A stretch of 64,000 bases of DNA, taken from positions 1,922,001 through 1,986,000 of the forward strand of contig NZ_CP094473.1 in assembly GCF_023347535.1 (NCBI RefSeq), read 5' to 3'. Below are positions 1 through 64,000 of this stretch, one piece after another. A model generated the notes under the pieces. It was given only the letters and a program-made list of their open reading frames with translations, had not been told where the DNA came from and ran no database searches. The translations under genes and the position numbers were made by a program. This DNA comes from Faecalibacterium sp. HTF-F. GTDB lineage: Bacteria > Bacillota > Clostridia > Oscillospirales > Ruminococcaceae. How positions within the stretch are numbered: the first letter of the stretch is position 1; each line of letters starts with the position of its first letter.

Positions 1-721
1 CAATTTTTGCCGATGCCACGCCAAGCGCCTGCAGCTGGTCCAGCTTATCGATGACCGAGTTGTCCTTCAGGGACAGGTGGTGCAGACGGCCCGGCTTACC
101 CTCCGGCAGAGCGTTTGCCTCAAAGGGCAGTCGGCAGGGGCCTGCACAGGAGCCGCGGTTGCCGCTGCGCCCGCCCAGAAAAGCCGACATATAGCACTGG
201 CCGCTGACGCACATGCACAGTGCGCCATGCACAAAGCACTCGGTCTCGATGCCGCAGTGCTTCGTGATGTGCTCCACCTCAGGCAGGCTCAGCTCCCGGG
301 CCAGCACCACCCGGGTGAAGCCCAGCTCCTTGAGCTCCAGTGCACCCTGCAGGCTGTGCACGCTCATCTGTGTGGAGCCGTGGCGGGGCAGCTGCGGAGC
401 GATCCTGCCGATCAAGGTTGCCACCGCCAGATCCTGACAGATGACGGCATCTGCCCCGCTGGCGGCAACGGCGCGAATGGCCGCTTCCAGCGCAGGCAGC
501 TCCCCGCCGTAGACGGTAGTGTTCAGTGCCACATGCACGGCCACGCCCCGGGCATGGCAGAAGCGCACCGCATCTTTCAGCGTGTCTGCGTCAAAATTGT
601 TGGCACTGGTGCGGGCATTGAAGCCCGAAAATCCCAGATACACTGCATCGGCCCCGCTGAACACAGCGGCACGCAGCATTTCTTCATTGCCCACCGGGGC
701 AAGGATCTCGATCTTTGACAT
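1..721 (-). CDS. U32 family peptidase (C-terminus cut by window edge)
   Basis: The first 240 residues of a U32 peptidase/collagenase-like protein. These TIM-barrel proteins are now mostly linked to iron-sulfur-dependent tRNA or rRNA hydroxylation rather than proteolysis. Translation from the ATG at 721 gives MSKIEILAPVGNEEMLRAAV, typical of the family start. The U32 signature is visible as ECFVHGALCMCVSGQCYMS at roughly residues 155-173, followed by a GNRGSCAGPCR block with further conserved cysteines. A ribosome-binding site (GGAGAA) lies just upstream. The gene is 27 bp downstream of zapA on the same strand, an arrangement seen in many Firmicutes, so the two are probably one transcript. The rest of the gene lies beyond position 1. 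Confidence 0.93.
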   Translation of the reverse strand, partial: MSKIEILAPVGNEEMLRAAVFSGADAVYLGFSGFNARTSANNFDADTLKDAVRFCHARGVAVHVALNTTVYGGELPALEAAIRAVAASGADAVICQDLAVATLIGRIAPQLPRHGSTQMSVHSLQGALELKELGFTRVVLARELSLPEVEHITKHCGIETECFVHGALCMCVSGQCYMSAFLGGRSGNRGSCAGPCRLPFEANALPEGKPGRLHHLSLKDNSVIDKLDQLQALGVASAKI

Positions 722-748
722 ATTTCTCCTTTATCCTGTAAAAGGCGC

Positions 749-1183
749 TCAGCCCTTCTGTTCCATGCCTTCGCTTCTGCCCGCCGTCTGCTGCGCGGCC
801 TGCTGGGCGCGCTCTTCGCGCCGGGCTTCCTTGCTGCGCATCTTTTCCAGCTGTTCCCGCAGAGCGGCAGCCTCCCGGCGCAGCACCTCATTTTCCGCCT
901 TTGCCTTGTCTTCTGCCAGCTTTGCGCGGGCGGCGTCCGCAATGTAGTCCTGAATCTGGCTGCGCATGTTCTCCGCGCTGCCGGTGCTCTTGCGGTACTC
1001 ATCCAGATAATCCATGGCGCAGAACACCGCCGCCTTCGTCACCGAAAGGTTTTCGTTTGCGTCCAGCAGCTTTGTGATATCCTCGTCCAGCTTTTTTGCC
1101 AGCGACTGGATATATTTTTCCGGGTCCGTCGTAGCGATGGCATACGGCGTACCCGCAATGTTCACCCGTACCTTGTTGACCAT
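749..1183 (-). CDS. zapA: Cell division protein ZapA
   Basis: A 144-residue ZapA-family protein, which binds FtsZ and stabilises the Z ring in the cytoplasm. The N-terminal globular part (about residues 1-60) starts MVNKVRVNIAGTPYAIATTD and carries the conserved region around DPEKYIQSLAKKLDEDI. It is followed by a long charged coiled coil from about residue 70 to 130, rich in Ala, Glu and Arg. The protein is longer than the roughly 85-110 residues common in Firmicutes because of this C-terminal tail. It is the first gene of a unit with the U32 gene at 721. The sequence upstream is AT-rich and contains a TATAAT on this strand (1369-1364), but I see no good -35. Confidence 0.93.
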   Translation of the reverse strand: MVNKVRVNIAGTPYAIATTDPEKYIQSLAKKLDEDITKLLDANENLSVTKAAVFCAMDYLDEYRKSTGSAENMRSQIQDYIADAARAKLAEDKAKAENEVLRREAAALREQLEKMRSKEARREERAQQAAQQTAGRSEGMEQKG

Positions 1184-1608
1184 ATCTATTCCCCTTTATC
1201 CTTTTCCGCCCTTGCACAGGCGGTTCTGTTCTTGGTGATTTCCGAAAAGCGGCACCGTTTCCGGTACCGTTTCGGCGTTTTGTTCCCCTCCGGGAGAGTT
1301 ACCCGACACATTTCCCCCGGAATTTGTGCCCGAAAATGTTTCGGAAAGCAGGTTTCTCTCCCTATTATAATATAAATAAGCATCAAGAAAAAGTGTATTT
1401 TTTGAAATTTTGGCATATTTATCAGAAAGTTCAATAAAAAAATGTCAGTTACGGAAAAAATCCCTTGATTCCTTGCATTTGTCATTCTGTCATATTATAA
1501 TATCTTTGTTATGTTGGCGGCAGAGCAAGTGAGGGAAAGTGTCTGCAGGCGCCAATTATTTCAATTATTTTAGCAAAGCTGAAAACTTATGCGGATAGGA
1601 GTACCTTT
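1184..1608. other. Divergent intergenic region zapA / glgP
   Basis: 425 bp with no convincing gene. The middle (about 1340-1510) is strikingly AT-rich compared with its surroundings and holds the promoters of the two divergent units. An open frame at 1186-1485 on the minus strand has no ribosome-binding site and is not supported. Confidence 0.6.
1473..1501 (+). promoter_or_regulatory. Sigma-A-type promoter of glgP
   Basis: TTGCAT (1473-1478), a 17-bp spacer and TATAAT (1496-1501). This predicts a leader of about 100 nt before the glgP start at 1609. Confidence 0.7.
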
Positions 1609-4014
1609 ATGACATCGAAAGAATTCGGTAAACTTCTTCAGGACAAGCTCACCAGCGAGTACGGCGTGGAGCTGAGTGTTGCTTCCAACCAGCAGATCTA
1701 CCGTTCTCTGGCACTGATCTGCCGCCAGATGATGAGCGAGAACCACAAGAAGTTCCAGTCCAAGGCCATTGGCACCGGCACCAAGCAGGTGTACTACCTG
1801 TGCATGGAGTTCCTGATGGGCCGCAGCCTGAAGACCAGCCTGCTGAATCTGGGTCTGGACGAGGTGGCAAAGAAGGCCCTGTCCGATGCCGACATCAGCA
1901 TTGACGGCATCTTTGAGGAAGAGCCGGATGCAGGTCTGGGCAACGGCGGTCTGGGCCGTCTGGCTGCCTGCTATCTGGACGGCATGGCCACCACCGGCAT
2001 CTGCGGCACCGGCTACTCCATCCTGTACGAGTACGGCATCTTCAAGCAGAAGATCGTGGACGGCTGGCAGCAGGAGCGCGCTGATAACTGGCTGCCCGGC
2101 GGTCAGGTCTGGCTGAAGAGCCACCCGGATCAGGCAGTGGAAGTCCGTTTTGACGGCGAGATCCACGAGAACTGGGACAACGGCTTCCACTATATCCAGC
2201 ACACCAACTACAACAGCGTCATGGCTGTTCCCTCTGATATGTATGTGCAGGGCTACGACGGCAAGGGCGTTGCCAAGCTGCGTCTGTGGCAGGCAAAGGC
2301 ACCGGATTTTGATATGTCCAGCTTCTCTCTGGGCAACTACAACACTGCAATGAGCAAGAACGCCAATGCAGAGCTGATCTCCAAGGTGCTGTACCCCAAC
2401 GACAACCACGTGGAGGGCAAGATCCTGCGCCTGCGCCAGCAGTACTTCCTGTCTGCCGCATCCATCGGCGATATCGTGCAGAACCACCTGTCCAGCTATG
2501 CGACCCTCGAGAACCTGCCCGACAAGGTCGCCATCCAGCTGAACGACACCCACCCCACTCTGGCCATCCCCGAGATGATGCGCATTCTGCTGGACGAGTG
2601 CGGCTTTGACTGGGACAAGGCATTCAACATCTGCCAGAAGGTCTTCTCCTACACCAACCACACCGTCATGGCTGAGGCTCTGGAAAAGTGGAACGTGGAC
2701 ATCTTCAAGATGACCCTGCCCCGCATCTACCAGATCGTGGTGGAGATGGACCGCCGCGCCCGTGCAGAGCTGGAGAAGGTCTTCCCCGGCGACAAGGGCA
2801 AGATCGACTATATGGCACTGATCGGCGACAATCAGGTGCGCATGGCAAACATCTGCGCCTACACCGCCAACAGCATCAACGGCGTGTCCAAGCTGCACAG
2901 CGAGATCATCAAGGACAGCGTCTTCCACGATTACTACCTGTTCAAGCCGCAGGCCTTCAAGAACGTGACCAACGGCATCGCTTACCGCCGCTGGCTGCTG
3001 GCCTCTAACCCCAGCCTGTGCAAGCTGCTGGACGAGACCATCGGCGACGGCTACAAGCACGATGCTTCCGATCTGTCCAAGCTGAACAAGTTCGAGAACG
3101 ACAAGACCGTTCTCAAGCGCCTGAACGAGATCAAGCTGGAGAACAAGACCAACTTTGCCAACTATCTGGCAAAGAGCACCGGTCAGATCATCGACCCGAA
3201 CTCCATCTTTGACTGTCAGGTCAAGCGTATGCACGAGTACAAGCGCCAGCACCTGAACGCGCTGAACATCGCTGCCCAGTACCTGTACCTGAAAGAGAAC
3301 CCCAACGCCGACTTCATCCCCAAGACCTATATCTTCGGCGCAAAGGCTGCTCCCGGCTACTACATGGCAAAGCAGATGATCCGCATGATCTGTAAGCTGG
3401 GCGACCTCATCAACAACGACCCCGCTGTGCGCGACAAGCTGCGCGTGGTCTATCTGGAAGAGTACTGCGTCTCTCTGAGCGAGCACCTGATGCCCGCTGC
3501 CGAGGTCTCTGAGCAGATCTCTCTGGCAGGCACCGAGGCTTCCGGTACCGGCAACATGAAGTTCATGTTGAACGGCGCTATCACTCTGGGCACTTTGGAC
3601 GGCGCAAACGTGGAGATCGCAGATGCTGCCGGCAAGGAGAACGAGCTGATCTTCGGTATGCTGACCCCCGAGGTGAACAACCTCAAGCAGGTGGGCTACC
3701 ATCCCAACGCCTTCATCATGGGCGACGATGTTGCCAACAACGCTCTGAACTTCTTGGAGCGCGGCTGGAATGGCGAGAACTTCCACGAAGTGACCGAGAA
3801 CCTGCGCAGCAGCGACCCGTATATGGTCATGGCCGACTTCAAGGATTACCGCCGCGCACAGGCCGACCTGCAGAAGCTGTATGCCGACCGCGAGAAGTGG
3901 GCACACATGAGCCTGAAGAACATTGCCAACAGCGGCATCTTCAGCGCCGACCGCTCTGTGCTGGATTACGCACACGACATCTGGTACGCTTCCCCGGTGC
4001 CCATGGGCAAGTAA
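1609..4014 (+). CDS. glgP: Glycogen/starch/alpha-glucan phosphorylase
   Basis: An 801-residue glycogen phosphorylase (GT35), which releases glucose-1-phosphate from alpha-1,4-glucan chains using pyridoxal phosphate. The full length fits the family. The PLP-binding signature EASGTGNMKFMLNGA is present, with the PLP lysine at about residue 651, followed by TLGTLDGANVEI. The N-terminal YYLCMEFLMGRSL block and GLGNGGLGRLAACYLDG are also typical. The start is ATG 1609, preceded by GGATAGGAG. It sits just upstream of a GH13 hydrolase, so the pair covers phosphorolytic and hydrolytic breakdown of storage or imported alpha-glucans. A strong terminator follows the gene, so read-through to the hydrolase is probably partial. 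Confidence 0.97.
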   Translation: MTSKEFGKLLQDKLTSEYGVELSVASNQQIYRSLALICRQMMSENHKKFQSKAIGTGTKQVYYLCMEFLMGRSLKTSLLNLGLDEVAKKALSDADISIDGIFEEEPDAGLGNGGLGRLAACYLDGMATTGICGTGYSILYEYGIFKQKIVDGWQQERADNWLPGGQVWLKSHPDQAVEVRFDGEIHENWDNGFHYIQHTNYNSVMAVPSDMYVQGYDGKGVAKLRLWQAKAPDFDMSSFSLGNYNTAMSKNANAELISKVLYPNDNHVEGKILRLRQQYFLSAASIGDIVQNHLSSYATLENLPDKVAIQLNDTHPTLAIPEMMRILLDECGFDWDKAFNICQKVFSYTNHTVMAEALEKWNVDIFKMTLPRIYQIVVEMDRRARAELEKVFPGDKGKIDYMALIGDNQVRMANICAYTANSINGVSKLHSEIIKDSVFHDYYLFKPQAFKNVTNGIAYRRWLLASNPSLCKLLDETIGDGYKHDASDLSKLNKFENDKTVLKRLNEIKLENKTNFANYLAKSTGQIIDPNSIFDCQVKRMHEYKRQHLNALNIAAQYLYLKENPNADFIPKTYIFGAKAAPGYYMAKQMIRMICKLGDLINNDPAVRDKLRVVYLEEYCVSLSEHLMPAAEVSEQISLAGTEASGTGNMKFMLNGAITLGTLDGANVEIADAAGKENELIFGMLTPEVNNLKQVGYHPNAFIMGDDVANNALNFLERGWNGENFHEVTENLRSSDPYMVMADFKDYRRAQADLQKLYADREKWAHMSLKNIANSGIFSADRSVLDYAHDIWYASPVPMGK

Positions 4015-4036
4015 TTTTCCCTTAAAAAATCCATCT

Positions 4037-4070
4037 GCCCCGGCGGCGTTTGGCCCGCCGGGGCTTTTTT
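4037..4070 (+). terminator. Rho-independent terminator after glgP
   Basis: A perfect 10-bp GC-rich stem (4037-4046 with 4055-4064) with an 8-nt loop and six T. The T run ends directly against the ribosome-binding site of the next gene (AGAAAGGA at 4072-4079). Confidence 0.85.
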
Positions 4071-4089
4071 GAGAAAGGACGACCCTGCT

Positions 4090-5946
4090 TTGTCTTGTCT
4101 GTTCAATAGCTACGACCCCTATTTCAAGCAGCCATTTGGTGCGCTGCGGGCCGGTCAGACCGTGCGCCTGACCCTTTGCATCCCGGAAGAGCTGGGCTAT
4201 GTCGATCCTCATCTGGTGCTCCAGAAAGAGGGAAAATATGACGTACCGGTGCACTACCGCATGAAGTTCGACGGCCAGACCCCCCAGCAGAACCACTTTT
4301 CCGTGGAGCTGCCGCTGAATGACCCGGGCCTGTACTTCTACTACTTCGATCTCTACACCGACTTCCGCCGCATCTACCGCGGGCCGGACAACTGCGGCGT
4401 TGTCAGCTGGCAGGAAGGCGAAAAGTGGCAGATCACCGTCTACGATGCCGGTTTCCAGACCCCGGAGTGCATCAAGGGCAAGGTGTTCTATCAGATCTTC
4501 CCAGACCGGTTCTGCGAGGGCATTGAGAACAAGCCCATGCCTTTCCCGGACCGGCTGTATCAGGCCGACAAACACGCCGAACCCTTCTGGCAGCCCAACG
4601 AGACCGGCGGCCACCTGAACGAGGACTATTTCGGCGGCGACTTGGAAGGCATCCGTATCAAGCTGCCCTATCTGCGGGAGATGGGGGTGGACTACCTTTA
4701 TCTTAACCCCATCTTTGAGGCCCACTCCAACCACCGCTACAACACTGCTGACTATCTCAACGTAGACCCGCTGCTGGGCACCAACGAGGAGTTCGAGGTG
4801 CTCTGCCGCGAGGCCGCCAAGTACGGCATTGGCATCGTGCTGGACGGTGTGTTCAGCCATACCGGCTCCGACAGCCGCTACTTCAACCGCGAAGGCCGCT
4901 ATGGGGACGGCGGCGCTTACCGCGACCCCAGCTCTCCCTACCGCAGCTGGTACGATTTCGACCCCAAGTATAAGGGCGGCTACCGCAGCTGGTGGGGTTT
5001 CGAGACTCTGCCCGAAGTGAACGAAGAGACCCCCTCGTTTGTGGAGTTCATCACCGGCGAGGGCGGCGTCATCGACACATGGCTGCGGCGCGGTGCCGCA
5101 GGCTTCCGGCTGGATGTGGCCGACGAGCTGCCGGACGACTTTATTGAAAAGATCCGTGCCGCTGTCAAGCGGGTCAGCCCGGAAAAGTTCCTGCTGGGCG
5201 AGGTGTGGGAGGATGCCACCACCAAATACGGCTTTGGTCAGCGCCGCACCTACCTGCTGGGCAGGGGGCTGGACAGTGTGATGAACTACCCCTTCAAGAA
5301 TGCCGTGCTGGATTTTGTAAAGGGCAAGCCCGCCCAGCAGGCCATGGGGGAGATCCTGTCCATCTGTGAGCACTACCCCGCCCCTGCCATGGACACTGCG
5401 CTGAACTTTCTCTCCACCCACGACACCGAACGCGCTCTCACCGTCATTGCGGACGAGCCCGCCAACGGCCGTGGCCGCGAGTGGCAGAGCGGCCGCTGTG
5501 TGACCGGCGAAGCCTACGAGGAAGGGATGCTGCGCCTGCGCATGGCCTATGCCATCATCTACACGCTGCCCGGCGTGCCCTGCCTGTATTACGGCGACGA
5601 GATCGGGATGCAGGGCTACCGCGACCCCTTCAACCGTGCCTTCTTCTGCTGGGACAGCCACGAAAAGCGCCTGAAGCCGGTGCTGGCACAGCTGGCGCAG
5701 CTGCGCCACAGCTGCGAAGCCTTCCGCACCGGTGAGCTGCGGGTGCTGCGGGCGCAGGACGGCATCCTGCACTACCAGCGCGTAGGCGAAGCGGAAACCG
5801 CCGAGATCATCGTGAACCGCTCGGAGCACATCATCGTGGAACCGCTGGCTTCCGGCAAGCACACGGAGGTGAACCCCATGGGCTTTACCATCGTGGTGGA
5901 GGAGAACGGCCACAATCCGAACCACAGCTATTACGATATCAAGTAA
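4090..5946 (+). CDS. GH13 alpha-glucan hydrolase (neopullulanase/cyclomaltodextrinase-like)
   Basis: A 618-residue glycoside hydrolase family 13 enzyme acting on alpha-1,4 (and possibly alpha-1,6) glucans. There is no signal peptide, so it is probably cytoplasmic. The N-terminal ~130 residues look like the beta-sandwich domain of maltogenic-amylase/neopullulanase types. The four GH13 regions are visible: DYLYLNPIFEAHSNHRYNT, GFRLDVADE (nucleophile Asp about 342), LLGEVWEDA (acid/base Glu about 371) and FLSTHDTER (Asp about 445). I choose the TTG at 4090 because AGAAAGGA lies 10 nt upstream. An open frame extends to a TTG at 4069, but that codon lies inside the preceding terminator. It probably acts with glgP on glycogen or maltodextrins. 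The exact substrate cannot be told from sequence. Confidence 0.9.
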   Translation: MSCLFNSYDPYFKQPFGALRAGQTVRLTLCIPEELGYVDPHLVLQKEGKYDVPVHYRMKFDGQTPQQNHFSVELPLNDPGLYFYYFDLYTDFRRIYRGPDNCGVVSWQEGEKWQITVYDAGFQTPECIKGKVFYQIFPDRFCEGIENKPMPFPDRLYQADKHAEPFWQPNETGGHLNEDYFGGDLEGIRIKLPYLREMGVDYLYLNPIFEAHSNHRYNTADYLNVDPLLGTNEEFEVLCREAAKYGIGIVLDGVFSHTGSDSRYFNREGRYGDGGAYRDPSSPYRSWYDFDPKYKGGYRSWWGFETLPEVNEETPSFVEFITGEGGVIDTWLRRGAAGFRLDVADELPDDFIEKIRAAVKRVSPEKFLLGEVWEDATTKYGFGQRRTYLLGRGLDSVMNYPFKNAVLDFVKGKPAQQAMGEILSICEHYPAPAMDTALNFLSTHDTERALTVIADEPANGRGREWQSGRCVTGEAYEEGMLRLRMAYAIIYTLPGVPCLYYGDEIGMQGYRDPFNRAFFCWDSHEKRLKPVLAQLAQLRHSCEAFRTGELRVLRAQDGILHYQRVGEAETAEIIVNRSEHIIVEPLASGKHTEVNPMGFTIVVEENGHNPNHSYYDIK

Positions 5947-6012
5947 AAACGATTTGAATGCCCGCCGCGTTCGCTCTGGGCACATTCAGAGGAAATTTTA
6001 TCTTTTATTATC
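5947..6012 (+). repeat. Intergenic repeat copy A (shared with 7618 and 7814)
   Basis: Contains AACGATTTGAATG followed by a GCGTTCGCTCTG block and an AGAGGAAAT block. Very similar sequence occurs at 7618-7670 in the same orientation and at 7814-7852 inverted. Confidence 0.5.
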
Positions 6013-6053
6013 GCAACAACGGGCAGCCTGCGGGCCGCCCGTTGTTGCATTTT
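6013..6053 (+). terminator. Terminator after GH13 gene
   Basis: A perfect 12-bp inverted repeat (6013-6024 with 6037-6048) with a 12-nt loop and a short T run. The flanks resemble those of the terminator at 7677 (see the repeat entries). Confidence 0.7.
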
Positions 6054-6150
6054 CACGCAAAGGGCCGTATCCGCAAACTACATCTTGCACTGCTTTTCAT
6101 TTATTTTGTTCTTTATTTCGTTTTCTGCGCAACGTTCCATCAAAAAACGC

Positions 6151-6181
6151 TTGACCTTCCACCCGGGGGATACTCTATAAT
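6151..6181 (+). promoter_or_regulatory. Promoter of nfeD-SPFH operon
   Basis: TTGACC (6151-6156), a 19-bp spacer and TATAAT (6176-6181). The spacer is on the long side. The ribosome-binding site AGGAGG at 6191 follows almost immediately, so the leader would be very short. Confidence 0.55.
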
Positions 6182-6203
6182 AGGGGCATAAGGAGGGAGA
6201 ACC

Positions 6204-6653
6204 ATGAATCCTGTTCCATTTCTCTGGCTGGCTGCCGTGGTGGGCTTTTTGCTGTTAGAGGCTTCCACCTTCAGCATGACCTCCGTCTGGTTCGCCGTCG
6301 GCGCAGCTGCCGCTCTGCTCACCTGCCTGTTCACCGGTTCCTTCCGCGTTCAGGCACTGGTGTTCATTGTGGTAAGCGCCCTGTGCCTGCTGATGTTCCG
6401 CCCGCTGGCCGCAAAGCTGCGCCAAAAAAACGTTCCCACCAATGGCGACCGCAACCTTGGCCGGGAGGCCACCGTGCTGACCACCGTCACCGCCGACCTG
6501 CCGGGCCGTGTGCGGCTGGACGGCGTGGACTGGAATGCCCGCTGCGCCACTCCCGGCGACACCCTCACCCCCGGGCAGCGCTGCCGTGTGACCGAACTGC
6601 ACAGCACCCTGCTCATCGTGGAGCCCGTATTGACCGAAAGCCGCAGAGCGTGA
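6204..6653 (+). CDS. NfeD family membrane protein
   Basis: A 149-residue NfeD-like protein of the short type. Two or three membrane segments are visible at about residues 5-25, 28-46 and 50-66. They are followed by a soluble C-terminal domain (about 85-145) of the beta-rich OB fold typical of NfeD, here with GREATVLTTVTADLPGRVRLDG. NfeD proteins usually pair with a flotillin/stomatin, and the next gene is exactly that, 50 bp downstream. The pair probably organises membrane microdomains. The start is ATG 6204 with AGGAGG 8 nt upstream. Confidence 0.88.
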   Translation: MNPVPFLWLAAVVGFLLLEASTFSMTSVWFAVGAAAALLTCLFTGSFRVQALVFIVVSALCLLMFRPLAAKLRQKNVPTNGDRNLGREATVLTTVTADLPGRVRLDGVDWNARCATPGDTLTPGQRCRVTELHSTLLIVEPVLTESRRA

Positions 6654-6703
6654 TCTGCGTTCTGCGCTGAAACGTTGCACCCATCTGAAAAAGGAGAACC
6701 ACT

Positions 6704-7609
6704 ATGGTCATGTTTTTTCTGATCCTCGCGCTGGTCTTTGTCGTCCTGCTGGTGATCATCACCAACATCGTCATCGTGCCCCAGTCCAAGGTGTATGTCG
6801 TTGAGCGGCTGGGCAGCTACTCCGACACATGGTCGGCAGGCCTGCACATCAAGATTCCCTTCATCGAGCGCATCGCCAAAAAGGTGAGCCTGAAAGAGCA
6901 GGTGGCAGACTTTCCCCCTCAGCCGGTCATCACCCGCGATAACGTTACCATGCAGATCGATACCGTGGTATTCTTTCAGGTAATGGACGCCAAGCTCTAC
7001 ACCTACGGCGTCAATCAGCCCATTGCCGCCATCGAGAGCCTGTCTGCCACCACCCTGCGCAACATTATCGGCGAAATGGAGCTGGACCACACCCTGACCA
7101 GCCGCGACGTCATCAACGGCAAGATCACCGCCATCCTGGACGAAGCCACCGACAAGTGGGGCATCAAGGTGAACCGCGTGGAGGTGAAGAACATCATCCC
7201 GCCGCGTGAGATCCAGGAAGCCATGGAGAAGCAGATGAAGGCTGAGCGCGAGAAGCGCGCCGTGATCCTGAAGGCCGACGGTGAAAAGCAGGCTGCCATC
7301 ACTGCCGCCGAGGGCGAAAAGGAAGCCGCCATTCTGCGTGCAGATGCTGTGAAGCAGCAGCGCATTCTGGAAGCTGAGGGTGAAGCACAGGCCATTCTGG
7401 CCGTTCAGAAGGCCAACGCCGACGCCATCCATCTGCTGAACGAAGCCATGCCCAGCGACAAGGTGCTGGCCCTGCGCAGTCTGGAAGCTCTGGCCAAGGT
7501 CGCCAACGGCAAGGCAACCAAGATCATCATTCCCTCGGAATTGCAGAATCTGGGCGGCGTTGTGCCCAGCATCAAGGAGCTGATGACCGACCCCAAGGAC
7601 GCAGAGTGA
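6704..7609 (+). CDS. SPFH/Band 7 (stomatin-like) membrane protein
   Basis: A 301-residue stomatin/prohibitin-family protein. One N-terminal membrane segment (about residues 2-24) is followed by the SPFH domain (about 25-180; IVPQSKVYVVERLG is typical). After it comes an alanine- and glutamate-rich helical region (about 185-245) of the kind that drives oligomerisation. Conserved WGIKVNRVEVKNIIPP marks the end of the SPFH fold. It is similar in layout to QmcA/YbbK proteins. It forms an operon with nfeD, with AAAAGGAG ahead of the ATG at 6704. Function is inferred from family: a membrane scaffold affecting quality control or lipid domains. Confidence 0.92.
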   Translation: MVMFFLILALVFVVLLVIITNIVIVPQSKVYVVERLGSYSDTWSAGLHIKIPFIERIAKKVSLKEQVADFPPQPVITRDNVTMQIDTVVFFQVMDAKLYTYGVNQPIAAIESLSATTLRNIIGEMELDHTLTSRDVINGKITAILDEATDKWGIKVNRVEVKNIIPPREIQEAMEKQMKAEREKRAVILKADGEKQAAITAAEGEKEAAILRADAVKQQRILEAEGEAQAILAVQKANADAIHLLNEAMPSDKVLALRSLEALAKVANGKATKIIIPSELQNLGGVVPSIKELMTDPKDAE

Positions 7610-7617
7610 GCTTTTTG

Positions 7618-7670
7618 TTTTGAATCGCCTCCGCTTCGCTCTGGCTGTTTTCAGCGGAAATCACTTTTAA
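7618..7670 (+). repeat. Intergenic repeat copy B
   Basis: Starts with TTTTGAATCGCCTCCG and TTCGCTCTGGCTG, then a TTCAGCGGAAAT block. It matches copy A at 5947 over roughly 50 bp with several mismatches. Together with the inverted copy at 7814 it brackets the nfeD-SPFH operon. Confidence 0.5.
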
Positions 7671-7676
7671 GTAGAA

Positions 7677-7716
7677 CACCTCCGGGCAGACTGCGGTCTG
7701 CCCGGAGGTGCATTTT
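7677..7716 (+). terminator. Terminator after SPFH gene
   Basis: A perfect 15-bp stem (7677-7691 with 7696-7710), a TGCG tetraloop and a following CATTTT. Confidence 0.85.
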
Positions 7717-7813
7717 CACTGGAAAGGCCGGAATGAAAACATGCATTTTGGGGTTTCAGCCCTTCCTTGTGAAAAAAGGGTATTTCAAAATTAAAAATTC
7801 ATTTTCGCTGAAT

Positions 7814-7852
7814 CTGTACAGAGCAAAGCGAAGCACATTCAAATCGTTCGTA
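7814..7852 (-). repeat. Intergenic repeat copy C (inverted, partial)
   Basis: Read on the minus strand it gives AACGATTTGAATGT followed by GCTTCGCTTTGCTCTG, matching the start of copy A at 5947. It lies just ahead of the promoter at 7853. Confidence 0.45.
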
Positions 7853-7881
7853 TTGCATCTGTGCCCTGCCTGTGATACCAT
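7853..7881 (+). promoter_or_regulatory. Promoter of YhcH-family gene
   Basis: TTGCAT (7853-7858), 17-bp spacer, TACCAT (7876-7881). Leader of about 30 nt. Confidence 0.55.
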
Positions 7882-7918
7882 ACAGATAACAAAAACGATA
7901 CAGCTGGAGGACTTTTCC

Positions 7919-8395
7919 ATGATCTACGATACCCTGAACAACCTGCCCAACTATCTGGGCGTCAGCGACAATCTGGACACCGTCATTGAGTACATCATGG
8001 CCCGGGATATCACCACCCTGCCCGCCGGGCGCACCCGCATCGATGGAGACAAGGCCGTGGTCACCGTGAGCACCGTCACGCCCCAGACCTCCGACAAGGC
8101 TCTGTTCCAGCGCCACGACAACCACATCACGCTGGAGACCGATCTGGACGGCAGTGAGCTGTTTGAGGTGAGCCTTGCGGAGCTGACCCCCACCAAGCCC
8201 ACCGATGAAGCCGCCGACACCACCGTGGGCACCGCCGGCACCAGCATTGCCGGTATGCTGTGCGAGGGGCGGTTTGCCCTGTATCTGGCCGGAGAGCCCT
8301 ATAAATCCGGTCTGAAGGCGCAGGGCTGCGGTAAACTGAAAAAGGCCGTGTTCAGCATCGAACTGGACCCGGACGAGGAAGAGACGGAGGAATAA
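7919..8395 (+). CDS. YhcH/YjgK/YiaL family protein
   Basis: A 158-residue protein of the YhcH/YjgK/YiaL (DUF386, cupin-like) family. Its members sit in sugar or sialic-acid pathways and are thought to be sugar isomerases or anomerases. It starts MIYDTLNNLPNYLGVSDNLD, as many members do. The central part is expected to be beta-barrel, and the C-terminus is acidic. I chose ATG 7919 because GGAGG lies 8 nt upstream and a promoter precedes it; the frame is open upstream to 7733 but without a ribosome-binding site. A small membrane-protein gene follows at 19 bp. No sugar-catabolic genes adjoin it, so the substrate is open. Confidence 0.85.
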   Translation: MIYDTLNNLPNYLGVSDNLDTVIEYIMARDITTLPAGRTRIDGDKAVVTVSTVTPQTSDKALFQRHDNHITLETDLDGSELFEVSLAELTPTKPTDEAADTTVGTAGTSIAGMLCEGRFALYLAGEPYKSGLKAQGCGKLKKAVFSIELDPDEEETEE

Positions 8396-8414
8396 CCAAA
8401 AGGAGACTTTCTGC

Positions 8415-8654
8415 ATGGGATTTTTTGCTGTACTGGCTGCAAGCCTGTTTGCCGTATTCCTCTTTACCGTGTTCGGCGGCTATTCGCTGCTGCTCTGGTG
8501 TCAGCAGTCCCTGTGGATGGTGGTTCCGCCTGCGGTGGTTCTGGCTGTTCTGGTGTGGACGTTCCTGAAAATGGACGACAAGATCACCGCCCTGCAAAAG
8601 CGGGTGGAGGAGCTGGAAGCCGCACAGAAAAACGCCGAAGAGTCCGAGAAATAA
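8415..8654 (+). CDS. Small membrane protein with C-terminal coiled coil
   Basis: A 79-residue protein that I cannot assign to a family. Two hydrophobic segments (about residues 3-25 and 33-52) are followed by a charged heptad-like tail (DKITALQKRVEELEAAQKN). This suggests a two-pass membrane protein with a cytoplasmic coiled coil, probably interacting with a partner. The start is ATG 8415 with AAAGGAGA upstream. It is probably cotranscribed with the YhcH gene and ends at a strong bidirectional terminator. Confidence 0.7.
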   Translation: MGFFAVLAASLFAVFLFTVFGGYSLLLWCQQSLWMVVPPAVVLAVLVWTFLKMDDKITALQKRVEELEAAQKNAEESEK

Positions 8655-8659
8655 ATACA

Positions 8660-8707
8660 GCGACGCCCCTGCAGAAAAAGCTTTTCCTGCAGGGGCGTCG
8701 CACTTTT
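8660..8707. terminator. Bidirectional terminator between convergent genes
   Basis: A perfect 15-bp stem (8660-8674 with 8687-8701) with a 12-nt loop and T-rich flanks on both strands. It separates the plus unit ending at 8654 from the minus ABC unit ending at 8714. Confidence 0.8.
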
Positions 8708-8713
8708 TACACC

Positions 8714-8872
8714 TTACTTTTTATCCTGTGGGTCATCCAGCCCTTTAAACATCACCATACCCAGACTTGCAAAGCTGGCACCCAGCACAAAACCGACCGT
8801 TCCCAGCGTCACGCTGAACAAAACGCCCATAGCAACACCGAACAGGATGCCTGCAGTTTGACTTTTCTTCAT
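8714..8872 (-). CDS. Small glycine-rich membrane protein in ABC operon
   Basis: A 52-residue protein starting MKKSQTAGILFGVAMGVLF, with two hydrophobic glycine-rich stretches (about residues 6-24 and 26-42) and a charged tail DDPQDKK. I do not recognise a family. The ATG at 8872 follows the stop of the permease gene by one base, so it is translationally coupled to it. It may be an accessory subunit of the transporter. A longer frame to 8950 exists but overlaps the permease gene and lacks a start signal. Confidence 0.6.
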   Translation of the reverse strand: MKKSQTAGILFGVAMGVLFSVTLGTVGFVLGASFASLGMVMFKGLDDPQDKK

Positions 8873-8873
8873 C

Positions 8874-9518
8874 TTACTGCTCTGCCTTTCCGTACCATGC
8901 AACGGATAGCCGCCACGAGAGAGCATACAGCACCAGCGCCGCCGCCGCAATACCCAGCAGCCCCAGCGACGAGATGCTCTGCGGAAGAAGGTTTCTCACA
9001 AGACCGTCCTCGTTTGCGGCCACGGAAAAGCCCATCAGGGCCGAGAGTGCACCAACTATAAAATAGAACCCGACCTTTGCCTTTTCGTAGCCGAAGCGGT
9101 AGCTCAGCGGCAGCAGGATGGTGCTGCTGAGCAGGGTGGTCATGCCCACCTGCACCAGCGTAGAGATCACGAGCGCGCTATCCACGGCTACCCAGTGCAG
9201 CTGTGCCACGCCAAGCGCCGCGGCAGCAAAAGCCTCTGCCAGCACCAGCCCGCACAGACCAACGATGTATTTACACCCCACCAGCTGCTCTTTTGTGGCC
9301 GGAAGCGCGGCACTGTATTCGTTGAATTTGCTGGTCTGGTCGTATGCCAGCAGTGTCATGGGCATCATACCCAGCAAAAAGCCCGCATAGACAATGAAGA
9401 AATTGGCCCCGTTCATTATCGAGATCACGCCCACACCCATCATGACTACAGCTGCCACAACGACCATTTTTGCGTAATACCATGCCTGATATGCGTCCTT
9501 TAACAGCAAGCCTTTCAT
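8874..9518 (-). CDS. ABC-2 type transporter permease
   Basis: A 214-residue membrane protein with about six hydrophobic segments (about residues 18-38, 42-62, 85-105, 115-135, 147-168 and 185-205). This matches the ABC-2 permeases that accompany GntR/YtrA-type operons. It starts MKGLLLKDAYQAWYYAK and overlaps the ATPase gene stop by 4 bp (9515-9518), so the two are translationally coupled. It presumably forms the membrane pore of an exporter driven by the ATPase at 9515. The cargo is unknown; related operons respond to cell-wall-active peptides, which is only an analogy here. Confidence 0.85.
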   Translation of the reverse strand: MKGLLLKDAYQAWYYAKMVVVAAVVMMGVGVISIMNGANFFIVYAGFLLGMMPMTLLAYDQTSKFNEYSAALPATKEQLVGCKYIVGLCGLVLAEAFAAAALGVAQLHWVAVDSALVISTLVQVGMTTLLSSTILLPLSYRFGYEKAKVGFYFIVGALSALMGFSVAANEDGLVRNLLPQSISSLGLLGIAAAALVLYALSWRLSVAWYGKAEQ

Positions 9519-10360
9519 GCAGCACTCTCCCCTTTCACCATCAGCACAAACAGCTCCTCAATGCTTACCGGGGTAAGCTCTGCCCCGGCGGGCATTGCAT
9601 CCCGGCGCACAAGCGCCTCTACCCCGTAGGGGGTGACCCGCTTGCCGTACACCCGCGTATCCAGTGCCGCCAGCTGCGCCGCCGTACCGTGCCACAGGGC
9701 GTATTCCTCCCGCAAAGCGTCCTTTTCCTCACAGAGCAGCAGCCTGCCCTTGTGCAGGAAGGCGATGGTATCGCACAGCTTTTCCAAATCGCTGACGATG
9801 TGGGAGGAGATGAGGATAGAGTGGTTTTCGTCCCGGGTAAAGTCCAGCAGCAGGTCGGTCACCTCGTCCCGCACCACCGGATCCAGCCCGTTGGTGGCTT
9901 CGTCCAATAGCAGCAGCTTCGGGTGGTGCGCCAGCGCCACGGCAATGCACAGCTTCATCTTCATGCCGGTAGAGTAGTCCTTGTATTGCTTTTTGTCCGG
10001 CAGGCCGAACTTCCGGCACAGCTCCGCATAGGCAGCAGCATCCCAGTTGCGGTAGATGCCCGCCATCACCTTGCCTGCCTGCACTGCGTTCAGGCACAGG
10101 GGGATGCCCTCGCTGCCCAGCACCACGCCGATCTCCTCTCTGGTGCGGACGGAAACAGTGCGGCTGTCCCTGCCAAGGATGGTCACGGTACCGCCGTCCC
10201 GCTGCACCATATCTAAGATTAACCGGATAGTGGTGCTTTTGCCTGCTCCGTTTTCACCGATCAGTCCGCAGATGGTGCCGCCGGGCAAGGTCAGATCCAG
10301 CGGTCCGAGGGTAAAGTCCTTATAGTGCTTTGTAAGTCCCCGCAGTTCCAGTGCGTTCAT
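9515..10360 (-). CDS. ABC transporter ATP-binding protein
   Basis: A 281-residue ABC ATPase. Walker A is GENGAGKST, the signature is YSTGMKMKL and Walker B is PKLLLLDEATNGLD. The C-terminal ~70 residues form the small extra domain common in drug- or peptide-exporting ABC-2 ATPases. I place the start at ATG 10360 (MNALELRG) because GGGAGGG lies 6 nt upstream; a frame to 10375 would add five residues inside the regulator gene. It follows the GntR stop by 2 bp and overlaps the permease, so the three or four genes are one operon. Confidence 0.92.
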   Translation of the reverse strand: MNALELRGLTKHYKDFTLGPLDLTLPGGTICGLIGENGAGKSTTIRLILDMVQRDGGTVTILGRDSRTVSVRTREEIGVVLGSEGIPLCLNAVQAGKVMAGIYRNWDAAAYAELCRKFGLPDKKQYKDYSTGMKMKLCIAVALAHHPKLLLLDEATNGLDPVVRDEVTDLLLDFTRDENHSILISSHIVSDLEKLCDTIAFLHKGRLLLCEEKDALREEYALWHGTAAQLAALDTRVYGKRVTPYGVEALVRRDAMPAGAELTPVSIEELFVLMVKGESAA

Positions 10361-10362
10361 GT

Positions 10363-10734
10363 TCAGCCCTCCCACAGCAGTTCCAGCATCTCCCGCAGCT
10401 CTTCCCTGCTCAGCCCGCAGGATACGGACAAGCGGACGGCCTCGGTAAGGTGCGCTTCAATTTTTTTCAGGTTCTCTTCCCGCAGCAACTCGGTGTTTTT
10501 AGGGGCTACAAAAAAGCCCTTTGCCGGTACTGCGTAAAGGAAGCCCTCTTTTTCCAGTTCATCGTAGGCGCGCTTGGTGGTAATGACGCTGATGCGCAGA
10601 TCCCGTGCCAGCCCCCGGATGGAGGGCATGGCCTCGTCCGGCTGCAAAGCCCCGCTGATGATCTGCTGCTTGATCTGGTTGTAGATCTGGTCATAGATGG
10701 GCGCGCCGCTTTTGTTGTTGATAAACAGTTCCAT
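10363..10734 (-). CDS. GntR family transcriptional regulator (YtrA type)
   Basis: A 123-residue GntR regulator of the short YtrA subfamily: an N-terminal winged helix (about residues 8-75, with PIYDQIYNQIKQQIISG and SIRGLARDLRISVITTKRAY) and a short helical dimerisation tail of about 45 residues. YtrA-type regulators repress their own ABC-transporter operon. That fits: the gene is first in the ABC operon and its promoter region carries an inverted repeat over the -10 (10764-10786). The start is ATG 10734 with AAAGGAG upstream. Confidence 0.92.
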   Translation of the reverse strand: MELFINNKSGAPIYDQIYNQIKQQIISGALQPDEAMPSIRGLARDLRISVITTKRAYDELEKEGFLYAVPAKGFFVAPKNTELLREENLKKIEAHLTEAVRLSVSCGLSREELREMLELLWEG

Positions 10735-10763
10735 CGGCTGCTCCTTTGGCTCTTGTGTTTTAT

Positions 10764-10786
10764 CTGTATATGCACAGTATATACAG
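10764..10786. promoter_or_regulatory. Candidate GntR/YtrA operator
   Basis: A perfect inverted repeat CTGTATAT-N7-ATATACAG. It covers the -10 of the minus-strand promoter for the GntR-ABC operon, so binding would block transcription. GTATA-rich palindromes are typical targets of YtrA-type regulators. Confidence 0.65.
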
Positions 10787-10804
10787 TAGATACAGATTTG
10801 TCAA
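10776..10804 (-). promoter_or_regulatory. Promoter of GntR-ABC operon
   Basis: On the minus strand TTGACA (10804-10799), 17-bp spacer, TATACT (10781-10776): a near-consensus sigma-A promoter. Confidence 0.8.
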
Positions 10805-10814
10805 GAGAATGCGC

Positions 10815-10852
10815 AAAAAAATACACCCGCCGTCCAAAATGGACAGCAGGTG
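10815..10852 (-). terminator. Terminator after dapL
   Basis: A minus-strand hairpin of 12 pairs including two G-U pairs (10852-10841 with 10835-10824), followed by seven T-rich bases. It insulates dapL from the GntR promoter immediately downstream. Confidence 0.75.
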
Positions 10853-10865
10853 CATTTTTTAGGTT

Positions 10866-12053
10866 TTACAGTGCCTTGATGGCGGTCTTGATGCGCTCGG
10901 CGGCCATCTTGGTCTTTTCGGCGTCACCGAAAGCGGTCAGGCGGAAGTAGCCCTCGCCGCACTCGCCGAAGCCCACGCCCGGGGTACCCACCACGCCGCA
11001 GTTTTCCAGCAGCCAGTCGAAGAACTCCCAGCTCTTCATGTTACCGGGGCAGCGCAGCCAGATGTAGGGGCTGTTCTTGCCGCCGCAGTACCACACGCCG
11101 CACTCGTCCAGAGCGTCCGCGATGACCTTGGCATTCTTGCGGTAGTAGTCCAGATTCTGCTGGATCTCGGCCATGCCGCTCTCGGTGAACACCGCAGCGG
11201 CGGCGCGCTGCACCACGTAAGGCACACCGTTGAACTTGGTGGTCTGGCGGCGCAGCCACAGCTTATTGATGTTCATGCCCTCGCGCTCCAGCTCCTTGGG
11301 CACCACGGTGTAGCCGCAGCGGGTGCCGGTGAAGCCTGCGATCTTGGAGAAAGAGCAGATCTCAATAGCGCATTCGCGGGCCCCCTCGATCTCGAAGATG
11401 CTGCGGGCGAGGTTCTCGTCCGAGATGAAGCACTCGTAGGCAGCATCGTACAGGATGATGGCATTGTTCTTGCGGGCGTAGTCCACCCAGACCTTCAGCT
11501 GGTCGCGGGTGTAGGCGGCACCGGTGGGGTTGTTGGGGCTGCAGATATAGATGATGTCTGCCTTTACGTTCTCGTCCGGCATACCCAGGAAGCCGTTCTC
11601 CTGACCGGTGCGGCTGTAGATGATCTTACGGCCATCGGTCACGTTATCGTCCACATAGGTGGGGTAAACGGGGTCCGGCACCAGCACGGTGTTGTCCACA
11701 TCGAACAGGCCCAGCACATTGGCCAGATCACTCTTGGCACCGTCCGAGATGAAGATCTCGTCCTCTGCCAGCTGGGTGCCGCGGCCTGCATAGTAGCCCT
11801 GAATAGCCTGCTTCAGGAAGGGGTAGCCCTGCTCCGGGCCATAACCATGGAAGCCTTCCTTTGTGCCCATTTCGTCGGCAGCGTCATGCATGGCCTTGAC
11901 CACGCACTTTGCCAGCGGCTGGGTCACATCGCCGATGCCCAGACGGATGATCTCCTTCTCCGGGTGTGCCTCCTGATAGGCAGCCACCTTGTGGGCAATG
12001 TCCACGAACAGGTAGCTGGCCTTCAGCTCGTTGTAGTGTTTGTTCATTTTCAT
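10866..12053 (-). CDS. dapL: LL-diaminopimelate aminotransferase
   Basis: A 395-residue class I/II PLP aminotransferase of the DapL type. It converts tetrahydrodipicolinate directly to LL-diaminopimelate in lysine and peptidoglycan synthesis. Family features include IIRLGIGDVTQPLAK near the start, GFHGYGPEQGYPFL, SDGAKSDLANVLGLF, the CSPNNPTGAAY block and the PLP lysine in CSFSKIAGFTGTRCGYT. The length fits. The start is ATG 12053 with GAGGGAAA upstream; MNK two codons later is possible. It shares the strand and pathway with dapF (12236), whose product then epimerises LL-DAP. A palindromic repeat element lies between the two genes. Confidence 0.95.
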   Translation of the reverse strand: MKMNKHYNELKASYLFVDIAHKVAAYQEAHPEKEIIRLGIGDVTQPLAKCVVKAMHDAADEMGTKEGFHGYGPEQGYPFLKQAIQGYYAGRGTQLAEDEIFISDGAKSDLANVLGLFDVDNTVLVPDPVYPTYVDDNVTDGRKIIYSRTGQENGFLGMPDENVKADIIYICSPNNPTGAAYTRDQLKVWVDYARKNNAIILYDAAYECFISDENLARSIFEIEGARECAIEICSFSKIAGFTGTRCGYTVVPKELEREGMNINKLWLRRQTTKFNGVPYVVQRAAAAVFTESGMAEIQQNLDYYRKNAKVIADALDECGVWYCGGKNSPYIWLRCPGNMKSWEFFDWLLENCGVVGTPGVGFGECGEGYFRLTAFGDAEKTKMAAERIKTAIKAL

Positions 12054-12083
12054 AATACTTTCCCTCGCTTCTGTTTTGGTATG

Positions 12084-12224
12084 ACCCTCTCATTCATCTC
12101 GCGTCCGCTCGATGCCAGCTCCACCGAGTGGGGGAGCTTTTTTGTTGTGAAGAAAAACTTTTCCTCTTGATGTGGAAAAGCTCGCCCTTCGGGAGAGCTG
12201 TCGCCGTCAGGCGACTGAGAGGGT
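12084..12224. repeat. Palindromic repeat element, copy 1 (141 bp)
   Basis: The ends are ACCCTCTCA (12084) and TGAGAGGGT (12216-12224), inverted copies of each other. Inside each end is a GCCAGCTC/GGGAGAGCT-type hairpin followed by T or A runs. The same architecture is found at 44706-44865, and related copies at 19657 and 15243. The element lies between dapL and dapF and contains no gene. Confidence 0.75.
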
Positions 12225-12235
12225 TCTCGTTTTTC

Positions 12236-13075
12236 TTACACTTCCGTCGTGCCCTCGCACACGGTCTCGGCGGCGCCGGTCATCAGCAGCTGGCAGCCTG
12301 ACAATACCCGGATGGTCAGCACACCGCCCCGCAGCTGCACATGGATGTCCTCTCCGGCGGGGCAGATGCCCAGCTCGGTCAGGGCTGCCACAGTGGCGCA
12401 GGTGCCGGTGCCGCAGGCCCATGTCTCGCCGCTGCCGCGCTCCCACACCCGCATTTTCAGGTGGGTGGCATCCACCACCTGCACGAACTCGGTGTTGATG
12501 CGCTCCGGGAAGTTTGCGTGGTGCTCAAAGCCGGGGCCGATGTCCTCCAGCTTCAGGCTGTCCACATTCTCCACCACGGTCACGCAGTGAGGATTGCCCA
12601 CGCTGATGCAGGTCACCTGCCAGTCTTTCCCGTCCACGGTCAGGGTCTTATCCACAAGTGCGCCGTCTCCCATGTTCACCGCCGGCAGGTCGGCAGGCAT
12701 GGCACTGTAGGCCCCCATCTCCACCTGCCACAGGCCCGCGCCCTTGCGGGTGACGGTCTTCAGACCGCTGAGGGTATCAATGGCAAGGGTCTCTTTGGAG
12801 ATGCCGTGGGTATACAGCCACTCGGCCACGCAACGGATGCCGTTGCCGCACATCCTGCCCTCGCTGCCGTCGGCGTTGAAGATGCGCATCATGCCGTCGG
12901 CACCCGCCGTCTGCGCAGCGCAGATACAGATGATGCCGTCGGCTCCGATGGAAAAATGCCGCCGGGACAATTTTTCGGAAAAGGCTGCGATGTTCTCCGG
13001 CACACCGCTTTCGCGGCAGTCCAGATAAATATAGTCGTTGGCGCAGCCCTGCATTTTGGTAAATGAAAGCTTCAT
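12236..13075 (-). CDS. dapF: Diaminopimelate epimerase
   Basis: A 279-residue DapF, interconverting LL- and meso-diaminopimelate for lysine and cell-wall synthesis. The two catalytic cysteines are visible in GRMCGNGIRC (about residue 78) and WACGTGTC (about 222). The N-terminus MKLSFTKMQGCANDYIYLDC is also characteristic. The start is ATG 13075 with AAGGAGAA upstream, and a strong promoter lies 55 bp further. dapL follows on the same strand after 182 bp that include a repeat element, so cotranscription is likely though the repeat may modulate it. Confidence 0.96.
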   Translation of the reverse strand: MKLSFTKMQGCANDYIYLDCRESGVPENIAAFSEKLSRRHFSIGADGIICICAAQTAGADGMMRIFNADGSEGRMCGNGIRCVAEWLYTHGISKETLAIDTLSGLKTVTRKGAGLWQVEMGAYSAMPADLPAVNMGDGALVDKTLTVDGKDWQVTCISVGNPHCVTVVENVDSLKLEDIGPGFEHHANFPERINTEFVQVVDATHLKMRVWERGSGETWACGTGTCATVAALTELGICPAGEDIHVQLRGGVLTIRVLSGCQLLMTGAAETVCEGTTEV

Positions 13076-13129
13076 GTTCCATTCTCCTTATTGGTGAACA
13101 TTCCGTTCACCTGAACTCACTTCTCTATA

Positions 13130-13158
13130 ATGATAAGAAACCCGGGGGCTTCTGTCAA
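13130..13158 (-). promoter_or_regulatory. Promoter of dapF(-dapL)
   Basis: Minus strand TTGACA (13158-13153), 17-bp spacer, TATCAT (13135-13130). Confidence 0.75.
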
Positions 13159-13218
13159 GCGAAAATATGCGTTTTGGAACTTTTTTCGTGTTCCCGGACG
13201 GGAAAGCGAAAACAGGGC

Positions 13219-13247
13219 TTGACAACAGCCACGGCATGGGATATAAA
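13219..13247 (+). promoter_or_regulatory. Promoter of acyl carrier protein gene
   Basis: TTGACA (13219-13224), 17-bp spacer, TATAAA (13242-13247). The start codon is at 13372, so the leader is about 115-120 nt and GC-rich. Confidence 0.75.
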
Positions 13248-13371
13248 AAAAGAGAGCGTTCTGTACAGCCCGGTGGAGCCGCGCAGCATCCGCAGGCGCA
13301 CCATCACAGCGCCGCACCCACGGCCCCAGTGTACAGACCAGCAAAACAACTGCAAAAAGGAGACCACAGGA

Positions 13372-13608
13372 ATGGATACTTTTGAAAAAATCCGTGCATT
13401 GCTGGCGGAGCAGCTGGACGTTGATCCGGCAAAGATCACGATGGACAGTGACATCATGAGCGATTTTGAGGCCGACAGCCTGGACATCGTGGACATGGTG
13501 ATGACACTGGAGGATGAGTTCGGCATCGAGGTGCCGGATGACGCCATCGAGTCCCTGCGCACCGTGGGCGATGTGGTAAACTTTGTGGACAGCCACGCGC
13601 AGAACTGA
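13372..13608 (+). CDS. acpP: Acyl carrier protein (first of two)
   Basis: A 78-residue acyl carrier protein. The phosphopantetheine attachment site is EADSLDIVD, with Ser36. It starts MDTFEKIRALLAEQLDVD, and the ATG at 13372 follows AAAAAGGAGA. It stands alone, with its own promoter and terminator, and is about half identical by eye to the operon ACP at 41702. Either could be the main fatty-acid ACP. Having one inside the fab operon and one outside suggests a division of labour, for example a carrier for another pathway, but nothing next to this gene indicates which. Confidence 0.93.
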   Translation: MDTFEKIRALLAEQLDVDPAKITMDSDIMSDFEADSLDIVDMVMTLEDEFGIEVPDDAIESLRTVGDVVNFVDSHAQN

Positions 13609-13618
13609 TTTCAGTCGA

Positions 13619-13675
13619 AAAGCCCCGTTCTCCGCGCTGCGGCACCCGGCCGCGGCTGCAGGCGGGGCTTTATTA
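13619..13675 (+). terminator. Terminator after acpP
   Basis: AAAGCCCCG (13619-13627) pairs with CGGGGCTTT (13663-13671) around a long GC-rich inner hairpin; ATTAT follows. Confidence 0.6.
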
Positions 13676-13730
13676 TGGTTCGTGCGGAACGTACAGCGTT
13701 TGGCGCACGGCCTTAGGAGGATAAATACAA

Positions 13731-15170
13731 ATGGCAAAAGATTCAAAGAAGCTCGTACAGGCGATCACCAGTCAGGAAGAAAACTTTGCACAGTGGTACA
13801 CCGATATCTGCGTCAAGGCAGAGCTGGTGGAGTATTCCAGTGTGAAGGGTTTCATCATCCTGCGCCCCTATGGTCAGGCCATCTGGGAGCTGATCCAGAA
13901 GGACATGGATGCCCGCTTCAAGGCCACCGGTCATGAAAACGTGGCAATGCCCGTGCTGATTCCGGAAAGCCTGCTGCAGAAGGAAGGCGAACTGGTCAAT
14001 GGCTTCGCGCCGGAGGTGGCGTGGGTCACGATGGGCGGTTCCGACAAGCTGGAAGAGCGTCTGGCCGTGCGTCCCACCAGTGAGACCATGTTCTGCGACC
14101 ACTGGTCACGCGTGCTGCACAGCTACCGCGAGCTTCCCATGAAATACAACCAGTGGTGCAGCGTGGTGCGCTGGGAAAAGACTACCCGTCCCTTCCTGCG
14201 CAGCCGCGAGTTCTGGTGGCAGGAAGGCCACACCATCCACGAGACTGCCGCCGAGGCGGAGGCTGAGACCCAGCAGCAGCTGAACTGCTACGCAGACGTC
14301 TGCGAGCAGGATCTGGCCATTCCCGTGGTGAAGGGCCGCAAGACCGACAAGGAAAAGTTTGCCGGTGCCGAGGCCACCTATACCATCGAGGCCATGATGA
14401 AGGACGGCAAGGCCCTGCAAAGCGGCACCAGCCACTACTTTGGCGACAAGTTCAGCAAGGCTTACGACGTCACCTTTACCGGCCGCGACAACCAGCTGCA
14501 TCATCCGTTCCAGACCAGCTGGGGCGTTTCCACCCGTCTGGTGGGTGCCATCATCATGACCCACGGCGACGACGACGGCCTGATCCTGCCCCCGGCAGTG
14601 GCCCCCATTCAGGTTGTGGTGGTGCCCATTGCCGCCCACAAGCCCGGCGTCAGCGAGAAGGCTGCCGAGCTGGCTGAAAAGATCAGCAAATATGCCCGCG
14701 TGAAGCTGGACGACAGCGACAATGCCCCGGGCTGGAAGTTCTCTCAGTGGGAGATGAAGGGCGTGCCCCTGCGTCTGGAGATCGGCCCCAAGGATCTGGA
14801 AAAGAACCAGTGCGTGCTGGTGCGCCGCGACACCCGCGAAAAGGTCTTTGTCTCTCTGGACGAGCTGGAAACTGCCATCCCCGCCCAGCTGGAGGCTCTG
14901 CGCAAGGACCTGTACGAGCGTGCTCTTGCCAACCGCGAGAAGCGCACCTGGGCTGCCACCACCATGGACGAGGTGAAGGAGCTGGCCAAGGCAAACACCG
15001 GCTACATCAAGACCATGTGGTGCGGCGACCTTGCCTGCGAAATGAAGATGAAGGAAGAAGTCGGTCTGTCCAGCCGCTGCATGCCCTTTGAGCAGGAGCA
15101 CCTGAGCGATGTGTGCCCCTGCTGCGGTAAGCCCGCCAAGACCATGGTCTACTGGGGCGTGGCATACTAA
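13731..15170 (+). CDS. proS: Prolyl-tRNA synthetase (short, archaeal/eukaryote-like type)
   Basis: A 479-residue class II prolyl-tRNA synthetase of the short type 3 that lacks the editing insertion of the 570-residue bacterial enzyme. Class II motif 2 appears in [20 protein letters not shown] and VRPTSETMF is characteristic of ProRS. The anticodon-binding domain follows from about residue 290, and the C-terminal zinc-like domain contains CEMKM and [10 protein letters not shown] and ends in WGVAY, with the terminal tyrosine typical of this type. The start is ATG 13731 with TTAGGAGGAT upstream. No T-box leader is seen in the 55 bp between the acpP terminator and the start. Confidence 0.96.
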
Positions 15171-15192
15171 GCTTTCCTTTTACTGACAGCAC

Positions 15193-15234
15193 AAAAGCTC
15201 CCGGAGCATTTCGATGTTCCGGGAGCTTTTTCTT
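15193..15234. terminator. Terminator after proS
   Basis: A 13-bp stem (15193-15205 with 15218-15230) with a 12-nt loop. A-rich 5' and T-rich 3' sides allow it to work for both proS and the convergent epimerase gene. Confidence 0.8.
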
Positions 15235-15242
15235 GTTTGCAG

Positions 15243-15288
15243 AACTCCTTCCGTCATCGCTGGCGAGCGAAACGAGACTGAGGGAGTT
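15243..15288. repeat. Palindromic repeat element, copy 2 (short, 46 bp)
   Basis: AACTCCTTCCGTC (15243) and GACTGAGGGAGTT (15276-15288) are imperfect inverted copies. The ends match the element family at 19657. The element stops one base before the stop codon of the epimerase gene. Confidence 0.55.
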
Positions 15289-16170
15289 TTATCGTTCAAA
15301 TGTGGTGCTCAGGGTGGTCTTCCAGCTTTCACCCGGGGCAAGGCAGGCGGCGGCTGCACGCTGGCTCCACGCCTGCGGGTCGGTCTCAGCGGCGGGCAGG
15401 CTGTGCCACGGCTCGATGCACACAAACCGCACCGGCTTTGCGGGAGCCGACCAGATGAGCGAATAGGGGTAGCCTTCCACATTGCAGGTGATCTTGCGGC
15501 CGGTGTCCTTCTCACAGATGCCGATGGTGCCGGTGCGCAGGCCCGCCATGCAGAAGCTGTCGTTGTCAAACAGGTCATCGGTCAGCGGGATGGCCTGCTG
15601 GTTCTTCCACTGGTAATAGCATCTGCCGCTCAGCAGACCGTTGGGGCGGGCGTCGAGAATGACCGGGCTCTCCGGCCGGTCAAAACGGAACTCGTAGTCT
15701 GTGGTAGTGTGCTGATCGTCGAAGGGAATGTTGAACGCAGGGTGATAGCCGATGCCGAAACGCAGCTCCCCGCTGCCGGGGTTCGATACGGCCAGCGTGT
15801 GGTGCACGGTCTTCCCGTCCAGCCGGAAGGTGCTGGTGAGCACAAAATCAAAGGGGAAGCGCTCGGCCTTGATGGCGTCATCCGAGCGCAGCTCCAACTG
15901 GATGGTATCGCCCTCGGCCTTGAGCAGGGTGTGCTCCATGTCCCGGGCAAAGCCGTGCTGACCGCCCTTGTACGTTTTGCCGTCCACCTCAAAGGTGCCG
16001 CCGGGCAGCTTGCCCGTCCACGGGAACAGAATGGGGGCGTGGCGCTTCCACACAGCCGGGTCGGCCTGCCAAAGCATTTCTTCGCCCGCTGCATTTTTCA
16101 GGCTGACTGCTTCGGCACCGTGGGTGTCCACCGTGAGGGTCAAAAATTCGTTGTGAATGGTTGCCTGCAT
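15289..16170 (-). CDS. Aldose 1-epimerase family protein
   Basis: A 293-residue galactose-mutarotase-like protein (LacX-type subgroup), catalysing interconversion of sugar anomers. Features are GAEAVSLKNAAGEEMLWQ near the N-terminus, ILFPWTGKLPGGTFEVDGK, the histidine-containing QHGFARDMEH and GIGYHPAFNIPF, and CIEPWHSLP near the end. The start is ATG 16170, with AAAGGAGA 8 nt upstream; the frame is open to 16377 but has no start signal there. It is monocistronic and divergent from the cell-wall unit at 16352. Confidence 0.92.
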   Translation of the reverse strand: MQATIHNEFLTLTVDTHGAEAVSLKNAAGEEMLWQADPAVWKRHAPILFPWTGKLPGGTFEVDGKTYKGGQHGFARDMEHTLLKAEGDTIQLELRSDDAIKAERFPFDFVLTSTFRLDGKTVHHTLAVSNPGSGELRFGIGYHPAFNIPFDDQHTTTDYEFRFDRPESPVILDARPNGLLSGRCYYQWKNQQAIPLTDDLFDNDSFCMAGLRTGTIGICEKDTGRKITCNVEGYPYSLIWSAPAKPVRFVCIEPWHSLPAAETDPQAWSQRAAAACLAPGESWKTTLSTTFER

Positions 16171-16351
16171 TGCTGTATTCTCCTTTGCTCTTCTTATCAT
16201 AGACTGTCCGAATGGCAAGTGCGTCCACTCCGTCCTGTTTCCAGTATACACTCCTCTGCTGCAAAAGAAAAGACCCGATTCACGTCCGGCGGCGCGGCCG
16301 AATACGCTGTGGGAGAAGCATTCCATTCTCACAGCAAAGGAGCATCCGCCT

Positions 16352-18955
16352 ATGAAAAACACCGGCATTCTACGCATTCAGGCTTTCGGTGCCCGTCAGT
16401 CCTCGCCCATCGAGGGCGTTCTCGTCACCGTGTCCGGCAACGGCTTTACCGCTCAGCGTATCACCGACGAGACCGGCACCGCTGCCGACCTCTCCATTGA
16501 AGCCCCCTCCTGCGCGCTGTCCCTGCAGGAGGACAACACCATCCGGCCCTATGCCGTTGTGGACCTGACTGCCGCAAAGGCAGGCTTCCGCACCGTGCGC
16601 ATTCAGGGTGTGCAGATCTTTGCCGGGCAGGTCACACTGGCCCAGCCGGAGATGATCCCCGAGACCGAAGAGGATCGCGACGTGGTAAACCCGCCCATAG
16701 TCATCCCGGAGCATTCACTGTTCACCGGCGATGGCGGCAGCGGCCCGGACCCCATGGAGAACTGCGTGCCCCGGGTGCTGAGCCGGGTCATCATCCCCAA
16801 GAACATCACGGTGCATCTGGGCAAGCCTGCAGCCTCCGCACGGAACGTGACCGTCTCCTTCCGGGATTATATTGCCAATGTGGCGTCCAGCGAAGTGTAT
16901 CCCACATGGCCGGAGCAGGCCCTGCGGGCCAACATCCACTGTCAGATCTCGCTGGCGCTCAACCGCATCTACACCGAGTGGTATCCCAGCAAGGGCTATA
17001 CCTTCAACATCACCAACTCCACCAGCTATGACCAGTATTACGTCCACGGACGCACGGTGTTCGACGTGATGGTGCGCATCACCGACGATATCTTCAACAC
17101 CTATCTCCGCAAGACCGGCACTGTGAACCCCTACTACTCCGAGTACTGCGACGGCAAGTCGGTCACCTGCCCGGGTCTCAAGCAGTGGGGCACCGTGACG
17201 CTGGCCAATCAGGGCCGTAACGCCTTGCAGATCCTGAAGTATTACTACGGCAACGACATTGAGATCATCCGCACCTCGAACATCCAGTCTATCCCCCAGA
17301 GCTACCCCGGTTCGCCCATCCGGCAGGGCGACAGCGGCACAGCAGTGTTCACCCTGCAGCGCCAGCTGAACCGCATCACCAAGGACTATCCCTTCCTCGG
17401 TCTGCTGACTGTGGACGGCGTGTTCGGGGCCCGGATGGCTGCCACGGTTCGGGCGTTCCAGAAGCAGTTCAACCTGACCGCCGACGGCGTAGTGGGGCGG
17501 CAGACATGGTACAAGATCAGCTATATCTACGTCTCGGTCAAAGATCTGGCCGAGCTGACCAGCGAGGGCGAGGTGTCCAGCGGCACCCTCTCGGACGGCA
17601 CATGGGGCGGCACCGTGCTGCGCACCGGCTCCACCGGCAGCGCCGTGGAGCAGCTGCAGTTCTGGCTGAACACACTGGCCCAGTACACTTCCTCCATCCC
17701 ATCGGTCACGGTGGACGGCGTGTTCGGCAGCGGCACCGCCGCAGCGGTGCGGGCCTTCCAGCGCAAATACGGCCTGACCGTGGACGGCGTGGTGGGGCAG
17801 AGCACATGGACCGAGCTGTACGACCAGTTCCGCAGCATCCAGTCCGACAACGGCACCCCCAACGCCTACCCGGGCACCGCTCTGCGGGAGGGTGCAAGCG
17901 GACAGAACGTGCGGCTGGTGCAGTTCTGGCTCAAGATCGCCCGCACGGTGTATTCCAGACTGAACTCCATCACGGTGGACGGCCGGTTCGGCGCCGCCAC
18001 TACCGCCGCTGTTAAACGGTTCCAGAGCTACTTTGGCCTGACCAGTGACGGTGTGGTGGGCCGCAATACGTGGCTGAAGCTGTACGAGGTGTACAACGAT
18101 ATCGCCAACAAGCTGCTTTCCTCTTCCCTGCGCCCCGGCGAGTACCCGGGCGTGCTGCGCAAAGGCTCTTCCGGCACAGCGGTGCGGGAGCTGCAGTTCT
18201 ACCTCTATCTCATGAGCGCCTACGAGAGCAGCATCCCGGCCATCGGCATCGACGGACAGTTCGGTGCTTCCACCGAAGCTGCCGTGCGGGCCTACCAGCG
18301 TTTTGCGGGCCTGACCGTGGATGGTGTGGTGGGCCGCACCACATGGAACAGCCTGTACGACAAGGCGTCCACCCTGCGGGCATCCGGGCCGGTGGTCACC
18401 CTGAAGCGCCTGCCCTACCCCGGTACCCCGCTCACAGTGGGGTCTTCCGGCAGTGCAGTGCTCTACTACAGCCTGCTTTTGCAGCGCATTGCCTACTACT
18501 TTACCAGTGTGGAGAACCCGCCCCTCTCCGACCAGTACACCGACGAGACTGCCGCCGCCACCCGCAGCGCACAGGAGCTGCTGGGCCTGCCCGAGACCGG
18601 CATTGCGGATGCCGACACATGGACAGCTGTGGAAGCGCTGAGCCTGCAGCTTGCCGCCGAAATGCCCAACCCCGACCGCAGCATCGGGCATGGAACGGTC
18701 TACCCGGGCCGGGCCATCCGCGCGGGCAGTGTGGGGCCGGACGTGGCACAGGTGGAGACCTGGCTGAACGGGCGTTCCTGCCTGTACTGCACCGAGGGCT
18801 ATGTGACCGAGAACCGCCGTTTTGGCCCGGAAGAGACTGCCGCCGTCCGGCTGACACAGCAGCGGGCCGGGCTGCTGGTGACCGGCACCGTGGACCGCGG
18901 AACATGGGCCGCGCTGCAGGCCCAGAGCTGCCCACACTGTAGCAAGGAGGAATGA
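16352..18955 (+). CDS. Peptidoglycan-binding protein with six PG_binding_1 repeats
   Basis: An 867-residue protein. Residues about 1-110 are a beta-rich carboxypeptidase-regulatory-like domain. About 130-310 resembles the SpoIID/LytB-type domain (EVYPTWPEQALRANIHCQIS, ALNRIYTEWYPS). From about 315 to the end there are six peptidoglycan-binding repeats of 85-95 residues. Four have the full consensus (DGVFG, AVRAFQ, LTVDGVVG, TW) and the last two are divergent. There is no signal peptide or anchor, which is unusual for a wall protein. The start is ATG 16352 with AAAGGAG upstream. The M15-like gene follows after 3 bp and also carries one PG-binding domain, so the two probably act together on the cell wall. 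Confidence 0.85.
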   Translation: MKNTGILRIQAFGARQSSPIEGVLVTVSGNGFTAQRITDETGTAADLSIEAPSCALSLQEDNTIRPYAVVDLTAAKAGFRTVRIQGVQIFAGQVTLAQPEMIPETEEDRDVVNPPIVIPEHSLFTGDGGSGPDPMENCVPRVLSRVIIPKNITVHLGKPAASARNVTVSFRDYIANVASSEVYPTWPEQALRANIHCQISLALNRIYTEWYPSKGYTFNITNSTSYDQYYVHGRTVFDVMVRITDDIFNTYLRKTGTVNPYYSEYCDGKSVTCPGLKQWGTVTLANQGRNALQILKYYYGNDIEIIRTSNIQSIPQSYPGSPIRQGDSGTAVFTLQRQLNRITKDYPFLGLLTVDGVFGARMAATVRAFQKQFNLTADGVVGRQTWYKISYIYVSVKDLAELTSEGEVSSGTLSDGTWGGTVLRTGSTGSAVEQLQFWLNTLAQYTSSIPSVTVDGVFGSGTAAAVRAFQRKYGLTVDGVVGQSTWTELYDQFRSIQSDNGTPNAYPGTALREGASGQNVRLVQFWLKIARTVYSRLNSITVDGRFGAATTAAVKRFQSYFGLTSDGVVGRNTWLKLYEVYNDIANKLLSSSLRPGEYPGVLRKGSSGTAVRELQFYLYLMSAYESSIPAIGIDGQFGASTEAAVRAYQRFAGLTVDGVVGRTTWNSLYDKASTLRASGPVVTLKRLPYPGTPLTVGSSGSAVLYYSLLLQRIAYYFTSVENPPLSDQYTDETAAATRSAQELLGLPETGIADADTWTAVEALSLQLAAEMPNPDRSIGHGTVYPGRAIRAGSVGPDVAQVETWLNGRSCLYCTEGYVTENRRFGPEETAAVRLTQQRAGLLVTGTVDRGTWAALQAQSCPHCSKEE

Positions 18956-18958
18956 GCG

Positions 18959-19651
18959 ATGGCACGTCTTCTGATCTACGACGCCTACGAGAACAAGGTC
19001 TACACCTACGCGAACCTGAACGAGAACGACCCCATGCCCTACAGCACCGGCACCACCCTGCGGGTGCGGGAGTTCCGGGGAAAATCTGCCAGCCCCACCC
19101 TGTGGACCACCATTGCGGCCATGGAAGCGTGGAACCTGACCCGCCGCAAGTACGGCAAGGGCATCCCGGTGGGGTATGCCTTCCGCCGCATCTGGGAGGG
19201 CGGCCACGGCACCCGCAGCCAGCACTACGCGGGCGTATCCTTTGACGTAGGCCAGAGCCTGACCCAGACTGCCCGCACGGCCATCTACAATGCGGCCCGG
19301 GGCACCGGGGCATGGGGCTATGTGGAGCCGCTGAGCCAGACCCCCACATGGGTGCACATGGACCGCCGCTACGGCACGCCTGCCTGCAGCGGCACCACGG
19401 CAGGCTACCCCACCCTGCGGCGGGGAAGCCGCGGTTGCTATGTGATGATCCTGCAGGACGCGCTTTCCACGCTGGGCTACCAGACCGGGAGCCGCATCGA
19501 CGGCATCTTCGGTGCCCGGACGGAGGAAGCGCTGAAAGGCTTCCAGCGGCGCACGAGCCTGCGTGTGGACGGTGTGTGTGGCTGCAGCAGCTGGAAAAAG
19601 ATCAGCACCGCCGTCATCGGCGTGGGGCGGACAAAAACGACGATCGATTAG
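18959..19651 (+). CDS. M15-like peptidase with C-terminal peptidoglycan-binding domain
   Basis: A 230-residue protein. The N-terminal ~145 residues look like a zinc D-Ala-D-Ala carboxypeptidase of the M15 type: HGTRSQHYAGVSFDVG supplies the likely His and Asp ligands and TWVHMD the third. The C-terminal ~75 residues (YPTLRRGSRGCYVMILQDAL to DGVCGCSSWKKI) are one PG_binding_1 domain. No signal peptide is seen. The start at 18959 is 3 bp after the upstream stop, with AAGGAGG inside the end of that gene, so the two are coupled. It presumably trims peptidoglycan stem peptides. Confidence 0.82.
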   Translation: MARLLIYDAYENKVYTYANLNENDPMPYSTGTTLRVREFRGKSASPTLWTTIAAMEAWNLTRRKYGKGIPVGYAFRRIWEGGHGTRSQHYAGVSFDVGQSLTQTARTAIYNAARGTGAWGYVEPLSQTPTWVHMDRRYGTPACSGTTAGYPTLRRGSRGCYVMILQDALSTLGYQTGSRIDGIFGARTEEALKGFQRRTSLRVDGVCGCSSWKKISTAVIGVGRTKTTID

Positions 19652-19656
19652 CAGAA

Positions 19657-19787
19657 ACTCCCCCAGTCACCTTCGGTGCCAGCCCCCTCGGAGATGGGGC
19701 CTTTGGCAAAACCGCAGGCCTTCCCTCTTCGCCAGAGGCTCCCTCATTGAGGGAGCTGGCAAACCCAAAGGGTTTGACTGAAGGAGT
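19657..19787. repeat. Palindromic repeat element, copy 3 (131 bp)
   Basis: The ends are ACTCCCCCAGTC (19657) and GACTGAAGGAGT (19776-19787). Inside are GCCAGCCCCCTC..GGGGCCT and CTCCCTCATTGAGGGAGC hairpins and a GGCAAACCCAAAGGGTTTG hairpin. It is a relative of the elements at 12084 and 44706 and begins 5 bp after a stop codon. Confidence 0.7.
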
Positions 19788-19855
19788 CCCCCGTGAAACA
19801 ATCTTCGCTTCCCATCACCGAAAGTTGAAACTTTCTCCCTCATCTGCCCTTTTCG

Positions 19856-19884
19856 TTGCACAGGCAGGCAAAACGTGCTAAAAT
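19856..19884 (+). promoter_or_regulatory. Promoter of aminotransferase gene
   Basis: TTGCAC (19856-19861), 17-bp spacer, TAAAAT (19879-19884). Confidence 0.65.
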
Positions 19885-19942
19885 AGCTCTATTATTAAAA
19901 TGGTTCATGTTGAAAACAAGAGGATTTGAGGGGTATTGTATC

Positions 19943-21106
19943 ATGAAATTTTCCAAACGACTGGACTTGTTCGGCGATGAGATCTTCGCCGCACTGAACG
20001 AACGCAAGGTGGAACTGGAAGCTCAGGGCCGTACCATTTATAATCTGAGCGTCGGCACGCCGGACTTTGCGCCCGCCGAGCACATCCGCAAGGCCATGAT
20101 GGACGCAGCCGCCGACCCGCAGAACTGGAAGTACAGCCTGCGCGACCTGCCTGAGCTGCTGGATGCTGTGTGCGGCTACTACAAGCGTCGCTTCGGCGTA
20201 GAGATCACGCCGGATCAGGTGGCCAGCTGCGCCGGCAGTCAGGAGGGCGTGGGCCACATCGGCATGGTGCTGTGCGATGAGGGCGACACCGTGCTGCTGC
20301 CCACCCCCTGCTACCCGGTGTTCATTGCGGGCAGTCTGCTGGGCGGCGCAAAGCCCTGGTATTACCCGCTGACCAAAGAGCATGGTTTCCTGCCTTACGT
20401 GAAGGACATCCCGGAGGATGTGGCCCGCAAGGCAAAGTACATGATCGTCTCCCTGCCCGCAAACCCGGTGGGCAGCGTGGGCACGCCGGAGCTGTACGCC
20501 GAACTGGTGGCCTTTGCAAAGAAGTACGACATCCTCATTATCCACGACAACGCCTACAGCGACATCATCTTTGACGGGGCCGTGGGCAACAGCTTCTTCA
20601 ACACGCCCGGTGCCATGGATGTGGGCGTGGAGTTCTTCAGCCTTTCCAAAAGCTTCAACGTCACCGGTGCCCGCATCAGCTTCCTTGTGGGCCGCAGGGA
20701 CGTGGTAGCCGCCTTTAAAAAGCTGCGCGGTCAGATCGATTTCGGCATGTTCCTGCCGGTGCAGAAAGCCGCCATCGCCGCCCTGACCGGCCCGCTGGAC
20801 ATGGTAAAGGCCCAGTGCGGCCTGTACCAGCAGCGCCGCGATGCCCTGTGCGGCGGTCTGCGTTCCATCGGCTGGAATGTGCCGGACAGCCACGGCAGCA
20901 TGTTCGTGTGGGCTCCCATCCCGGCAAAGTATGCAAAGAGCATGGACTTCTGTCTGGAACTTGTGGAAAAGAGCGGCGTGCTGTGCACCCCGGGTTCCAG
21001 CTTCGGCCCCTTGGGTGAAGGCTATGTGCGCTTTGCCCTCACCCTGCCGCCGGAGCGCATTGCCGAGGCGGTGAATTCCATCAAAGAGAGCGGTATCCTG
21101 AACTAA
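19943..21106 (+). CDS. Class I/II pyridoxal-phosphate aminotransferase
   Basis: A 387-residue fold-type I aminotransferase. It has the substrate-loop block NLSVGTPDFAPAEHIRKAM, the LPANPVGSV block, HDNAYSDIIFDG (PLP-ring Asp and Tyr) and the PLP lysine in FFSLSKSFNVTGARISFLVG. The closest general resemblance is to the DapL/aspartate aminotransferase group, though it is clearly distinct from the DapL at 10866. The amino-acid substrate cannot be named. The start is ATG 19943; the frame is open to 19856, but the promoter occupies that stretch. It is monocistronic with its own terminator. Confidence 0.9.
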   Translation: MKFSKRLDLFGDEIFAALNERKVELEAQGRTIYNLSVGTPDFAPAEHIRKAMMDAAADPQNWKYSLRDLPELLDAVCGYYKRRFGVEITPDQVASCAGSQEGVGHIGMVLCDEGDTVLLPTPCYPVFIAGSLLGGAKPWYYPLTKEHGFLPYVKDIPEDVARKAKYMIVSLPANPVGSVGTPELYAELVAFAKKYDILIIHDNAYSDIIFDGAVGNSFFNTPGAMDVGVEFFSLSKSFNVTGARISFLVGRRDVVAAFKKLRGQIDFGMFLPVQKAAIAALTGPLDMVKAQCGLYQQRRDALCGGLRSIGWNVPDSHGSMFVWAPIPAKYAKSMDFCLELVEKSGVLCTPGSSFGPLGEGYVRFALTLPPERIAEAVNSIKESGILN

Positions 21107-21145
21107 AAAATAACGGGAACGTCCATGCGGCGTTCCCGTTATTTT
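21107..21145. terminator. Bidirectional terminator
   Basis: A perfect 15-bp stem (21107-21121 with 21131-21145) with A and T runs on either side, between the convergent aminotransferase and 2-hydroxyacid dehydrogenase genes. It overlaps the stop codon of the latter. Confidence 0.8.
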
Positions 21146-22107
21146 TATGCGTTCACAATGTTCTCTCCTGCGCCATCCAGCCATGTGCGCAGGTTGTTGG
21201 TGGTAATGTCTATCAGCCGCTGCAGGGCTTCGTTGGTGGCCCATGCGATGTGCGGCGTCAGCAGGGCGTTGGGCAGGCCCCGCAGCGGGCTTTCCTGCGG
21301 CAGTGGCTCGGTGCCAAAAGCGTCTGCCCCGTAAAAGGCCAGCTGCCCGTTTTTCAGCGCATCGGCCACGGCCTGCTCGTCCACCAGCGCACCGCGGGCG
21401 GTGTTCAGCAGGATCATGCCGGGCTTTGCCCTGGCAAGGGAGTCTGCATTGACCAGTCCGCGCGTGGCGGGCGTGGCCGGGCAGTGCAGGCTGAGCACAT
21501 CGCTGCGGGCCAGCAGGGCGTCAAAGTCCACGAACTCCACCCCGTCGGCGGCGTACTCCGGCCGCACGGTGCGGGTGCACACCAGCACCTCCATGCCAAA
21601 GGCTCTGGCAATGCGGGCGGTCTGCCGCCCAATGCTGCCGTAGCCGAAGATGCCAAAGGTCTTGCCCAGCAGCTCCACCTGCGGCAGCAGCCGGTAGGCA
21701 GCGGGATCTTCGGTGCGCCACCGGCCGTCCTGCACAAGACGGTCATAGCGGTCAGCACACTGGCAGATGGCCAGCAGCAGGCTGAAGGTCATCTGCGCCA
21801 CACTGTGCGTAGAATAGCCCGGCACATTGGCCACAGCCACGCCATGGCGGCGGCAGGCCTGCAGGTCAAGGTTGTCGGTGCCGGTGGCGATGATGCCCAC
21901 CCACCGGAGCTTCGGACACCGGGCCAGAACGGTTTCGTCGATGCGGCACTTGTTCAGGAACACGATCTCTGCATCCCCGATGCGCGGCACCACCTCCTCC
22001 GGCGCGGTGCGTCCATAGCGGGTGACGTCCGGCACCAGCGCTTCCACGCCCGACCAGTCCAGATCTCCCTGCTGTATGGCATAGTCTTCCAGAATAACTG
22101 CTTTCAT
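21145..22107 (-). CDS. D-isomer-specific 2-hydroxyacid dehydrogenase
   Basis: A 320-residue NAD-dependent oxidoreductase of the glycerate/hydroxypyruvate dehydrogenase type. The nucleotide-binding loop is GYGSIGRQTARIARAFG. The catalytic Arg lies in IATGTDNLDL and nearby, the NTARGALVDE block is present, and the catalytic His is in NALLTPHIAW. The start is ATG 22107 with AGGAGGAAG upstream; the open frame further back overlaps the next gene. It is 22 bp downstream of the GNAT-like gene on the same strand. The likely substrate is a short 2-keto acid, interconverted with its D-2-hydroxy acid. Confidence 0.92.
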   Translation of the reverse strand: MKAVILEDYAIQQGDLDWSGVEALVPDVTRYGRTAPEEVVPRIGDAEIVFLNKCRIDETVLARCPKLRWVGIIATGTDNLDLQACRRHGVAVANVPGYSTHSVAQMTFSLLLAICQCADRYDRLVQDGRWRTEDPAAYRLLPQVELLGKTFGIFGYGSIGRQTARIARAFGMEVLVCTRTVRPEYAADGVEFVDFDALLARSDVLSLHCPATPATRGLVNADSLARAKPGMILLNTARGALVDEQAVADALKNGQLAFYGADAFGTEPLPQESPLRGLPNALLTPHIAWATNEALQRLIDITTNNLRTWLDGAGENIVNA

Positions 22108-22129
22108 TTGAACTTCCTCCCCTTTTATT

Positions 22130-22768
22130 TTACACGGGATACAGTGCCAGCACCGTGCCCTGCGGACTCTCGCGGCTTTCCAGCGCGGCATAGCCCCGGG
22201 CCAGCAGGATGGCAATGTGCACCCGGTCTGCCAGCGGCACCCAGACCGGCGGCTGGTTCTGTCCCAGACAGCCCGCCTGCAGCCAGAAGCAGGGGGCCAG
22301 ACTGTCCAGCGGGCGGATAGCCCGCAGCGCGAACCCCTGCCGCAGGTACAGCGGCAGCACTTCTTCGGCAGCGCACTCCACCACAGCCCACCGAACCCGG
22401 CCCCGGGCCAGCTGTTCCTGCCGGGCGGCGGCAACAGCCAGCAGCGGTGCAAGGGTCCCGGCGGCACGGCTGTCCGGCCCGGCCGCCGGGGTGAGAAAGT
22501 ACCCGCCCGCCGTGCAGCCCCAGCCCAGAAAGCTGCGCAGCGCAGCCGCTGCGGCAACATCGGCGTCCATGGGCAGCAGGATGCATCCGGCACCGGGAGC
22601 GCCCCGCACACCGCCGGTGCCCCATGCCTCGCCTACTGTCAGCATCCGCAGCACCTCGCTGCGCGGGCGGTACACACAGCTCACTTCACCTCTGACCAGC
22701 TGACAGAACTCTTCTGTTGAAAGCCGCCTTACCTGCCGCGTGCGCGGCGGGTCACAAACCTGGACCAT
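22130..22768 (-). CDS. GNAT-like protein, divergent
   Basis: A 212-residue protein, very rich in Ala, Gly and Leu. The C-terminal half has the spacing of a GNAT acetyltransferase (a VRWAVVECAAEEVLPLYLRQG stretch like the A/B motifs of that fold). The acetyl-CoA-binding Q/RxxGxG loop is not obvious. The start is ATG 22768 with GGGGGAA upstream. It precedes the 2-hydroxyacid dehydrogenase and is probably cotranscribed. Treat the family call as tentative. Confidence 0.55.
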   Translation of the reverse strand: MVQVCDPPRTRQVRRLSTEEFCQLVRGEVSCVYRPRSEVLRMLTVGEAWGTGGVRGAPGAGCILLPMDADVAAAAALRSFLGWGCTAGGYFLTPAAGPDSRAAGTLAPLLAVAAARQEQLARGRVRWAVVECAAEEVLPLYLRQGFALRAIRPLDSLAPCFWLQAGCLGQNQPPVWVPLADRVHIAILLARGYAALESRESPQGTVLALYPV

Positions 22769-22855
22769 TTGGTTTCCCCCATTCTTTTCGTTATGCTCTC
22801 AGCATACCGGACCGGGGGCGAGAATCGGCGCGAAACAGGGCCGTTCTTTTTTGTT

Positions 22856-23581
22856 TTACAGATCCAGCGTTACGTCCTCGCTCAGCACCTGACCAATGGG
22901 CTTTGCGATGCACAGGTCGGCTTCGGCATCGGCCCCGGTGGGCTGCATGTTGATGACCACCAGATGGTCGCCCCGGAAGTACCGGATGAGCCCCGCTGCC
23001 GGGTACACCACCAGACTGGTGCCGCCGATGATGAGGGTATCTGCATGACGGATGGCGTTCACCGCGCCGGACAGCACCTCTTCGTCCAGCCCTTCCTCAT
23101 ACAGCACCACGTCGGGTTTTACGATGCCGCCGCATTCGGTGCAGCGGGGCACGCCGGTGCTGTCTGCAATAAAGTCCACCTCGTAGAATTTGCCGCATCG
23201 GGTGCAGTAGTTGCGCAGGGTGCTGCCGTGCAGCTCGTACACCGTGCGGCTGCCCGCCGCCTGATGCAGGCCGTCGATGTTCTGGGTGACGACCGCTTTC
23301 AGCCTGCCCTCCCGTTCCAGCTTTGCCAGCCGCAGGTGGGCCGCGTTGGGCTTTGCCCCCTTCACGATGAGCTTATCGCGGTAAAAACGGTAAAACTCCT
23401 CCGGGTTCTCCTCCCAGAAGGTGTGGCTCAGGATGGTTTCCGGCGGGTAGGCGTACTTCTGATGATAAAGTCCGTCCACACTGCGGAAGTCCGGGATGCC
23501 GCTCTCGGTGGAAACGCCCGCCCCGCCAAAGAACACGATGCTGCTGCTTTTGGCAATGATCTCTTCCAATGCCTGTACCAT
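22856..23581 (-). CDS. NAD-dependent protein deacylase, sirtuin (CobB-like)
   Basis: A 241-residue Sir2-family deacetylase/deacylase. It shows the NAD-binding FGGAGVSTESGIPDFRS, the catalytic TQNIDGLHQ plus ELHGS, a zinc site of four cysteines (CTRCGKFY and CTECGG), and IIGGTSLVVYPAAGL. It regulates cytoplasmic enzymes such as acyl-CoA synthetases in other bacteria. The start is ATG 23581 with AAAGGGG upstream. It is divergent from the alkyltransferase gene across an 87-bp region with an inverted repeat. Confidence 0.95.
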   Translation of the reverse strand: MVQALEEIIAKSSSIVFFGGAGVSTESGIPDFRSVDGLYHQKYAYPPETILSHTFWEENPEEFYRFYRDKLIVKGAKPNAAHLRLAKLEREGRLKAVVTQNIDGLHQAAGSRTVYELHGSTLRNYCTRCGKFYEVDFIADSTGVPRCTECGGIVKPDVVLYEEGLDEEVLSGAVNAIRHADTLIIGGTSLVVYPAAGLIRYFRGDHLVVINMQPTGADAEADLCIAKPIGQVLSEDVTLDL

Positions 23582-23613
23582 AACAAAAAACGCCCCTTTC
23601 GCCGGATGTATAT

Positions 23614-23643
23614 TTGTGTTAAGATAGCTTTAGTATAACACAA
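23614..23643. promoter_or_regulatory. Inverted repeat in the sirtuin/ogt divergent region
   Basis: TTGTGTTA (23614-23621) and TAACACAA (23636-23643) are a perfect 8-bp inverted repeat with a 14-nt centre. TATAAC at 23634 overlaps the right arm and could be a -10 for the plus-strand gene. Possible operator for a dimeric regulator. Confidence 0.4.
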
Positions 23644-23668
23644 ACTCACAGGAAAGGAAGCGCAGCTT

Positions 23669-24139
23669 TTGAACGTCTGGTATGTGAACAGCATTCTGGG
23701 CACCTTCCGGCTGGAAGAGGAGGACAATGCCATCTGTGGACTGGCCCTCTGCCCGGACGGGGTGCCGGAGCTGGAGCCCCTGCCCCGCAAAGTATGCGAG
23801 ACGCCCCTTCTGCAGGAGGCCGAGGAACAGCTGAACGAATACTTTGCCGGGGCGCGCAGGGAATTCGACCTGCCGCTGGCCCCCAAGGGCACCCCCTTCC
23901 AGAAAGCGGTCTGGGCCGAGATGTGCCGCATCCCCTACGGCGAGACCCGCACCTACGGCCAGCTGGCCGCTGCCATTGGCAGGCCCTCTGCCTGCCGGGC
24001 CGTGGGCGGAGCCTGCCACAGCAACCCCATCGCCATCCTTCAGCCCTGCCACCGGGTGGTGGGCCGCAGCGGCCGCCTGACCGGCTACGCCTACGGCGTG
24101 GAGATGAAGCAGTATCTGCTGGAGCTGGAACAGGGGTAA
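23669..24139 (+). CDS. ogt: Methylated-DNA--protein-cysteine methyltransferase
   Basis: A 156-residue O6-alkylguanine-DNA alkyltransferase, which repairs alkylated guanine by accepting the alkyl group on a cysteine. The active site is ILQPCHRVVG (Cys about 129), and the helix-turn-helix region is IPYGETRTYGQLAAAIG. The start is TTG 23669, nine bases after GGAAAGGAAG; no in-frame ATG lies nearby. A strong terminator follows. Confidence 0.93.
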   Translation: MNVWYVNSILGTFRLEEEDNAICGLALCPDGVPELEPLPRKVCETPLLQEAEEQLNEYFAGARREFDLPLAPKGTPFQKAVWAEMCRIPYGETRTYGQLAAAIGRPSACRAVGGACHSNPIAILQPCHRVVGRSGRLTGYAYGVEMKQYLLELEQG

Positions 24140-24153
24140 GCCTTGCAAACGAA

Positions 24154-24192
24154 AAAGAGCCATTGCACACCCGTTTTGTGCAATGGCTCTTT
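24154..24192. terminator. Bidirectional terminator
   Basis: A perfect 16-bp stem (24154-24169 with 24177-24192) with a 7-nt loop, five A before and ATTTTT after. It lies between the convergent ogt and SGNH genes. Confidence 0.85.
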
Positions 24193-24207
24193 ATTTTTCA
24201 CTCCGTT

Positions 24208-25218
24208 TTACTGTGCGCTGTACACGCTGCCCATCGTCCAGGAATTGTCCGCGCTGTACTTTGCATGGTTGCGCAGGTAGGTGACCCACGCGCCATAGCC
24301 GTTGCCGGCGCTCAGATGCACACCATCCGGTGCGGCAAGCATCTCCTTCAGGTTGCCCTCGCCGTCGGCAAGGGTCTCCCACAGGTCAAGGTAAACGCAG
24401 CCCTTGCTGGCCGCCATCTGGGCCAGCTGCTCGTTCACCCCCCGCAGCACATCGGTGGCAAGGCCAGGCTTTTCTGCTGCCACAGTGGGCCGCACCGGCG
24501 GGATGGACTGCACGTAAATGGTGCAGTCCTCGCCCAAAGCCTCGCGCAGCATATCCAGCATCTGGCCATAGTAGGCAAGGAAGCGATCCGAAGCGCCCAG
24601 TGTGGTGAGGGTGTTGGTGCCCAGCAGGATATACAGCTTTCTGGGCTGCGCGGCCGCCAGCACATCCAGTGCCACCTCCTGCCCGCGGGTGGGGCTCTTG
24701 ACCGCGCTGCGGTTCACGATGGCATCCGGGCCCACGCCGGTATAGCCGCAGATGAGCGCCCCGCCCAGATTGATCTGGTAATCCGAGAAGCCCACGGTCA
24801 GGCTGTCGCCCAGAAAAGCCGCATCCGCAAAATAGCTCAGATCCACCTGCCCACAGCTGGGCTGACGGATCACACTGGCGTCATAGGCCTTTACGGTGTA
24901 CGCTCCGGCGGTCTGCTTTGCTGGGCCAAATGCTTCCAGAGTGACGGCGTCCGGTGTGCCGATACTGCCGTCCGGTGCGGCACTGCTGCTGTCTGCCTCG
25001 CCCTGCATGGGCAGCGGGGCCAGAATGTTCTCGGCAATGCCGCCTGCATTGGTGGACGGGGTATCGTCCGCGCCCTCTGCGCCTTTTTCCAGAATAGCGG
25101 TGATGGCGTAGGATACCAGCAAAATTGCGATCACTGCGCCCAGAAAGCGCAGCCTGCCGCTGACGGTACCGTGCCGTGCCCGGCGCGGTGCCGAATGATA
25201 TTCGTGTGAAATGCCCAT
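24208..25218 (-). CDS. Membrane-anchored SGNH/GDSL hydrolase
   Basis: A 336-residue protein. A basic N-terminus is followed by one membrane segment (about residues 24-42), an Ala/Ser/Asp-rich linker to about 120, and an SGNH hydrolase domain to the end. The blocks are FLGDSLTVGFSD (catalytic Ser), LLGTNTLTT (block III) and DGVHLSAGNG (Asp/His). This is an extracytoplasmic esterase, possibly acting on cell-envelope acyl groups; the substrate is not evident. ATG 25218 is preferred, although a TTG at 25239 extends the frame. Its promoter is divergent from that of the phosphofructokinase pair. Confidence 0.87.
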   Translation of the reverse strand: MGISHEYHSAPRRARHGTVSGRLRFLGAVIAILLVSYAITAILEKGAEGADDTPSTNAGGIAENILAPLPMQGEADSSSAAPDGSIGTPDAVTLEAFGPAKQTAGAYTVKAYDASVIRQPSCGQVDLSYFADAAFLGDSLTVGFSDYQINLGGALICGYTGVGPDAIVNRSAVKSPTRGQEVALDVLAAAQPRKLYILLGTNTLTTLGASDRFLAYYGQMLDMLREALGEDCTIYVQSIPPVRPTVAAEKPGLATDVLRGVNEQLAQMAASKGCVYLDLWETLADGEGNLKEMLAAPDGVHLSAGNGYGAWVTYLRNHAKYSADNSWTMGSVYSAQ

Positions 25219-25290
25219 GGTTTTTCCAGCTTTCTCCAATTTTCCCCCGCAGAGGGGGACTTTTACCGCCCCCGGAGCGGTCTGTTTTTT

Positions 25291-25319
25291 ATTTTATCAT
25301 AATTTTTTTGCCTGCGCAA
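25291..25319 (-). promoter_or_regulatory. Promoter of SGNH hydrolase gene
   Basis: Minus strand TTGCGC (25319-25314), 17-bp spacer, TAAAAT (25296-25291). Confidence 0.6.
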
Positions 25320-25330
25320 CCAATTGGGTC

Positions 25331-25359
25331 TTGCATACAACAGGCAAAACGGGTACAAT
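25331..25359 (+). promoter_or_regulatory. Promoter of phosphofructokinase genes
   Basis: TTGCAT (25331-25336), 17-bp spacer, TACAAT (25354-25359). The start codon is at 25568, so the leader is about 200 nt. Confidence 0.75.
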
Positions 25360-25392
25360 AAGGATGTGGCAATTTTGCACATTTTACAAAAA

Positions 25393-25406
25393 GCATGTGC
25401 ACATGC
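25393..25406. promoter_or_regulatory. 14-bp perfect palindrome in the phosphofructokinase leader
   Basis: GCATGTGCACATGC at 25393-25406, about 27 nt after the predicted transcription start. Its position fits a roadblock-type operator for a regulator of glycolysis; nothing identifies the protein. Confidence 0.4.
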
Positions 25407-25567
25407 CGCAAACTTTTTTGTATCACTTGCAAGGTGCGGTCTGTTTACCGTCGGTCTGCGGGCAGTGCAGGGCCTCAGGACCATTTTCCTATGCAAAGCG
25501 GTGCGGAAGCCGTATCTTGCAGGCGGCGTCAAAATGATAAGAATGAAATTTGCAAAAGGAGGTTCTC

Positions 25568-26791
25568 ATGGCCAAGAACGTGATCATTGGTCAGAGCGGC
25601 GGCCCTACCGCCGTGATCAACTCCAGTCTGGCGGGCGTGTACAAAGCAGCCTGCAGTCTGGGCGCAGACAAGGTGTACGGCATGAAGTACGGCATCGAGG
25701 GTCTGCTCAAGGAGGAAATGCTGGAGCTGAACGTCCTGCTGGACGACCGCATGAGCATCGAACTGCTCAAGCGCACCCCGTCCAGCTATCTGGGTAGCTG
25801 CCGTTACAAGCTGCCGGACCCGGATGTGGACTCCACACCCTTCATCAAACTGTTCACCCTGTTTGACAAGTACGACATCTGCGCGGTGTTCTACATTGGC
25901 GGCAACGACTCCATGGACACCATCGCAAAGCTTTCCCGCTACGGTGACCGTGTCGGCAGCAGTGTGCGGTTCATCGGTGTGCCCAAGACCATCGACAACG
26001 ACCTGTGTCTGACCGACCACACCCCCGGCTACGGCTCTGCCGCCAAGTACATCGCCACCATTTTAAAGGAAGTCATCCGGGATTCCTCCGTGTATGACAT
26101 CCGCAGCGTGACCGTGGCCGAGATCATGGGTCGCCACGCGGGCTGGCTGGCCGGTGCGGCCTGCCTTGCCGGCGGCGACGACTGCGAGGGCCCGGATCTG
26201 ATCCTGCTGCCTGAGGTGCCCTTCGATCAGGACAAGTTCCTTGCCCGGGTGGACGAGCTGCAGCGCCGCAAGTCCAACGTCATCATCGCTGCCAGCGAGG
26301 GCGTCAAGACTGCCGACGGCACCTATCTGTGCGATCTGGTGTCCACTGCCGGTCAGCTAGATGCCTTTGGCCACAAGGCCGTGCTCAGCGGCACCAGCCG
26401 CTACCTGTCCGACCTGATTCACGACAAGCTGAACTGTAAGAGCCGCGCCATTGAGTTCTCCACCCTGCAGCGCTGCGCCAGCCATCTGGCCAGCCGCACG
26501 GACGTGAACGAGGCCTACGCTGTGGGCGGTGCCGCAGCCGCCGCCGCTTTTGCGGGCGAGACCGGCCGCATGATCGCGCTCAATCGCATTTCCGCTTATC
26601 CCTACCAGTGCATCACCGAGTCGGTGGATGTGCAGCAGGTGGCAAACCTTGAAAAGAAGGTGCCGCTGGACTGGATCAGCCCCGACGGGATGCAGGTGAC
26701 GGCTGCTTTTGAGGAGTATGCCCGTCCGCTGATCCTGGACGAGGTGACCCCCGTTTACGTCAACGGCACCCCGCGCCACATCCGTCTGTAA
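25568..26791 (+). CDS. Pyrophosphate-dependent 6-phosphofructokinase (copy 1)
   Basis: A 407-residue phosphofructokinase. Two positions mark PPi rather than ATP use: GGNDSMDT (Asp where ATP enzymes have Gly) and VPKTIDND (Lys where ATP enzymes have Gly). EIMGRHAGW is the substrate loop. It performs reversible phosphorylation of fructose-6-phosphate with pyrophosphate, or sedoheptulose-7-phosphate in bacteria without transaldolase. The start is ATG 25568 with AAAAGGAGG upstream; the frame to 25550 has no better start. The second copy follows after 83 bp. The two are roughly 60% identical by eye. Confidence 0.93.
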   Translation: MAKNVIIGQSGGPTAVINSSLAGVYKAACSLGADKVYGMKYGIEGLLKEEMLELNVLLDDRMSIELLKRTPSSYLGSCRYKLPDPDVDSTPFIKLFTLFDKYDICAVFYIGGNDSMDTIAKLSRYGDRVGSSVRFIGVPKTIDNDLCLTDHTPGYGSAAKYIATILKEVIRDSSVYDIRSVTVAEIMGRHAGWLAGAACLAGGDDCEGPDLILLPEVPFDQDKFLARVDELQRRKSNVIIAASEGVKTADGTYLCDLVSTAGQLDAFGHKAVLSGTSRYLSDLIHDKLNCKSRAIEFSTLQRCASHLASRTDVNEAYAVGGAAAAAAFAGETGRMIALNRISAYPYQCITESVDVQQVANLEKKVPLDWISPDGMQVTAAFEEYARPLILDEVTPVYVNGTPRHIRL

Positions 26792-26874
26792 CCCCTTTTC
26801 CCGCGTCTGTTTTCGTGCATCCTGCACGTCATATTATATTGCCGAAACAGAAAAACAAAAAAGGAGAAATCATC

Positions 26875-28107
26875 ATGGGTAAAAATGCAATCGTTGGTCA
26901 GTCTGGCGGTCCTACTTCCGTCATCAATGCAAGCCTTGCGGGCGTCTTTGAGAGCTGCAAGAGCCGCGGCGCAGACATCGTCTACGGCATGTGCAATGGC
27001 GTTGCCGGTCTGCTGGAGGAGCGGGTGGTGGATCTTTCCACCGTGCTGACGGACGATCTGGACATCGAGCTGCTCAAGCGCACCCCGTCCAGCTTCCTCG
27101 GCAGCTGCCGCTACAAGTTGCCCGACTGGCATGAGGACGAGACCGTCTATAAAAAGCTGTTCGCCATTCTGGAAAAGCTGAACATCGGCTACTTCTTCTA
27201 CATCGGCGGCAACGACTCCATGGACACCATCGGCAAGCTGGCCGAGTACGGCGAGCGCATCCAGAGCGACATCCGCTTTATGGGCGTGCCCAAGACCATC
27301 GACAACGACCTGATGGTCACCGACCACACCCCCGGCTACGGCTCTGCTGCCAAGTACATCGGCGTGGTGATGAAGGAGATCATCCGCGACGCCACCGTGT
27401 ACGGCACCAAGTACGTCACCGTGGTGGAGATCATGGGCCGCAACGCAGGCTGGCTGACCGCTGCCGCTGCTCTGGCAAAGAGCGACGACTGCGAGGGCGT
27501 GGACATGATCTGCCTGCCCGAAGTGCCCTTCAACGTGGAGCACTTCATTGAGAAGGTGCGCGTGATGCAGGAAAAGAAGCCCAGCATCGTTATTGCCGTG
27601 TCCGAAGGCGTCAAGCTGGAGGATGGCCGTTACGTCTGTGAGCTGGCCGACGATGTGCACGCTGTGGACGCCTTTGGCCACAAGGCCCTGACCGGCACCG
27701 CCCGGTATCTGGCCAACGTAGTGGCCCGCAATCTGGACACCAAGACCCGCTGCATCGAGCTTTCCACCCTGCAGCGCTGCGCAGGCCATCTGACCAGCCG
27801 CACCGACATCACTGAGGCCTATCAGGTAGGCGGTGCTGCTGCCAAGGCTGCTTTTGAGGGTGTCACCGGCCAGATGGTGGCCCTGAAGCGCATCTCCAAC
27901 AGCCCGTACCAGTGCACCACCGAGCTTCACCCCATCAGCGAGGTGGCAAACCTCGAAAAGAAGGTGCCGCTGAGCTGGATGAACGCCAACCACACCCAGA
28001 TGACCGATGAGTTTCTGGCTTATGCCCGTCCGCTGATTCAGGCCGAGCTGACCCCGCTGTACATTGCCGGTCTGCCCCACCACATCTACATGAAGAATCA
28101 GAAGTGA
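26875..28107 (+). CDS. Pyrophosphate-dependent 6-phosphofructokinase (copy 2)
   Basis: A 410-residue paralogue of the preceding gene with the same PPi markers GGNDSMDT and VPKTIDND, and EIMGRNAGW where copy 1 has EIMGRHAGW. The identical blocks ELLKRTPSS and DHTPGYGSAAKYI point to tandem duplication. The start is ATG 26875 with AAAGGAGA upstream; the frame is open to 26815. The 83-bp spacer has no terminator hairpin, so the pair is probably one transcript. The two enzymes may differ in preferred sugar phosphate or form a hetero-oligomer. Confidence 0.93.
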   Translation: MGKNAIVGQSGGPTSVINASLAGVFESCKSRGADIVYGMCNGVAGLLEERVVDLSTVLTDDLDIELLKRTPSSFLGSCRYKLPDWHEDETVYKKLFAILEKLNIGYFFYIGGNDSMDTIGKLAEYGERIQSDIRFMGVPKTIDNDLMVTDHTPGYGSAAKYIGVVMKEIIRDATVYGTKYVTVVEIMGRNAGWLTAAAALAKSDDCEGVDMICLPEVPFNVEHFIEKVRVMQEKKPSIVIAVSEGVKLEDGRYVCELADDVHAVDAFGHKALTGTARYLANVVARNLDTKTRCIELSTLQRCAGHLTSRTDITEAYQVGGAAAKAAFEGVTGQMVALKRISNSPYQCTTELHPISEVANLEKKVPLSWMNANHTQMTDEFLAYARPLIQAELTPLYIAGLPHHIYMKNQK

Positions 28108-28137
28108 TCTCTCCCGCATTGATTTTTCTCAAGGCAT

Positions 28138-28180
28138 GATAAAAGCCCGTCCGGGCGTAAAACTCGGACGGGCTTTTTGC
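28138..28180. terminator. Terminator after phosphofructokinase pair
   Basis: AAAGCCCGTCCG (28142-28153) pairs with CGGACGGGCTTT (28166-28177); a T run follows. It also faces the convergent gene at 28207. Confidence 0.8.
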
Positions 28181-28206
28181 ATTTCGGTATTCTTTGCTTC
28201 AGAAGC

Positions 28207-29523
28207 TCAGACCACTGCGCCGACTTTGGGTGCGCCGCCTGCGATCTCCTCTGCCGTCAGGGACTTTGCCTCCACCGGGGCATTCAGGCGCTCCTTGGCC
28301 ACTGCCAGCATCAGCTTGATGCGGTTCTCCTGATTGACCTTGGTGGCACTGGGGTCGTAATCGATGGGGGTAATGTTGGCACCGGGGTACAGGGCGCGGA
28401 TCTTGTTCACCATGCCCTTGCCCACGATGTGGTTGGGCAGGCAGCCGAAGGGCTGGGCGCACACGATGTTGCCGTAGCCGCCCTGCACCAGCTCGATCAT
28501 CTCGGCGGTCAGCAGCCAGCCCTCGCCCATCTTGGCACCCAGCGAAATGATGCCCTTGGGCTTTTCCACCAGCTCCTTGAAGGGGCCGGGGGCGTAGAAG
28601 CCTGCGTCGGCCTCGGCCTTGAGCATGGTGCGCTCGATGCCATCCAGCCAGTTGAGGAACTGATCGATGCCGATCTTCACCGCCAGCTTGCCGCCGTACA
28701 GCACATGATCCTCGCCCATGTTGAAGGCGCAGTACTGCACAAAGCCCATCAGGCCCGGGAAGTTCACCTCACAGTCCTGACTTTCCAGAAACTTCTGCAG
28801 GTCGTTGTTGCCCAGCGGGCTGTACTTGACATAGATCTCGCCCACAACGCCCACCTTGACCTTAGGCACCCGGGTAACGGGGATGGCAGCAAAATCCTTT
28901 GCGATGAGGGGGAAGGTGTGCTTCATCTCCCCGGCGGTGTAGCCCTTGCCCGCCAGCAGCACACGGCCCAGACGCTCCACCCACAGGTCTACCATCTTAT
29001 CGGCAGCACCCTTCTCGTTCTCATAAGGTGCCACCTGATTGCGCAGGGCGCACAACATGTCGCCGTAGAAAATGCAGGCCAGTGCACGGCGGGCCAGCGG
29101 CAGGGTCATCTGGAAGCCGCTGTCCTTTTCCAGACCCGAGAAGTTCAGGCTGGCCACCGGGATCTGCGGATATCCGGCCTTCACCAGTGCCTTGCGCAGC
29201 AGATGGATATAGTTGGAGGCACGGCAGCCGCCGCCGGTCTGGGTGATGAGCAGGGCGGTGTGGTCCAGATCATACTTGCCGCTGTTCAGTGCGTCCAGAA
29301 ACTGGCCAATGACCAGCAGGGCCGGATAGCAGGTGTCGTTGTGAACGTATTTCAGGCCCAGCTGTGCCACAGCACTGCCGCAGTTGCCCAGGATCTCGCA
29401 CTTGTAGCCGTCGTAACGCAGGGCGTACTCCAGCAGGCGGAACTGGGTAATGGCCATGTTGGGGATGAGGATGGTATGGGTCTTCTTCATCTCCGGGGTA
29501 AATTTGGGATAATTGTATTCCAT
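28207..29523 (-). CDS. 2-hydroxyacyl-CoA dehydratase-related protein (DUF2229-like C-terminal part)
   Basis: A 438-residue protein related to the C-terminal portion of the long acyl-CoA dehydratase activase-related proteins of Clostridia and to HgdB-type subunits. Cysteines in CYPALLVIGQ, GGGCRASNY and AQPFGCLPNH are likely iron-sulfur ligands. The start is ATG 29523 (MEYNYPKFT), with AGGAGGAACC upstream. It lies 50 bp downstream of the activase gene on the same strand. Together they add up to about 1,417 residues, close to the single-chain version, so this looks like a split. The physiological substrate is unknown. Confidence 0.82.
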   Translation of the reverse strand: MEYNYPKFTPEMKKTHTILIPNMAITQFRLLEYALRYDGYKCEILGNCGSAVAQLGLKYVHNDTCYPALLVIGQFLDALNSGKYDLDHTALLITQTGGGCRASNYIHLLRKALVKAGYPQIPVASLNFSGLEKDSGFQMTLPLARRALACIFYGDMLCALRNQVAPYENEKGAADKMVDLWVERLGRVLLAGKGYTAGEMKHTFPLIAKDFAAIPVTRVPKVKVGVVGEIYVKYSPLGNNDLQKFLESQDCEVNFPGLMGFVQYCAFNMGEDHVLYGGKLAVKIGIDQFLNWLDGIERTMLKAEADAGFYAPGPFKELVEKPKGIISLGAKMGEGWLLTAEMIELVQGGYGNIVCAQPFGCLPNHIVGKGMVNKIRALYPGANITPIDYDPSATKVNQENRIKLMLAVAKERLNAPVEAKSLTAEEIAGGAPKVGAVV

Positions 29524-29573
29524 AGGTTCCTCCTATGTTGCTTTTTTAAAAAGCCTTTTGCGCTCTCTCTATT

Positions 29574-32513
29574 TTATTCTGCCTTTTCTGCAGCTACCTC
29601 GTCCCGCTCATCCAGAGCGGCAAACAGGCTGCGCAGACGGATGTTCACGGCACCCAGATTGGTGATCTCGTCGATCTTGAGCTGGGTGTAGAGCTTGCCG
29701 CCCTCCTGCAGGATCTCGCGGGTCTCATCGGTAGTGATGGCATCCACGCCGCAGCCAAAGGACACCAGCTGCACCAGATCCATATCCTTCTGGGTGGTGC
29801 AGTATTTGGCGGCGGCATACAGGCGGCTGTGGTAGGTCCACTGGTTCAGCACGCTGGTGGGGAACTTCTGCACCCGGTTGGAGATGCTGTCCTCGGTAAC
29901 AACAGCAGCGCCGTGGCGGGTGATGAGGCGGTCGATGCCGTGGTTCACCTCGGGGTCCACATGGTAGGGGCGGCCTGCCAGCACGATGATGCGCTTGCCC
30001 TGACGGCGGGCTTCATCGATGATCTCGCTGCCCTTCACCCGGATCTTTGCCATGTGGGACTCGTATTCCGCATAAGCGGCATCCGCTGCGGCCTGCACCT
30101 CTTTTTCCGAGATGCCGCCGAAGTACTTGGGTAGGATGTTCTTTGCCATCTTGTGCACAAAGTCCTTGGGGCGGTGGATGCCCACATAGTCATAAATGAA
30201 TTTGGTACCTTCCAGCTCCGGGCAGTTGCCTGCCAGAACCTCGGGGTAGTAGGCCACCACCGGGCAGTTATAGTGATTGTCGCCCAGCCCCTCGTCCACA
30301 TTGTAGGTCAGGCAGGGATAGAAGATGGCGTCCAGCTGCATCTGGCTCAACGCCTTGATGTGGCCGTGGCTCAGCTTTGCCGGGAAACAGGCGGTGTCGC
30401 TGGGGATGGTGGCCTGACCGGCCAGATACAGCCCGCGGCTGGACACCGGGCTGGTGTGCACCGCAAAGCCAAGCTTTGTCCAGAAGGCCCACCAGAAGGG
30501 CAGCAGCTCGTAGAAGCCCAGACACAGCGGGATGCCGATGGAGCCGCGGCTGCCGGGCACCGGCTTATACTCTGCCAGCAGCTGCTGCTTGTAGGCGTAG
30601 AGGTTCAGGCTGTCGTCGGAGCTCTTGCCGGTCACGGGCTTGTCGCAGCGGTTGCCGGAGATGTACTTGCGGCCGTCCGCAAAGGTGTTGACGGTGAGCT
30701 GGCAGTGGTTGCCGCAGCCGCCGCACTTGACACTGACCACCTTCTGCGCAAAGGCTTCCAGCTCCTGCTCGTTCATCATGGCAGAGGCGGCCTGTCCGCT
30801 CTTATGGCTCTGGCGCAGGCCGTACAGCGCCGCACCATAAGCGCCCATCAGACCGGCGATGTCCGGGCGGATGACCTCCACCCCCATCTCCTTTTCAAAG
30901 GCGCGGAGCACGGCTTCATTATAGAAGGTACCACCCTGCACCACGATCTTGCGGCCCAGCTCTTCCGGGCTGGAAGCGCGGATGACCTTGTACAGTGCGT
31001 TCTTGACCACGCTGATGGACAGGCCTGCTGAGATGTTTTCGATGCTGGCACCGTCCTTCTGGGCCTGCTTGACCGAGCTGTTCATGAACACGGTGCAGCG
31101 GCTGCCCAGATCCACCGGGCGGTCTGCGAACAGGCCAAGGCTCGCAAATTTCTTCACATCGTAGCCCAGTGCCTGTGCAAAGGTCTGCAGAAAGCTGCCG
31201 CAGCCGGAGGAACAGGCTTCATTCAGGAAGATGTTGCTGATGGCTCCGTCCTCGATCTTGAAGCACTTCATATCCTGCCCGCCGATATCGATGATGAAAT
31301 CCACATCCGGCATGAAGTATTTGGCGGCGGTAAAGTGTGCCACCGTCTCCACCAGACCGTAGTCGCAGCGGAAGGCGTTCTTCACCAGCTCTTCGCCGTA
31401 GCCGGTGGTGGTGACGCTGGCCACCTGCAGGCCCGGGTGCTCCTTGTAAATTTTGAGCAGCTGCTCCCGGATCAGGGGCAGCGGGTTGCCCAGGTTGGGC
31501 TGATAGTTGGTGTAGAGGATCTGGCTCTTCTCGTCCACCACCACCAGCTTGACGGTGGTGGAACCGGAGTCGATGCCGATATGCACCGGGCCGCACTGGG
31601 CACTGAAGGGCACGCGGGGCACGCTGTGGGACATGTGGCGGGCGTGGAATGCCTCGTATTCCTCCTTGCTGGCGAACAGCGGCGGTTCACTGGCATAGGT
31701 GGCAGTGGCAGCATACTGGTCCAGCGCATCCGCCACCTCGGACAGAACAAAGGACTTGTCGGCATAGAGGGCAGCACCCAGTGCCACATACAGCAGGCTG
31801 TTCTCCGGGCAGGTGCCGGTCACGTTCAGTGCTTCGTCAAAGCTTTTGCGCAGCACGCTGCTGAAGGTGAGCGGGCCGCCCAGATACAGGATATTGCCCT
31901 TGATGGGACGGCCCTGTGCAAGGCCTGCAATGGTCTGGTTGACCACAGCTTTATAAATGCTGGCAGCAATGTCCTCGGTGCGGGCGCCCTGATTGATCAG
32001 CGGCTGCACGTCACTTTTTGCGAACACGCCGCAGCGGGAGGCGATGGTGTAGGTGCGCTGGGCATTCTCTGCCGCTTTGTTCATCTCGTCGGCACCCATC
32101 TTCAGCAGGGTCGCCATCTGGTCGATGAAGGCGCCGGTGCCGCCGGCGCAGCTGCCGTTCATGCGCACCTCGGTGCCATTGGTCAGGAACAGGATCTTGG
32201 CATCCTCGCCGCCCAGCTCAATGACACAGTCCGTCTGGGGCACAAAGCGCTTGACCGCCACGCGGGTGGAGAACACCTCCTGTACAAAGGGCACGCCGCA
32301 ACTGTCGGCCAGGCCCATGCCCGCCGAACCGGAAATGCTCAGCAGCGCCTTCTGACCGCGCATCTGCTCGGCATCGATGCGGCGCAGCAGCTCCTGCGCC
32401 TTTTCCAGAATATGGCTGTAGTGCCGTTCGTATGTAGAATACAGCAGCGTATCATGTTCATCCAGCACCACACACTTGATGGTGGTGCTGCCGATGTCAA
32501 GACCTACTCTCAC
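29574..32513 (-). CDS. Acyl-CoA dehydratase activase, double ASKHA plus DUF2229-like domain
   Basis: A 979-residue protein. The first ASKHA ATPase domain (about 1-260) starts GLDIGSTTIKCVVLD and has SCAGGTGAF; the second (about 311-575) starts GIDSGSTTVKLVVVDE and has EACSSGCGSF. A region from about 590 begins CGGCGNHC and continues with a DUF2229-like fold. Activators of 2-hydroxyacyl-CoA dehydratases use ATP to inject an electron through a [4Fe-4S] cluster. Having two ASKHA units in one chain is typical of the unassigned long family rather than of HgdC/HadI, which are single-domain dimers. A promoter and an inverted repeat lie upstream. Confidence 0.88.
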   Translation of the reverse strand: MRVGLDIGSTTIKCVVLDEHDTLLYSTYERHYSHILEKAQELLRRIDAEQMRGQKALLSISGSAGMGLADSCGVPFVQEVFSTRVAVKRFVPQTDCVIELGGEDAKILFLTNGTEVRMNGSCAGGTGAFIDQMATLLKMGADEMNKAAENAQRTYTIASRCGVFAKSDVQPLINQGARTEDIAASIYKAVVNQTIAGLAQGRPIKGNILYLGGPLTFSSVLRKSFDEALNVTGTCPENSLLYVALGAALYADKSFVLSEVADALDQYAATATYASEPPLFASKEEYEAFHARHMSHSVPRVPFSAQCGPVHIGIDSGSTTVKLVVVDEKSQILYTNYQPNLGNPLPLIREQLLKIYKEHPGLQVASVTTTGYGEELVKNAFRCDYGLVETVAHFTAAKYFMPDVDFIIDIGGQDMKCFKIEDGAISNIFLNEACSSGCGSFLQTFAQALGYDVKKFASLGLFADRPVDLGSRCTVFMNSSVKQAQKDGASIENISAGLSISVVKNALYKVIRASSPEELGRKIVVQGGTFYNEAVLRAFEKEMGVEVIRPDIAGLMGAYGAALYGLRQSHKSGQAASAMMNEQELEAFAQKVVSVKCGGCGNHCQLTVNTFADGRKYISGNRCDKPVTGKSSDDSLNLYAYKQQLLAEYKPVPGSRGSIGIPLCLGFYELLPFWWAFWTKLGFAVHTSPVSSRGLYLAGQATIPSDTACFPAKLSHGHIKALSQMQLDAIFYPCLTYNVDEGLGDNHYNCPVVAYYPEVLAGNCPELEGTKFIYDYVGIHRPKDFVHKMAKNILPKYFGGISEKEVQAAADAAYAEYESHMAKIRVKGSEIIDEARRQGKRIIVLAGRPYHVDPEVNHGIDRLITRHGAAVVTEDSISNRVQKFPTSVLNQWTYHSRLYAAAKYCTTQKDMDLVQLVSFGCGVDAITTDETREILQEGGKLYTQLKIDEITNLGAVNIRLRSLFAALDERDEVAAEKAE

Positions 32514-32577
32514 GTCGTTTTCCTCCTAAGGACAAATGCCGGAGACGACGTCCCCGGTAAAAGGCAAAGCAGTTTCT

Positions 32578-32599
32578 TTACCAAAAATTAGTTTGGTAA
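32578..32599. promoter_or_regulatory. Inverted repeat in activase leader
   Basis: TTACCAAA-N6-TTTGGTAA, perfect 8-bp arms. It lies between the promoter at 32630 and the activase start, so it could be an operator or a short RNA hairpin. Confidence 0.45.
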
Positions 32600-32629
32600 C
32601 GAATCATTCATTGAATCGCATACAGCTGT

Positions 32630-32658
32630 ATTATAATCCAATTCCGTGGTGCAATCAA
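32630..32658 (-). promoter_or_regulatory. Promoter of activase operon
   Basis: Minus strand TTGATT (32658-32653), 17-bp spacer, TATAAT (32635-32630). Confidence 0.75.
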
Positions 32659-32770
32659 TGCATGTACTTCATTTTACACGGAAAAAATAGTATTTTCCGC
32701 GCAAAAAGTTAAACATTTTGTGAACTTGTCCAGACTGAAACGGCGGCATCTGCAGCTCAGTCTGCAAACA

Positions 32771-32805
32771 AAAACTGCTGCACAGGCGCTCTCCCATGCA
32801 GCAGT
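32771..32805 (-). terminator. Terminator of the kinase/Spo0A-like operon
   Basis: On the minus strand a 9-bp stem (32805-32797 with 32782-32774) is followed by TTTT. The upstream arm lies in a 28-bp sequence that is duplicated in tandem. Confidence 0.6.
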
Positions 32806-32851
32806 GTCTTCTTCCTATTTATCATGCAGCAGTGTCTTCTTCCTCTATTTA
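32795..32851. repeat. 28-bp tandem duplication
   Basis: The 28-bp unit beginning CATGCAGCAGTGTC at 32795-32822 is repeated at 32823-32851 with one extra C. It duplicates one arm of the adjacent terminator. Confidence 0.75.
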
Positions 32852-32876
32852 TAGAGCAGGCTTCAGCACCAGTTCT

Positions 32877-33722
32877 TCACAGGTCTTCCATGCCGCCGCG
32901 CTCCGGCATAGTGCGCAGCTCCCGCACCAGCATATTGCGCAGCTGGTATTGCTGCTGCGTCCGCACCGGGCTGCAGTCCGAACGCAGTTCCACGGTCGGT
33001 TCCGGCATCGGTTCATCGCACAGCGGGATGGTCACGACGGCCCGGGTGCCTTTTTCCGGTGCACGCTGTTCTACCTGCAGGTCCCAGCCCATACGGCGGC
33101 AGCATTCGCGGCAGAGCAGCAGACCAAGCCCGGCCCCGCCCAGAAAGCAGCGGCGGTTCTCCAGCCACGCTTCCCTGCTCGTTTCCGGCAGACCGCAGCC
33201 GTCGTCCAGCACGGTCAGCTTCCAGAAGCTCTCGTACCGGCGCAGCGTCAGCTGCACTTTGCCGCCGGCTCCGCAGGCATGCAGCGCATTGGAGAGCAGA
33301 TGCAGGCACAGCAGCTCTGCATCACTGCAGTCGGCCATCACACGGCAGGACGTCAAGCCGCCATAGTCCAGCGTCAGCTCCACATCCAGCTGCTCCTGCA
33401 CCATATCGGCCTGCGCTGCGATCTGCTGCAGCATCTGGCACAGGTCCAGCGGGGAAAGCTGCGGAGGCTCTTCTGCACGCAGAAAATCCAGCAGGGTCAT
33501 CACTTCGTTCATCGTACGGTCCAGCCGTGCCGCAGCGGCGCTGATGTCATTCACCGCCTGCCGGGTCTGCTCATCGGCTCCGACCCGTGCAAGGTGCTGC
33601 TCCAGATATTCGCAGTTGCGTCCGACCAGTCCCAATGCATGGAAGCAGGCCTGTTCCACATCTTTCTGCGGGATCGCCTGTGCCGTCAGTGCTCCCGCGT
33701 CATTTTGCCACTCTTGCTCCAT
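32877..33722 (-). CDS. Histidine kinase-like ATPase, soluble, degenerate dimerisation region
   Basis: A 281-residue soluble protein. The C-terminal half is a GHKL ATPase domain with N box LLSNALHA, G1 box DDGCGLP and G2 box GGAGLGLLLC. The N-terminal half is helical. His28 in CFHALGLVGRN is the only candidate phosphoacceptor, and the usual HE(L/I)(R/K)xP motif is missing. There are no transmembrane or sensor domains. It is the last gene of a three-gene unit with the Spo0A-like regulator, which itself lacks the receiver Asp. The start is ATG 33722 with AGGAGGATTTGGAGG upstream. It may signal by protein binding rather than phosphotransfer. Confidence 0.75.
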   Translation of the reverse strand: MEQEWQNDAGALTAQAIPQKDVEQACFHALGLVGRNCEYLEQHLARVGADEQTRQAVNDISAAAARLDRTMNEVMTLLDFLRAEEPPQLSPLDLCQMLQQIAAQADMVQEQLDVELTLDYGGLTSCRVMADCSDAELLCLHLLSNALHACGAGGKVQLTLRRYESFWKLTVLDDGCGLPETSREAWLENRRCFLGGAGLGLLLCRECCRRMGWDLQVEQRAPEKGTRAVVTIPLCDEPMPEPTVELRSDCSPVRTQQQYQLRNMLVRELRTMPERGGMEDL

Positions 33723-33748
33723 ACCTTTACGCCTCCAAATCCTCCTGC

Positions 33749-34486
33749 TCAGCCGCCTTTCTGATGCTGAAGATAGTTTTTGACTGCATAGATCAATTTG
33801 CCGGTCGTGGGCTTTTCGTCTGCAAAGCCGCTCTCATCCTTGAATGCCAGCCATTTTGCAGTGGGTCTGGCTTCCAGCTGATCGACCATGCGCCGGATCC
33901 CGCTGTCCACGGCAGAGACCGACACCTCATACTGTTCGCCCACCGCCTGCAGGATCTCCTTGCGGATCGCCAGCTTCTGGACGGTGCCATACACCACGCT
34001 CACTGCGCTGGACAGATAGCTGCTATTCACGTCGGGCTGCCGGATTCCCCAGCCCTCGTACAATTCCTGATACCTGCGTTCCATCTGCCGGTTCTGCCGT
34101 ACCGGCATCCGGTACAGCTCCCACAGCAGGCTTCTGAGCTCCGCGCGGCCAACATAACACAGGCCTTCGCCGGACTCCGGACAGAGGATGCTGCTGTTCT
34201 GCCGCCGGGCTTCATCGATCATCAATACCGGGGGCCTTGCTTCCGTGGTGCGGAGCTCCGTCAGAAGTTCCAGCCCGCTCATATCTTCCAGCTGGCTGCA
34301 AAGGATCACTGCGTCAAATCTCCGGCCCTGCTGCAGCTGCTCCAGCAGGCGGCTGCCGTTCTGGAAACAGGTGCACTCTGACCCGGCGCATTGCTCCTGT
34401 ATGTAATTCTTTTGTACCCGCAGTTCCTTGCGGTCGTAGCTTCCAAGGGCAATCTGCAGCGTTCTGTCTGTGTTCTCATTCTCCAC
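33749..34486 (-). CDS. Spo0A-like response regulator with degenerate receiver
   Basis: A 245-residue protein with a receiver-like N-terminus (about 10-120) and a C-terminus (about 160-243) that resembles the Spo0A DNA-binding domain: YEVSVSAVDSGIRRMVDQLE, then KPTTGKLIYAVKNYL. In the receiver, the usual phosphoacceptor is replaced: the strand reads VILCSQLEDMSG, with Cys where Asp is expected. Spo0A itself is about 265 residues with an intact Asp pocket. The gene overlaps the upstream small gene by 11 bp and lies 26 bp ahead of the kinase-like gene. It is probably a repurposed or relic regulator in a non-sporulating lineage. Confidence 0.72.
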   Translation of the reverse strand: MENENTDRTLQIALGSYDRKELRVQKNYIQEQCAGSECTCFQNGSRLLEQLQQGRRFDAVILCSQLEDMSGLELLTELRTTEARPPVLMIDEARRQNSSILCPESGEGLCYVGRAELRSLLWELYRMPVRQNRQMERRYQELYEGWGIRQPDVNSSYLSSAVSVVYGTVQKLAIRKEILQAVGEQYEVSVSAVDSGIRRMVDQLEARPTAKWLAFKDESGFADEKPTTGKLIYAVKNYLQHQKGG

Positions 34487-34781
34487 ACAACGCGCCGCCT
34501 TTCTGCCTGAGCTGGTCTGTGCCGGCCAGTTCCTCTACCACATCCTGCCAGATCTCCGGCTGGACGCCATTCTCACACAGATACCGCAGGATCCGGTAGC
34601 CGAACTCTGGTGCCGCCGCGATGTACCGGCTTTCCATACACTGTCGATCCCCGGTGCGGCAAAGGGTCAGACGACAGCCGCTTTCATCGTCCGCATCCAT
34701 CGAATACACCAGCGTATATGCCTTCTGCAGCCCGTCAATTGCCGAAAACTGACGGATCATAGGTGAAAATGTACGTTCCAT
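34476..34781 (-). CDS. Uncharacterised 101-residue protein, first gene of kinase operon
   Basis: A 101-residue protein with no family I recognise. It contains several cysteines (GCRLTLCRTGDRQCMES and YLCENG) and a mixed alpha/beta pattern with no membrane segment. The start is ATG 34781, preceded by AAGGAGGAAG. It overlaps the Spo0A-like gene by 11 bp and so is translationally coupled to it. It could be a small ligand-binding or regulatory partner. Confidence 0.65.
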   Translation of the reverse strand: MERTFSPMIRQFSAIDGLQKAYTLVYSMDADDESGCRLTLCRTGDRQCMESRYIAAAPEFGYRILRYLCENGVQPEIWQDVVEELAGTDQLRQKGGALCGE

Positions 34782-35329
34782 AATTCTTCCTCCTTGCTAC
34801 AGGGTTCCGCAGTATTTTACTGTATTCCCTGTTTTTCCTGTTTTGCTGTAAAGGCTTTTACTGTCTTATTTTAAGGAGCAAAAAGGGAGTGGTACAACCC
34901 CGAAGAAGCGTCTATTTTCATCAGGCTGCATTTTTACGCCATACTTTATTTTTTACATTTTTTTACAATTCATGTTCATTTTGACCAGCATTTACCACGG
35001 TTTTTAGCATCTGGTCGCTTTTGTCCGGCCCGGCCATGCCGCTTTTTGCTTTTTCAGCGGCATTTCCTGCTCTTAAAATAGCACGAATGCGACGCAAATT
35101 CAACTTTTCGACTCATTTTCCCGGTCTTTTCCCGTTTTGGACAGCCAGTCTCTGCCAACAGCACATAATTTTATCCATTCCGCAGAAATTTCCACCCGAT
35201 TATACACAGTTTTTTCATATTATTACGGTAGAATAAAAGAGTATGACATTCTGCGCAGAGCGCAGCTTTTGATAGTTCATTGGAAAGAGCGGCACCGTTC
35301 CTGTGGGGAGCGGCCGGAAAGGCTTGCAC
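34782..35329. other. Divergent intergenic region, AT-rich
   Basis: 548 bp between the kinase operon and the ABC fusion. It is distinctly AT-rich (34800-35240). TAGAAT at 35229 could be a -10 for the ABC gene but no good -35 lies 16-18 bp upstream. TAAAAT at 34819-34814 is a possible minus-strand -10. No gene is supported. Confidence 0.5.
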
Positions 35330-38300
35330 ATGCTCCAACTCAAACACATCAAAAAAGAATACAAGACTGGCGATCTGGTCCAGAAAGCACTGGATGACGT
35401 CAGCTTGAACCTGCGGGACAATGAATTCGTTGCCATTCTCGGCCCCAGCGGTTCCGGCAAGACCACCCTGCTGAACATCATCGGCGGCCTGGACCGCTAC
35501 GACAGCGGTGATCTGATCATCAACGGTGTTTCCACCAAAAAATACACCGACCGTGACTGGGACTCCTACCGCAACCACACCATTGGTTTTGTGTTCCAGA
35601 GCTACAATCTGATTCCCCACCAGACGGTGCTCTCCAACGTGGAGCTGGCACTGACCATTTCCGGCATTTCGGGTGCGGAGCGCCGCAGCCGAGCCGCCAA
35701 GGCACTGGAACAGGTGGGTCTGGGAGACCAGCTGCACAAGCATCCCAGCGAGATGTCCGGCGGTCAGATGCAGCGTGTGGCCATTGCCCGCGCTCTGGTG
35801 AACAATCCCGACATCCTGCTGGCGGACGAGCCCACCGGTGCACTGGACAGCGAGACCAGCATTCAGGTCATGGAGCTGCTAAAGGAGGTGGCCAAAGACC
35901 GCCTTGTGGTCATGGTCACCCACAACCCGGAACTGGCCGAACAGTATGCCACCCGCATCGTCCGTCTGCGCGACGGCATCATCCAGTCCGACACGGCCCC
36001 CTTCCTGCCGGACGATGCCGTGCTGGCCCCGCCGGTGCACAGGAATCTGGGCCATTCTTCCATGTCTTTGCTGACGGCTCTTTCCCTGAGCTTCAACAAT
36101 CTGCTCACCAAAAAGGCCCGCACCTTGCTCACCGCATTTGCCGGTTCCATCGGCATCATCGGCATCGCGCTGATCCTTTCGCTCTCGGCCGGTGTGAGCA
36201 ATTATATCCAGGACATGGAGCGCTCCACCCTTTCGGAATATCCGCTGCAGATCACCTATAACGGCATCGACCTTGCCGCCCTGCTGAACCCGGAGAGTTA
36301 TACCACTGCCGTTGCCGATACCACCGGCGTCGGCAGTGTATCGTCCTCTTCCGCCCCGGAGGGAATGGTCACGGTGCGGGAGCTGCTTTCCCAGCTGACC
36401 GAGGACACCTCCAATTCCAACGACCTTGCCTCCCTGAAAGCCTATCTGGACAGCCCGGACTGCCCTATCCCGGAGGACGCTGCTTCCATCGAGTACACCT
36501 ACGGCTCCTACCCGCTCATCTACCGCCAGAATAAGGACGGTACCGTGCGTCAGGTGTACCCGGACAACACCATCTCTTCCCTGAGCAACACCGCCTCTGC
36601 CGCCGGCATCGTCTCCTCCATGACCAACCAGAATGTGTTCACCGAAATGGCCGAGGCGCCCTCTCTGTATGAGGACCAGTACGACGTCAAAGCAGGCCGC
36701 TGGCCGAATGGTGCCAACGAAGCCATTCTGGTGCTGAACGCAGACGGCAGTGTCAGCGACTATGCGCTTTACCTGATGGGCATTGAGGACGAAAACGTGA
36801 TGCTGCGTTTTCTGGAAGCATATTCCAGAGACAAAAACACTCCTGCGCCCACCGGTTACAGCACCTATCCCTACGAAACCTTTGTGGGGCTGAAGTTCAA
36901 GATACTGACCCTTTCCGACCTTTATGCCTATGACGAGGACCGCCAGATCTGGCGCAACCAGTCCGGCGATGAAGCCTTCATGGAACAGGCCGTTGCCGAC
37001 AGCCCGAATCTGACCATCGTGGGCGTCGTCCAGCCCAAGCCGGACGCCAGCTCCACCATCCTGCCCACCGGCGTTGCCTATTCCCATGCGCTGACCTATT
37101 ACGCCATCGACCATGCCGCCGAGAGCGAGGTCGTAAAGCAGCAGCTTGCCCACCCGGATACCAACGTGCTCACCGGTAAACCCTTTGACACGGAGCAGCA
37201 GGACAAGAGCAGCCTTGATCTTTCCTCTCTGTTCTCTGTGGACACCGATGCGCTGAAGGATGCCTTCCAGTTCGACGCCAGCAAGCTGCAGTTTGACCTG
37301 AGCGGCGCGTTCGATTTGACGAATGGCTCCTTCGACCTTGCGTCCATCATCGATCCGTCCTCCTTCCAGCTGGATCTGAACGATCTTGACCTGAGCGACA
37401 TCGACCTGAGCGATGTGCAGCTGCCGGAGATGGATTCGCTGGATCTGAGCCAGCTGTTCGCGGATATGGACATGTCCGTTTCGCAGGATGCGCTGCAGGA
37501 GCTGATGAAGAACGTCATGAACGGCTACAAGCGCTACATCATCGGCAACGGCATCCTGAATCTGGACAAGATCGGTTTCTCTTCCTATATGGAGAGCGAC
37601 ATGTTCAAGCAGATCCTTGCCGAATCCATGGGCAGCCTGCTGGATACCTCCGGCCTGCAGGATCAGTTCACTGCATCGCTGCAGCAGAACCTGCAGGGCA
37701 TCATGGCCCGCTATCTGGAAAGCTATTCCCAGCAGCTTACCCAGAAGCTGGGCGAAGCCTTGCAGGAAAAGCTCACTGCCGCCATTCAGGCTCAGATCGG
37801 CACTGTGATTCAGCAGCTGATGCGCCAGCTGACTGCGCAGTTCAGCCAGCAGCTGCAGACCGCGATCCAGAAGAACATTTCCAAGCTCAGCAGTCAGGTG
37901 GAGGACGCATTGCAGATCGACGCCGCAGTGTTCCAGAACGCCGTACAGTTGAATATGAGCACCGACGATCTGGTGGATCTGGTCAAGCTGAATCTGCAGT
38001 CCGGTTCCACCACCTACAACAGCGTACTGGGCTCGCTGGGCTACTCCGATTACGCATCGCCCGGCTCCATCTGGATCTATCCCAACAGCTTTGAGGCCAA
38101 GAACCGCATCGTGGAAAACCTGAACGCCTACAACGCCTCCATGCGCGAGCAGGGACAGGACGACAAGGTGATCGTTTTCTCCGACACGGTCGGCACCCTG
38201 ATGAGCGCCGTGACCAAGATCGTGGGCATGGTCAGCAACGTACTGGTGGCCTTTGTGGCCATCTCGCTGGTGGTCTCCTCCATCATGATCGGCGTCATCA

Positions 38301-38635
38301 CCTATATCAGCGTGCTGGAGCGCCGCAAGGAAATCGGCATTCTGCGTGCCATTGGTGCTTCCAAGCACAATGTCTCGCAGGTGTTCAACGCCGAGACCTT
38401 CATCATCGGTCTGTGCTCCGGCGTGATCGGCGTGGGCCTGTGCCTGCTGCTGCTGATCCCCGGCAACATGCTCATCCATTCCATTGCCGGTACCAACAGC
38501 GTCACTGCCGTGCTGCCGCCCAAGGCCGCATTGATCCTGATCGTACTGGCCACCCTGCTTACCATCCTCGGCGGCCTGATCCCCGCCCGCAGCGCAGCCA
38601 AGTGCAATCCCGTTACCGCACTGCGCTCCGAATAA
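35330..38635 (+). CDS. MacB-like ABC transporter, ATPase-permease fusion with repetitive external domain
   Basis: A 1,101-residue fusion. Residues 1-225 form an ABC ATPase (Walker A GPSGSGKT 38-45, signature MSGGQMQRVAIARAL, LLADEPTGALD). A membrane segment at about 268-290 starts the FtsX/MacB-like permease. The extracytoplasmic part runs to about 955 and is much longer than in MacB. It includes an Asp/Leu/Ser repeat stretch (about 630-720: LDLNDLDLSDIDLSDVQLPE) and a Gln-rich helical stretch (about 767-865). Three more membrane segments lie at about 960-1095. The start is ATG 35330, with GGAAAGG upstream. It probably handles peptides or envelope stress by mechanotransmission; the substrate is unknown. 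Confidence 0.9.
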   Translation: MLQLKHIKKEYKTGDLVQKALDDVSLNLRDNEFVAILGPSGSGKTTLLNIIGGLDRYDSGDLIINGVSTKKYTDRDWDSYRNHTIGFVFQSYNLIPHQTVLSNVELALTISGISGAERRSRAAKALEQVGLGDQLHKHPSEMSGGQMQRVAIARALVNNPDILLADEPTGALDSETSIQVMELLKEVAKDRLVVMVTHNPELAEQYATRIVRLRDGIIQSDTAPFLPDDAVLAPPVHRNLGHSSMSLLTALSLSFNNLLTKKARTLLTAFAGSIGIIGIALILSLSAGVSNYIQDMERSTLSEYPLQITYNGIDLAALLNPESYTTAVADTTGVGSVSSSSAPEGMVTVRELLSQLTEDTSNSNDLASLKAYLDSPDCPIPEDAASIEYTYGSYPLIYRQNKDGTVRQVYPDNTISSLSNTASAAGIVSSMTNQNVFTEMAEAPSLYEDQYDVKAGRWPNGANEAILVLNADGSVSDYALYLMGIEDENVMLRFLEAYSRDKNTPAPTGYSTYPYETFVGLKFKILTLSDLYAYDEDRQIWRNQSGDEAFMEQAVADSPNLTIVGVVQPKPDASSTILPTGVAYSHALTYYAIDHAAESEVVKQQLAHPDTNVLTGKPFDTEQQDKSSLDLSSLFSVDTDALKDAFQFDASKLQFDLSGAFDLTNGSFDLASIIDPSSFQLDLNDLDLSDIDLSDVQLPEMDSLDLSQLFADMDMSVSQDALQELMKNVMNGYKRYIIGNGILNLDKIGFSSYMESDMFKQILAESMGSLLDTSGLQDQFTASLQQNLQGIMARYLESYSQQLTQKLGEALQEKLTAAIQAQIGTVIQQLMRQLTAQFSQQLQTAIQKNISKLSSQVEDALQIDAAVFQNAVQLNMSTDDLVDLVKLNLQSGSTTYNSVLGSLGYSDYASPGSIWIYPNSFEAKNRIVENLNAYNASMREQGQDDKVIVFSDTVGTLMSAVTKIVGMVSNVLVAFVAISLVVSSIMIGVITYISVLERRKEIGILRAIGASKHNVSQVFNAETFIIGLCSGVIGVGLCLLLLIPGNMLIHSIAGTNSVTAVLPPKAALILIVLATLLTILGGLIPARSAAKCNPVTALRSE

Positions 38636-38646
38636 ATCTGTCCTTG

Positions 38647-38683
38647 CAGGCCGGTGTCCCCGCGTGGGATGCCGGCCTGTTTT
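38647..38683 (+). terminator. Terminator after ABC fusion
   Basis: CAGGCCGG (38647-38654) pairs with CCGGCCTG (38672-38679), with six further inner pairs including two wobble pairs, then TTTT. Confidence 0.75.
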
Positions 38684-38695
38684 GGGTATGGAGTT

Positions 38696-38724
38696 TTGCA
38701 TTCCAGCCCGGGTTGTGCTAGAAT
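38696..38724 (+). promoter_or_regulatory. Promoter of RNA methyltransferase gene
   Basis: TTGCAT (38696-38701), 17-bp spacer, TAGAAT (38719-38724). Confidence 0.7.
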
Positions 38725-38756
38725 AAGAAAAAAGCTTTTCCAAAGGAGATTTCCTT

Positions 38757-39584
38757 ATGCCGAATATCATTGAGATCACCGACCTTTCCGCGCCGGAGCT
38801 GGACATCTACGCCCGCCTGACGCAGGCGCAGCTGCGCAGCCGTCTGGAGCCGGAAAAAGGCATCTTCATTGCCGAAAGCCCCAAGGTGATCGCCCGCGCA
38901 CTGGATGCCGGGTACACGCCGCTCTCCCTGCTCATGGAGCGCCGACAGATCACCGGCCCTGCGGCAGAGATCCTGACCCGCTGCGGCGATGCGCCGGTGT
39001 ACACCGCCGACCGTGACACGCTGGCCAGCCTGACCGGCTTTGAGCTGACCCGGGGTGTGCTGTGCGCGTTCCGCCGTCCGCTGCCCCGCAGTGTGGAAGA
39101 GGTCTGCCGCAATGCGCGCCGGGTGGCCGTGCTGGAAGGCATCGTGGACTCCACCAATGTGGGGGCCATCTTCCGCAGTGCTGCCGCGCTGAATATGGAC
39201 GCAGTGCTCATCACCCCCTCCTGCTGCGACCCCCTGTGCCGCCGGGCAGTGCGCGTGAGCATGGGCACCGTGTTTCAGGTGCCATGGGCACAGATCGGTG
39301 CGTCCCCTGCCGACTGGCCGGAGAACGGCATCGCACAGCTGCACGCGCTGGGCTTCCGGACTGCCGCCATGGCCCTGAGCGACCGTTCCGTGAGCATCGA
39401 TGATGCCACCCTTTCCGCCGAGCCCAGACTCGCCATCGTTCTGGGCACCGAGGGCGATGGCCTTGCGCCCAGCACCATTGCAGCCTGCGACCACACCGTG
39501 AAGATCCCCATGTCCCACGGCGTGGACTCGCTGAACGTTGCCGCCGCCAGTGCTGTGGCCTTCTGGCAGCTGGGCCGCCGCTGA
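38757..39584 (+). CDS. TrmH/SpoU family RNA methyltransferase
   Basis: A 275-residue SPOUT-class 2'-O-ribose methyltransferase acting on rRNA or tRNA. An N-terminal substrate-binding domain (about 1-110) is followed by the knotted SPOUT domain with motif 1 VDSTNVGAIFRSAAA, motif 2 AIVLGTEGDGLAP and motif 3 IPMSHGVDSLNVAAASAV. The start is ATG 38757 with AAAGGAGA upstream. It is monocistronic and next to a tRNA gene. The exact target base cannot be assigned. Confidence 0.93.
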   Translation: MPNIIEITDLSAPELDIYARLTQAQLRSRLEPEKGIFIAESPKVIARALDAGYTPLSLLMERRQITGPAAEILTRCGDAPVYTADRDTLASLTGFELTRGVLCAFRRPLPRSVEEVCRNARRVAVLEGIVDSTNVGAIFRSAAALNMDAVLITPSCCDPLCRRAVRVSMGTVFQVPWAQIGASPADWPENGIAQLHALGFRTAAMALSDRSVSIDDATLSAEPRLAIVLGTEGDGLAPSTIAACDHTVKIPMSHGVDSLNVAAASAVAFWQLGRR

Positions 39585-39601
39585 AACAGCACATAATTCT
39601 C

Positions 39602-39630
39602 TTGACAAATCATCCGAACAGAGTTACACT
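39602..39630 (+). promoter_or_regulatory. Promoter of tRNA-Ala
   Basis: TTGACA (39602-39607), 17-bp spacer, TACACT (39625-39630), ending 16 bp before the tRNA. Confidence 0.8.
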
Positions 39631-39646
39631 AACAGCGTCATCATAT

Positions 39647-39720
39647 GGGCCTGTAGCTCAGTTGGGATGAGCGTTCGGTTCGCATCCGAAAGGTCAAGGG
39701 TTCGACTCCCTCCAGGTCCA
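39647..39720 (+). tRNA. tRNA-Ala (anticodon CGC)
   Basis: A 74-nt cloverleaf. Acceptor GGGCCTG pairs with CAGGTCC and contains the G3-U70 wobble pair that identifies alanine tRNAs. The anticodon stem is TTCGG/CCGAA with loop TTCGCAT; the anticodon CGC is at 39681-39683. The T arm is GGG TTCGACT CCC. The discriminator is A at 39720 and CCA is not encoded, so it must be added afterwards. Confidence 0.95.
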
Positions 39721-39736
39721 TGATCTATAAACAGAG

Positions 39737-39776
39737 AAAGCCTCCATGTTCAACCGCATGGAGGCTTTTCTTTTTT
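39737..39776 (+). terminator. Terminator after tRNA-Ala
   Basis: A 12-bp stem (39737-39748 with 39757-39768) with an 8-nt loop, then TTCTTTTTT. Confidence 0.85.
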
Positions 39777-39785
39777 ATCCTGCAG

Positions 39786-39828
39786 AAAAATACCGGCAGA
39801 GCCCGTATCAGAAGGCCCTGCCGGTATT
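39786..39828 (-). terminator. Terminator after nitroreductase gene
   Basis: An 11-bp stem (39828-39818 with 39799-39789) with an inner GCC/GGC pairing. On the minus strand it is followed by a T run. Confidence 0.75.
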
Positions 39829-39839
39829 GTATTATCCGA

Positions 39840-40355
39840 TCACAGATATGCTACCGTATCCGCAAGCGGCTTGCGGGAGCCATGGTTCGGCAGCGGCACA
39901 GCGCCCGGTGCGGCATGGCCCAGATCCATGATCATCAGGATCTCTTCGTTTTCGGGCAGGCCCAGCTCTTTTGCCAGCTGCTCCGGATCAAAAAAGTTGA
40001 CCCAGCAGCTGTCCACGCCTGCATTGGCTGCGGCCAGGATCATGTGGGTGGCCACGATGGTGGCATCCTCCACACCGGAGTCCCGCCTGCCGCCGGGGTA
40101 GGTGAACACATTGGTACGGTCAAACGCCACCACCAGACAGGTGGATGCATTGTAGCGGCAGGGCGTTGCCTTGTCGATCTTTGCAAGCCCCTCTGCCGAC
40201 TGGATTACATAGATCTTCTGCTCCTGAAAATTCTTGGCAGTCGGCGCCACACGGCCTGCCTCCAGGATCTCGGTCAGCTTTGCGGCATCCACCGCCTTGC
40301 CTGCATCAAAATTTTTGCAGGAATACCGGTTCCGGACTACTTCTGTAAATTCCAT
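39840..40355 (-). CDS. Nitroreductase family protein (FMN)
   Basis: A 171-residue FMN-dependent nitroreductase-fold protein, a likely NAD(P)H oxidoreductase acting on quinones, nitro compounds or flavins. It starts MEFTEVVRNRYSCKNFD (the family's R-R/S-x-R region with FMN phosphate contacts), has APTAKNFQEQKIYVI, and ends with DLGHAAPGAVPLPNHGSRKPL. It is slightly short for the family but complete. The start is ATG 40355 with GGAGGGAA upstream and an extended -10 promoter further up. Confidence 0.93.
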   Translation of the reverse strand: MEFTEVVRNRYSCKNFDAGKAVDAAKLTEILEAGRVAPTAKNFQEQKIYVIQSAEGLAKIDKATPCRYNASTCLVVAFDRTNVFTYPGGRRDSGVEDATIVATHMILAAANAGVDSCWVNFFDPEQLAKELGLPENEEILMIMDLGHAAPGAVPLPNHGSRKPLADTVAYL

Positions 40356-40393
40356 GCTCGTGTTCCCTCCTGTTTGTTCGGTTTTCTGCGCTC

Positions 40394-40402
40394 ATTATAG
40401 CA
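40394..40402 (-). promoter_or_regulatory. Extended -10 promoter of nitroreductase gene
   Basis: Minus strand TGCTATAAT, an extended -10 (TGnTATAAT). The -35 at the expected position (TTTTCT) is weak. Confidence 0.55.
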
Positions 40403-40453
40403 CATCACTGCACTGAAGAAAAGCCGCTGCGCATATTTTTCCGCTGCTTTAGC

Positions 40454-41362
40454 TCAGAACAGATCCAGCATACTGTCCAGATAGATCGCTTCCCGCACCT
40501 GCAGCTGATATTCCGGCTTTGTCATGTAGTACAGCAGAAATTCCAGGATCAGCGCGCTGCCAAGGCCTCTGCCTTCGATCTTGAAATGGGAAAAGCCCAT
40601 GGGCAGATAGGTCCTGCAGATCTCCTCCGTCCCGATAAACGCCGGGCTCTGCATTGCCTTGGAAAAGCGGTAGCCCTCCTGTGCATCGGGTGCGGTACAT
40701 ACGTGCTCCGGGCAAGCTTCGCCAAGGTTTTTGCGGCTGACGGTCTCATAGCACAGCTTCCGGTCTTTGCAGCCGGGCCAGCAGCACTCATTGCAGAGAA
40801 ATTCCACCTTATCCTTCTGGGCCTGCGGCAGTCCTTTGAGCTGGTCAAACGCTTTGTTCAGCCGGAAATCCGGCACCACAAAGCGGAACTCCTCCCGTTC
40901 CAGCTCCCTGCGCAGCTGGGCAAACTCCGTCAGGACTTTGGTAGTGGAAGACACAAAGTAAAAGCCCGGGTACCGCGCTTTCAGGTATTCCAGCAGAAGC
41001 TCCGAGTGGACGATGATCCCATTCTGCACACCGCTGCCCGCTTCAAACAGCGCACACAGGGCATTGCATTTCGGGTCGCGCAGGTGCTCCTTCTGCAGCA
41101 GTGAATTGCTGAAGGTAAGCCGGGCAGAGATGCCGTACTCCCGCAGCAGTGCCAGCACCTCTTTTGCGCTCTGGTCGCCAAAGCCTGCACGGCCCCCACC
41201 CCAGATGCAGTCTGCCGGGGCTCCGTAGATGGAACCGATCTCGCACCAGTCGTAGAAATACGCGCGGTGCTCCCGGAACAGGGGCAGAAACACACGGTAC
41301 AGCTCATAAAATTCAAACAGGCCGGGCAGATGATAGTATGCCTTGCTGCCAAGATCGTTCAT
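40454..41362 (-). CDS. U32-like TIM-barrel protein with C-terminal cysteine cluster
   Basis: A 302-residue protein. Its pattern of strands and helices and the block CNECCWPGCKDRKLCYETVS resemble the cysteine-ligand region of U32/UbiV-type proteins, which bind a [4Fe-4S] cluster. Further cysteines follow in GEACPEHVCTAP. The first ~180 residues look like a TIM barrel (for example NSLLQKEHLRDPKCNALCAL). The start is ATG 41362, with GGAGGAGAG upstream. It is monocistronic. No specific function is assigned; related proteins take part in oxygen-independent hydroxylation. It is the second U32-type protein in this window. Confidence 0.6.
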   Translation of the reverse strand: MNDLGSKAYYHLPGLFEFYELYRVFLPLFREHRAYFYDWCEIGSIYGAPADCIWGGGRAGFGDQSAKEVLALLREYGISARLTFSNSLLQKEHLRDPKCNALCALFEAGSGVQNGIIVHSELLLEYLKARYPGFYFVSSTTKVLTEFAQLRRELEREEFRFVVPDFRLNKAFDQLKGLPQAQKDKVEFLCNECCWPGCKDRKLCYETVSRKNLGEACPEHVCTAPDAQEGYRFSKAMQSPAFIGTEEICRTYLPMGFSHFKIEGRGLGSALILEFLLYYMTKPEYQLQVREAIYLDSMLDLF

Positions 41363-41412
41363 CGTTTTGCGCTCTCCTCCAATAGGCCGACCAAGGGCCA
41401 TGATCTGCTTTT

Positions 41413-41421
41413 ATTGTACCA
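41413..41421 (-). promoter_or_regulatory. Promoter of U32-like gene
   Basis: Minus strand TGGTACAAT, an extended -10, with TTTTCT at 41441-41436 as a weak -35. Confidence 0.45.
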
Positions 41422-41585
41422 CGCTTTGCCAAAACAGAAAAGAGGGGGTCTGCCCCCCTCACGGAATTCAGCTTTTGCAGCCGGACCCGGAACGAAAGCC
41501 TTTGTGCGGAAGATCGATCTCCGTGTTCCGCCGCCCCCTTTATAAAAAGGAAGAGAACTGTGTCAGAATTGTAAAAGATAAATTA

Positions 41586-41667
41586 TTTTAACTATTATTC
41601 TTGACTTATCCGACAGTTCGGCTATAATAGTCGTGTTCGCAAGAAACATCAAAATATTTAGTTAAAA
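41586..41667. promoter_or_regulatory. Inverted 9-bp motifs flanking the fab promoter
   Basis: TTTTAACTA (41586-41594) and TAGTTAAAA (41659-41667) are exact inverted copies, on either side of the fab operon promoter at 41601-41628. They could be two half-sites for a regulator of fatty-acid synthesis (FapR- or FabT-like), although they do not match the known consensus sequences of either. Confidence 0.4.
41601..41628 (+). promoter_or_regulatory. Promoter of fatty-acid synthesis operon
   Basis: TTGACT (41601-41606), 16-bp spacer, TATAAT (41623-41628). Leader about 65 nt before acpP at 41702. Confidence 0.8.
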
Positions 41668-41701
41668 ATACAAACTTAACAGAACAAAGGAGACTACTAC
41701 C

Positions 41702-41929
41702 ATGACGTTTGAAGAAATGAAGAAGATCGTTGTCGATACCCTGAACTGCGACGAGGACAAGGTCACGATGGAGGCCAGCCTGACCGAGGATCTGGAGGCT
41801 GACAGTCTGGACGCTGTGGAGCTGAACATGGCTCTGGAGGATGCCTGCGGCGTGTCCATCCCGGACGAGGAGCTGGCAAAGCTCAAGACCGTGGGCGACA
41901 TCTTCAACTACATCACCGCACACGTCTGA
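41702..41929 (+). CDS. acpP: Acyl carrier protein (fab operon copy)
   Basis: A 75-residue acyl carrier protein with the phosphopantetheine site LEADSLDAVELN (Ser35). It carries growing acyl chains between the enzymes encoded downstream. The start is ATG 41702, with AAAGGAG 10 nt upstream. It is the first gene of the fab operon, 11 bp ahead of accD. Its similarity to the stand-alone ACP at 13372 is clear around the serine and weaker elsewhere. Confidence 0.96.
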   Translation: MTFEEMKKIVVDTLNCDEDKVTMEASLTEDLEADSLDAVELNMALEDACGVSIPDEELAKLKTVGDIFNYITAHV

Positions 41930-41940
41930 GGCAAAAAGCG

Positions 41941-42813
41941 ATGAACGATATCCGAGATCTGTTCCCCGGCCGGATGCGGGAGCGCACCTTCCAGCTGAAA
42001 GCCAAGCGGGACGCCGGGGCCGTCTGGCACGAGCCCCAGTTCGTGGAGTGTAAGCAGTGCGGCCGCCGCGCAGCACGCACCCTGTGGACCAAAAGCCTTT
42101 TCGTCTGCCCCAACTGCGGCTATCACATGCCCATCGGCGGATACTACCGGCTGAGTCTGGTATTGGATCACGGCAGCTTCCGGGAACTGGATGCAGACCT
42201 GCCTCCGCAGGATGTGCTCAGCTTTCCGGACTACAGCGAGAAGCTTGCTGCCGCCCAGAACAAGACCGGCCTGCGCGAAGCCGTTGTCACGGCCACCGGC
42301 CGCATTGGCGGGGTGGCCTGCGTGGCAGCCGTGCTGGACAGCCGCTTTTTCATGGGCAGCATGAGCACTGCTGTGGGCGAAAAGATCACCCGCGCAGTGG
42401 AATACGCCGCCGCCAAGCGGCTCCCGCTGGTCATCTTTTCGGCCAGCGGCGGTGCGCGGATGCAGGAGGGCATTTTCAGCCTGATGCAGATGGCCAAGAC
42501 CAGCGCCGCCATCCAGCGGTTCTCCGCAAAGGGCGGGTTGTACATCAGTGTGCTCACCCATCCCACCACCGGCGGCGTGACCGCCAGCTTTGCCAGCCTT
42601 GGCGACATCATGCTGGCAGAGCCCGGTGCGCTGATCGGTTTTGCCGGGCCCCGGGTCATTGAACAGACCATCGGCGAAAAGCTGCCTGCCGGATTCCAGC
42701 GCAGCGAGTTCCAGATGGAGCACGGCTTTGTGGATCAGGTGATCCCCCGCAGCCAGCTGCGGGATACCCTGATCCAGATCTTACAGCTCCACACAGGAGG
42801 AAAGCACGAATGA
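41941..42813 (+). CDS. accD: Acetyl-CoA carboxylase carboxyltransferase subunit beta
   Basis: A 290-residue AccD. With AccA it transfers CO2 from carboxybiotin to acetyl-CoA, giving malonyl-CoA. The N-terminal zinc ribbon is CKQCGR and CPNCGY. The carboxyltransferase core has [13 protein letters not shown] and [33 protein letters not shown] (given here as two adjoining blocks of the conserved core). The stop overlaps the accA start (ATGA), so the subunits are translationally coupled in equal amounts. Confidence 0.96.
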
Positions 42814-43763
42814 TCAAAGAAATTCTGGAACAGCTGGCTCCGCTGGACGCCCAGATCGCCGCACTGAAGGGCCGCGGCAACGACATGGAAGCCATCACGG
42901 CTCATGCGTCCGAACTGGCTGAGCTGGCCGTGGAGGAGGACGAGATCCTGCGCACCTGCGGCCCGCTGACCGCTGAGGACCGGGTATTTCTGGCCCGGCA
43001 TCCGGAACGCCCCCACATCGATGAGATCGTGAACGCATTGTTCACCGATTTCTTTGAACAGCGCGGCGACCGTCAGTGCAAGGAGGACCCTGCCATTCTG
43101 GGCGGCATCGCCCGTTTTCACGGATTGCCGGTGACGGTCATCGGCCACCGGAAGGGCGCTACGCTGGAAGAAAATCTGGCCTGCAACTTTGGTATGCCGG
43201 GGCCGGAGGGCTACCGTAAGGCTCTGCGCCTGATGAAGCAGGCGGAAAAGTTCGGCCGCCCCATCATCACCTTTATCGACACCCCGGGCGCTTACCCCGG
43301 AAAGGACGCCGAGGAGCGTGGTCAGGGCGAAGCGATCGCACGGAACCTGATGGAAATGAGCGGCCTGACTGTGCCGGTCATTGCCGTCGTTACCGGCGAA
43401 GGCTCTTCCGGCGGCGCGCTGGCTCTGGGTGTGGCAAACCGCATCCTCATGCTGGAAAACGCCGTCTACTCTGTCCTCAGCCCCGAGGGTTTTGCCAGCA
43501 TCCTGTGGAAGGACTCTTCCCGCAGCGGCGAAGCCTGTGAGATGATGAAGCTGACGGCGCAGGATCTGTACCGCGGCGGCATTGTGGAGCAGGTGATCCC
43601 GGAGCCGGTGGGCGGCGCACAGCGCGGCCATGCCGCCCTGTTTGAGACGCTGGACGAAGCACTGCGTGCAAACCTGAGAGAGCTGTGCCGCATGAGCGGC
43701 CGGGCGCTGGCCGATCAGCGCTATAAAAAATACCGTCAGATCGGAGAAACGAGGAACCCATGA
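42810..43763 (+). CDS. accA: Acetyl-CoA carboxylase carboxyltransferase subunit alpha
   Basis: A 317-residue AccA, partner of AccD. It starts with a helical region ([15 protein letters not shown]) and has the carboxyltransferase blocks [20 protein letters not shown] and [13 protein letters not shown]. The start ATG at 42810 has AGGAGGAAAG upstream and overlaps the accD stop; the accA stop in turn overlaps the fabH start. The biotin carrier (AccB) and biotin carboxylase (AccC) needed for the full enzyme are not in this window. Confidence 0.96.
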
Positions 43764-44722
43764 ACGCTGCTTTGCGCTTGATAGCCACCGGCGGGGCACT
43801 GCCCGGCCGGACTGTCACGAACGAAGATCTGAGCCGCATGGTGGACACCAGCGACGAGTGGATCACCACCCGCACCGGCATCCGTGCCCGGCACTGGTGC
43901 GGCGAGAACGAATCCGCTGCCACCCTTGCCATTGCTGCCGCAAAGCAGGCGCTCAGCCGCAGCGGCCTTGCCCCGGCAGACATCGGCTGCTGCATCTGTG
44001 CCACCCTTTCGGCACCGGATGCGACCCCCAGCGTTGCCTGCCAGATCCAGGCAGCGCTGAGCCTGCCGGAAAACTGCCCGGCGCTGGACGTGAACGCGGC
44101 CTGCTCCGGCTTTTTGTATGGTACCGCCGTGGCACGCGGGCTGCTGGCAACGATGGGCGGGCGGTATGCCCTTGTGGTGGGCTGTGAAGCTCTCTCCCGC
44201 CTGATAGACCCGACCGACCGTTCCACCTGCGTATTGTTCGGCGATGGTGCCGGTGCGGCCGTCTTTGAGCTGACTGCAGCCCCTGTGCCCTTTGCCGTAA
44301 CACTGGGTGCCCGGGGCGATGCCGCCATTCACGCCGGCGGGCCCAGCCGCGAAGGCTCTGCCCCCATCACGATGGATGGCAAAGCGGTGTTCCGCTTTGC
44401 AGTGGATGCTCTGCCCAGATGTCTGCACGCTGTGCTGGAAGAAACCGGCAAAACACTGGATGAACTGGACTGGGTGGTCTGTCATCAGGCCAACAGCCGC
44501 ATCATCGACCACTGCGTGCGGGCGCTGAAGGCCGACCCGGCAAAGTTCTACAAGAACATGGAGCGCCACGGCAACACCAGCGCCGCCAGCATCCCGGTCG
44601 CCCTCAACGAGCTGGCCGAGAGCGGGCAGCTGAAGCCGGGCCAGCTGCTGGCCTGCATCGGCTTTGGCGGCGGCCTGACATGGGGCGGAATGATCGTGGA
44701 ATATGACCCTCTCAGGCGCTGA
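43760..44722 (+). CDS. fabH: 3-oxoacyl-ACP synthase III (KAS III)
   Basis: A 320-residue FabH, which starts fatty-acid synthesis by condensing acetyl-CoA (or a branched primer) with malonyl-ACP. The catalytic triad is Cys115 in [10 protein letters not shown], His in [10 protein letters not shown] and Asn in RHGNTSAAS. The start is ATG 43760, overlapping the accA stop. The last codons (YDPLRR) and the stop lie inside the palindromic repeat that begins at 44706, so the repeat encodes the C-terminus. Normal FabH proteins end close to this point, so function is probably unaffected. Confidence 0.96.
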
Positions 44723-44865
44723 CGCGCCAGCTCCCCCAAAGGGGGAGCTTTATGGGCGGGTAGGGTCAGCGTGCTTTCCAAGAGAAGGTCTAGCTGACAG
44801 AAAAGCAGAAAAAAGCTCCCCCTTCGGGGGAGCTGGCAATGCCTTACGGCATTGACTGAGAGGGT
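44706..44865. repeat. Palindromic repeat element, copy 4 (160 bp), inside the fab operon
   Basis: The termini ACCCTCTCAG (44706-44715) and CTGAGAGGGT (44856-44865) are perfect inverted copies. Next to each is a strong hairpin (AGCTCCCCC..GGGGGAGCT). The left end encodes the last fabH codons and the right end supplies GAGAGGG just upstream of the fabK ATG at 44871. It is the largest copy of the family and the only one inside an operon here. Confidence 0.85.
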
Positions 44866-44870
44866 TTTTA

Positions 44871-45806
44871 ATGAAACTTTTAAATGAAATTCTAGGCACA
44901 AAATACCCCATCATTCAGGGCGGTATGGCCAACATCGCCACCGGCGAGTTTGCCGCTGCCTGCTCCAATGCGGGAGCGCTGGGCATCATCGGTGCGGGCG
45001 GCATGGATGCCGACACCCTGCGCCAGAACATCCGCCGCTGCAAGCAGTTGACCGACAAACCTTTCGGCGTGAACATCATGCTCATGCATCCGCAGGCAGA
45101 TGTTTTTGCGCAGATCGTGGTGGACGAGGGCGTGTCCGTTGTGACCACCGGTGCAGGCAACCCGGGCAAATACGTGCCCATGTGGAAAGCTGCCGGCATC
45201 AAGGTGATCCCGGTGGTGGCCGCTGCGGTGCTGGCAAAGCATCTGGAACCGCTGGGCATCGACGCCGTCATCGCCGAAGGCACCGAGAGCGGCGGCCATG
45301 TGGGCGAAATGACCACCATGGCGCTGGTGCCGCAGGTCGTGGATGCGGTCAGCATTCCGGTCATTGCGGCAGGCGGCATCGCCGACGGCCGTCAGCTGGC
45401 AGCAGCTCTGGCTCTGGGCGCCTGCGGCGTGCAGGTGGGCACCTGCCTGCTGGCAAGCGAGGAATGCCCCATCCACCCCAACTACAAAGCCGCCCTGCTC
45501 AAGGCCAAGGACAGCGATACCATCGTGACCGGCCGCAGCGTGGGTGCGCCGGTGCGGGTGCTGAAAAACCGCATGAGCCGCGAATATGTCCGGCAGGAAA
45601 ACGCCGGTGCCGACAAGATGGAGCTGGAAAAGTACACCCTTGGCAGCCTGCGCCGCGCCGTGTTTGAGGGCGACACCACCACCGGAAGCCTGATGGCCGG
45701 TCAGGTGGCAGGCATGCTGCACGAGGTGCGCCCGGTAGCGGATATTCTTGCAGACCTGTGGGACGGCGGGAGGCAGCGCATTGCCGCGCTGAGCACCGAA
45801 TGCTGA
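44871..45806 (+). CDS. fabK: FMN-dependent enoyl-ACP reductase II
   Basis: A 311-residue FabK, reducing trans-2-enoyl-ACP with NAD(P)H and FMN in the last step of each elongation cycle. It begins LNEILGTKYPIIQGGMANIA, and has GIIGAGGMDADTLR, the catalytic-histidine block EGTESGGHVGEM and PVIAAGGIADGRQLAAALALG, all characteristic of the FabK/nitronate monooxygenase fold. The ribosome-binding site GAGAGGG comes from the end of the repeat element. The stop overlaps the start of the next gene by 7 bp. There is no FabI in the window. Confidence 0.95.
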   Translation: MKLLNEILGTKYPIIQGGMANIATGEFAAACSNAGALGIIGAGGMDADTLRQNIRRCKQLTDKPFGVNIMLMHPQADVFAQIVVDEGVSVVTTGAGNPGKYVPMWKAAGIKVIPVVAAAVLAKHLEPLGIDAVIAEGTESGGHVGEMTTMALVPQVVDAVSIPVIAAGGIADGRQLAAALALGACGVQVGTCLLASEECPIHPNYKAALLKAKDSDTIVTGRSVGAPVRVLKNRMSREYVRQENAGADKMELEKYTLGSLRRAVFEGDTTTGSLMAGQVAGMLHEVRPVADILADLWDGGRQRIAALSTEC

Positions 45807-46867
45807 CCCTCGGCAGAAAGGCCCTGTCTGTGCCCATCTTACAGGGCGGCATGGGTGTGGGCGTTTCCCTTGGCGGGCTGGCCGGTGCTGTTGCAGCCTG
45901 CGGCGGCATGGGGTGCATCTCCACCGCCGATGCAGGCTACCGGGAGCCGGACTTTGCCCGTGACCCGGCAAGCGCCAATCACCGTGCCCTGACCGCCGAG
46001 ATCCGGAAGGCGAAGGAGATCGCAAAGGGTGCCGGTATGGTAGCCATCAACGCCATGGTGGCAACGCAGGATTATGCGGCCGCGATCCGCACCGCTGTGG
46101 AAGCGGGCGTAGACGCGGTGGTGTCCGGCGCAGGCCTGCCGTTGGAGCTGCCCGGCATCGTGGGCACAACGGATGTTGCCATTGCTCCCATCGTTTCCAG
46201 CGGACGGGCCGCAAAGCTCATCCTGCGCCGCTGGGCCAAAGAGTTTGGCCGCACCGCTGATTTTGTGGTGATCGAAGGCTGCAAGGCAGGCGGACACCTC
46301 GGCTTTGCCGAAGATGATCTGCTGGCAGGCAAATGCCAGACCCTCGACGACATCCTGCCCGAGGTGCTGGCCGAGGTAAAGCCCTTTGAAGCACAGTTTG
46401 GCCACAGCATCCCCGTGTTTGTGGCAGGCGGCGTGTACACCGGTGCCGATATGGCCCACTTTACCGCAATGGGCGCTGCAGGCGTACAGCTTGCCACCCG
46501 CTTTATCACCACCTACGAGTGCGACGCATCCCAGGGCTACAAGGACGTTCTGCTGAACGCCCGGCCCGAGGATGTGCGGATCATCCACAGCCCGGTGGGA
46601 ATGCCGGGCCGTGCACTGAACACCCCGCTGGTGCAGGCGCTGGCAGAGGGAACCCGCTTCCCTCCCCGGCACTGTGCCCGCTGCCTGAAGACCTGCGACC
46701 CCGCCAAGGTGCCCTACTGCATCACCCACGCGCTCATCGAAGCCGTAAAGGGCAATGTGGAGGAGGGCCTGTTCTTCTGCGGAGCCAACGTGGGCCGGCT
46801 GGACCGGATGCGCACGGTGCAGGAGCTGATGGATGAACTTGTGACCGAATGGAGGCAAAATCAATGA
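45800..46867 (+). CDS. Nitronate monooxygenase-like FMN protein with C-terminal cysteine cluster
   Basis: A 355-residue FMN TIM-barrel protein related to FabK and 2-nitropropane dioxygenases. It has VPILQGGMGVGVSLGGLA, EGCKAGGHLGF (FabK-like histidine block) and PVFVAGGVYTGADMAHF. Compared with FabK it has an insertion and a C-terminal extension with HCARCLKTCDPAKVPYC, four cysteines that could bind iron-sulfur or zinc. The start is ATG 45800, overlapping the fabK stop (ATGCTGA); the frame is open to 45758 but inside fabK. Its place in the operon suggests a role in fatty-acid synthesis, but that role is unknown. Confidence 0.85.
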   Translation: MLTLGRKALSVPILQGGMGVGVSLGGLAGAVAACGGMGCISTADAGYREPDFARDPASANHRALTAEIRKAKEIAKGAGMVAINAMVATQDYAAAIRTAVEAGVDAVVSGAGLPLELPGIVGTTDVAIAPIVSSGRAAKLILRRWAKEFGRTADFVVIEGCKAGGHLGFAEDDLLAGKCQTLDDILPEVLAEVKPFEAQFGHSIPVFVAGGVYTGADMAHFTAMGAAGVQLATRFITTYECDASQGYKDVLLNARPEDVRIIHSPVGMPGRALNTPLVQALAEGTRFPPRHCARCLKTCDPAKVPYCITHALIEAVKGNVEEGLFFCGANVGRLDRMRTVQELMDELVTEWRQNQ

Positions 46868-47796
46868 AGCTTGCCGTTTTATATGCCGGTCAGGGGGCAC
46901 AGCACCCCGGCATGGGCAAAGAATTTTACGAAGGCTCTCCCGCGTTCCGGGCAGCATTTGACAGCGCCGAGCTGGACTTCGACCTGCACCGCGTCTGCTT
47001 TGAGGATCCGGACGGCCTTCTGAATCAGACCGAATACACCCAGCCCTGCATGGTGGCTTTTGCCTGCGGCGTGACCGCAGTGCTGGAACAGCAGGGCGTA
47101 AAGCCCGCTTATGTGGCCGGGCTTTCGCTGGGCGAATACTCCGCGCTGGAAGCTGCCGGGGTGTTCACCGCAAAGCAGGCCATCGAGCTGGCCGCTTACC
47201 GCGGCAAAGCCATGGCCGAAGCCGCAAAAGGCATCGACTGCGGCATGACCGCCGTGCTGAACCTTGACCGGCAGGCACTTGCAGCCTGCTGTGAGCAGGC
47301 TGCACAGCTGGGCTGTGTGCAGATCTGCAACTACAACTGCCCGGGCCAGCTGGTCATCGGCGGCGAGAAAGCCGCTGTGGACAAAGCCGCCGCACTGGCC
47401 AAAGAAGCCGGTGCCCGCCGCTGCATCCCGCTCAAGGTGAGCGGCCCGTTCCACACCCGCCTCATGGCCCCCGCCGGGGATGCACTGGCAAAGCGTTTTG
47501 CCTCTGAGTCCTTTGGCGAGATGCAGGTGCCGGTGCTGTTCAACTGCCTTGGCCGTGAAAAGGTTGACGCCGACAGCATCCCGGCGCTGCTGGTGAAGCA
47601 GGTGCAGAGCAGCGTTTACATGGAAGATACGCTCCGCCGCCTTGGTGAGCTGGGCGTAGACCATATTCTGGAAGTCGGCCCGGGCAGTGCTCTGGCTGGC
47701 TTTGTGAAAAAGACCCTGCCCGGCGTGGTCTGCGCTTCGGTGGAGACTCCGGAGCAGCTGAACGCCGCACTGACAGCATGGAAGGAAGAGCTATGA
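46864..47796 (+). CDS. fabD: Malonyl-CoA--ACP transacylase
   Basis: A 310-residue FabD, moving malonyl from CoA to ACP. It starts AVLYAGQGAQHPGMGKEF, with the nucleophile Ser88 in GLSLGEYSALEA and the catalytic His in VSGPFHTRLM. The start is ATG 46864 (ATGA overlap with the preceding stop), with GGAGGC upstream; the frame is open to 46849 inside the preceding gene. It is coupled to fabG by another ATGA overlap. Confidence 0.96.
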   Translation: MKLAVLYAGQGAQHPGMGKEFYEGSPAFRAAFDSAELDFDLHRVCFEDPDGLLNQTEYTQPCMVAFACGVTAVLEQQGVKPAYVAGLSLGEYSALEAAGVFTAKQAIELAAYRGKAMAEAAKGIDCGMTAVLNLDRQALAACCEQAAQLGCVQICNYNCPGQLVIGGEKAAVDKAAALAKEAGARRCIPLKVSGPFHTRLMAPAGDALAKRFASESFGEMQVPVLFNCLGREKVDADSIPALLVKQVQSSVYMEDTLRRLGELGVDHILEVGPGSALAGFVKKTLPGVVCASVETPEQLNAALTAWKEEL

Positions 47797-48542
47797 GCGA
47801 AGAAACGATCATCCGCACCGCCGTTGTCACCGGCGGAAGCCGGGGCATTGGCCGGGCTGTGTGCATCCAGCTTGCAAAGCAGGGCTGCAATGTGGTGGTG
47901 AATTACTGCCACGGCGAAGCTGCAGCTGCCGAGACGGTGGCTCTGTGCAAGGCCGAAAATGCAAATGCCGTGGCTGTGCAGGCCGATGTTTCCACTGCCG
48001 AGGGCTGCAAAGCGCTCTTTGAGCAGGCAGTGAACGCCTTTGGCCGGGTGGATATCCTTGTGAACAACGCGGGCATTACCCGCGATAATCTGATCCTGCG
48101 CATGAGCGAAGAGGACTTTGACGCAGTGCTGAACGCAAACCTCAAGGGTGCGTTCCTCTGCTGCAAGGAGGCCGCCCGCCGCATGGTGCGCCAGCGCTGG
48201 GGCCGCATCGTGAACCTTTCCAGTGTGGTGGCCCTGCGGGGCAACGCCGGCCAGACCAATTACGCCGCCAGCAAGGCGGGCCTGATCGGACTGACCAAAA
48301 GCCTTGCCCGCGAGCTGGCAAGCCGCAATGTGACCGTGAATGCGGTCGCGCCGGGCTTTATCGAGACCGACATGACCGCCGCCCTGCCGGAAGCCGTCCG
48401 TGCCGAAATGGCAAAGGGCATCCCCGCAGGCCGCGTAGGAAAGCCGGAGGATGTGGCAAATGCAGTGGCATTTTTTGCCGCAGAACAAAGCAGCTATCTC
48501 ACCGGGCAGGTGCTCTGTGCAGACGGCGGCATGGCAATGTAA
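47793..48542 (+). CDS. fabG: 3-oxoacyl-ACP reductase
   Basis: A 249-residue short-chain dehydrogenase, FabG, reducing 3-oxoacyl-ACP with NADPH. The nucleotide loop is TGGSRGIGRA, then NNAGITRDN and the catalytic Ser-Tyr-Lys set in NLSSVV and YAASKAG. The C-terminus has VAPGFIETDMT and ends GQVLCADGGMAM, typical of FabG. The start is ATG 47793, with GGAAGGAAG upstream and an ATGA overlap with fabD. Confidence 0.96.
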   Translation: MSEETIIRTAVVTGGSRGIGRAVCIQLAKQGCNVVVNYCHGEAAAAETVALCKAENANAVAVQADVSTAEGCKALFEQAVNAFGRVDILVNNAGITRDNLILRMSEEDFDAVLNANLKGAFLCCKEAARRMVRQRWGRIVNLSSVVALRGNAGQTNYAASKAGLIGLTKSLARELASRNVTVNAVAPGFIETDMTAALPEAVRAEMAKGIPAGRVGKPEDVANAVAFFAAEQSSYLTGQVLCADGGMAM

Positions 48543-48557
48543 AAGGAGAAAACTCTC

Positions 48558-49796
48558 ATGGAAAAACGCAGAGTCGTGATCACCGGCCTTGGCACCGTGA
48601 ACCCGCTGGGCAACAACACCGCCGACAGCTGGGCCGCTGCCAAAGCGGGCAAATGCGGCATCGGCCCCATTACCCAGTTCGATACCACCGATTTCAAATG
48701 CAAGCTGGCAGGCGAGGTGAAGGGCTTTGACCCGGAAACCATCGTGGACAAAAAGGAAGCCCGCAAGATGGCCCGCTTTACCGTTCTGGCCCTTGCTGCC
48801 GCCGCTGAAGCGGTTGCAGACAGCGGTCTGGACACCGAAGCGGAAGCCAAGCAGATCGGCGTCATCCTTTCCAGCGGCATCGGCGGTCTGCCCACCATTG
48901 AGGAGCAGCACACCCGCGGTGAAGAAAAGGGCATGGAAAAGGTAAGTCCCTATTTTGTGCCCATGTCCATTGCCAACATGGCGGCGGCACAGGTGGCCAT
49001 CCGCTTTGGCCTGAAGGGCATGTGCACCTGCCCGGTGACGGCCTGCGCCGGCGGCACCAATGCCGTAGGCGATGCCTTCCACCGCATCCGTGACGGCTAC
49101 GAGACTGCCATGGTCTGCGGCGGTGCAGAGAGCTGCATCAGCCCTCTGGGCATCGGCGGCTTTACCAGCATGAAAGCGCTTTCCACCGCGACCGATCCGG
49201 ATGCAGCCAGCCTGCCCTTTGACGCACGGCGCGGCGGCTTCGTGATGGGCGAAGGCAGCGGTGTGCTGGTGCTGGAAGAGCTGGAGCACGCCCGTGCCCG
49301 TGGTGCGCACATCTACGCTGAGGTGGTGGGCTACGGTGCCAACTGCGACGCCTACCATTTCACTGCCCCCGCCCCCGGCGGCGCAGGTGCCATCGACTGC
49401 ATGGCGCTGACGCTGGCGGATGCAGGCATCGCACCGGAGCAGGTGGACCACATCAACGCCCACGGCACCGGCACCCACATGAACGATGCCTGCGAGACCG
49501 CCGCCATCCATGCGGTGTTCGGCGAACACGCAAAGCAGCTGACCGTGGTAAGCACCAAGAGCATGACCGGCCATCTGCTGGGCGGTGCGGGCGGCATCGA
49601 AGCCGTATTTACAGCGCTGGCCCTGCATGACCAGTTTGCACCGCCCACCATCCACTATGAGCAGCCCGATCCCGAATGTGATCTGGACTATGTGCCGAAC
49701 ACTGGCCGTGCGCAGACCATGACCTACGCACTGAGCAACAGTCTGGGCTTTGGCGGGCACAACGCCTGCATCGCCCTGCGCAGATGGGAGGGCTGA
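48558..49796 (+). CDS. fabF: 3-oxoacyl-ACP synthase II (KAS II)
   Basis: A 412-residue FabF, the main elongating condensing enzyme. Catalytic Cys163 is in VTACAGGTNAVGDA, His302 in NAHGTGTH and His339 in MTGHLLGGAGG. It starts RRVVITGLGTVNPLGN. The ATG at 48558 has AAAAGGAGA upstream; the 15-bp gap from fabG is the second-largest in the operon after the repeat. There is no separate FabB, so FabF probably serves both saturated and unsaturated synthesis. Confidence 0.97.
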   Translation: MEKRRVVITGLGTVNPLGNNTADSWAAAKAGKCGIGPITQFDTTDFKCKLAGEVKGFDPETIVDKKEARKMARFTVLALAAAAEAVADSGLDTEAEAKQIGVILSSGIGGLPTIEEQHTRGEEKGMEKVSPYFVPMSIANMAAAQVAIRFGLKGMCTCPVTACAGGTNAVGDAFHRIRDGYETAMVCGGAESCISPLGIGGFTSMKALSTATDPDAASLPFDARRGGFVMGEGSGVLVLEELEHARARGAHIYAEVVGYGANCDAYHFTAPAPGGAGAIDCMALTLADAGIAPEQVDHINAHGTGTHMNDACETAAIHAVFGEHAKQLTVVSTKSMTGHLLGGAGGIEAVFTALALHDQFAPPTIHYEQPDPECDLDYVPNTGRAQTMTYALSNSLGFGGHNACIALRRWEG

Positions 49797-49799
49797 CCC

Positions 49800-50276
49800 A
49801 TGGCAGAACCCCGCACCGTGCGTGCAGACGCAAACGCCCTGAACAGCGAGGAGATCGCGGCGCTTCTGCCGCACCGCTATCCCTTTGCCCTTGTGGACCG
49901 CATTCTGGACTATGAGCCGGGCCAGTGGGCCATCGGCCGCAAGTGCGTGAGCCGCAATGAGGAATTTTTCTGCGGACATTTTCCCGGTCAGCCGGTGATG
50001 CCGGGAGTGCTCATTCTGGAAGCACTGGCCCAGACCGGCGCGGTGGCAGCGCTGAGCCTGCCGGAGAACAAGGGCAAACTGGCTCTCTTCGGCGGCATCA
50101 AGAATGCCCGCTTCCGCAAACAGGTCACCCCCGGCGATGTGCTCACCCTGCACTGTGAACTGGTAGAGCAGCACGGCCCGGTGGGCGTGGGCAAGGCTTC
50201 GGCGTGGGTGGACGGCAAGTGCGCCGCCACCGCCGAGCTGACCTTTGTTCTGACCGAAGCAGCCGCCAACCGCTGA
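49800..50276 (+). CDS. fabZ: 3-hydroxyacyl-ACP dehydratase
   Basis: A 158-residue hot-dog-fold FabZ, dehydrating 3-hydroxyacyl-ACP. It has [15 protein letters not shown] (start of the fold), the catalytic His in [11 protein letters not shown] and Glu in [10 protein letters not shown]. The start is ATG 49800, with GGGAGGG 8 nt upstream, 3 bp after the fabF stop. It ends the operon before a strong terminator. No FabA/FabM/FabN-type isomerase for unsaturated fatty acids was found in the window. Confidence 0.96.
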
Positions 50277-50337
50277 ACCCGGACGTTCCCTGTCCGCATG
50301 TCTCAGCAGACCGGCCGGTAAAAACAGACGATCAACA

Positions 50338-50384
50338 AAAAACCTCCCCGTGCAGCGGTTTGATCCTGCACGGGGAGGTTTTGT
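50338..50384. terminator. Terminator of fab operon
   Basis: A perfect 15-bp stem (50341-50355 with 50366-50380) with a 10-nt loop, A run before and TTGTT after. It also serves the convergent hsp20 gene. Confidence 0.85.
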
Positions 50385-50450
50385 TATATTCTGAAAGCGC
50401 TGTGAAGATCAGCAAATACGCATTGTGCCTTGGCGCACATGCGCGGCGTT

Positions 50451-50921
50451 TTACTCAATTGCGATCAGGTTGGGGTTTTCCGGCAGAGCCTTCTGCTGCT
50501 GAGGAGCGGGCAGCTGGATGTGCAGGATGCCATCCTCGAACTTTGCGTGGATGTCTTCCTTCTTCACCGCATCGCCCACGTAGAAGCTGCGGGCGCAGGT
50601 GCCGGAGAAGGTCTCACGGCGCAGATAGCGGCCTTTCTCGTCCTTCTCATCGTTGCTGTGGCTGCGGACAGCCTGAATGGTCAGGTAGCCGTCGTTCAGT
50701 TCCATCTGAACGTCTTCCTTCTTGCAGCCGGGCAGATCCACTGCAACATCATAATTGCCATCAGCGGTCTGCTTCACATCGGTCTTCATCATGTTCGCAC
50801 CACGCTTGCCAAAGGTGTCATGAGCCTCACGGTTCATTGCACGCTCCAGTGCAACATCGTTCCAGAACGGATCAAAGAGATCATCGAACAGGTTCTCATG
50901 AAAAACAGCAGGCATAAACAT
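50451..50921 (-). CDS. Hsp20/alpha-crystallin family small heat-shock protein
   Basis: A 156-residue small heat-shock protein, an ATP-independent holdase. The alpha-crystallin domain spans about residues 47-140 (DVAVDLPGCKKEDVQMELND and RSFYVGDAVKKEDIHAKFEDG, the latter close to the conserved A-x-x-x-n-G-v-L motif). The ATG at 50921 has GGAGGG upstream; the open frame to 50966 lacks a start signal. A CIRCE operator covers its promoter, so it is controlled by HrcA. Confidence 0.95.
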   Translation of the reverse strand: MFMPAVFHENLFDDLFDPFWNDVALERAMNREAHDTFGKRGANMMKTDVKQTADGNYDVAVDLPGCKKEDVQMELNDGYLTIQAVRSHSNDEKDEKGRYLRRETFSGTCARSFYVGDAVKKEDIHAKFEDGILHIQLPAPQQQKALPENPNLIAIE

Positions 50922-50962
50922 AAAACAACCCTCCAATCCCGGCGTTCGGGTCGGGTATAAAA

Positions 50963-51016
50963 TCAAGATCGTGCATCAGGAGCGGAGTCTTCCCGGGAGC
51001 CTTGCGGTTCCCTCAT
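50963..51016 (-). CDS. Possible leader peptide upstream of hsp20
   Basis: A 17-codon frame MREPQGSREDSAPDARS in the hsp20 leader. An AGGAGAAAGGGG site lies just upstream of its ATG at 51016, and it ends 41 nt before the hsp20 start. It may be chance; the ribosome-binding site is the only support. Confidence 0.3.
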   Translation of the reverse strand: MREPQGSREDSAPDARS

Positions 51017-51041
51017 GCCCCTTTCTCCTGAGCACGCCTTT

Positions 51042-51070
51042 GTTATAGCACACAGTTTTAGCACTGTCAA
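51042..51070 (-). promoter_or_regulatory. Promoter of hsp20
   Basis: Minus strand TTGACA (51070-51065), 17-bp spacer, TATAAC (51047-51042) with an upstream TGC, an extended -10. The -35 lies within the CIRCE element. Confidence 0.85.
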
Positions 51071-51084
51071 TAGTAGAGTGCTAA
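51058..51084. promoter_or_regulatory. CIRCE operator (HrcA binding site)
   Basis: TTAGCACTG-N9-GAGTGCTAA, the CIRCE inverted repeat with one mismatch in the left arm. It overlaps the hsp20 -35, so HrcA would repress by blocking RNA polymerase. Confidence 0.93.
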
Positions 51085-51183
51085 AATTCATGGAAAGATA
51101 ACACTTTTGCAACAATATCTTGTGTTTGTATCTCCCCGTCACCACAATAGCCTCATGCAAAATATGATCTGCAATAAAACAAC

Positions 51184-51224
51184 GCCCCCGGAGAGTACCG
51201 TTCAAAAGCTCTCCGGGGGCGCTT
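51184..51224. terminator. Terminator near alcohol dehydrogenase gene end
   Basis: A perfect 12-bp stem (51184-51195 with 51209-51220) with a 13-nt loop. On the minus strand it is followed by CGTTGTTTTATT. It lies 130 bp downstream of the dehydrogenase stop. Confidence 0.7.
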
Positions 51225-51351
51225 TATCGGTTCACATACTATGGGCCACGGCAATGGTTCCGCGTGCTGCCACGTTTTTGGGAGCCATCGCCTCACGGTC
51301 CCGTCCGCAGGCATCGTGCAGAGCGCCGGTGCCTTGCCTTAACGGCAGCTG

Positions 51352-52386
51352 TCAGCATTCCACTGCCACCTTGATCACGCCGTCCCGCTTGTGTTCAAAG
51401 AGGTCGTAGCCCTCTTCGATCCGGCGCAGAGGATAGGTATGGGTGATGAGCGGTTCGGTATCGATCCTGCCTTCTGCAATGAGACGCAGCGTTTCTTCAC
51501 AGTCGCAGCCGTCCACGCCGCCTGTCTTGAAGGTGAGATTTTTGCCATACATCTCCGGCAGCGGCAGGGTCTGCGCCTTATCGTACAGCGCCACCACGGT
51601 CACAATGGCGTTGGGTCTTGCGCACTCCCACGCCAGCCGGAAGGTGGAGTCCGCCCCTGCCACTTCCAGCACCACATCTGCCCCGCCGTGGTCGCTGTGG
51701 GCACGCACAAAGGCGGCGCAGTCCTCCGGCTGCACGGTGAGCACCTGCGGGTAGTGTTGGCGGAGGAACTGCAGGCGGCTTTCGTCCTTTTCGCACACGA
51801 TGATGCGCTTGGGGCTGTGCAGCATAACGCACAGCAGGGTGCAGATACCAGTAGGCCCTGCGCCGAGGATCAGCACAGTATCCTCGGGGGTGATCTCAGA
51901 GATGCGCGCTGCCCAATAGCCGGTGGCAAGGACATCGCCCACCAGCAGCGCCTGCCGGTCGGTAACGCCGTCTGGGATCTTGTTCAGTCCCTGATCCGCA
52001 AAAGGCACCCGGACATACTCTGCCTGCCCGCCGTCGATGCGGCAGCCCAGCGCCCAGCCGCCGTTTTGATCGGTGCAGTTGTTCACAAAGCCCTTTTTGC
52101 AGAAGAAGCACTCCCCGCAGAAGGTCTCCACGTTCACGGTCACCCGGTCGCCGGGCTTCACATTGGTCACTGCACTGCCCACTTCTTCCACGATGCCCAC
52201 CATCTCATGGCCTACCGTGATGCCGGGCACGGCCCGGGGCACGCTGCCGTGCTTGATGTGCAGGTCGCTGGAACAGATGCTGGCAAGTGTCACTTTCACA
52301 ATGGCATCCCGCTCGTGCTGCAGCACCGGCTTTGGTTTTTCCATCAGGGCAAACCTGCCCTTTGAAACATAGGTGTAGGTCAGCAT
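51352..52386 (-). CDS. Zinc-dependent alcohol dehydrogenase (MDR family)
   Basis: A 344-residue medium-chain dehydrogenase. The catalytic zinc ligands are the Cys in ICSSDLHIKHG, the GHE block (TVGHEMVGIVEEVG) and a later Cys. The structural zinc is in CGECFFCKKGFVNNC. NAD(P) binding is at ILGAGPTGICTL. It starts MLTYTYVSKGRFALMEKPKP, as in the sorbitol/threonine-dehydrogenase-like group. The ATG at 52386 has GGAGGAAA upstream. The YjbR gene lies 51 bp upstream on the same strand and may be cotranscribed. The alcohol or sugar substrate is unknown. Confidence 0.92.
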   Translation of the reverse strand: MLTYTYVSKGRFALMEKPKPVLQHERDAIVKVTLASICSSDLHIKHGSVPRAVPGITVGHEMVGIVEEVGSAVTNVKPGDRVTVNVETFCGECFFCKKGFVNNCTDQNGGWALGCRIDGGQAEYVRVPFADQGLNKIPDGVTDRQALLVGDVLATGYWAARISEITPEDTVLILGAGPTGICTLLCVMLHSPKRIIVCEKDESRLQFLRQHYPQVLTVQPEDCAAFVRAHSDHGGADVVLEVAGADSTFRLAWECARPNAIVTVVALYDKAQTLPLPEMYGKNLTFKTGGVDGCDCEETLRLIAEGRIDTEPLITHTYPLRRIEEGYDLFEHKRDGVIKVAVEC

Positions 52387-52437
52387 GCTTTTTTCCTCCG
52401 TGTACTTTATTTTTTCCGGGCTGCGCATCCCACGCAA

Positions 52438-52839
52438 TCATGGCAGGGGGCAAGCCGCAGAAGGCCGTGGCTTTTTCCGCAGCTTCGGCGCGGTTGCCGC
52501 ATAGCTCATTTCCAGCAGCATCCGGATCGTGTCATCCGGTGCACTGCCGTCCAGCGCTGCCGTGATCCAGTTGTCCTTATTCATGTGGTAGGCCGGGTAA
52601 AAGCCCGGCTCCATCCGCAGGGAACCGATGAGGAGGGGGTCACATTTCAGGTTTACGATGTCCACCGGCTGCTTCCCGGGCAGCCCCAGCTTGCTGCGGG
52701 ACACCGTGGTGACCAGCGCGAACCATTTGCGGTTGCCCGGGTGGCGGAACACCGCCGATTCCGGGGTGTCCATCCAGGGATAGTCCGGCTCCACACTGCA
52801 GCTGTCAAAGATCAGCTGTTCCAGTTTTTTGCGATCCAT
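52438..52839 (-). CDS. MmcQ/YjbR family protein
   Basis: A 133-residue MmcQ/YjbR-like protein, a small CyaY-like fold thought to bind DNA. It contains DYPWMDTPESAVFRHPGNRKWFALV, the family signature region, here as WxxxPxxAVFR plus GNRKWFALV, and the NLKCDPLLIGSLR block. The start is ATG 52839 with AGGAGGAAAA upstream; a longer frame to 53031 overlaps the pentapeptide remnant. Its biological role is not known. Confidence 0.88.
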   Translation of the reverse strand: MDRKKLEQLIFDSCSVEPDYPWMDTPESAVFRHPGNRKWFALVTTVSRSKLGLPGKQPVDIVNLKCDPLLIGSLRMEPGFYPAYHMNKDNWITAALDGSAPDDTIRMLLEMSYAATAPKLRKKPRPSAACPLP

Positions 52840-52942
52840 TGATATTTTCCTCCTCCCAGGGCGTTTTTTCCGGCGACCAGACCTTGGGGCCGACACCACA
52901 TACCGGACGCATTGTAGGCTGTGCCGGTCATGGATGCTGTTG

Positions 52943-53239
52943 TCAAAGCACGCTGTCCTTGAAATTTGCCAGCTGCATCTCGCACTTGGCAAACATGGAA
53001 CCGACGATCTCATTCCCATTTGAAAAATCAAAGCGGTTGAAATTCATTTCGGTGAAGGTGTTGTATTTCAGGCTGCAATCCTTCAGCGTCTGGATGGGGT
53101 CCGGGAATGCGCCGTTGGACAGCAGCGTTGCCCACTCGATCTCCTGCAAACGGCAGTCCACAAAATCGCAGCTTTCAAAGACTTCCCCGGCAAACGACAG
53201 GCCGGTAAATCGTTCGCCCTCACAATAACGCTCCGTCAT
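52943..53239 (-). pseudogene. Truncated pentapeptide-repeat protein
   Basis: A 98-codon frame starting MTERYCEGERFTGLSFAGEV that shows pentapeptide-like A(D/N)LxX spacing (FESCDFVDC, NFNRFDFSN, FAKCEMQLANFKDS). It stops after the second run of repeats, where full members continue for another ~100 residues. A ribosome-binding site (TAGGAG) is present. Just downstream of its stop the sequence no longer encodes repeats in any frame. It is either a short variant or, more likely, a 3'-truncated remnant, lying next to another gene scar. Confidence 0.6.
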
Positions 53240-53251
53240 GAAATTCTCCTA

Positions 53252-53353
53252 TCAGCGCAGTTCTTCCAGCAGAGCGGTGCAGCCTTCCAGCTCTTTCCTG
53301 CCGTATTGCAGCAGCGTACCGTCAATGTCGCTGCAGATCAGTCTGATCAGCAT
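53252..53353 (-). pseudogene. HAD hydrolase gene scar (33 codons)
   Basis: A 33-codon frame beginning MLIRLICSDIDGTLLQYG, the unmistakable motif I of Cof-type HAD phosphatases (DxDGT), then KELEGCTALLEELR and a stop. A full member is about 260 residues. The beginning looks like the true N-terminus and the end looks like a C-terminal helix, so the middle appears deleted in frame. GAGG lies upstream of the ATG. It cannot be an active phosphatase. Confidence 0.6.
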
Positions 53354-53425
53354 TTTCTGTCCTCATCTCTATCATCAATTTCTTTCCGACAATTCTACCA
53401 GCGGGTCATCTTCCTGCGTCCGCAT

Positions 53426-54364
53426 TCACAGGATATATTCCATCTGCCGTTCCTTTGTTTTCATGCCCATCTTTTCGTAGAAGTGCTCTGCCGGGGTGTT
53501 TCCCGCCCAGACGTTCAGGGTCACCTCATAGCAGCCCAGCTCTTTTGCCTGCTGCTTCACGTATTCAAACAGACTTTCTCCGATGTGCTGCCCCCGTGCC
53601 TGTCGGTCAACGCAAAGGTCATCAATAAACAAGGACTTGAAGGGCACCATGTTGGTGGAAAAAGGCTGTTCTTTGAGCTGGCAGAAAGCATAGCCCCTAC
53701 ACACATCGTCCTCGTCCACCGCAACATAGATGGGTTTATCCTCCTGCTTCAAAAGCTCTGCCAACTGGCCGACAGTGTATTTGGTGGTGCCGGAAATAAA
53801 AATATCCGGGCGGATCTCTGCATGGATCTGCAATACCTGCCCCAGCAGCGCAAGAAGTCGGGGAATATCTTTTTCCTCTGCCTTACGGATCTTCATTTTA
53901 CTTTCCTTCAAAACACTTTCAGCGCAGTCATTTTCTTTGACAGGCTGAAATTTGAACAGGTTCAGCCCGGTGACCGGATCATATGCACGGTCTACCGTTC
54001 CATCCAGAACATCGATCACCATTTCGCAGGTGGCGCTGACCACCGCCCGGTTCAGATGCCCGCCGAACACCTCACCCTTGTCGTTTCCGGCGCTCATGTG
54101 CAGATGGGTGTAAAATTCACCGTTCATGGTGTTGATGGTTCCGGTCAGCGAAACGATCTCAAAGCTTCCGCTGAAGGTGTTGGCGTAGTATTTCTTTTCG
54201 GCTACATTGTATACGCCCACCGTAAAGCTGTTGGTGGCCCCCAGCGCCTGAACGGCGGCAAGGCGGATCTTTTCCTTCAGAGCAAGCTCCTTTACTTTTT
54301 CAAGGATCTCCTCGTCCTTGTCGATGCGGACAAGGATCTTACTGCCAAAGCGTTTGTATTCCAT
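53426..54364 (-). CDS. PPC (DUF296)-GNAT fusion protein
   Basis: A 312-residue fusion. Residues 1-140 form a PPC/DUF296 domain (MEYKRFGSKILVRIDKDEEI, then GEFYTHLHMSAGNDKGEVFGGHL with the conserved histidines), found in DNA-binding and small bacterial metal-binding proteins. Residues 157-312 form a GNAT acetyltransferase with acetyl-CoA loop RQARGQHIGESL. An internal ATG at 53896 (residue 157) is preceded by GAAGGAAAG, a good ribosome-binding site, so the acetyltransferase may also be made alone. The start is ATG 54364 with AAGGAGATA upstream. The substrate of the acetyltransferase is unknown. Confidence 0.85.
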   Translation of the reverse strand: MEYKRFGSKILVRIDKDEEILEKVKELALKEKIRLAAVQALGATNSFTVGVYNVAEKKYYANTFSGSFEIVSLTGTINTMNGEFYTHLHMSAGNDKGEVFGGHLNRAVVSATCEMVIDVLDGTVDRAYDPVTGLNLFKFQPVKENDCAESVLKESKMKIRKAEEKDIPRLLALLGQVLQIHAEIRPDIFISGTTKYTVGQLAELLKQEDKPIYVAVDEDDVCRGYAFCQLKEQPFSTNMVPFKSLFIDDLCVDRQARGQHIGESLFEYVKQQAKELGCYEVTLNVWAGNTPAEHFYEKMGMKTKERQMEYIL

Positions 54365-54400
54365 TGCAAAATATCTCCTTCAAACAAGACTTTCTTCGTC

Positions 54401-54790
54401 TTACTCTCCCAGCACCTCGCCCAATGCCAGCACGGCGTTGCGGACGCACTCCGGGCAGGGGCACAGCGGCGTGCCGGTCTCCATACCCTTCAGATCCTTG
54501 CAGAGGGTGGCACCGCACTTATCCTGAAAGTTTTGCAGCAGTTCTTTGGAAATGCGGGGTGTGCCCTTGCCGTCTGTGACAACGCCCGCCACCATCACAG
54601 CGCCGATCAGTGCGCCGCAGGTGCTTTCCATGCAGCCCATGCCGGCGGCATAGCCCGCGCCCAACTTCATCAGGGTGTCGGTATCTACCGGCAGCCTGTC
54701 CTCAAATGCCTTCAGCACCGCCTGTGCGCAGTTGCACTGTCCGGCGGCTTTCCATGCGGCAGCCTGCGCTGCCCGTTCTTCAATGTTCAT
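54401..54790 (-). CDS. C_GCAxxG_C_C family redox protein
   Basis: A 129-residue protein of the C_GCAxxG_C_C family, small cysteine-rich proteins of anaerobes that probably carry out redox or metal chemistry. It has CNCAQAVLKAF, GMGCMESTCGALIGAV and the C-terminal cysteines in CGATLC and LCPCPEC. The ATG at 54790 follows AGAGGA; the frame to 54820 has no start signal. It lies 36 bp upstream of nothing on the same strand but just downstream of the hybrid kinase gene, so it may be unrelated or read from the kinase promoter. Confidence 0.88.
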   Translation of the reverse strand: MNIEERAAQAAAWKAAGQCNCAQAVLKAFEDRLPVDTDTLMKLGAGYAAGMGCMESTCGALIGAVMVAGVVTDGKGTPRISKELLQNFQDKCGATLCKDLKGMETGTPLCPCPECVRNAVLALGEVLGE

Positions 54791-54878
54791 TTTACAGTCC
54801 TCTTTCTTCAAAGTATCCACAACTTGCTTTTACGCTCCACAATACGGTATCGTCCTGATACACAGCTTTCTGTCCGCA

Positions 54879-57728
54879 TCAAAGGTATTTCCGGATGGTC
54901 GGCACAAGGATATTCATATTGATCGGCTTTGCAACATGGTCGTTCATCCCGGCATCCAGTGCCGCCTGCCGATCTTCGGAAAAGGCATTTGCAGTCATGG
55001 CGATGATGGGAATATCCGCTTTTTGGGGGTCTTCCATTCTCCGGATCTTTTTTGCTGCATCGTAGCCGTTCATCACAGGCATCTGGATGTCCATAAGGAT
55101 CAGCTGATACGTTCCGTTCGCAGCTTTTTCCAGCATATCCACACATTCCACGCCGTCTTTGGCGCGGTCTACCGTGCAGCCCTCTTCCTGCAGCAGTTCG
55201 GCGGCGATCTCTGCATTGAGGTCGTTATCCTCGGTCAGCAGGATCTTCACACCGAGCAGGCTCTTTTTGTCCGAAGAAGTGGTATCCCGTTTCGCCTGTG
55301 TTTCCTCCTGCGATGCAATGCGGCTGGGAATGGTGACAGTAAATGTGGAGCCCACACCGATCCTGCTCTCCACTTCCACGGTGCCGCTCATCAGCCCGAC
55401 CAGCTTTTTCACGATACCCATCCCGATGCCGCTGCCCTCCACTTTGCTGACAGTGGAAGTGCGTTCCCGTTCAAAGGGTTCAAAGATATGCTTCTGGAAC
55501 TCCTGCGACATCCCGATGCCGTTATCGGCAACCGTGATCACCGTATCGCACCAGTCTTCTTTTTTGCCGGGCTTCTGCGTGATATCGCAGCGAATCGTGC
55601 CGCAGGCACCTGTGTATTTGACCGCGTTGCTGACAAGGTTCGTGCAGATCTCGGTCAGATGCGGAACATCCGCATAGATATACGGATGCAGCAGATGTGC
55701 TGTCACCGTAAGCGTCTGCCCCTTGCTGTCTGCCTGATTCTGGAACATCGCAATGCAGTTACGGAAATCTTTTTCGACATCCGAAACAGAATATTCGATC
55801 TCCGTCCTGTCGTTCTCAATTCGGGCAAGGTCCAGCACATTGCTCAGCAGCACCAGCAGGTTCTGTCCGCATATCTGAATGTTCTCCATGTATTTTTCCA
55901 GCTTTGCAGGGGCGTCCAGATGCCGGGAGGCAAGGTCTGCGTAACCGATAATGGCGTTCATGGGCGTGCGGATATCATGGGACATATTGAACAGGAAGGT
56001 GGACTTGGCGCGGTTCGCGCTCTCTGCTTTTTCCACAGCGACCTGCAATTTTGCATTCAGTTCCTGCGTATCGTTTGCGGCTTTCCTTGCAGCAGCTTCG
56101 GCTTTACGCGCCTTCTGGAGCAGCATCAAAATCGTGAACAGAACAACTGCAACAGCAATGCTGCTGATCAACATAACCTTAAAGAAGTTATCCTTTATAA
56201 AATCGCTCAGGGTAACCTTCCGCGCGGAGCTCTTATACATCGCAAGCGCGCCGGCAAGCATATTGGTCGGCATTGCCTTGATCGTTTTGTTCAGGATGGA
56301 CAACAGGCTGCGGTTTCCGCTATTGACCGCAAAGCAGGATTTGACAGGGTTCAACAGCGGAACGCTGTAAAACCCGTATTTCTTACTGTAATTTTCCTCA
56401 CTGCTGATCCCGGTAACAAAGCAATCTGCCTGTCCGGTTTCGATCAGCCTTGCCGCATCCTCCTGTGTATCGCAGTCCACGATCTCCCACTGCGGGTAAT
56501 AAAACGCAAGGTACTTTTTCAGGGAGAGTTTGTTTTGGGGAACGGCAATGCGGTTTACATTGTTTTCGTTAAAGTGCTGTTTGTTCGTGACCGCCATCAG
56601 GTTGGAGGTCCACGTTGTGTTGGTACAGGCAAAGTGATACTCTTCCGCCAGATTCGGGTTCTGGTCGAAATGGAAGATCATGTCGATCTCGCCCGATTTC
56701 AGCGCATCCAGTTCTGCTTCCTTGCTGTCATAGCCGACCAGCTGGAATTCCAGTTCCTGATTGCCCAGACAATCTGCTGCAAACTGAATATAGTCCATGA
56801 TTACCCCGGTAAACTCCCCGGTGGCAGGGTCAAAGGTGCTGACGCCGCGATCACTCGCCAGAAAGCCCATCTTGATGGCCCCGTGCTCTCTGAGCCACGC
56901 CTTTTCCTCCCCCGTAAGGATGGGCGTATAATCCATTGAGAAATATCTTTTGTACAGATCCGCCGTATAAAAAGGCACAGCTTCGTCCAACGCGCGCATT
57001 GCATCGTCCAGTTCTTCCTTGATATCAGGCCGGTTTTTGTTGATCGCATAGTAGATGCCGGATTCTCCCACACGGGTTATGGTCGAGATGCCACGCTCTG
57101 CCCAGAAGGATTCTTCCAGCGAAACAAAGCAGTCGATCTCGTGATTTGCCAGCTTTTGCTTCACATCCTCGTTGTTGGAGATGTTGACGTGTTCCGTTTC
57201 CAGGCCGTATTTTTCTTCCCACTCGGTCAGCATCACTTCCGGCTCCGTTCCCATCAGAACACCGATCTTTTTGCCGTTCAGCGTCTTGAAGTCGGAGGCG
57301 GAGATGTCTGCGCGCGAGAGATCGGCGTAGAGGTAATATTTTTCCACTCCCATCGGCTCGTCTGAAAACAGCATCTCCTCGGTGCGGTCCTCCGTATAGG
57401 AAATACCGCCCATAATGTCGATCTCGCCGTTTTCAAGTTTTTCAAAGCAGTCTGACCAGTCGCAGGTCACATACTCGAACTGCCAGCCTGTATAGCCGGA
57501 TAAGGTCTCCAGCAATTCGTAGCCGTAGCCTTTTCTTGCACCCTTCTCGTTGACATAGTTGAAGGTGTCCTCAAACGAGCCGACACGAACAACCTTTGCA
57601 GGGGCGGTTTCCGCGGCAGCTTTCACGGGGAGCACGGCTGACAGTAGCAACAGCAGCAGGCTCAGCATCACACAGGCGCTTTTCCGCGTCAAGGTCTGCA
57701 TGGTTTCGCTCATTCCAGAGTTTTTCAT
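54879..57728 (-). CDS. Hybrid sensor histidine kinase with two solute-binding domains (BvgS-like)
   Basis: A 949-residue membrane kinase. A signal/anchor segment (about 17-40) is followed by two extracytoplasmic solute-binding protein domains (family 3; about 45-265 and 285-520), and one membrane segment (about 535-558). Then come a coiled coil, HisKA with the phospho-acceptor in NMSHDIRTPMN, HATPase_c (NLVSNAVKYTG, DNGIGMS, GSGIGMGIV) and a C-terminal receiver with LMDIQMPVMNG. This is the BvgS/EvgS layout, sensing amino acids or similar ligands. No DNA-binding response regulator lies nearby, so output is through the receiver to an unlinked partner. The start is ATG 57728 or TTG 57737. Confidence 0.9.
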   Translation of the reverse strand: MKNSGMSETMQTLTRKSACVMLSLLLLLLSAVLPVKAAAETAPAKVVRVGSFEDTFNYVNEKGARKGYGYELLETLSGYTGWQFEYVTCDWSDCFEKLENGEIDIMGGISYTEDRTEEMLFSDEPMGVEKYYLYADLSRADISASDFKTLNGKKIGVLMGTEPEVMLTEWEEKYGLETEHVNISNNEDVKQKLANHEIDCFVSLEESFWAERGISTITRVGESGIYYAINKNRPDIKEELDDAMRALDEAVPFYTADLYKRYFSMDYTPILTGEEKAWLREHGAIKMGFLASDRGVSTFDPATGEFTGVIMDYIQFAADCLGNQELEFQLVGYDSKEAELDALKSGEIDMIFHFDQNPNLAEEYHFACTNTTWTSNLMAVTNKQHFNENNVNRIAVPQNKLSLKKYLAFYYPQWEIVDCDTQEDAARLIETGQADCFVTGISSEENYSKKYGFYSVPLLNPVKSCFAVNSGNRSLLSILNKTIKAMPTNMLAGALAMYKSSARKVTLSDFIKDNFFKVMLISSIAVAVVLFTILMLLQKARKAEAAARKAANDTQELNAKLQVAVEKAESANRAKSTFLFNMSHDIRTPMNAIIGYADLASRHLDAPAKLEKYMENIQICGQNLLVLLSNVLDLARIENDRTEIEYSVSDVEKDFRNCIAMFQNQADSKGQTLTVTAHLLHPYIYADVPHLTEICTNLVSNAVKYTGACGTIRCDITQKPGKKEDWCDTVITVADNGIGMSQEFQKHIFEPFERERTSTVSKVEGSGIGMGIVKKLVGLMSGTVEVESRIGVGSTFTVTIPSRIASQEETQAKRDTTSSDKKSLLGVKILLTEDNDLNAEIAAELLQEEGCTVDRAKDGVECVDMLEKAANGTYQLILMDIQMPVMNGYDAAKKIRRMEDPQKADIPIIAMTANAFSEDRQAALDAGMNDHVAKPINMNILVPTIRKYL

Positions 57729-57737
57729 TTTATCCAA

Positions 57738-58101
57738 TCTTTCTCCGCCCCAGACGGCCTCATTCCGGTTTCATTTCCATTGCACAGGTTTCAAGAAGTT
57801 CATTGCAGCATTGATCACGTCAGGTCGTCAGCAGCTTTTTTGAATACATATGCCATTATATAGCACATATTGTAACATTATAACAGAAGCGTTTCAAGAT
57901 TTTTTCTCGTAAAGAGCACCTATTTTTACGGAACAGTTTTGTCCCTTACCGGCAAAAAGCTGTTCCCGCAAAAATACTGCGATGACGATAAAAAAGCGAG
58001 CAGCCTTTTTCAGGTCGCCCGCTTATGGAATCTATGGTATTTTACCGCAAGGCAAGAAATGAGTGAAGCATTAAAAGGCGGTATAGGTCTGCCCGGTGCA
58101 T
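57738..58101. other. Intergenic region upstream of hybrid kinase
   Basis: 364 bp without a gene. TATAAT at 57860-57855 (minus strand) is a likely -10 for the kinase, with a poor -35. The end of the stretch holds the terminator of the ferredoxin gene. Confidence 0.5.
57990..58024 (-). terminator. Terminator after ferredoxin gene
   Basis: Minus strand 13-bp stem with one mismatch and two wobble pairs (58024-58012 with 58006-57994), then a run of T. Confidence 0.7.
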
Positions 58102-58824
58102 TCAATCCAGAATTTTTCCGTCAATGGAGATGGTGACCACCTGCCACGGAATGAACTTTCCACTGACCTGAAGCGCCTTTTTCGCTGCCATCTCCAAGCC
58201 GCCGCAGCAGGGCACCTCCATGCGGAGGATGGTCACGCTCTGGATATCGTTATTGCGCAGGATCTCGGTGAGCTTTTCGCTGTAATCCACCGCATCCAGC
58301 TTCGGGCAGCCGATGAGAGTCACCTTGCCGCGCATAAACTCCTGATGGAAATTGGCGTAGGCGTATGCCGTGCAGTCCGCTGCAATCAGGAGCTTTGCGC
58401 CCTCAAAGTAGGGCGCATGGACAGGAGCCAGCTTGATCTGCACCGGCCAGTTGCGCAGGCGGGAGACCGGCTGCACGGGGGCAGAAACTGCGCTTTCGGC
58501 AGTGGCCTCCGGCTGTTCCAGCATCCGCATCCGGGAGCCGGGGCAGCCGCCCTCATGGAGGTGTTTCATCTTCTCCTGCAGCTCCTTCTTCTTTTTGTTC
58601 TCCTGCACTGCTGCCTCGTCGTAAGCGGGGGCTTCCCGCTCCTCAAAGGTGATCGCGCCGGTGGGACAGCCTGGCAGGCAGTCACCAAAGCCATCGCAGA
58701 AATTCTCCCGCACCAGCTTTGCCTTGCCGTTGATGATGTCGATAGCTCCCTCGTGGCAGGCGGTTGCGCACAGCCCACAGCCGTTGCATTTTTCTTCGTC
58801 AATATGGATGATCTTCCGAATCAT
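58102..58824 (-). CDS. Dicluster 4Fe-4S ferredoxin-domain protein
   Basis: A 240-residue protein. The N-terminal ~65 residues carry two [4Fe-4S] motifs, CNGCGLCATACHEG and CDGFGDCLPGCPTG. The remaining part has a linker rich in charged residues (about 70-105) and a globular domain with GCPKLDAV and VPCCGGLEMAA, the latter resembling CCG-type redox motifs. The start is ATG 58824, eight bases after GGAGG. It is divergent from a Crp/Fnr regulator and probably its target. In Clostridia such pairs respond to oxygen or nitric-oxide stress, but the electron partner is unknown. Confidence 0.88.
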   Translation of the reverse strand: MIRKIIHIDEEKCNGCGLCATACHEGAIDIINGKAKLVRENFCDGFGDCLPGCPTGAITFEEREAPAYDEAAVQENKKKKELQEKMKHLHEGGCPGSRMRMLEQPEATAESAVSAPVQPVSRLRNWPVQIKLAPVHAPYFEGAKLLIAADCTAYAYANFHQEFMRGKVTLIGCPKLDAVDYSEKLTEILRNNDIQSVTILRMEVPCCGGLEMAAKKALQVSGKFIPWQVVTISIDGKILD

Positions 58825-58853
58825 ATTTATTTCCTCCAATTTGGGGTGTTTTT

Positions 58854-58881
58854 TGCATTTGCAGCCTTATTATAGTATACT
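58854..58881 (+). promoter_or_regulatory. Promoter of Crp/Fnr regulator gene
   Basis: TTGCAT (58854-58859), 16-bp spacer, TATACT (58876-58881). A minus-strand TATAAT (58874-58869) next to it could serve the ferredoxin gene. Confidence 0.6.
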
Positions 58882-58898
58882 AAAGGCAACTTGTATGT

Positions 58899-58910
58899 TT
58901 GAATTCCAAC
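58899..58910. promoter_or_regulatory. Candidate Crp/Fnr operator
   Basis: TTTGAATTCCAA, an imperfect palindrome with a perfect TTGxAATTxxAA-type core, between the divergent promoters and the regulator's ribosome-binding site. Weak evidence by itself. Confidence 0.35.
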
Positions 58911-58923
58911 AAGGAGAGCCTTT

Positions 58924-59589
58924 ATGCAAAAATATCTGCCTGTTCTGCGGAGCTGCCCCTTCTTTACCGGGCTTACCGATGATGAGATCTTGTCCATCCT
59001 GCACTGTGTCAGTGCGGCAAAGATCACCCGGCCCCGGGGCTCCTACATCTTCCGTGCCGGAGATTCCACAGAGGTCATGGGGCTCATGCTGTCCGGCTCC
59101 ACCCTTGTGATTCAGGAGGACCTTTGGGGACACCGCAACATCCTGTCCAAGTGCAACACCGGAGACTTTTTCGGCGAACCTTACGCCGCCACCCCCGGTG
59201 CCATCCTGAACATCAGCGTGGTGGCAGAGGAGGATTGCGAGATCCTGCGGCTGAACGTCAAGCGGCTGCTCACCTCCTGCCCCACCGCCTGCGACCATCA
59301 CCAGAAGCTCATCCGCAATCTGGTCAGTGTTCTGGCAAACAAAATATTGCTCTTTAACGATAAAATCACCCATGTCAGCAAGCGGACCACCCGGGAAAAG
59401 CTACTGTCCTACCTGTCCGCCGAGTCCATCCGGCAGTCATCTCTCTCCTTTGACATTCCCTTTGACCGCCAGCAGCTGGCAGATTTTCTCTGCGTGGAAC
59501 GTGCCGCCATGTCGGTGGAGCTTTCCAAGCTGCAAAAGGAAGGGCTGCTGGTCACAAAGCGGAATCATTTTGAGCTGTTGACCCGTTGA
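58924..59589 (+). CDS. Crp/Fnr family transcriptional regulator
   Basis: A 221-residue regulator. A cyclic-nucleotide-binding-fold domain (about 10-120) with SGSTLVIQEDLWG and CNTGDFFGEP is followed by a dimerisation helix (about 125-145) and a winged helix from about 150 (TTREKLLSYLS, then LADFLCVERAAMSVELSKLQKEG). No N-terminal Cys cluster of the Fnr type is seen, although cysteines occur at residues 11 and 28. The start is ATG 58924 with AAGGAGA upstream. It is divergent from the ferredoxin gene and probably controls it. Confidence 0.92.
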   Translation: MQKYLPVLRSCPFFTGLTDDEILSILHCVSAAKITRPRGSYIFRAGDSTEVMGLMLSGSTLVIQEDLWGHRNILSKCNTGDFFGEPYAATPGAILNISVVAEEDCEILRLNVKRLLTSCPTACDHHQKLIRNLVSVLANKILLFNDKITHVSKRTTREKLLSYLSAESIRQSSLSFDIPFDRQQLADFLCVERAAMSVELSKLQKEGLLVTKRNHFELLTR

Positions 59590-59652
59590 CCATTCCATAC
59601 ACTGCCCGCAGGCGTTTCGTCAGGCAGTTCTCCACTGCCGGGATGTGCGGGC

Positions 59653-59693
59653 ATAAAAAGAGCGGACAACCGTTTCAGGGTCGTCCGCAGATG
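59653..59693 (-). terminator. Minus-strand terminator-like hairpin
   Basis: GCGGACAACC pairs with GGTCGTCCGC (one mismatch). On the minus strand a T run follows (59658-59654). It resembles the terminator at 57990. Confidence 0.55.
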
Positions 59694-59724
59694 GTATGCA
59701 GCAATTTGGTGATCTGTCAAGCTG

Positions 59725-59930
59725 GAACTTGTCGGGGCGAGGCCCCTCCATCTTGCTAACGCAAGACCGTTCGGTCGCTTAAAAGCCCCACTGGGGCTTT
59801 CATTGTTCCGCTTCGCTCCACAAACGCGAACTTGTCGGGGCGAGGCCCCTCCATCTTGCTGCCGCAAGACCGTTCGGTCACTTAAAAGCCCCACTGGGGC
59901 TTTCATTGTTCCGCTTCGCTCCACAAGCGC
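59725..59930. repeat. Two tandem copies of a 103-bp structured repeat
   Basis: Unit 1 is 59725-59827 and unit 2 is 59828-59930, with only four differences. Each unit contains four small hairpins: GGGGC-GAG-GCCCC, CTTGC..GCAAG, GACC-GTTC-GGTC and AAAGCCCC-ACT-GGGGCTTT. The junction is exact. The motif CCGCTTCGCTCC at the end is shared with the intergenic repeats near 5947 and 7618. Confidence 0.85.
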
Positions 59931-59936
59931 AAATTT

Positions 59937-60362
59937 CTATTTCTGTTGCCATGTCATTACATACTCTTTTTCTCCGGTAGCCTCATCCAAACCACTATGC
60001 TGAATCTCAAATCCTTCTCTTTGATAAAAGGATATTGCCCGTACGTTCTTTTGGTATACGTTCAAGAACAGCTTATTCCTTTTATCCTTTGCATAATTCA
60101 GTAGAATTTTACCTATCCCCTGCGATTGCATTTCACCAGAAACAAAAATGCCCTCAACATATTCATCATTTATCCCTATAAAGCCCTGTATTTCTGTATC
60201 ATACGCATACACATAAACCTCTGCTTGTAACAGCGCTTCTTTTACTGATTTGAAATTGCTTTTCCAGTATTGGGCGGGGATAAAATCATGTGCCTTTATA
60301 TTTGTATCCAACCATATATCTGCAACTTTATTTATATCATTCCTTTGTAATTCTCTAATCAT
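59937..60362 (-). CDS. GNAT family N-acetyltransferase, AT-rich
   Basis: A 141-residue GNAT acetyltransferase starting MIRELQRNDINKVADIW. The acetyl-CoA loop is QSQGIGKILLNYA and the C-terminal block is NVRAISFYQREGFEIQ. The start is ATG 60362 with GGAGAG upstream. The gene is strikingly AT-rich and uses A/T-ending codons (AAT, ATA, TTT), unlike all its neighbours, so it was probably acquired recently. The tandem repeat lies at its 3' end. The substrate is unknown. Confidence 0.92.
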   Translation of the reverse strand: MIRELQRNDINKVADIWLDTNIKAHDFIPAQYWKSNFKSVKEALLQAEVYVYAYDTEIQGFIGINDEYVEGIFVSGEMQSQGIGKILLNYAKDKRNKLFLNVYQKNVRAISFYQREGFEIQHSGLDEATGEKEYVMTWQQK

Positions 60363-60428
60363 AACGGTGACTCTCCACAAATTTCGGGTTGTCGAGTTGA
60401 GCGTACCAGATAAGCGAACGCTCTAACC

Positions 60429-61364
60429 TTACAGCTCGGTTTCCACTGCAAGCTGTTCCTGCTTTTCTTTTTCATCAGCGATCTGGACATCAACATCTTC
60501 GCGCATCTTTTTCAGAAGTGCAAGGACTCGCTTGATTTGACCCTTGGTGTTTTCTACTCTGCTCTGTGCCTGATTGATATGGTCCAGAACCGCCCAGTCT
60601 GCAAAGAGGCCGTCAAAGAAGAAATCCGCAAATTTCAAAAAGCTGTCTACCGTGACCTGAAGGTCTGCAGTGATCTCGACATCGGAAAGTTCGGTTTTGA
60701 ACCGCCGCAGTTCCACTTGGAGCTGTTCAACCTGCTTTTGTGCATTGTCCAGTTCCTCATACTTGGCAAGATCGGCCATCAAACCGCCGCCCATTACGTC
60801 CCATGTACTCCAGCCCTCGGCATTGTCGAGGGTTTCCAGAACTTCGTTGACCGTATGCAGGGCGGTCTTTCCTGCGTTGATGGCCTCCAGCAGTTCCCGC
60901 TTTTGGACTTTCAGTGCGGCAATACGGCTTTCGCTTTCCGCAACCTGCTGTGCGGCCGGGTGGGCAGAGGCTTTGATGCTTTTGATTTTTTCGGAAAGAG
61001 CAGCTTGATACCGCCTTTCACAATCGGACAGCCTTACCAGCCTATTTTGAATCTGCTCCAAGTCGGCATCAACGGAAGAAAGGTCATGGAGAGCCGCATC
61101 GTACTTGACACGGACTGCATAGGCTTCCTGCCGTTCTTTGTCCAGCTTCTCATCCATCTTTCCGATGACCTGATAGAAAAATGCGGCAAGGCTGTGACCC
61201 TCCAGACGGTCAACATCAGCCTGTTCCGCCAGCTTGGATTTTTCCAGCTTTTTCAGACGATCAGCAAGCGCATTTCGCTGGGCGGTCAGTTCTTTCTGTT
61301 TTGCTTCACAGCTTTTCTTTTCTGCGACCTGCTGCCAAAGCTCTTTCAACGTAGAATCACTCAT
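60429..61364 (-). CDS. Uncharacterised coiled-coil protein
   Basis: A 311-residue, mostly helical protein with long heptad stretches (about 5-60, 75-165 and 195-305), rich in Lys, Glu, Ala and Leu. It has no membrane segment or signal peptide. A short non-coil piece (GWSTWDVMGGGLMADLAKY, about 190-208) contains a glycine-rich turn that may be membrane- or partner-binding. The start is ATG 61364 with AAAGGAC upstream. I do not recognise a family with confidence. It lies with the DUF2500 and DUF6054 genes but a 135-bp gap separates them. Confidence 0.75.
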   Translation of the reverse strand: MSDSTLKELWQQVAEKKSCEAKQKELTAQRNALADRLKKLEKSKLAEQADVDRLEGHSLAAFFYQVIGKMDEKLDKERQEAYAVRVKYDAALHDLSSVDADLEQIQNRLVRLSDCERRYQAALSEKIKSIKASAHPAAQQVAESESRIAALKVQKRELLEAINAGKTALHTVNEVLETLDNAEGWSTWDVMGGGLMADLAKYEELDNAQKQVEQLQVELRRFKTELSDVEITADLQVTVDSFLKFADFFFDGLFADWAVLDHINQAQSRVENTKGQIKRVLALLKKMREDVDVQIADEKEKQEQLAVETEL

Positions 61365-61499
61365 ATGGAATGTCCTTTCCCGGCATTACGTTTCTTCGTT
61401 CAAAAGCCGGTTCAAAAAATGCTGCCGATCATTTACAAATGTTTTGGCGATAACGTAGCTGTCCGTACAGCACTCCTTGCCGCATAATGTAGGAAACGC

Positions 61500-61859
61500 T
61501 TAGTTCCGCTCGAACCCAAGATAGCGGGTGCCCTGAAAACTCAGCTTTCCAATGTCGCCCTCCACAAGCATTCCGTAGTCCGAACCACTTACGGTAAGCT
61601 CCATGCGGTCGCCGCTCTCTACCTGAAAGGTCACATAATAGGTCGTGAACGTATGAGCCATCGTATTGTCTGTATGGTGGCGAGAAACTTCCGTTCGCTT
61701 TGCCATCACCGTTGCCGGCACGGTCAGCCGCGGCGAATGGTTGTTTTTATTCCATGTACTGATATTTCCGATGATGGTGTATAGGATCATGCCCAAAACC
61801 ACAAGGAACAGGATGGGAAACAGGATGCTGAACAACAGATCAAATCCAACGTAAAACAT
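61500..61859 (-). CDS. DUF2500 domain-containing membrane protein
   Basis: A 119-residue protein of the DUF2500 family. One N-terminal membrane segment (about residues 7-29) is followed by a beta-rich domain with VPATVMAKRTEVSRHH and YYVTFQVESGDRMELTV, ending in GKLSFQGTRYLGFER. Function is unknown. The start is ATG 61859, one base after the upstream gene's stop (61861), with GGAGG at the end of that gene. The two are coupled. Confidence 0.88.
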   Translation of the reverse strand: MFYVGFDLLFSILFPILFLVVLGMILYTIIGNISTWNKNNHSPRLTVPATVMAKRTEVSRHHTDNTMAHTFTTYYVTFQVESGDRMELTVSGSDYGMLVEGDIGKLSFQGTRYLGFERN

Positions 61860-61860
61860 T

Positions 61861-62208
61861 TCACTCCTCCAAAATTTCTTCCAGCAGGTCCTTTACATCG
61901 TCCAGAAAAGATTCTTCTCCGAGGGTGTTCACCTTAAAGAACACCGCTTGACTGCCTCCTGCGGTGATGGCAGACAGCCGGATCGGACTGTCCGCATTCT
62001 GGAACATGGTCAGCGTCAGACTCAGGCGGTTGCCGCCCATCATGCTGTACCGTTCAAACACACGGACACTGCACCGGGCATCGCCCTCTTTGAAATCACT
62101 GCCTGCCTCTAAATCTGCCGACCAACTGCTGTCCGGGATCTCTTGTTCCAGCTTCCGAAGCAGCTTGTCAAAGTTTTTGTTTCGGATGGTCTTTTCAAAG
62201 ATTGCCAT
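61861..62208 (-). CDS. DUF6054 family protein
   Basis: A 115-residue protein of the DUF6054 type, common in gut Clostridia and uncharacterised. It has MAIFEKTIRNKNFDKLLRKL, CSVRVFERYSMMGGNRLSLT and AITAGGSQAVFFKVNTLGEE. The start is ATG 62208 with CGGAGGAACC upstream; the open frame to 62346 has no start signal. It is the first gene of a unit with DUF2500. Confidence 0.85.
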   Translation of the reverse strand: MAIFEKTIRNKNFDKLLRKLEQEIPDSSWSADLEAGSDFKEGDARCSVRVFERYSMMGGNRLSLTLTMFQNADSPIRLSAITAGGSQAVFFKVNTLGEESFLDDVKDLLEEILEE

Positions 62209-62319
62209 AATGGTTCCTCCGTTCTGACAATTAAAATTCAGTCCCTTATTTTTGATACGAGCAGAGACACCGGGAAATTGCAGAGAAATCGCTTGAAGAG
62301 AGGAATTTTGTCTGATCTG

Positions 62320-62328
62320 ATTATAGCA
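62320..62328 (-). promoter_or_regulatory. Promoter of DUF6054-DUF2500 unit
   Basis: Minus strand TGCTATAAT, an extended -10 (62328-62320). TTTTGT at 62348-62343 is a weak -35. Confidence 0.55.
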
Positions 62329-62441
62329 TATCTTTCGGGAGAACAAAATACTTTATGTACGCCGCCAGCAGTCAGGAAAAAAGGTAAGCCCTCCTTCATA
62401 AATTACAGTAACCGTTTATGACGCTTTGGGGAGAGGTCGGC

Positions 62442-62578
62442 ATGTTTTTATCTCTTCTGCAATTTTTTGCCACAAAGTTTCTGGTTCTGGCGCTTCATCT
62501 GGAAAGCGGCAGCTTTCTGCTATCTTTGCGGATGTCAAAAAAGCTTTCCAGCATACTCATAAGTATCGGAAAGACTGA
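62442..62578 (+). pseudogene. Gene scar, possibly of a sporulation-type sigma factor
   Basis: GGGGAGAGG lies ahead of ATG 62442. The first 25 codons read MFLSLLQFFATKFLVLALHL then ESGSF, which resembles the hydrophobic leader ahead of the GSFPxPL start of SigK/SigE-type factors. After this point the coding sense is lost in that frame, but in another frame IFADVKKAFQHTHKYRKD runs to a stop at 62576-62578. A strong terminator follows 16 bp later. This looks like the two ends of a gene joined after an internal deletion. The sigma identity is an inference from memory of the family. Confidence 0.4.
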
Positions 62579-62593
62579 TGATACCAGTTTTAT

Positions 62594-62623
62594 CGGATGG
62601 TTCTGCGGAGCCATCCGTTTTTT
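62594..62623 (+). terminator. Terminator after gene scar
   Basis: CGGATGGTTC (62594-62603) pairs with GAGCCATCCG (62608-62617), one wobble, loop TGCG, then six T. No intact gene precedes it. Confidence 0.85.
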
Positions 62624-62654
62624 CATATTCAGATCGCATTTTTTCTGTTTTCTC

Positions 62655-62683
62655 TTGACGATGCCCCGCTAATGGAGTAGGAT
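62655..62683 (+). promoter_or_regulatory. Promoter of SLC13-type transporter gene
   Basis: TTGACG (62655-62660), 17-bp spacer, TAGGAT (62678-62683). Leader about 95 nt, containing a possible hairpin (62731-62765). Confidence 0.6.
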
Positions 62684-62786
62684 GGTGCTGCAAAAAAAGA
62701 TTGCAGAAGCTGTTGCTCTGAAATACGGAAAAAGGCCGTCCGGCACCGCAGCAGGGCAGCCTTTACAACTACAAGGATGTGTCTCT

Positions 62787-63917
62787 ATGAAACTCAAACA
62801 ATTCATTCAGCAGGAAACGGTCCTCACCGCAGCCGCTGTGCTGGCCGTTGTCTCCGCCTTCTTTGTTCCGCCGGATGTGCAGTATCTCGGCTACATCGAC
62901 CTGCGCACGCTGGCAATCCTGTTTTCCCTGATGACGGTCATGGCCGGGCTGCGGCGGCAGGGCTTTTTTGATGGACTGGGACGGGCATTGCTGTCCCGCA
63001 CCCACAGCACCTTTCAGCTGACGCTGGTACTGGTCGGGTTGTGCTTTTTCGGAAGCATGTTCATCACCAACGATGTTTCCCTGCTGACCTTCGTTCCCTT
63101 TACGTTCGTGGTCCTGAGCCGTCTGGGAGCGGATGTCCGCCGCTTCCTTCTGGTCCCGGTGGTCTGTATGCAGACCATTGCGGCAAACCTTGGCAGTATG
63201 CTGACCCCCATCGGCAACCCGCAGAACCTCTATCTTTACGGAAAAAGCGGCATGAGCATCGGGGGATTTGTGCTTCTTATGCTGCCCTACACACTGGTTT
63301 CTCTGCTCCTGCTGCTGGCTTGGGCAGCGCTGGTCTGCCGGAAAGCCTCTGCCGCCCTTTCCGTGGATGAGCTTGTTTCTTCTTCTGCATCTCAGGGAGA
63401 TCAGAAGATCATCCTGCTGTATCTGGTTCTGTTTGCCGTCTGCCTGCTGTCCGTGATCCGGGTGCTGCCCTATGGCATTGCCTTTGCCGCTGTACTCGTC
63501 TGCGTTCTTTTTGCAGACCCGCACACCTTACGGGCAGTGGACTATTCCCTGCTTCTGACCTTTGTGGCTTTTTTCATCTTCATTGGCAATCTGGGGCGCA
63601 TTCCGGCCTTTTCTGGCTGGCTGCAAGAATTTCTGACCGGCCGGGAAGTGCTGGTGGCGGTTCTTGCTTCGCAGGTCACCAGTAATGTTCCCGCCGCCCT
63701 GCTGCTGTCCGGGTTCACGACAGAGACACAAGCCCTCATCATCGGCACCAATCTGGGAGGTCTTGGCACTTTAATCGCATCCATGGCCAGTCTTATTTCC
63801 TACCGGCAGATCGCACGGGAGCTGCCACAGGGGAAGAAGCAGTATTTTGGGCTGTTCACCCTGTCCAACCTGATTTTCCTTGCGCTCCTGCTGGGCGTGT
63901 GGTTTTTGCTCCGCTAA
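62787..63917 (+). CDS. SLC13/CitM-type anion transporter
   Basis: A 376-residue membrane protein with about 10-11 hydrophobic segments. It belongs to the ion-transporter superfamily (ArsB/NhaD/CitM/SLC13). Signatures are FGSMFITNDVSLLTFVPFTF (with the ND pair), GSMLTPIGNPQNLYLYG and VTSNVPAALLLSGF plus NLGGLGTLIASMASL, the duplicated halves of the transport domain. Likely substrates are di- or tricarboxylates or sulfate; the sequence does not decide. The ATG at 62787 follows AAGGA; the frame is open to 62682 but the promoter and leader occupy it. Confidence 0.88.
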   Translation: MKLKQFIQQETVLTAAAVLAVVSAFFVPPDVQYLGYIDLRTLAILFSLMTVMAGLRRQGFFDGLGRALLSRTHSTFQLTLVLVGLCFFGSMFITNDVSLLTFVPFTFVVLSRLGADVRRFLLVPVVCMQTIAANLGSMLTPIGNPQNLYLYGKSGMSIGGFVLLMLPYTLVSLLLLLAWAALVCRKASAALSVDELVSSSASQGDQKIILLYLVLFAVCLLSVIRVLPYGIAFAAVLVCVLFADPHTLRAVDYSLLLTFVAFFIFIGNLGRIPAFSGWLQEFLTGREVLVAVLASQVTSNVPAALLLSGFTTETQALIIGTNLGGLGTLIASMASLISYRQIARELPQGKKQYFGLFTLSNLIFLALLLGVWFLLR

Positions 63918-63935
63918 GCGCGGTATCAGGCAGCG

Positions 63936-64000
63936 CTATGAACGTCTTTTTTCCTGCTGCCCGGCAAACACCACCCACTTCGCGCTGAGGTTTATGAAGC
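63936..64000 (-). CDS. Possible C-terminal end of a minus-strand gene
   Basis: The last 21 codons read FINLSAKWVVFAGQQEKRRS and a stop at 63936-63938, convergent with the transporter gene. Too short to identify, and the rest lies beyond the window. The codon pattern looks coding. Confidence 0.3.
   Translation of the reverse strand, partial: FINLSAKWVVFAGQQEKRRS

Follow-up and report, generated by a model that had tools for sequence, protein, structure and literature searches.

A palindromic repeat inserted between fabH and fabK in Faecalibacterium sp. HTF-F may couple fabK to fabH translation

Here we describe a complete 160-bp palindromic element of type A (44706-44865, plus strand) that lies between fabH and fabK in the window, the 64,000-nucleotide stretch of Faecalibacterium sp. 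HTF-F DNA analyzed here. We propose that a derived insertion of this repeat also brought an arm-pair switch that couples fabK to fabH translation, a combined reading that we regard as evenly poised between right and wrong. In the mRNA, GAGAGGG in the right arm would pair with the left arm and conceal the fabK Shine-Dalgarno. A ribosome ending fabH would then cover and unzip the left arm, freeing GAGAGGG, and fabK would remain coupled to fabH translation despite a 148-nt separation. Were this so, a single step would be enough for a mobile repeat to equip a core operon with a ready-made translation switch, with coupling by stop-start overlap replaced by long-range coupling.

The acc/fab operon runs accD, accA, fabH, fabK, a second fabK-like gene, fabD, fabG, fabF, and fabZ by NCBIfam, with gene starts and stops taken from a home-made gene caller. 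fabH occupies 43760-44722 on the plus strand (NCBIfam), with its stop at 44720-44722, and fabK (TIGR03151) follows at 44871-45806 on the same strand, just under the curated NCBIfam cut-off (433.4 against 453.1 bits). Overlaps of 4 nt join accD to accA, accA to fabH, the second fabK-like gene to fabD, and fabD to fabG; fabK and the second fabK-like gene overlap by 7 nt, and gaps of 15 nt and 3 nt follow fabG and fabF, respectively. The 148 nt between fabH and fabK form the sole large gap in this otherwise tightly packed operon, in agreement with a first-pass annotation of the DNA that had described the element as splitting an operon of nearly all-overlapping junctions.

The same annotation had placed the element at 44706-44865, and both the coordinates and the ends were confirmed: 160 bp bounded by a left arm ACCCTCTCAG (44706-44715), translated within the fabH end, and a right arm CTGAGAGGGT (44856-44865). 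On the left, these ends enclose a hairpin I with the sequence GGCGC-TGAC-GCGCC (44715-44728), which is a hypervariable module, and a hairpin II consisting of AGCTCCCCC-AAA-GGGGGAGCT (44729-44749). On the right, hairpin II (44814-44834) is terminator-like in the minus-strand reading and is followed by hairpin I, CAATGCC-TTAC-GGCATTG (44837-44854); all are given on the plus strand. The inner 26-nt arms of the 160-bp element are 96% complementary. For RNA spanning 44700-44880 the folding energy is -102 kcal/mol, whereas 200 shuffles average -60 (z -10.6). A search of 44400-45200 with Rfam 15 gave no match at or above the gathering score and four sub-threshold microRNA-like matches.

As first described, the element starts within the end codons of fabH, whose frame runs through the left arm to give the protein tail YDPLRR*. 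The element had been credited with PLRR and the stop. On comparison with relatives, L-R-R-stop (44711-44722) is element-derived, and the P codon, together with the D codon before it, may be native because congener G329, without this insertion, ends fabH in YDPARF*. At the opposite end, five bases separate the element from the fabK ATG (44871), and the TTTTAA preceding this ATG is perhaps native too. GAGAGGG (44858-44864, plus strand), 6 nt 5' of the ATG, was the only Shine-Dalgarno-like stretch seen by inspection just 5' of fabK. This putative Shine-Dalgarno lies in the element, which had been proposed as the source of the apparent fabK ribosome-binding site.

A FabK query matched in 35 of 41 genomes and in 6 of 6 further ones, with several of the matches weak or fragmented. 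The junction count given here covers the 17 congeners, including the window's own genome, with the close FabK type (84-100% identical). Outside the count are more distant loci as well as nine congeners and G037 with FabK 71-74% identical, at whose junctions no CCCTCTC motif was seen by eye; with these nine congeners included, the tally of junctions with an element is 6 of 26. Two of the 17 junctions hold this element (own and G010), four hold other elements, and 11 are empty. The own and G010 copies, each with the fabH tail YDPLRR*, differ at 10 of 160 positions and are identical in stop position and in both arms. G021 and G334 carry another element, of type B, 3' of an intact fabH stop, and the type B element of G329 sits at another position. 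In G005, an element remnant is translated as the fabH end, YSPLSHG*. Among the empty junctions, G003, G006, G023, and G330 end fabH in VEYKG* and have a 5-nt gap, the gap is 2 nt in G016 and 4 nt in G007, and fabH and fabK overlap by 4 nt in G331, G012, G020, G024, and G011.

This comparison, which the first-pass annotation had suggested, shows that relatives lacking the element exist, and among the 17 junctions it finds the same sequence only in the own genome and G010; presence of that sequence here in all distantly related species was not seen. Because only two of the 17 junctions carry it, 11 are empty, and the others hold different elements, the insertion at fabH-fabK is, by this comparison, derived and lineage-specific. 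Position and type, considered without a tree, indicate at least four events among the six occupied junctions. Judging from the empty relatives, fabH and fabK probably nearly touched or overlapped before the insertion, and the element appears to have replaced the native fabH stop and fabK Shine-Dalgarno. Identity between the own genome and G334 is 95.8% downstream of the junction and 83.9% upstream, a drop that suggests recombination near the element. The junctions of relatives, whether empty, filled by the same element, or filled by another, form a natural experiment in which the proposed switch is directly testable.

Free folding predicts a probability of being unpaired for GAGAGGG of 0.0001 in the own genome and 0.0002 in G010; the motif is predicted to be hidden because it pairs with the left arm, which forms the last fabH codons. 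With a 27-nt mask placed around the fabH stop, this probability rises to 0.25 (own) and 0.27 (G010), whereas five control masks of equal width give 0.0001-0.0007 and 0.0002-0.0013, respectively. A folding run with a one-base offset in the own genome gave a rise from 0.003 to 0.17 there and from 0.000 to 0.27 in G010. These are thermodynamic values that ignore co-transcriptional folding and helicases. The hairpins next to the ends had been thought strong enough to affect the mRNA, and in these predictions the effect would stem less from them than from the ends pairing across 140 nt. The 16S tail motif is present six times, and its duplex with GAGAGGG has an energy of -7.4 kcal/mol, against -5.8 at the empty junctions of G003 and G006. 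For 392 predicted own genes the median is -9.2, and GAGAGGG is stronger than 23% of them. This low rank speaks against a switch, as does the opened state, in which GAGAGGG is still only about 25% free; reduced fabK expression could also be the simple outcome of so stable an arm pair and its hairpins. The identity of the arms between the own genome and G010 is not evidence of site selection, since zero changes in 20 arm positions are expected about 1 time in 4 given 10 changes in 160 (by arithmetic), and the arms are conserved family-wide.

Genes that use an element end as an apparent Shine-Dalgarno were also sought elsewhere, which gave 28 candidates judged by eye. Beside fabK (own and G010), only two genes were kept, which we take, from their protein starts, to be ruvA and truA (own genome 291610-291712 and 298504-298718, in L120), and position 6554 of L134 is a further candidate. 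Masking raises the unpaired probability for truA from 0.0004 to 0.13, with 0.0002 in three controls. For ruvA, at the same spacing, the unmasked value is 0.19 and masking yields 0.49, a value that one of its three control masks reaches as well. In the folding model, truA appears to repeat the opening pattern of fabK, and ruvA, which fails its control, lacks a specific opening. A broader idea treats the repeats as a family of portable cassettes for translational coupling, whose copies would persist in operons because the left arm lies within the footprint of the ribosome terminating the upstream gene, in line with the placement of 23 of 23 short-gap type A copies given below. The opening of the arm pair would keep the downstream gene coupled, and the right arm itself would serve as the Shine-Dalgarno in some cases (fabK, truA, ruvA); we think this generalization unlikely.

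The own genome is a single contig of 2.78 Mb. An element search returned at least 89 matches (40 of 108 first-look candidates scored), and the arm ACCCTCTCAG has 126 exact copies (56 forward and 70 reverse) against 0 for the reversed control. The element is a dispersed repeat, as had been supposed, and its absence elsewhere in the genome was not seen. For family anatomy we used 553 kb around copies, approximately 20% of the genome and a non-random sample picked for element content, in which a script detected 88 candidates with paired ends as well as 28 exact cores that were unpaired. We kept 74 of the 88 as full-length, dropping 10 that were short and 4 with an internal module. These comprise 50 of type A (ends A..T), 18 of type B (ends G..C), which have longer conserved ends, and 6 mixed. 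The sample contains 142 half-units with the pattern CCCTCTC[A/C]G - hairpin I - CA[G/C]CT, and its two variable positions covary: A goes with G in 118 half-units and C with C in 23, with one exception. Hairpin I is hypervariable, with 99 distinct sequences among the 142, and its outer positions are paired at a fraction of 0.82 versus 0.68 for mixed halves (maximum 0.70 of 200). The coupled letters of CTC[A/C]G...CA[G/C]CT around a variable hairpin I are reminiscent of the guide/cleavage pairs of single-strand transposases. No clear excess of target-site duplications was found among the 50 type A and 18 type B copies for lengths of 2-6, 8, and 9 bp at offsets of 0-13. At 12084-12224, in a minus-strand tandem gap, the window itself holds a second type A copy, one of its arms mutated, and at 19656-19788 it holds facing half-units of a related palindrome family with the ends AACTCCCCCAGTC and GACTCCTTCAGTC.

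Within the genus, copies of the core CCCTCTCAGTC range from 0 to 103 per genome, and 24 of 31 genomes have it. Its distribution in the class is patchy, with any copy in 49 of 291 genomes of an even sample, and it is abundant there only in the own genome and in six of seven genomes of one distant genus. In this genus, g41, the six genomes (G056, G090, G145, G235, G277, and G313) have 39-75 copies each and their congener G190 has 0; elsewhere in the sample, two genomes have 11 and 8 copies and the rest at most 3. Such copy numbers in a genus outside the window's order, next to a congener with none, make horizontal spread of the core motif possible. Viral contigs contain 33 stretches with a half-unit, matches to 15 unannotated fecal phage records cover no more than 34% of the element, and a plasmid collection gave no element match. 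We also considered a RAYT/Y1 partner. Y1_Tnp (Y1 transposase) matches occur in 11 of the 31 genus genomes, with none in arm-rich G021, G334, G331, G006, and G017 (the last 84% complete), and no exact element core lies within 1.5 kb of the single Y1_Tnp gene of the own genome. These results do not support such a partner in the own genome or the genus.

The 74 full elements of the own genome are placed in tandem gaps in 60 cases and elsewhere in 14, and none lies inside a predicted gene. Among tandem type A copies, 23 of 41 are in gaps of at most 60 nt after subtraction of the element length, and for all 23 the distance between upstream stop and left arm is -17 to +11 nt. We do not claim a preference for sites just 3' of stop codons because, by reasoning rather than by a computed null, short-gap insertion that spares the downstream Shine-Dalgarno would give nearly the same placement. 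Ten sites, drawn from 823499-833499 (10 kb) and 535499-549999 (14.5 kb) of the own genome, were compared with up to 15 relatives. Most have different members of related palindrome families, or none, across species, which suggests rapid turnover in operon gaps. One site has an element in the own genome only, and another has two anchorable relatives, both empty. A further site is empty in G006 and G330 and filled in G023, where the 9-bp AAAGAATAC flanks the insert on both sides; G334 is also filled, with one base different in the left AAAGAATAC repeat. Flanks at the remaining sites are less cleanly resolved.

This abundance in operon gaps and absence from predicted genes would fit a selfish insertion that is simply tolerated and has no regulatory role. 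On this view it is by chance that the element ends in GAGAGGGT; this end would serve as a Shine-Dalgarno, and fabK expression would be about as before. The different occupants of most of the ten sites fit such an account, as do the at least four separate kinds or positions of element hosted by the fab junction, and 7.7% of random 18-mers have an anti-Shine-Dalgarno energy at least as strong as that of GAGAGGG. However, the sequence directly implies the arm-arm pairing that conceals the Shine-Dalgarno, and this pairing is nearly complete by prediction. For a neutral outcome it would have to be undone by helicases or by coupled translation, and coupled translation is the switch itself. We consider a neutral insertion possible and somewhat doubtful.

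The very stable structure could alternatively make the element a site of polarity or processing, where an RNase III cut or attenuation of transcription or translation would lower fabK and the genes downstream relative to accDA-fabH. A consensus scan of 44500-45000 found a terminator-like hairpin formed by the element on the minus strand, but on the coding strand it detected neither a promoter nor an intrinsic terminator, and we rate this explanation as quite improbable. A last possibility, that the element is no insertion but an ancestral regulatory structure conserved in the fab operon, is hardly credible: G010 shares it, and four other relatives have some junction element, but 11 of 17 have none, the other junction elements differ in type or position, and the family is scattered over the genome.

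Palindromic repeats that add codons to genes or lie just 3' of stops are known from Rickettsia palindromic elements and from the REPs near E. coli stops. MITEs such as Correia and ERIC are short, non-coding, high-copy, intergenic sequences with terminal inverted repeats. The element is likewise short, non-coding, high-copy, and intergenic, with terminal inverted repeats and no long reading frame, but its 68 tested copies show no clear excess of target duplications, with one 9-bp repeat in one filled/empty comparison. By anatomy, we would call the element REPIN/MITE-like, with a REPIN-like layout. In REPINs, REP hairpins form inverted doublets that RAYT transposases presumably move (PMC3116915). 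The family is similar in that its half-units bear hairpins, face each other across a spacer, and are extragenic and dispersed, with some half-units unpaired. It differs in having no exact core within 1.5 kb of the one Y1_Tnp gene of the own genome and no Y1_Tnp match in several element-rich genomes, and in a hairpin I that is hypervariable with kept pairing where a REP has a conserved sequence. Because these two defining features, an adjoining REP-associated tyrosine transposase and a conserved hairpin sequence, were not found, we do not file the element as a REPIN.

The proposed switch resembles UTNI-type coupling, in which a long-range structure is opened by translation of the upstream gene (PMC6728339). 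The fabK initiation region is similarly predicted to pair with the fabH reading frame and to be released when translation breaks the pairing, so that a Shine-Dalgarno paired with an upstream frame is present at fabK by prediction only. The difference is that both pairing partners at fabK would have arrived with one mobile repeat, again by prediction. The class of mechanism, a translation-dependent switch, is known, and the hypothesis advanced here is that fabK would be a case in which a mobile repeat built it.
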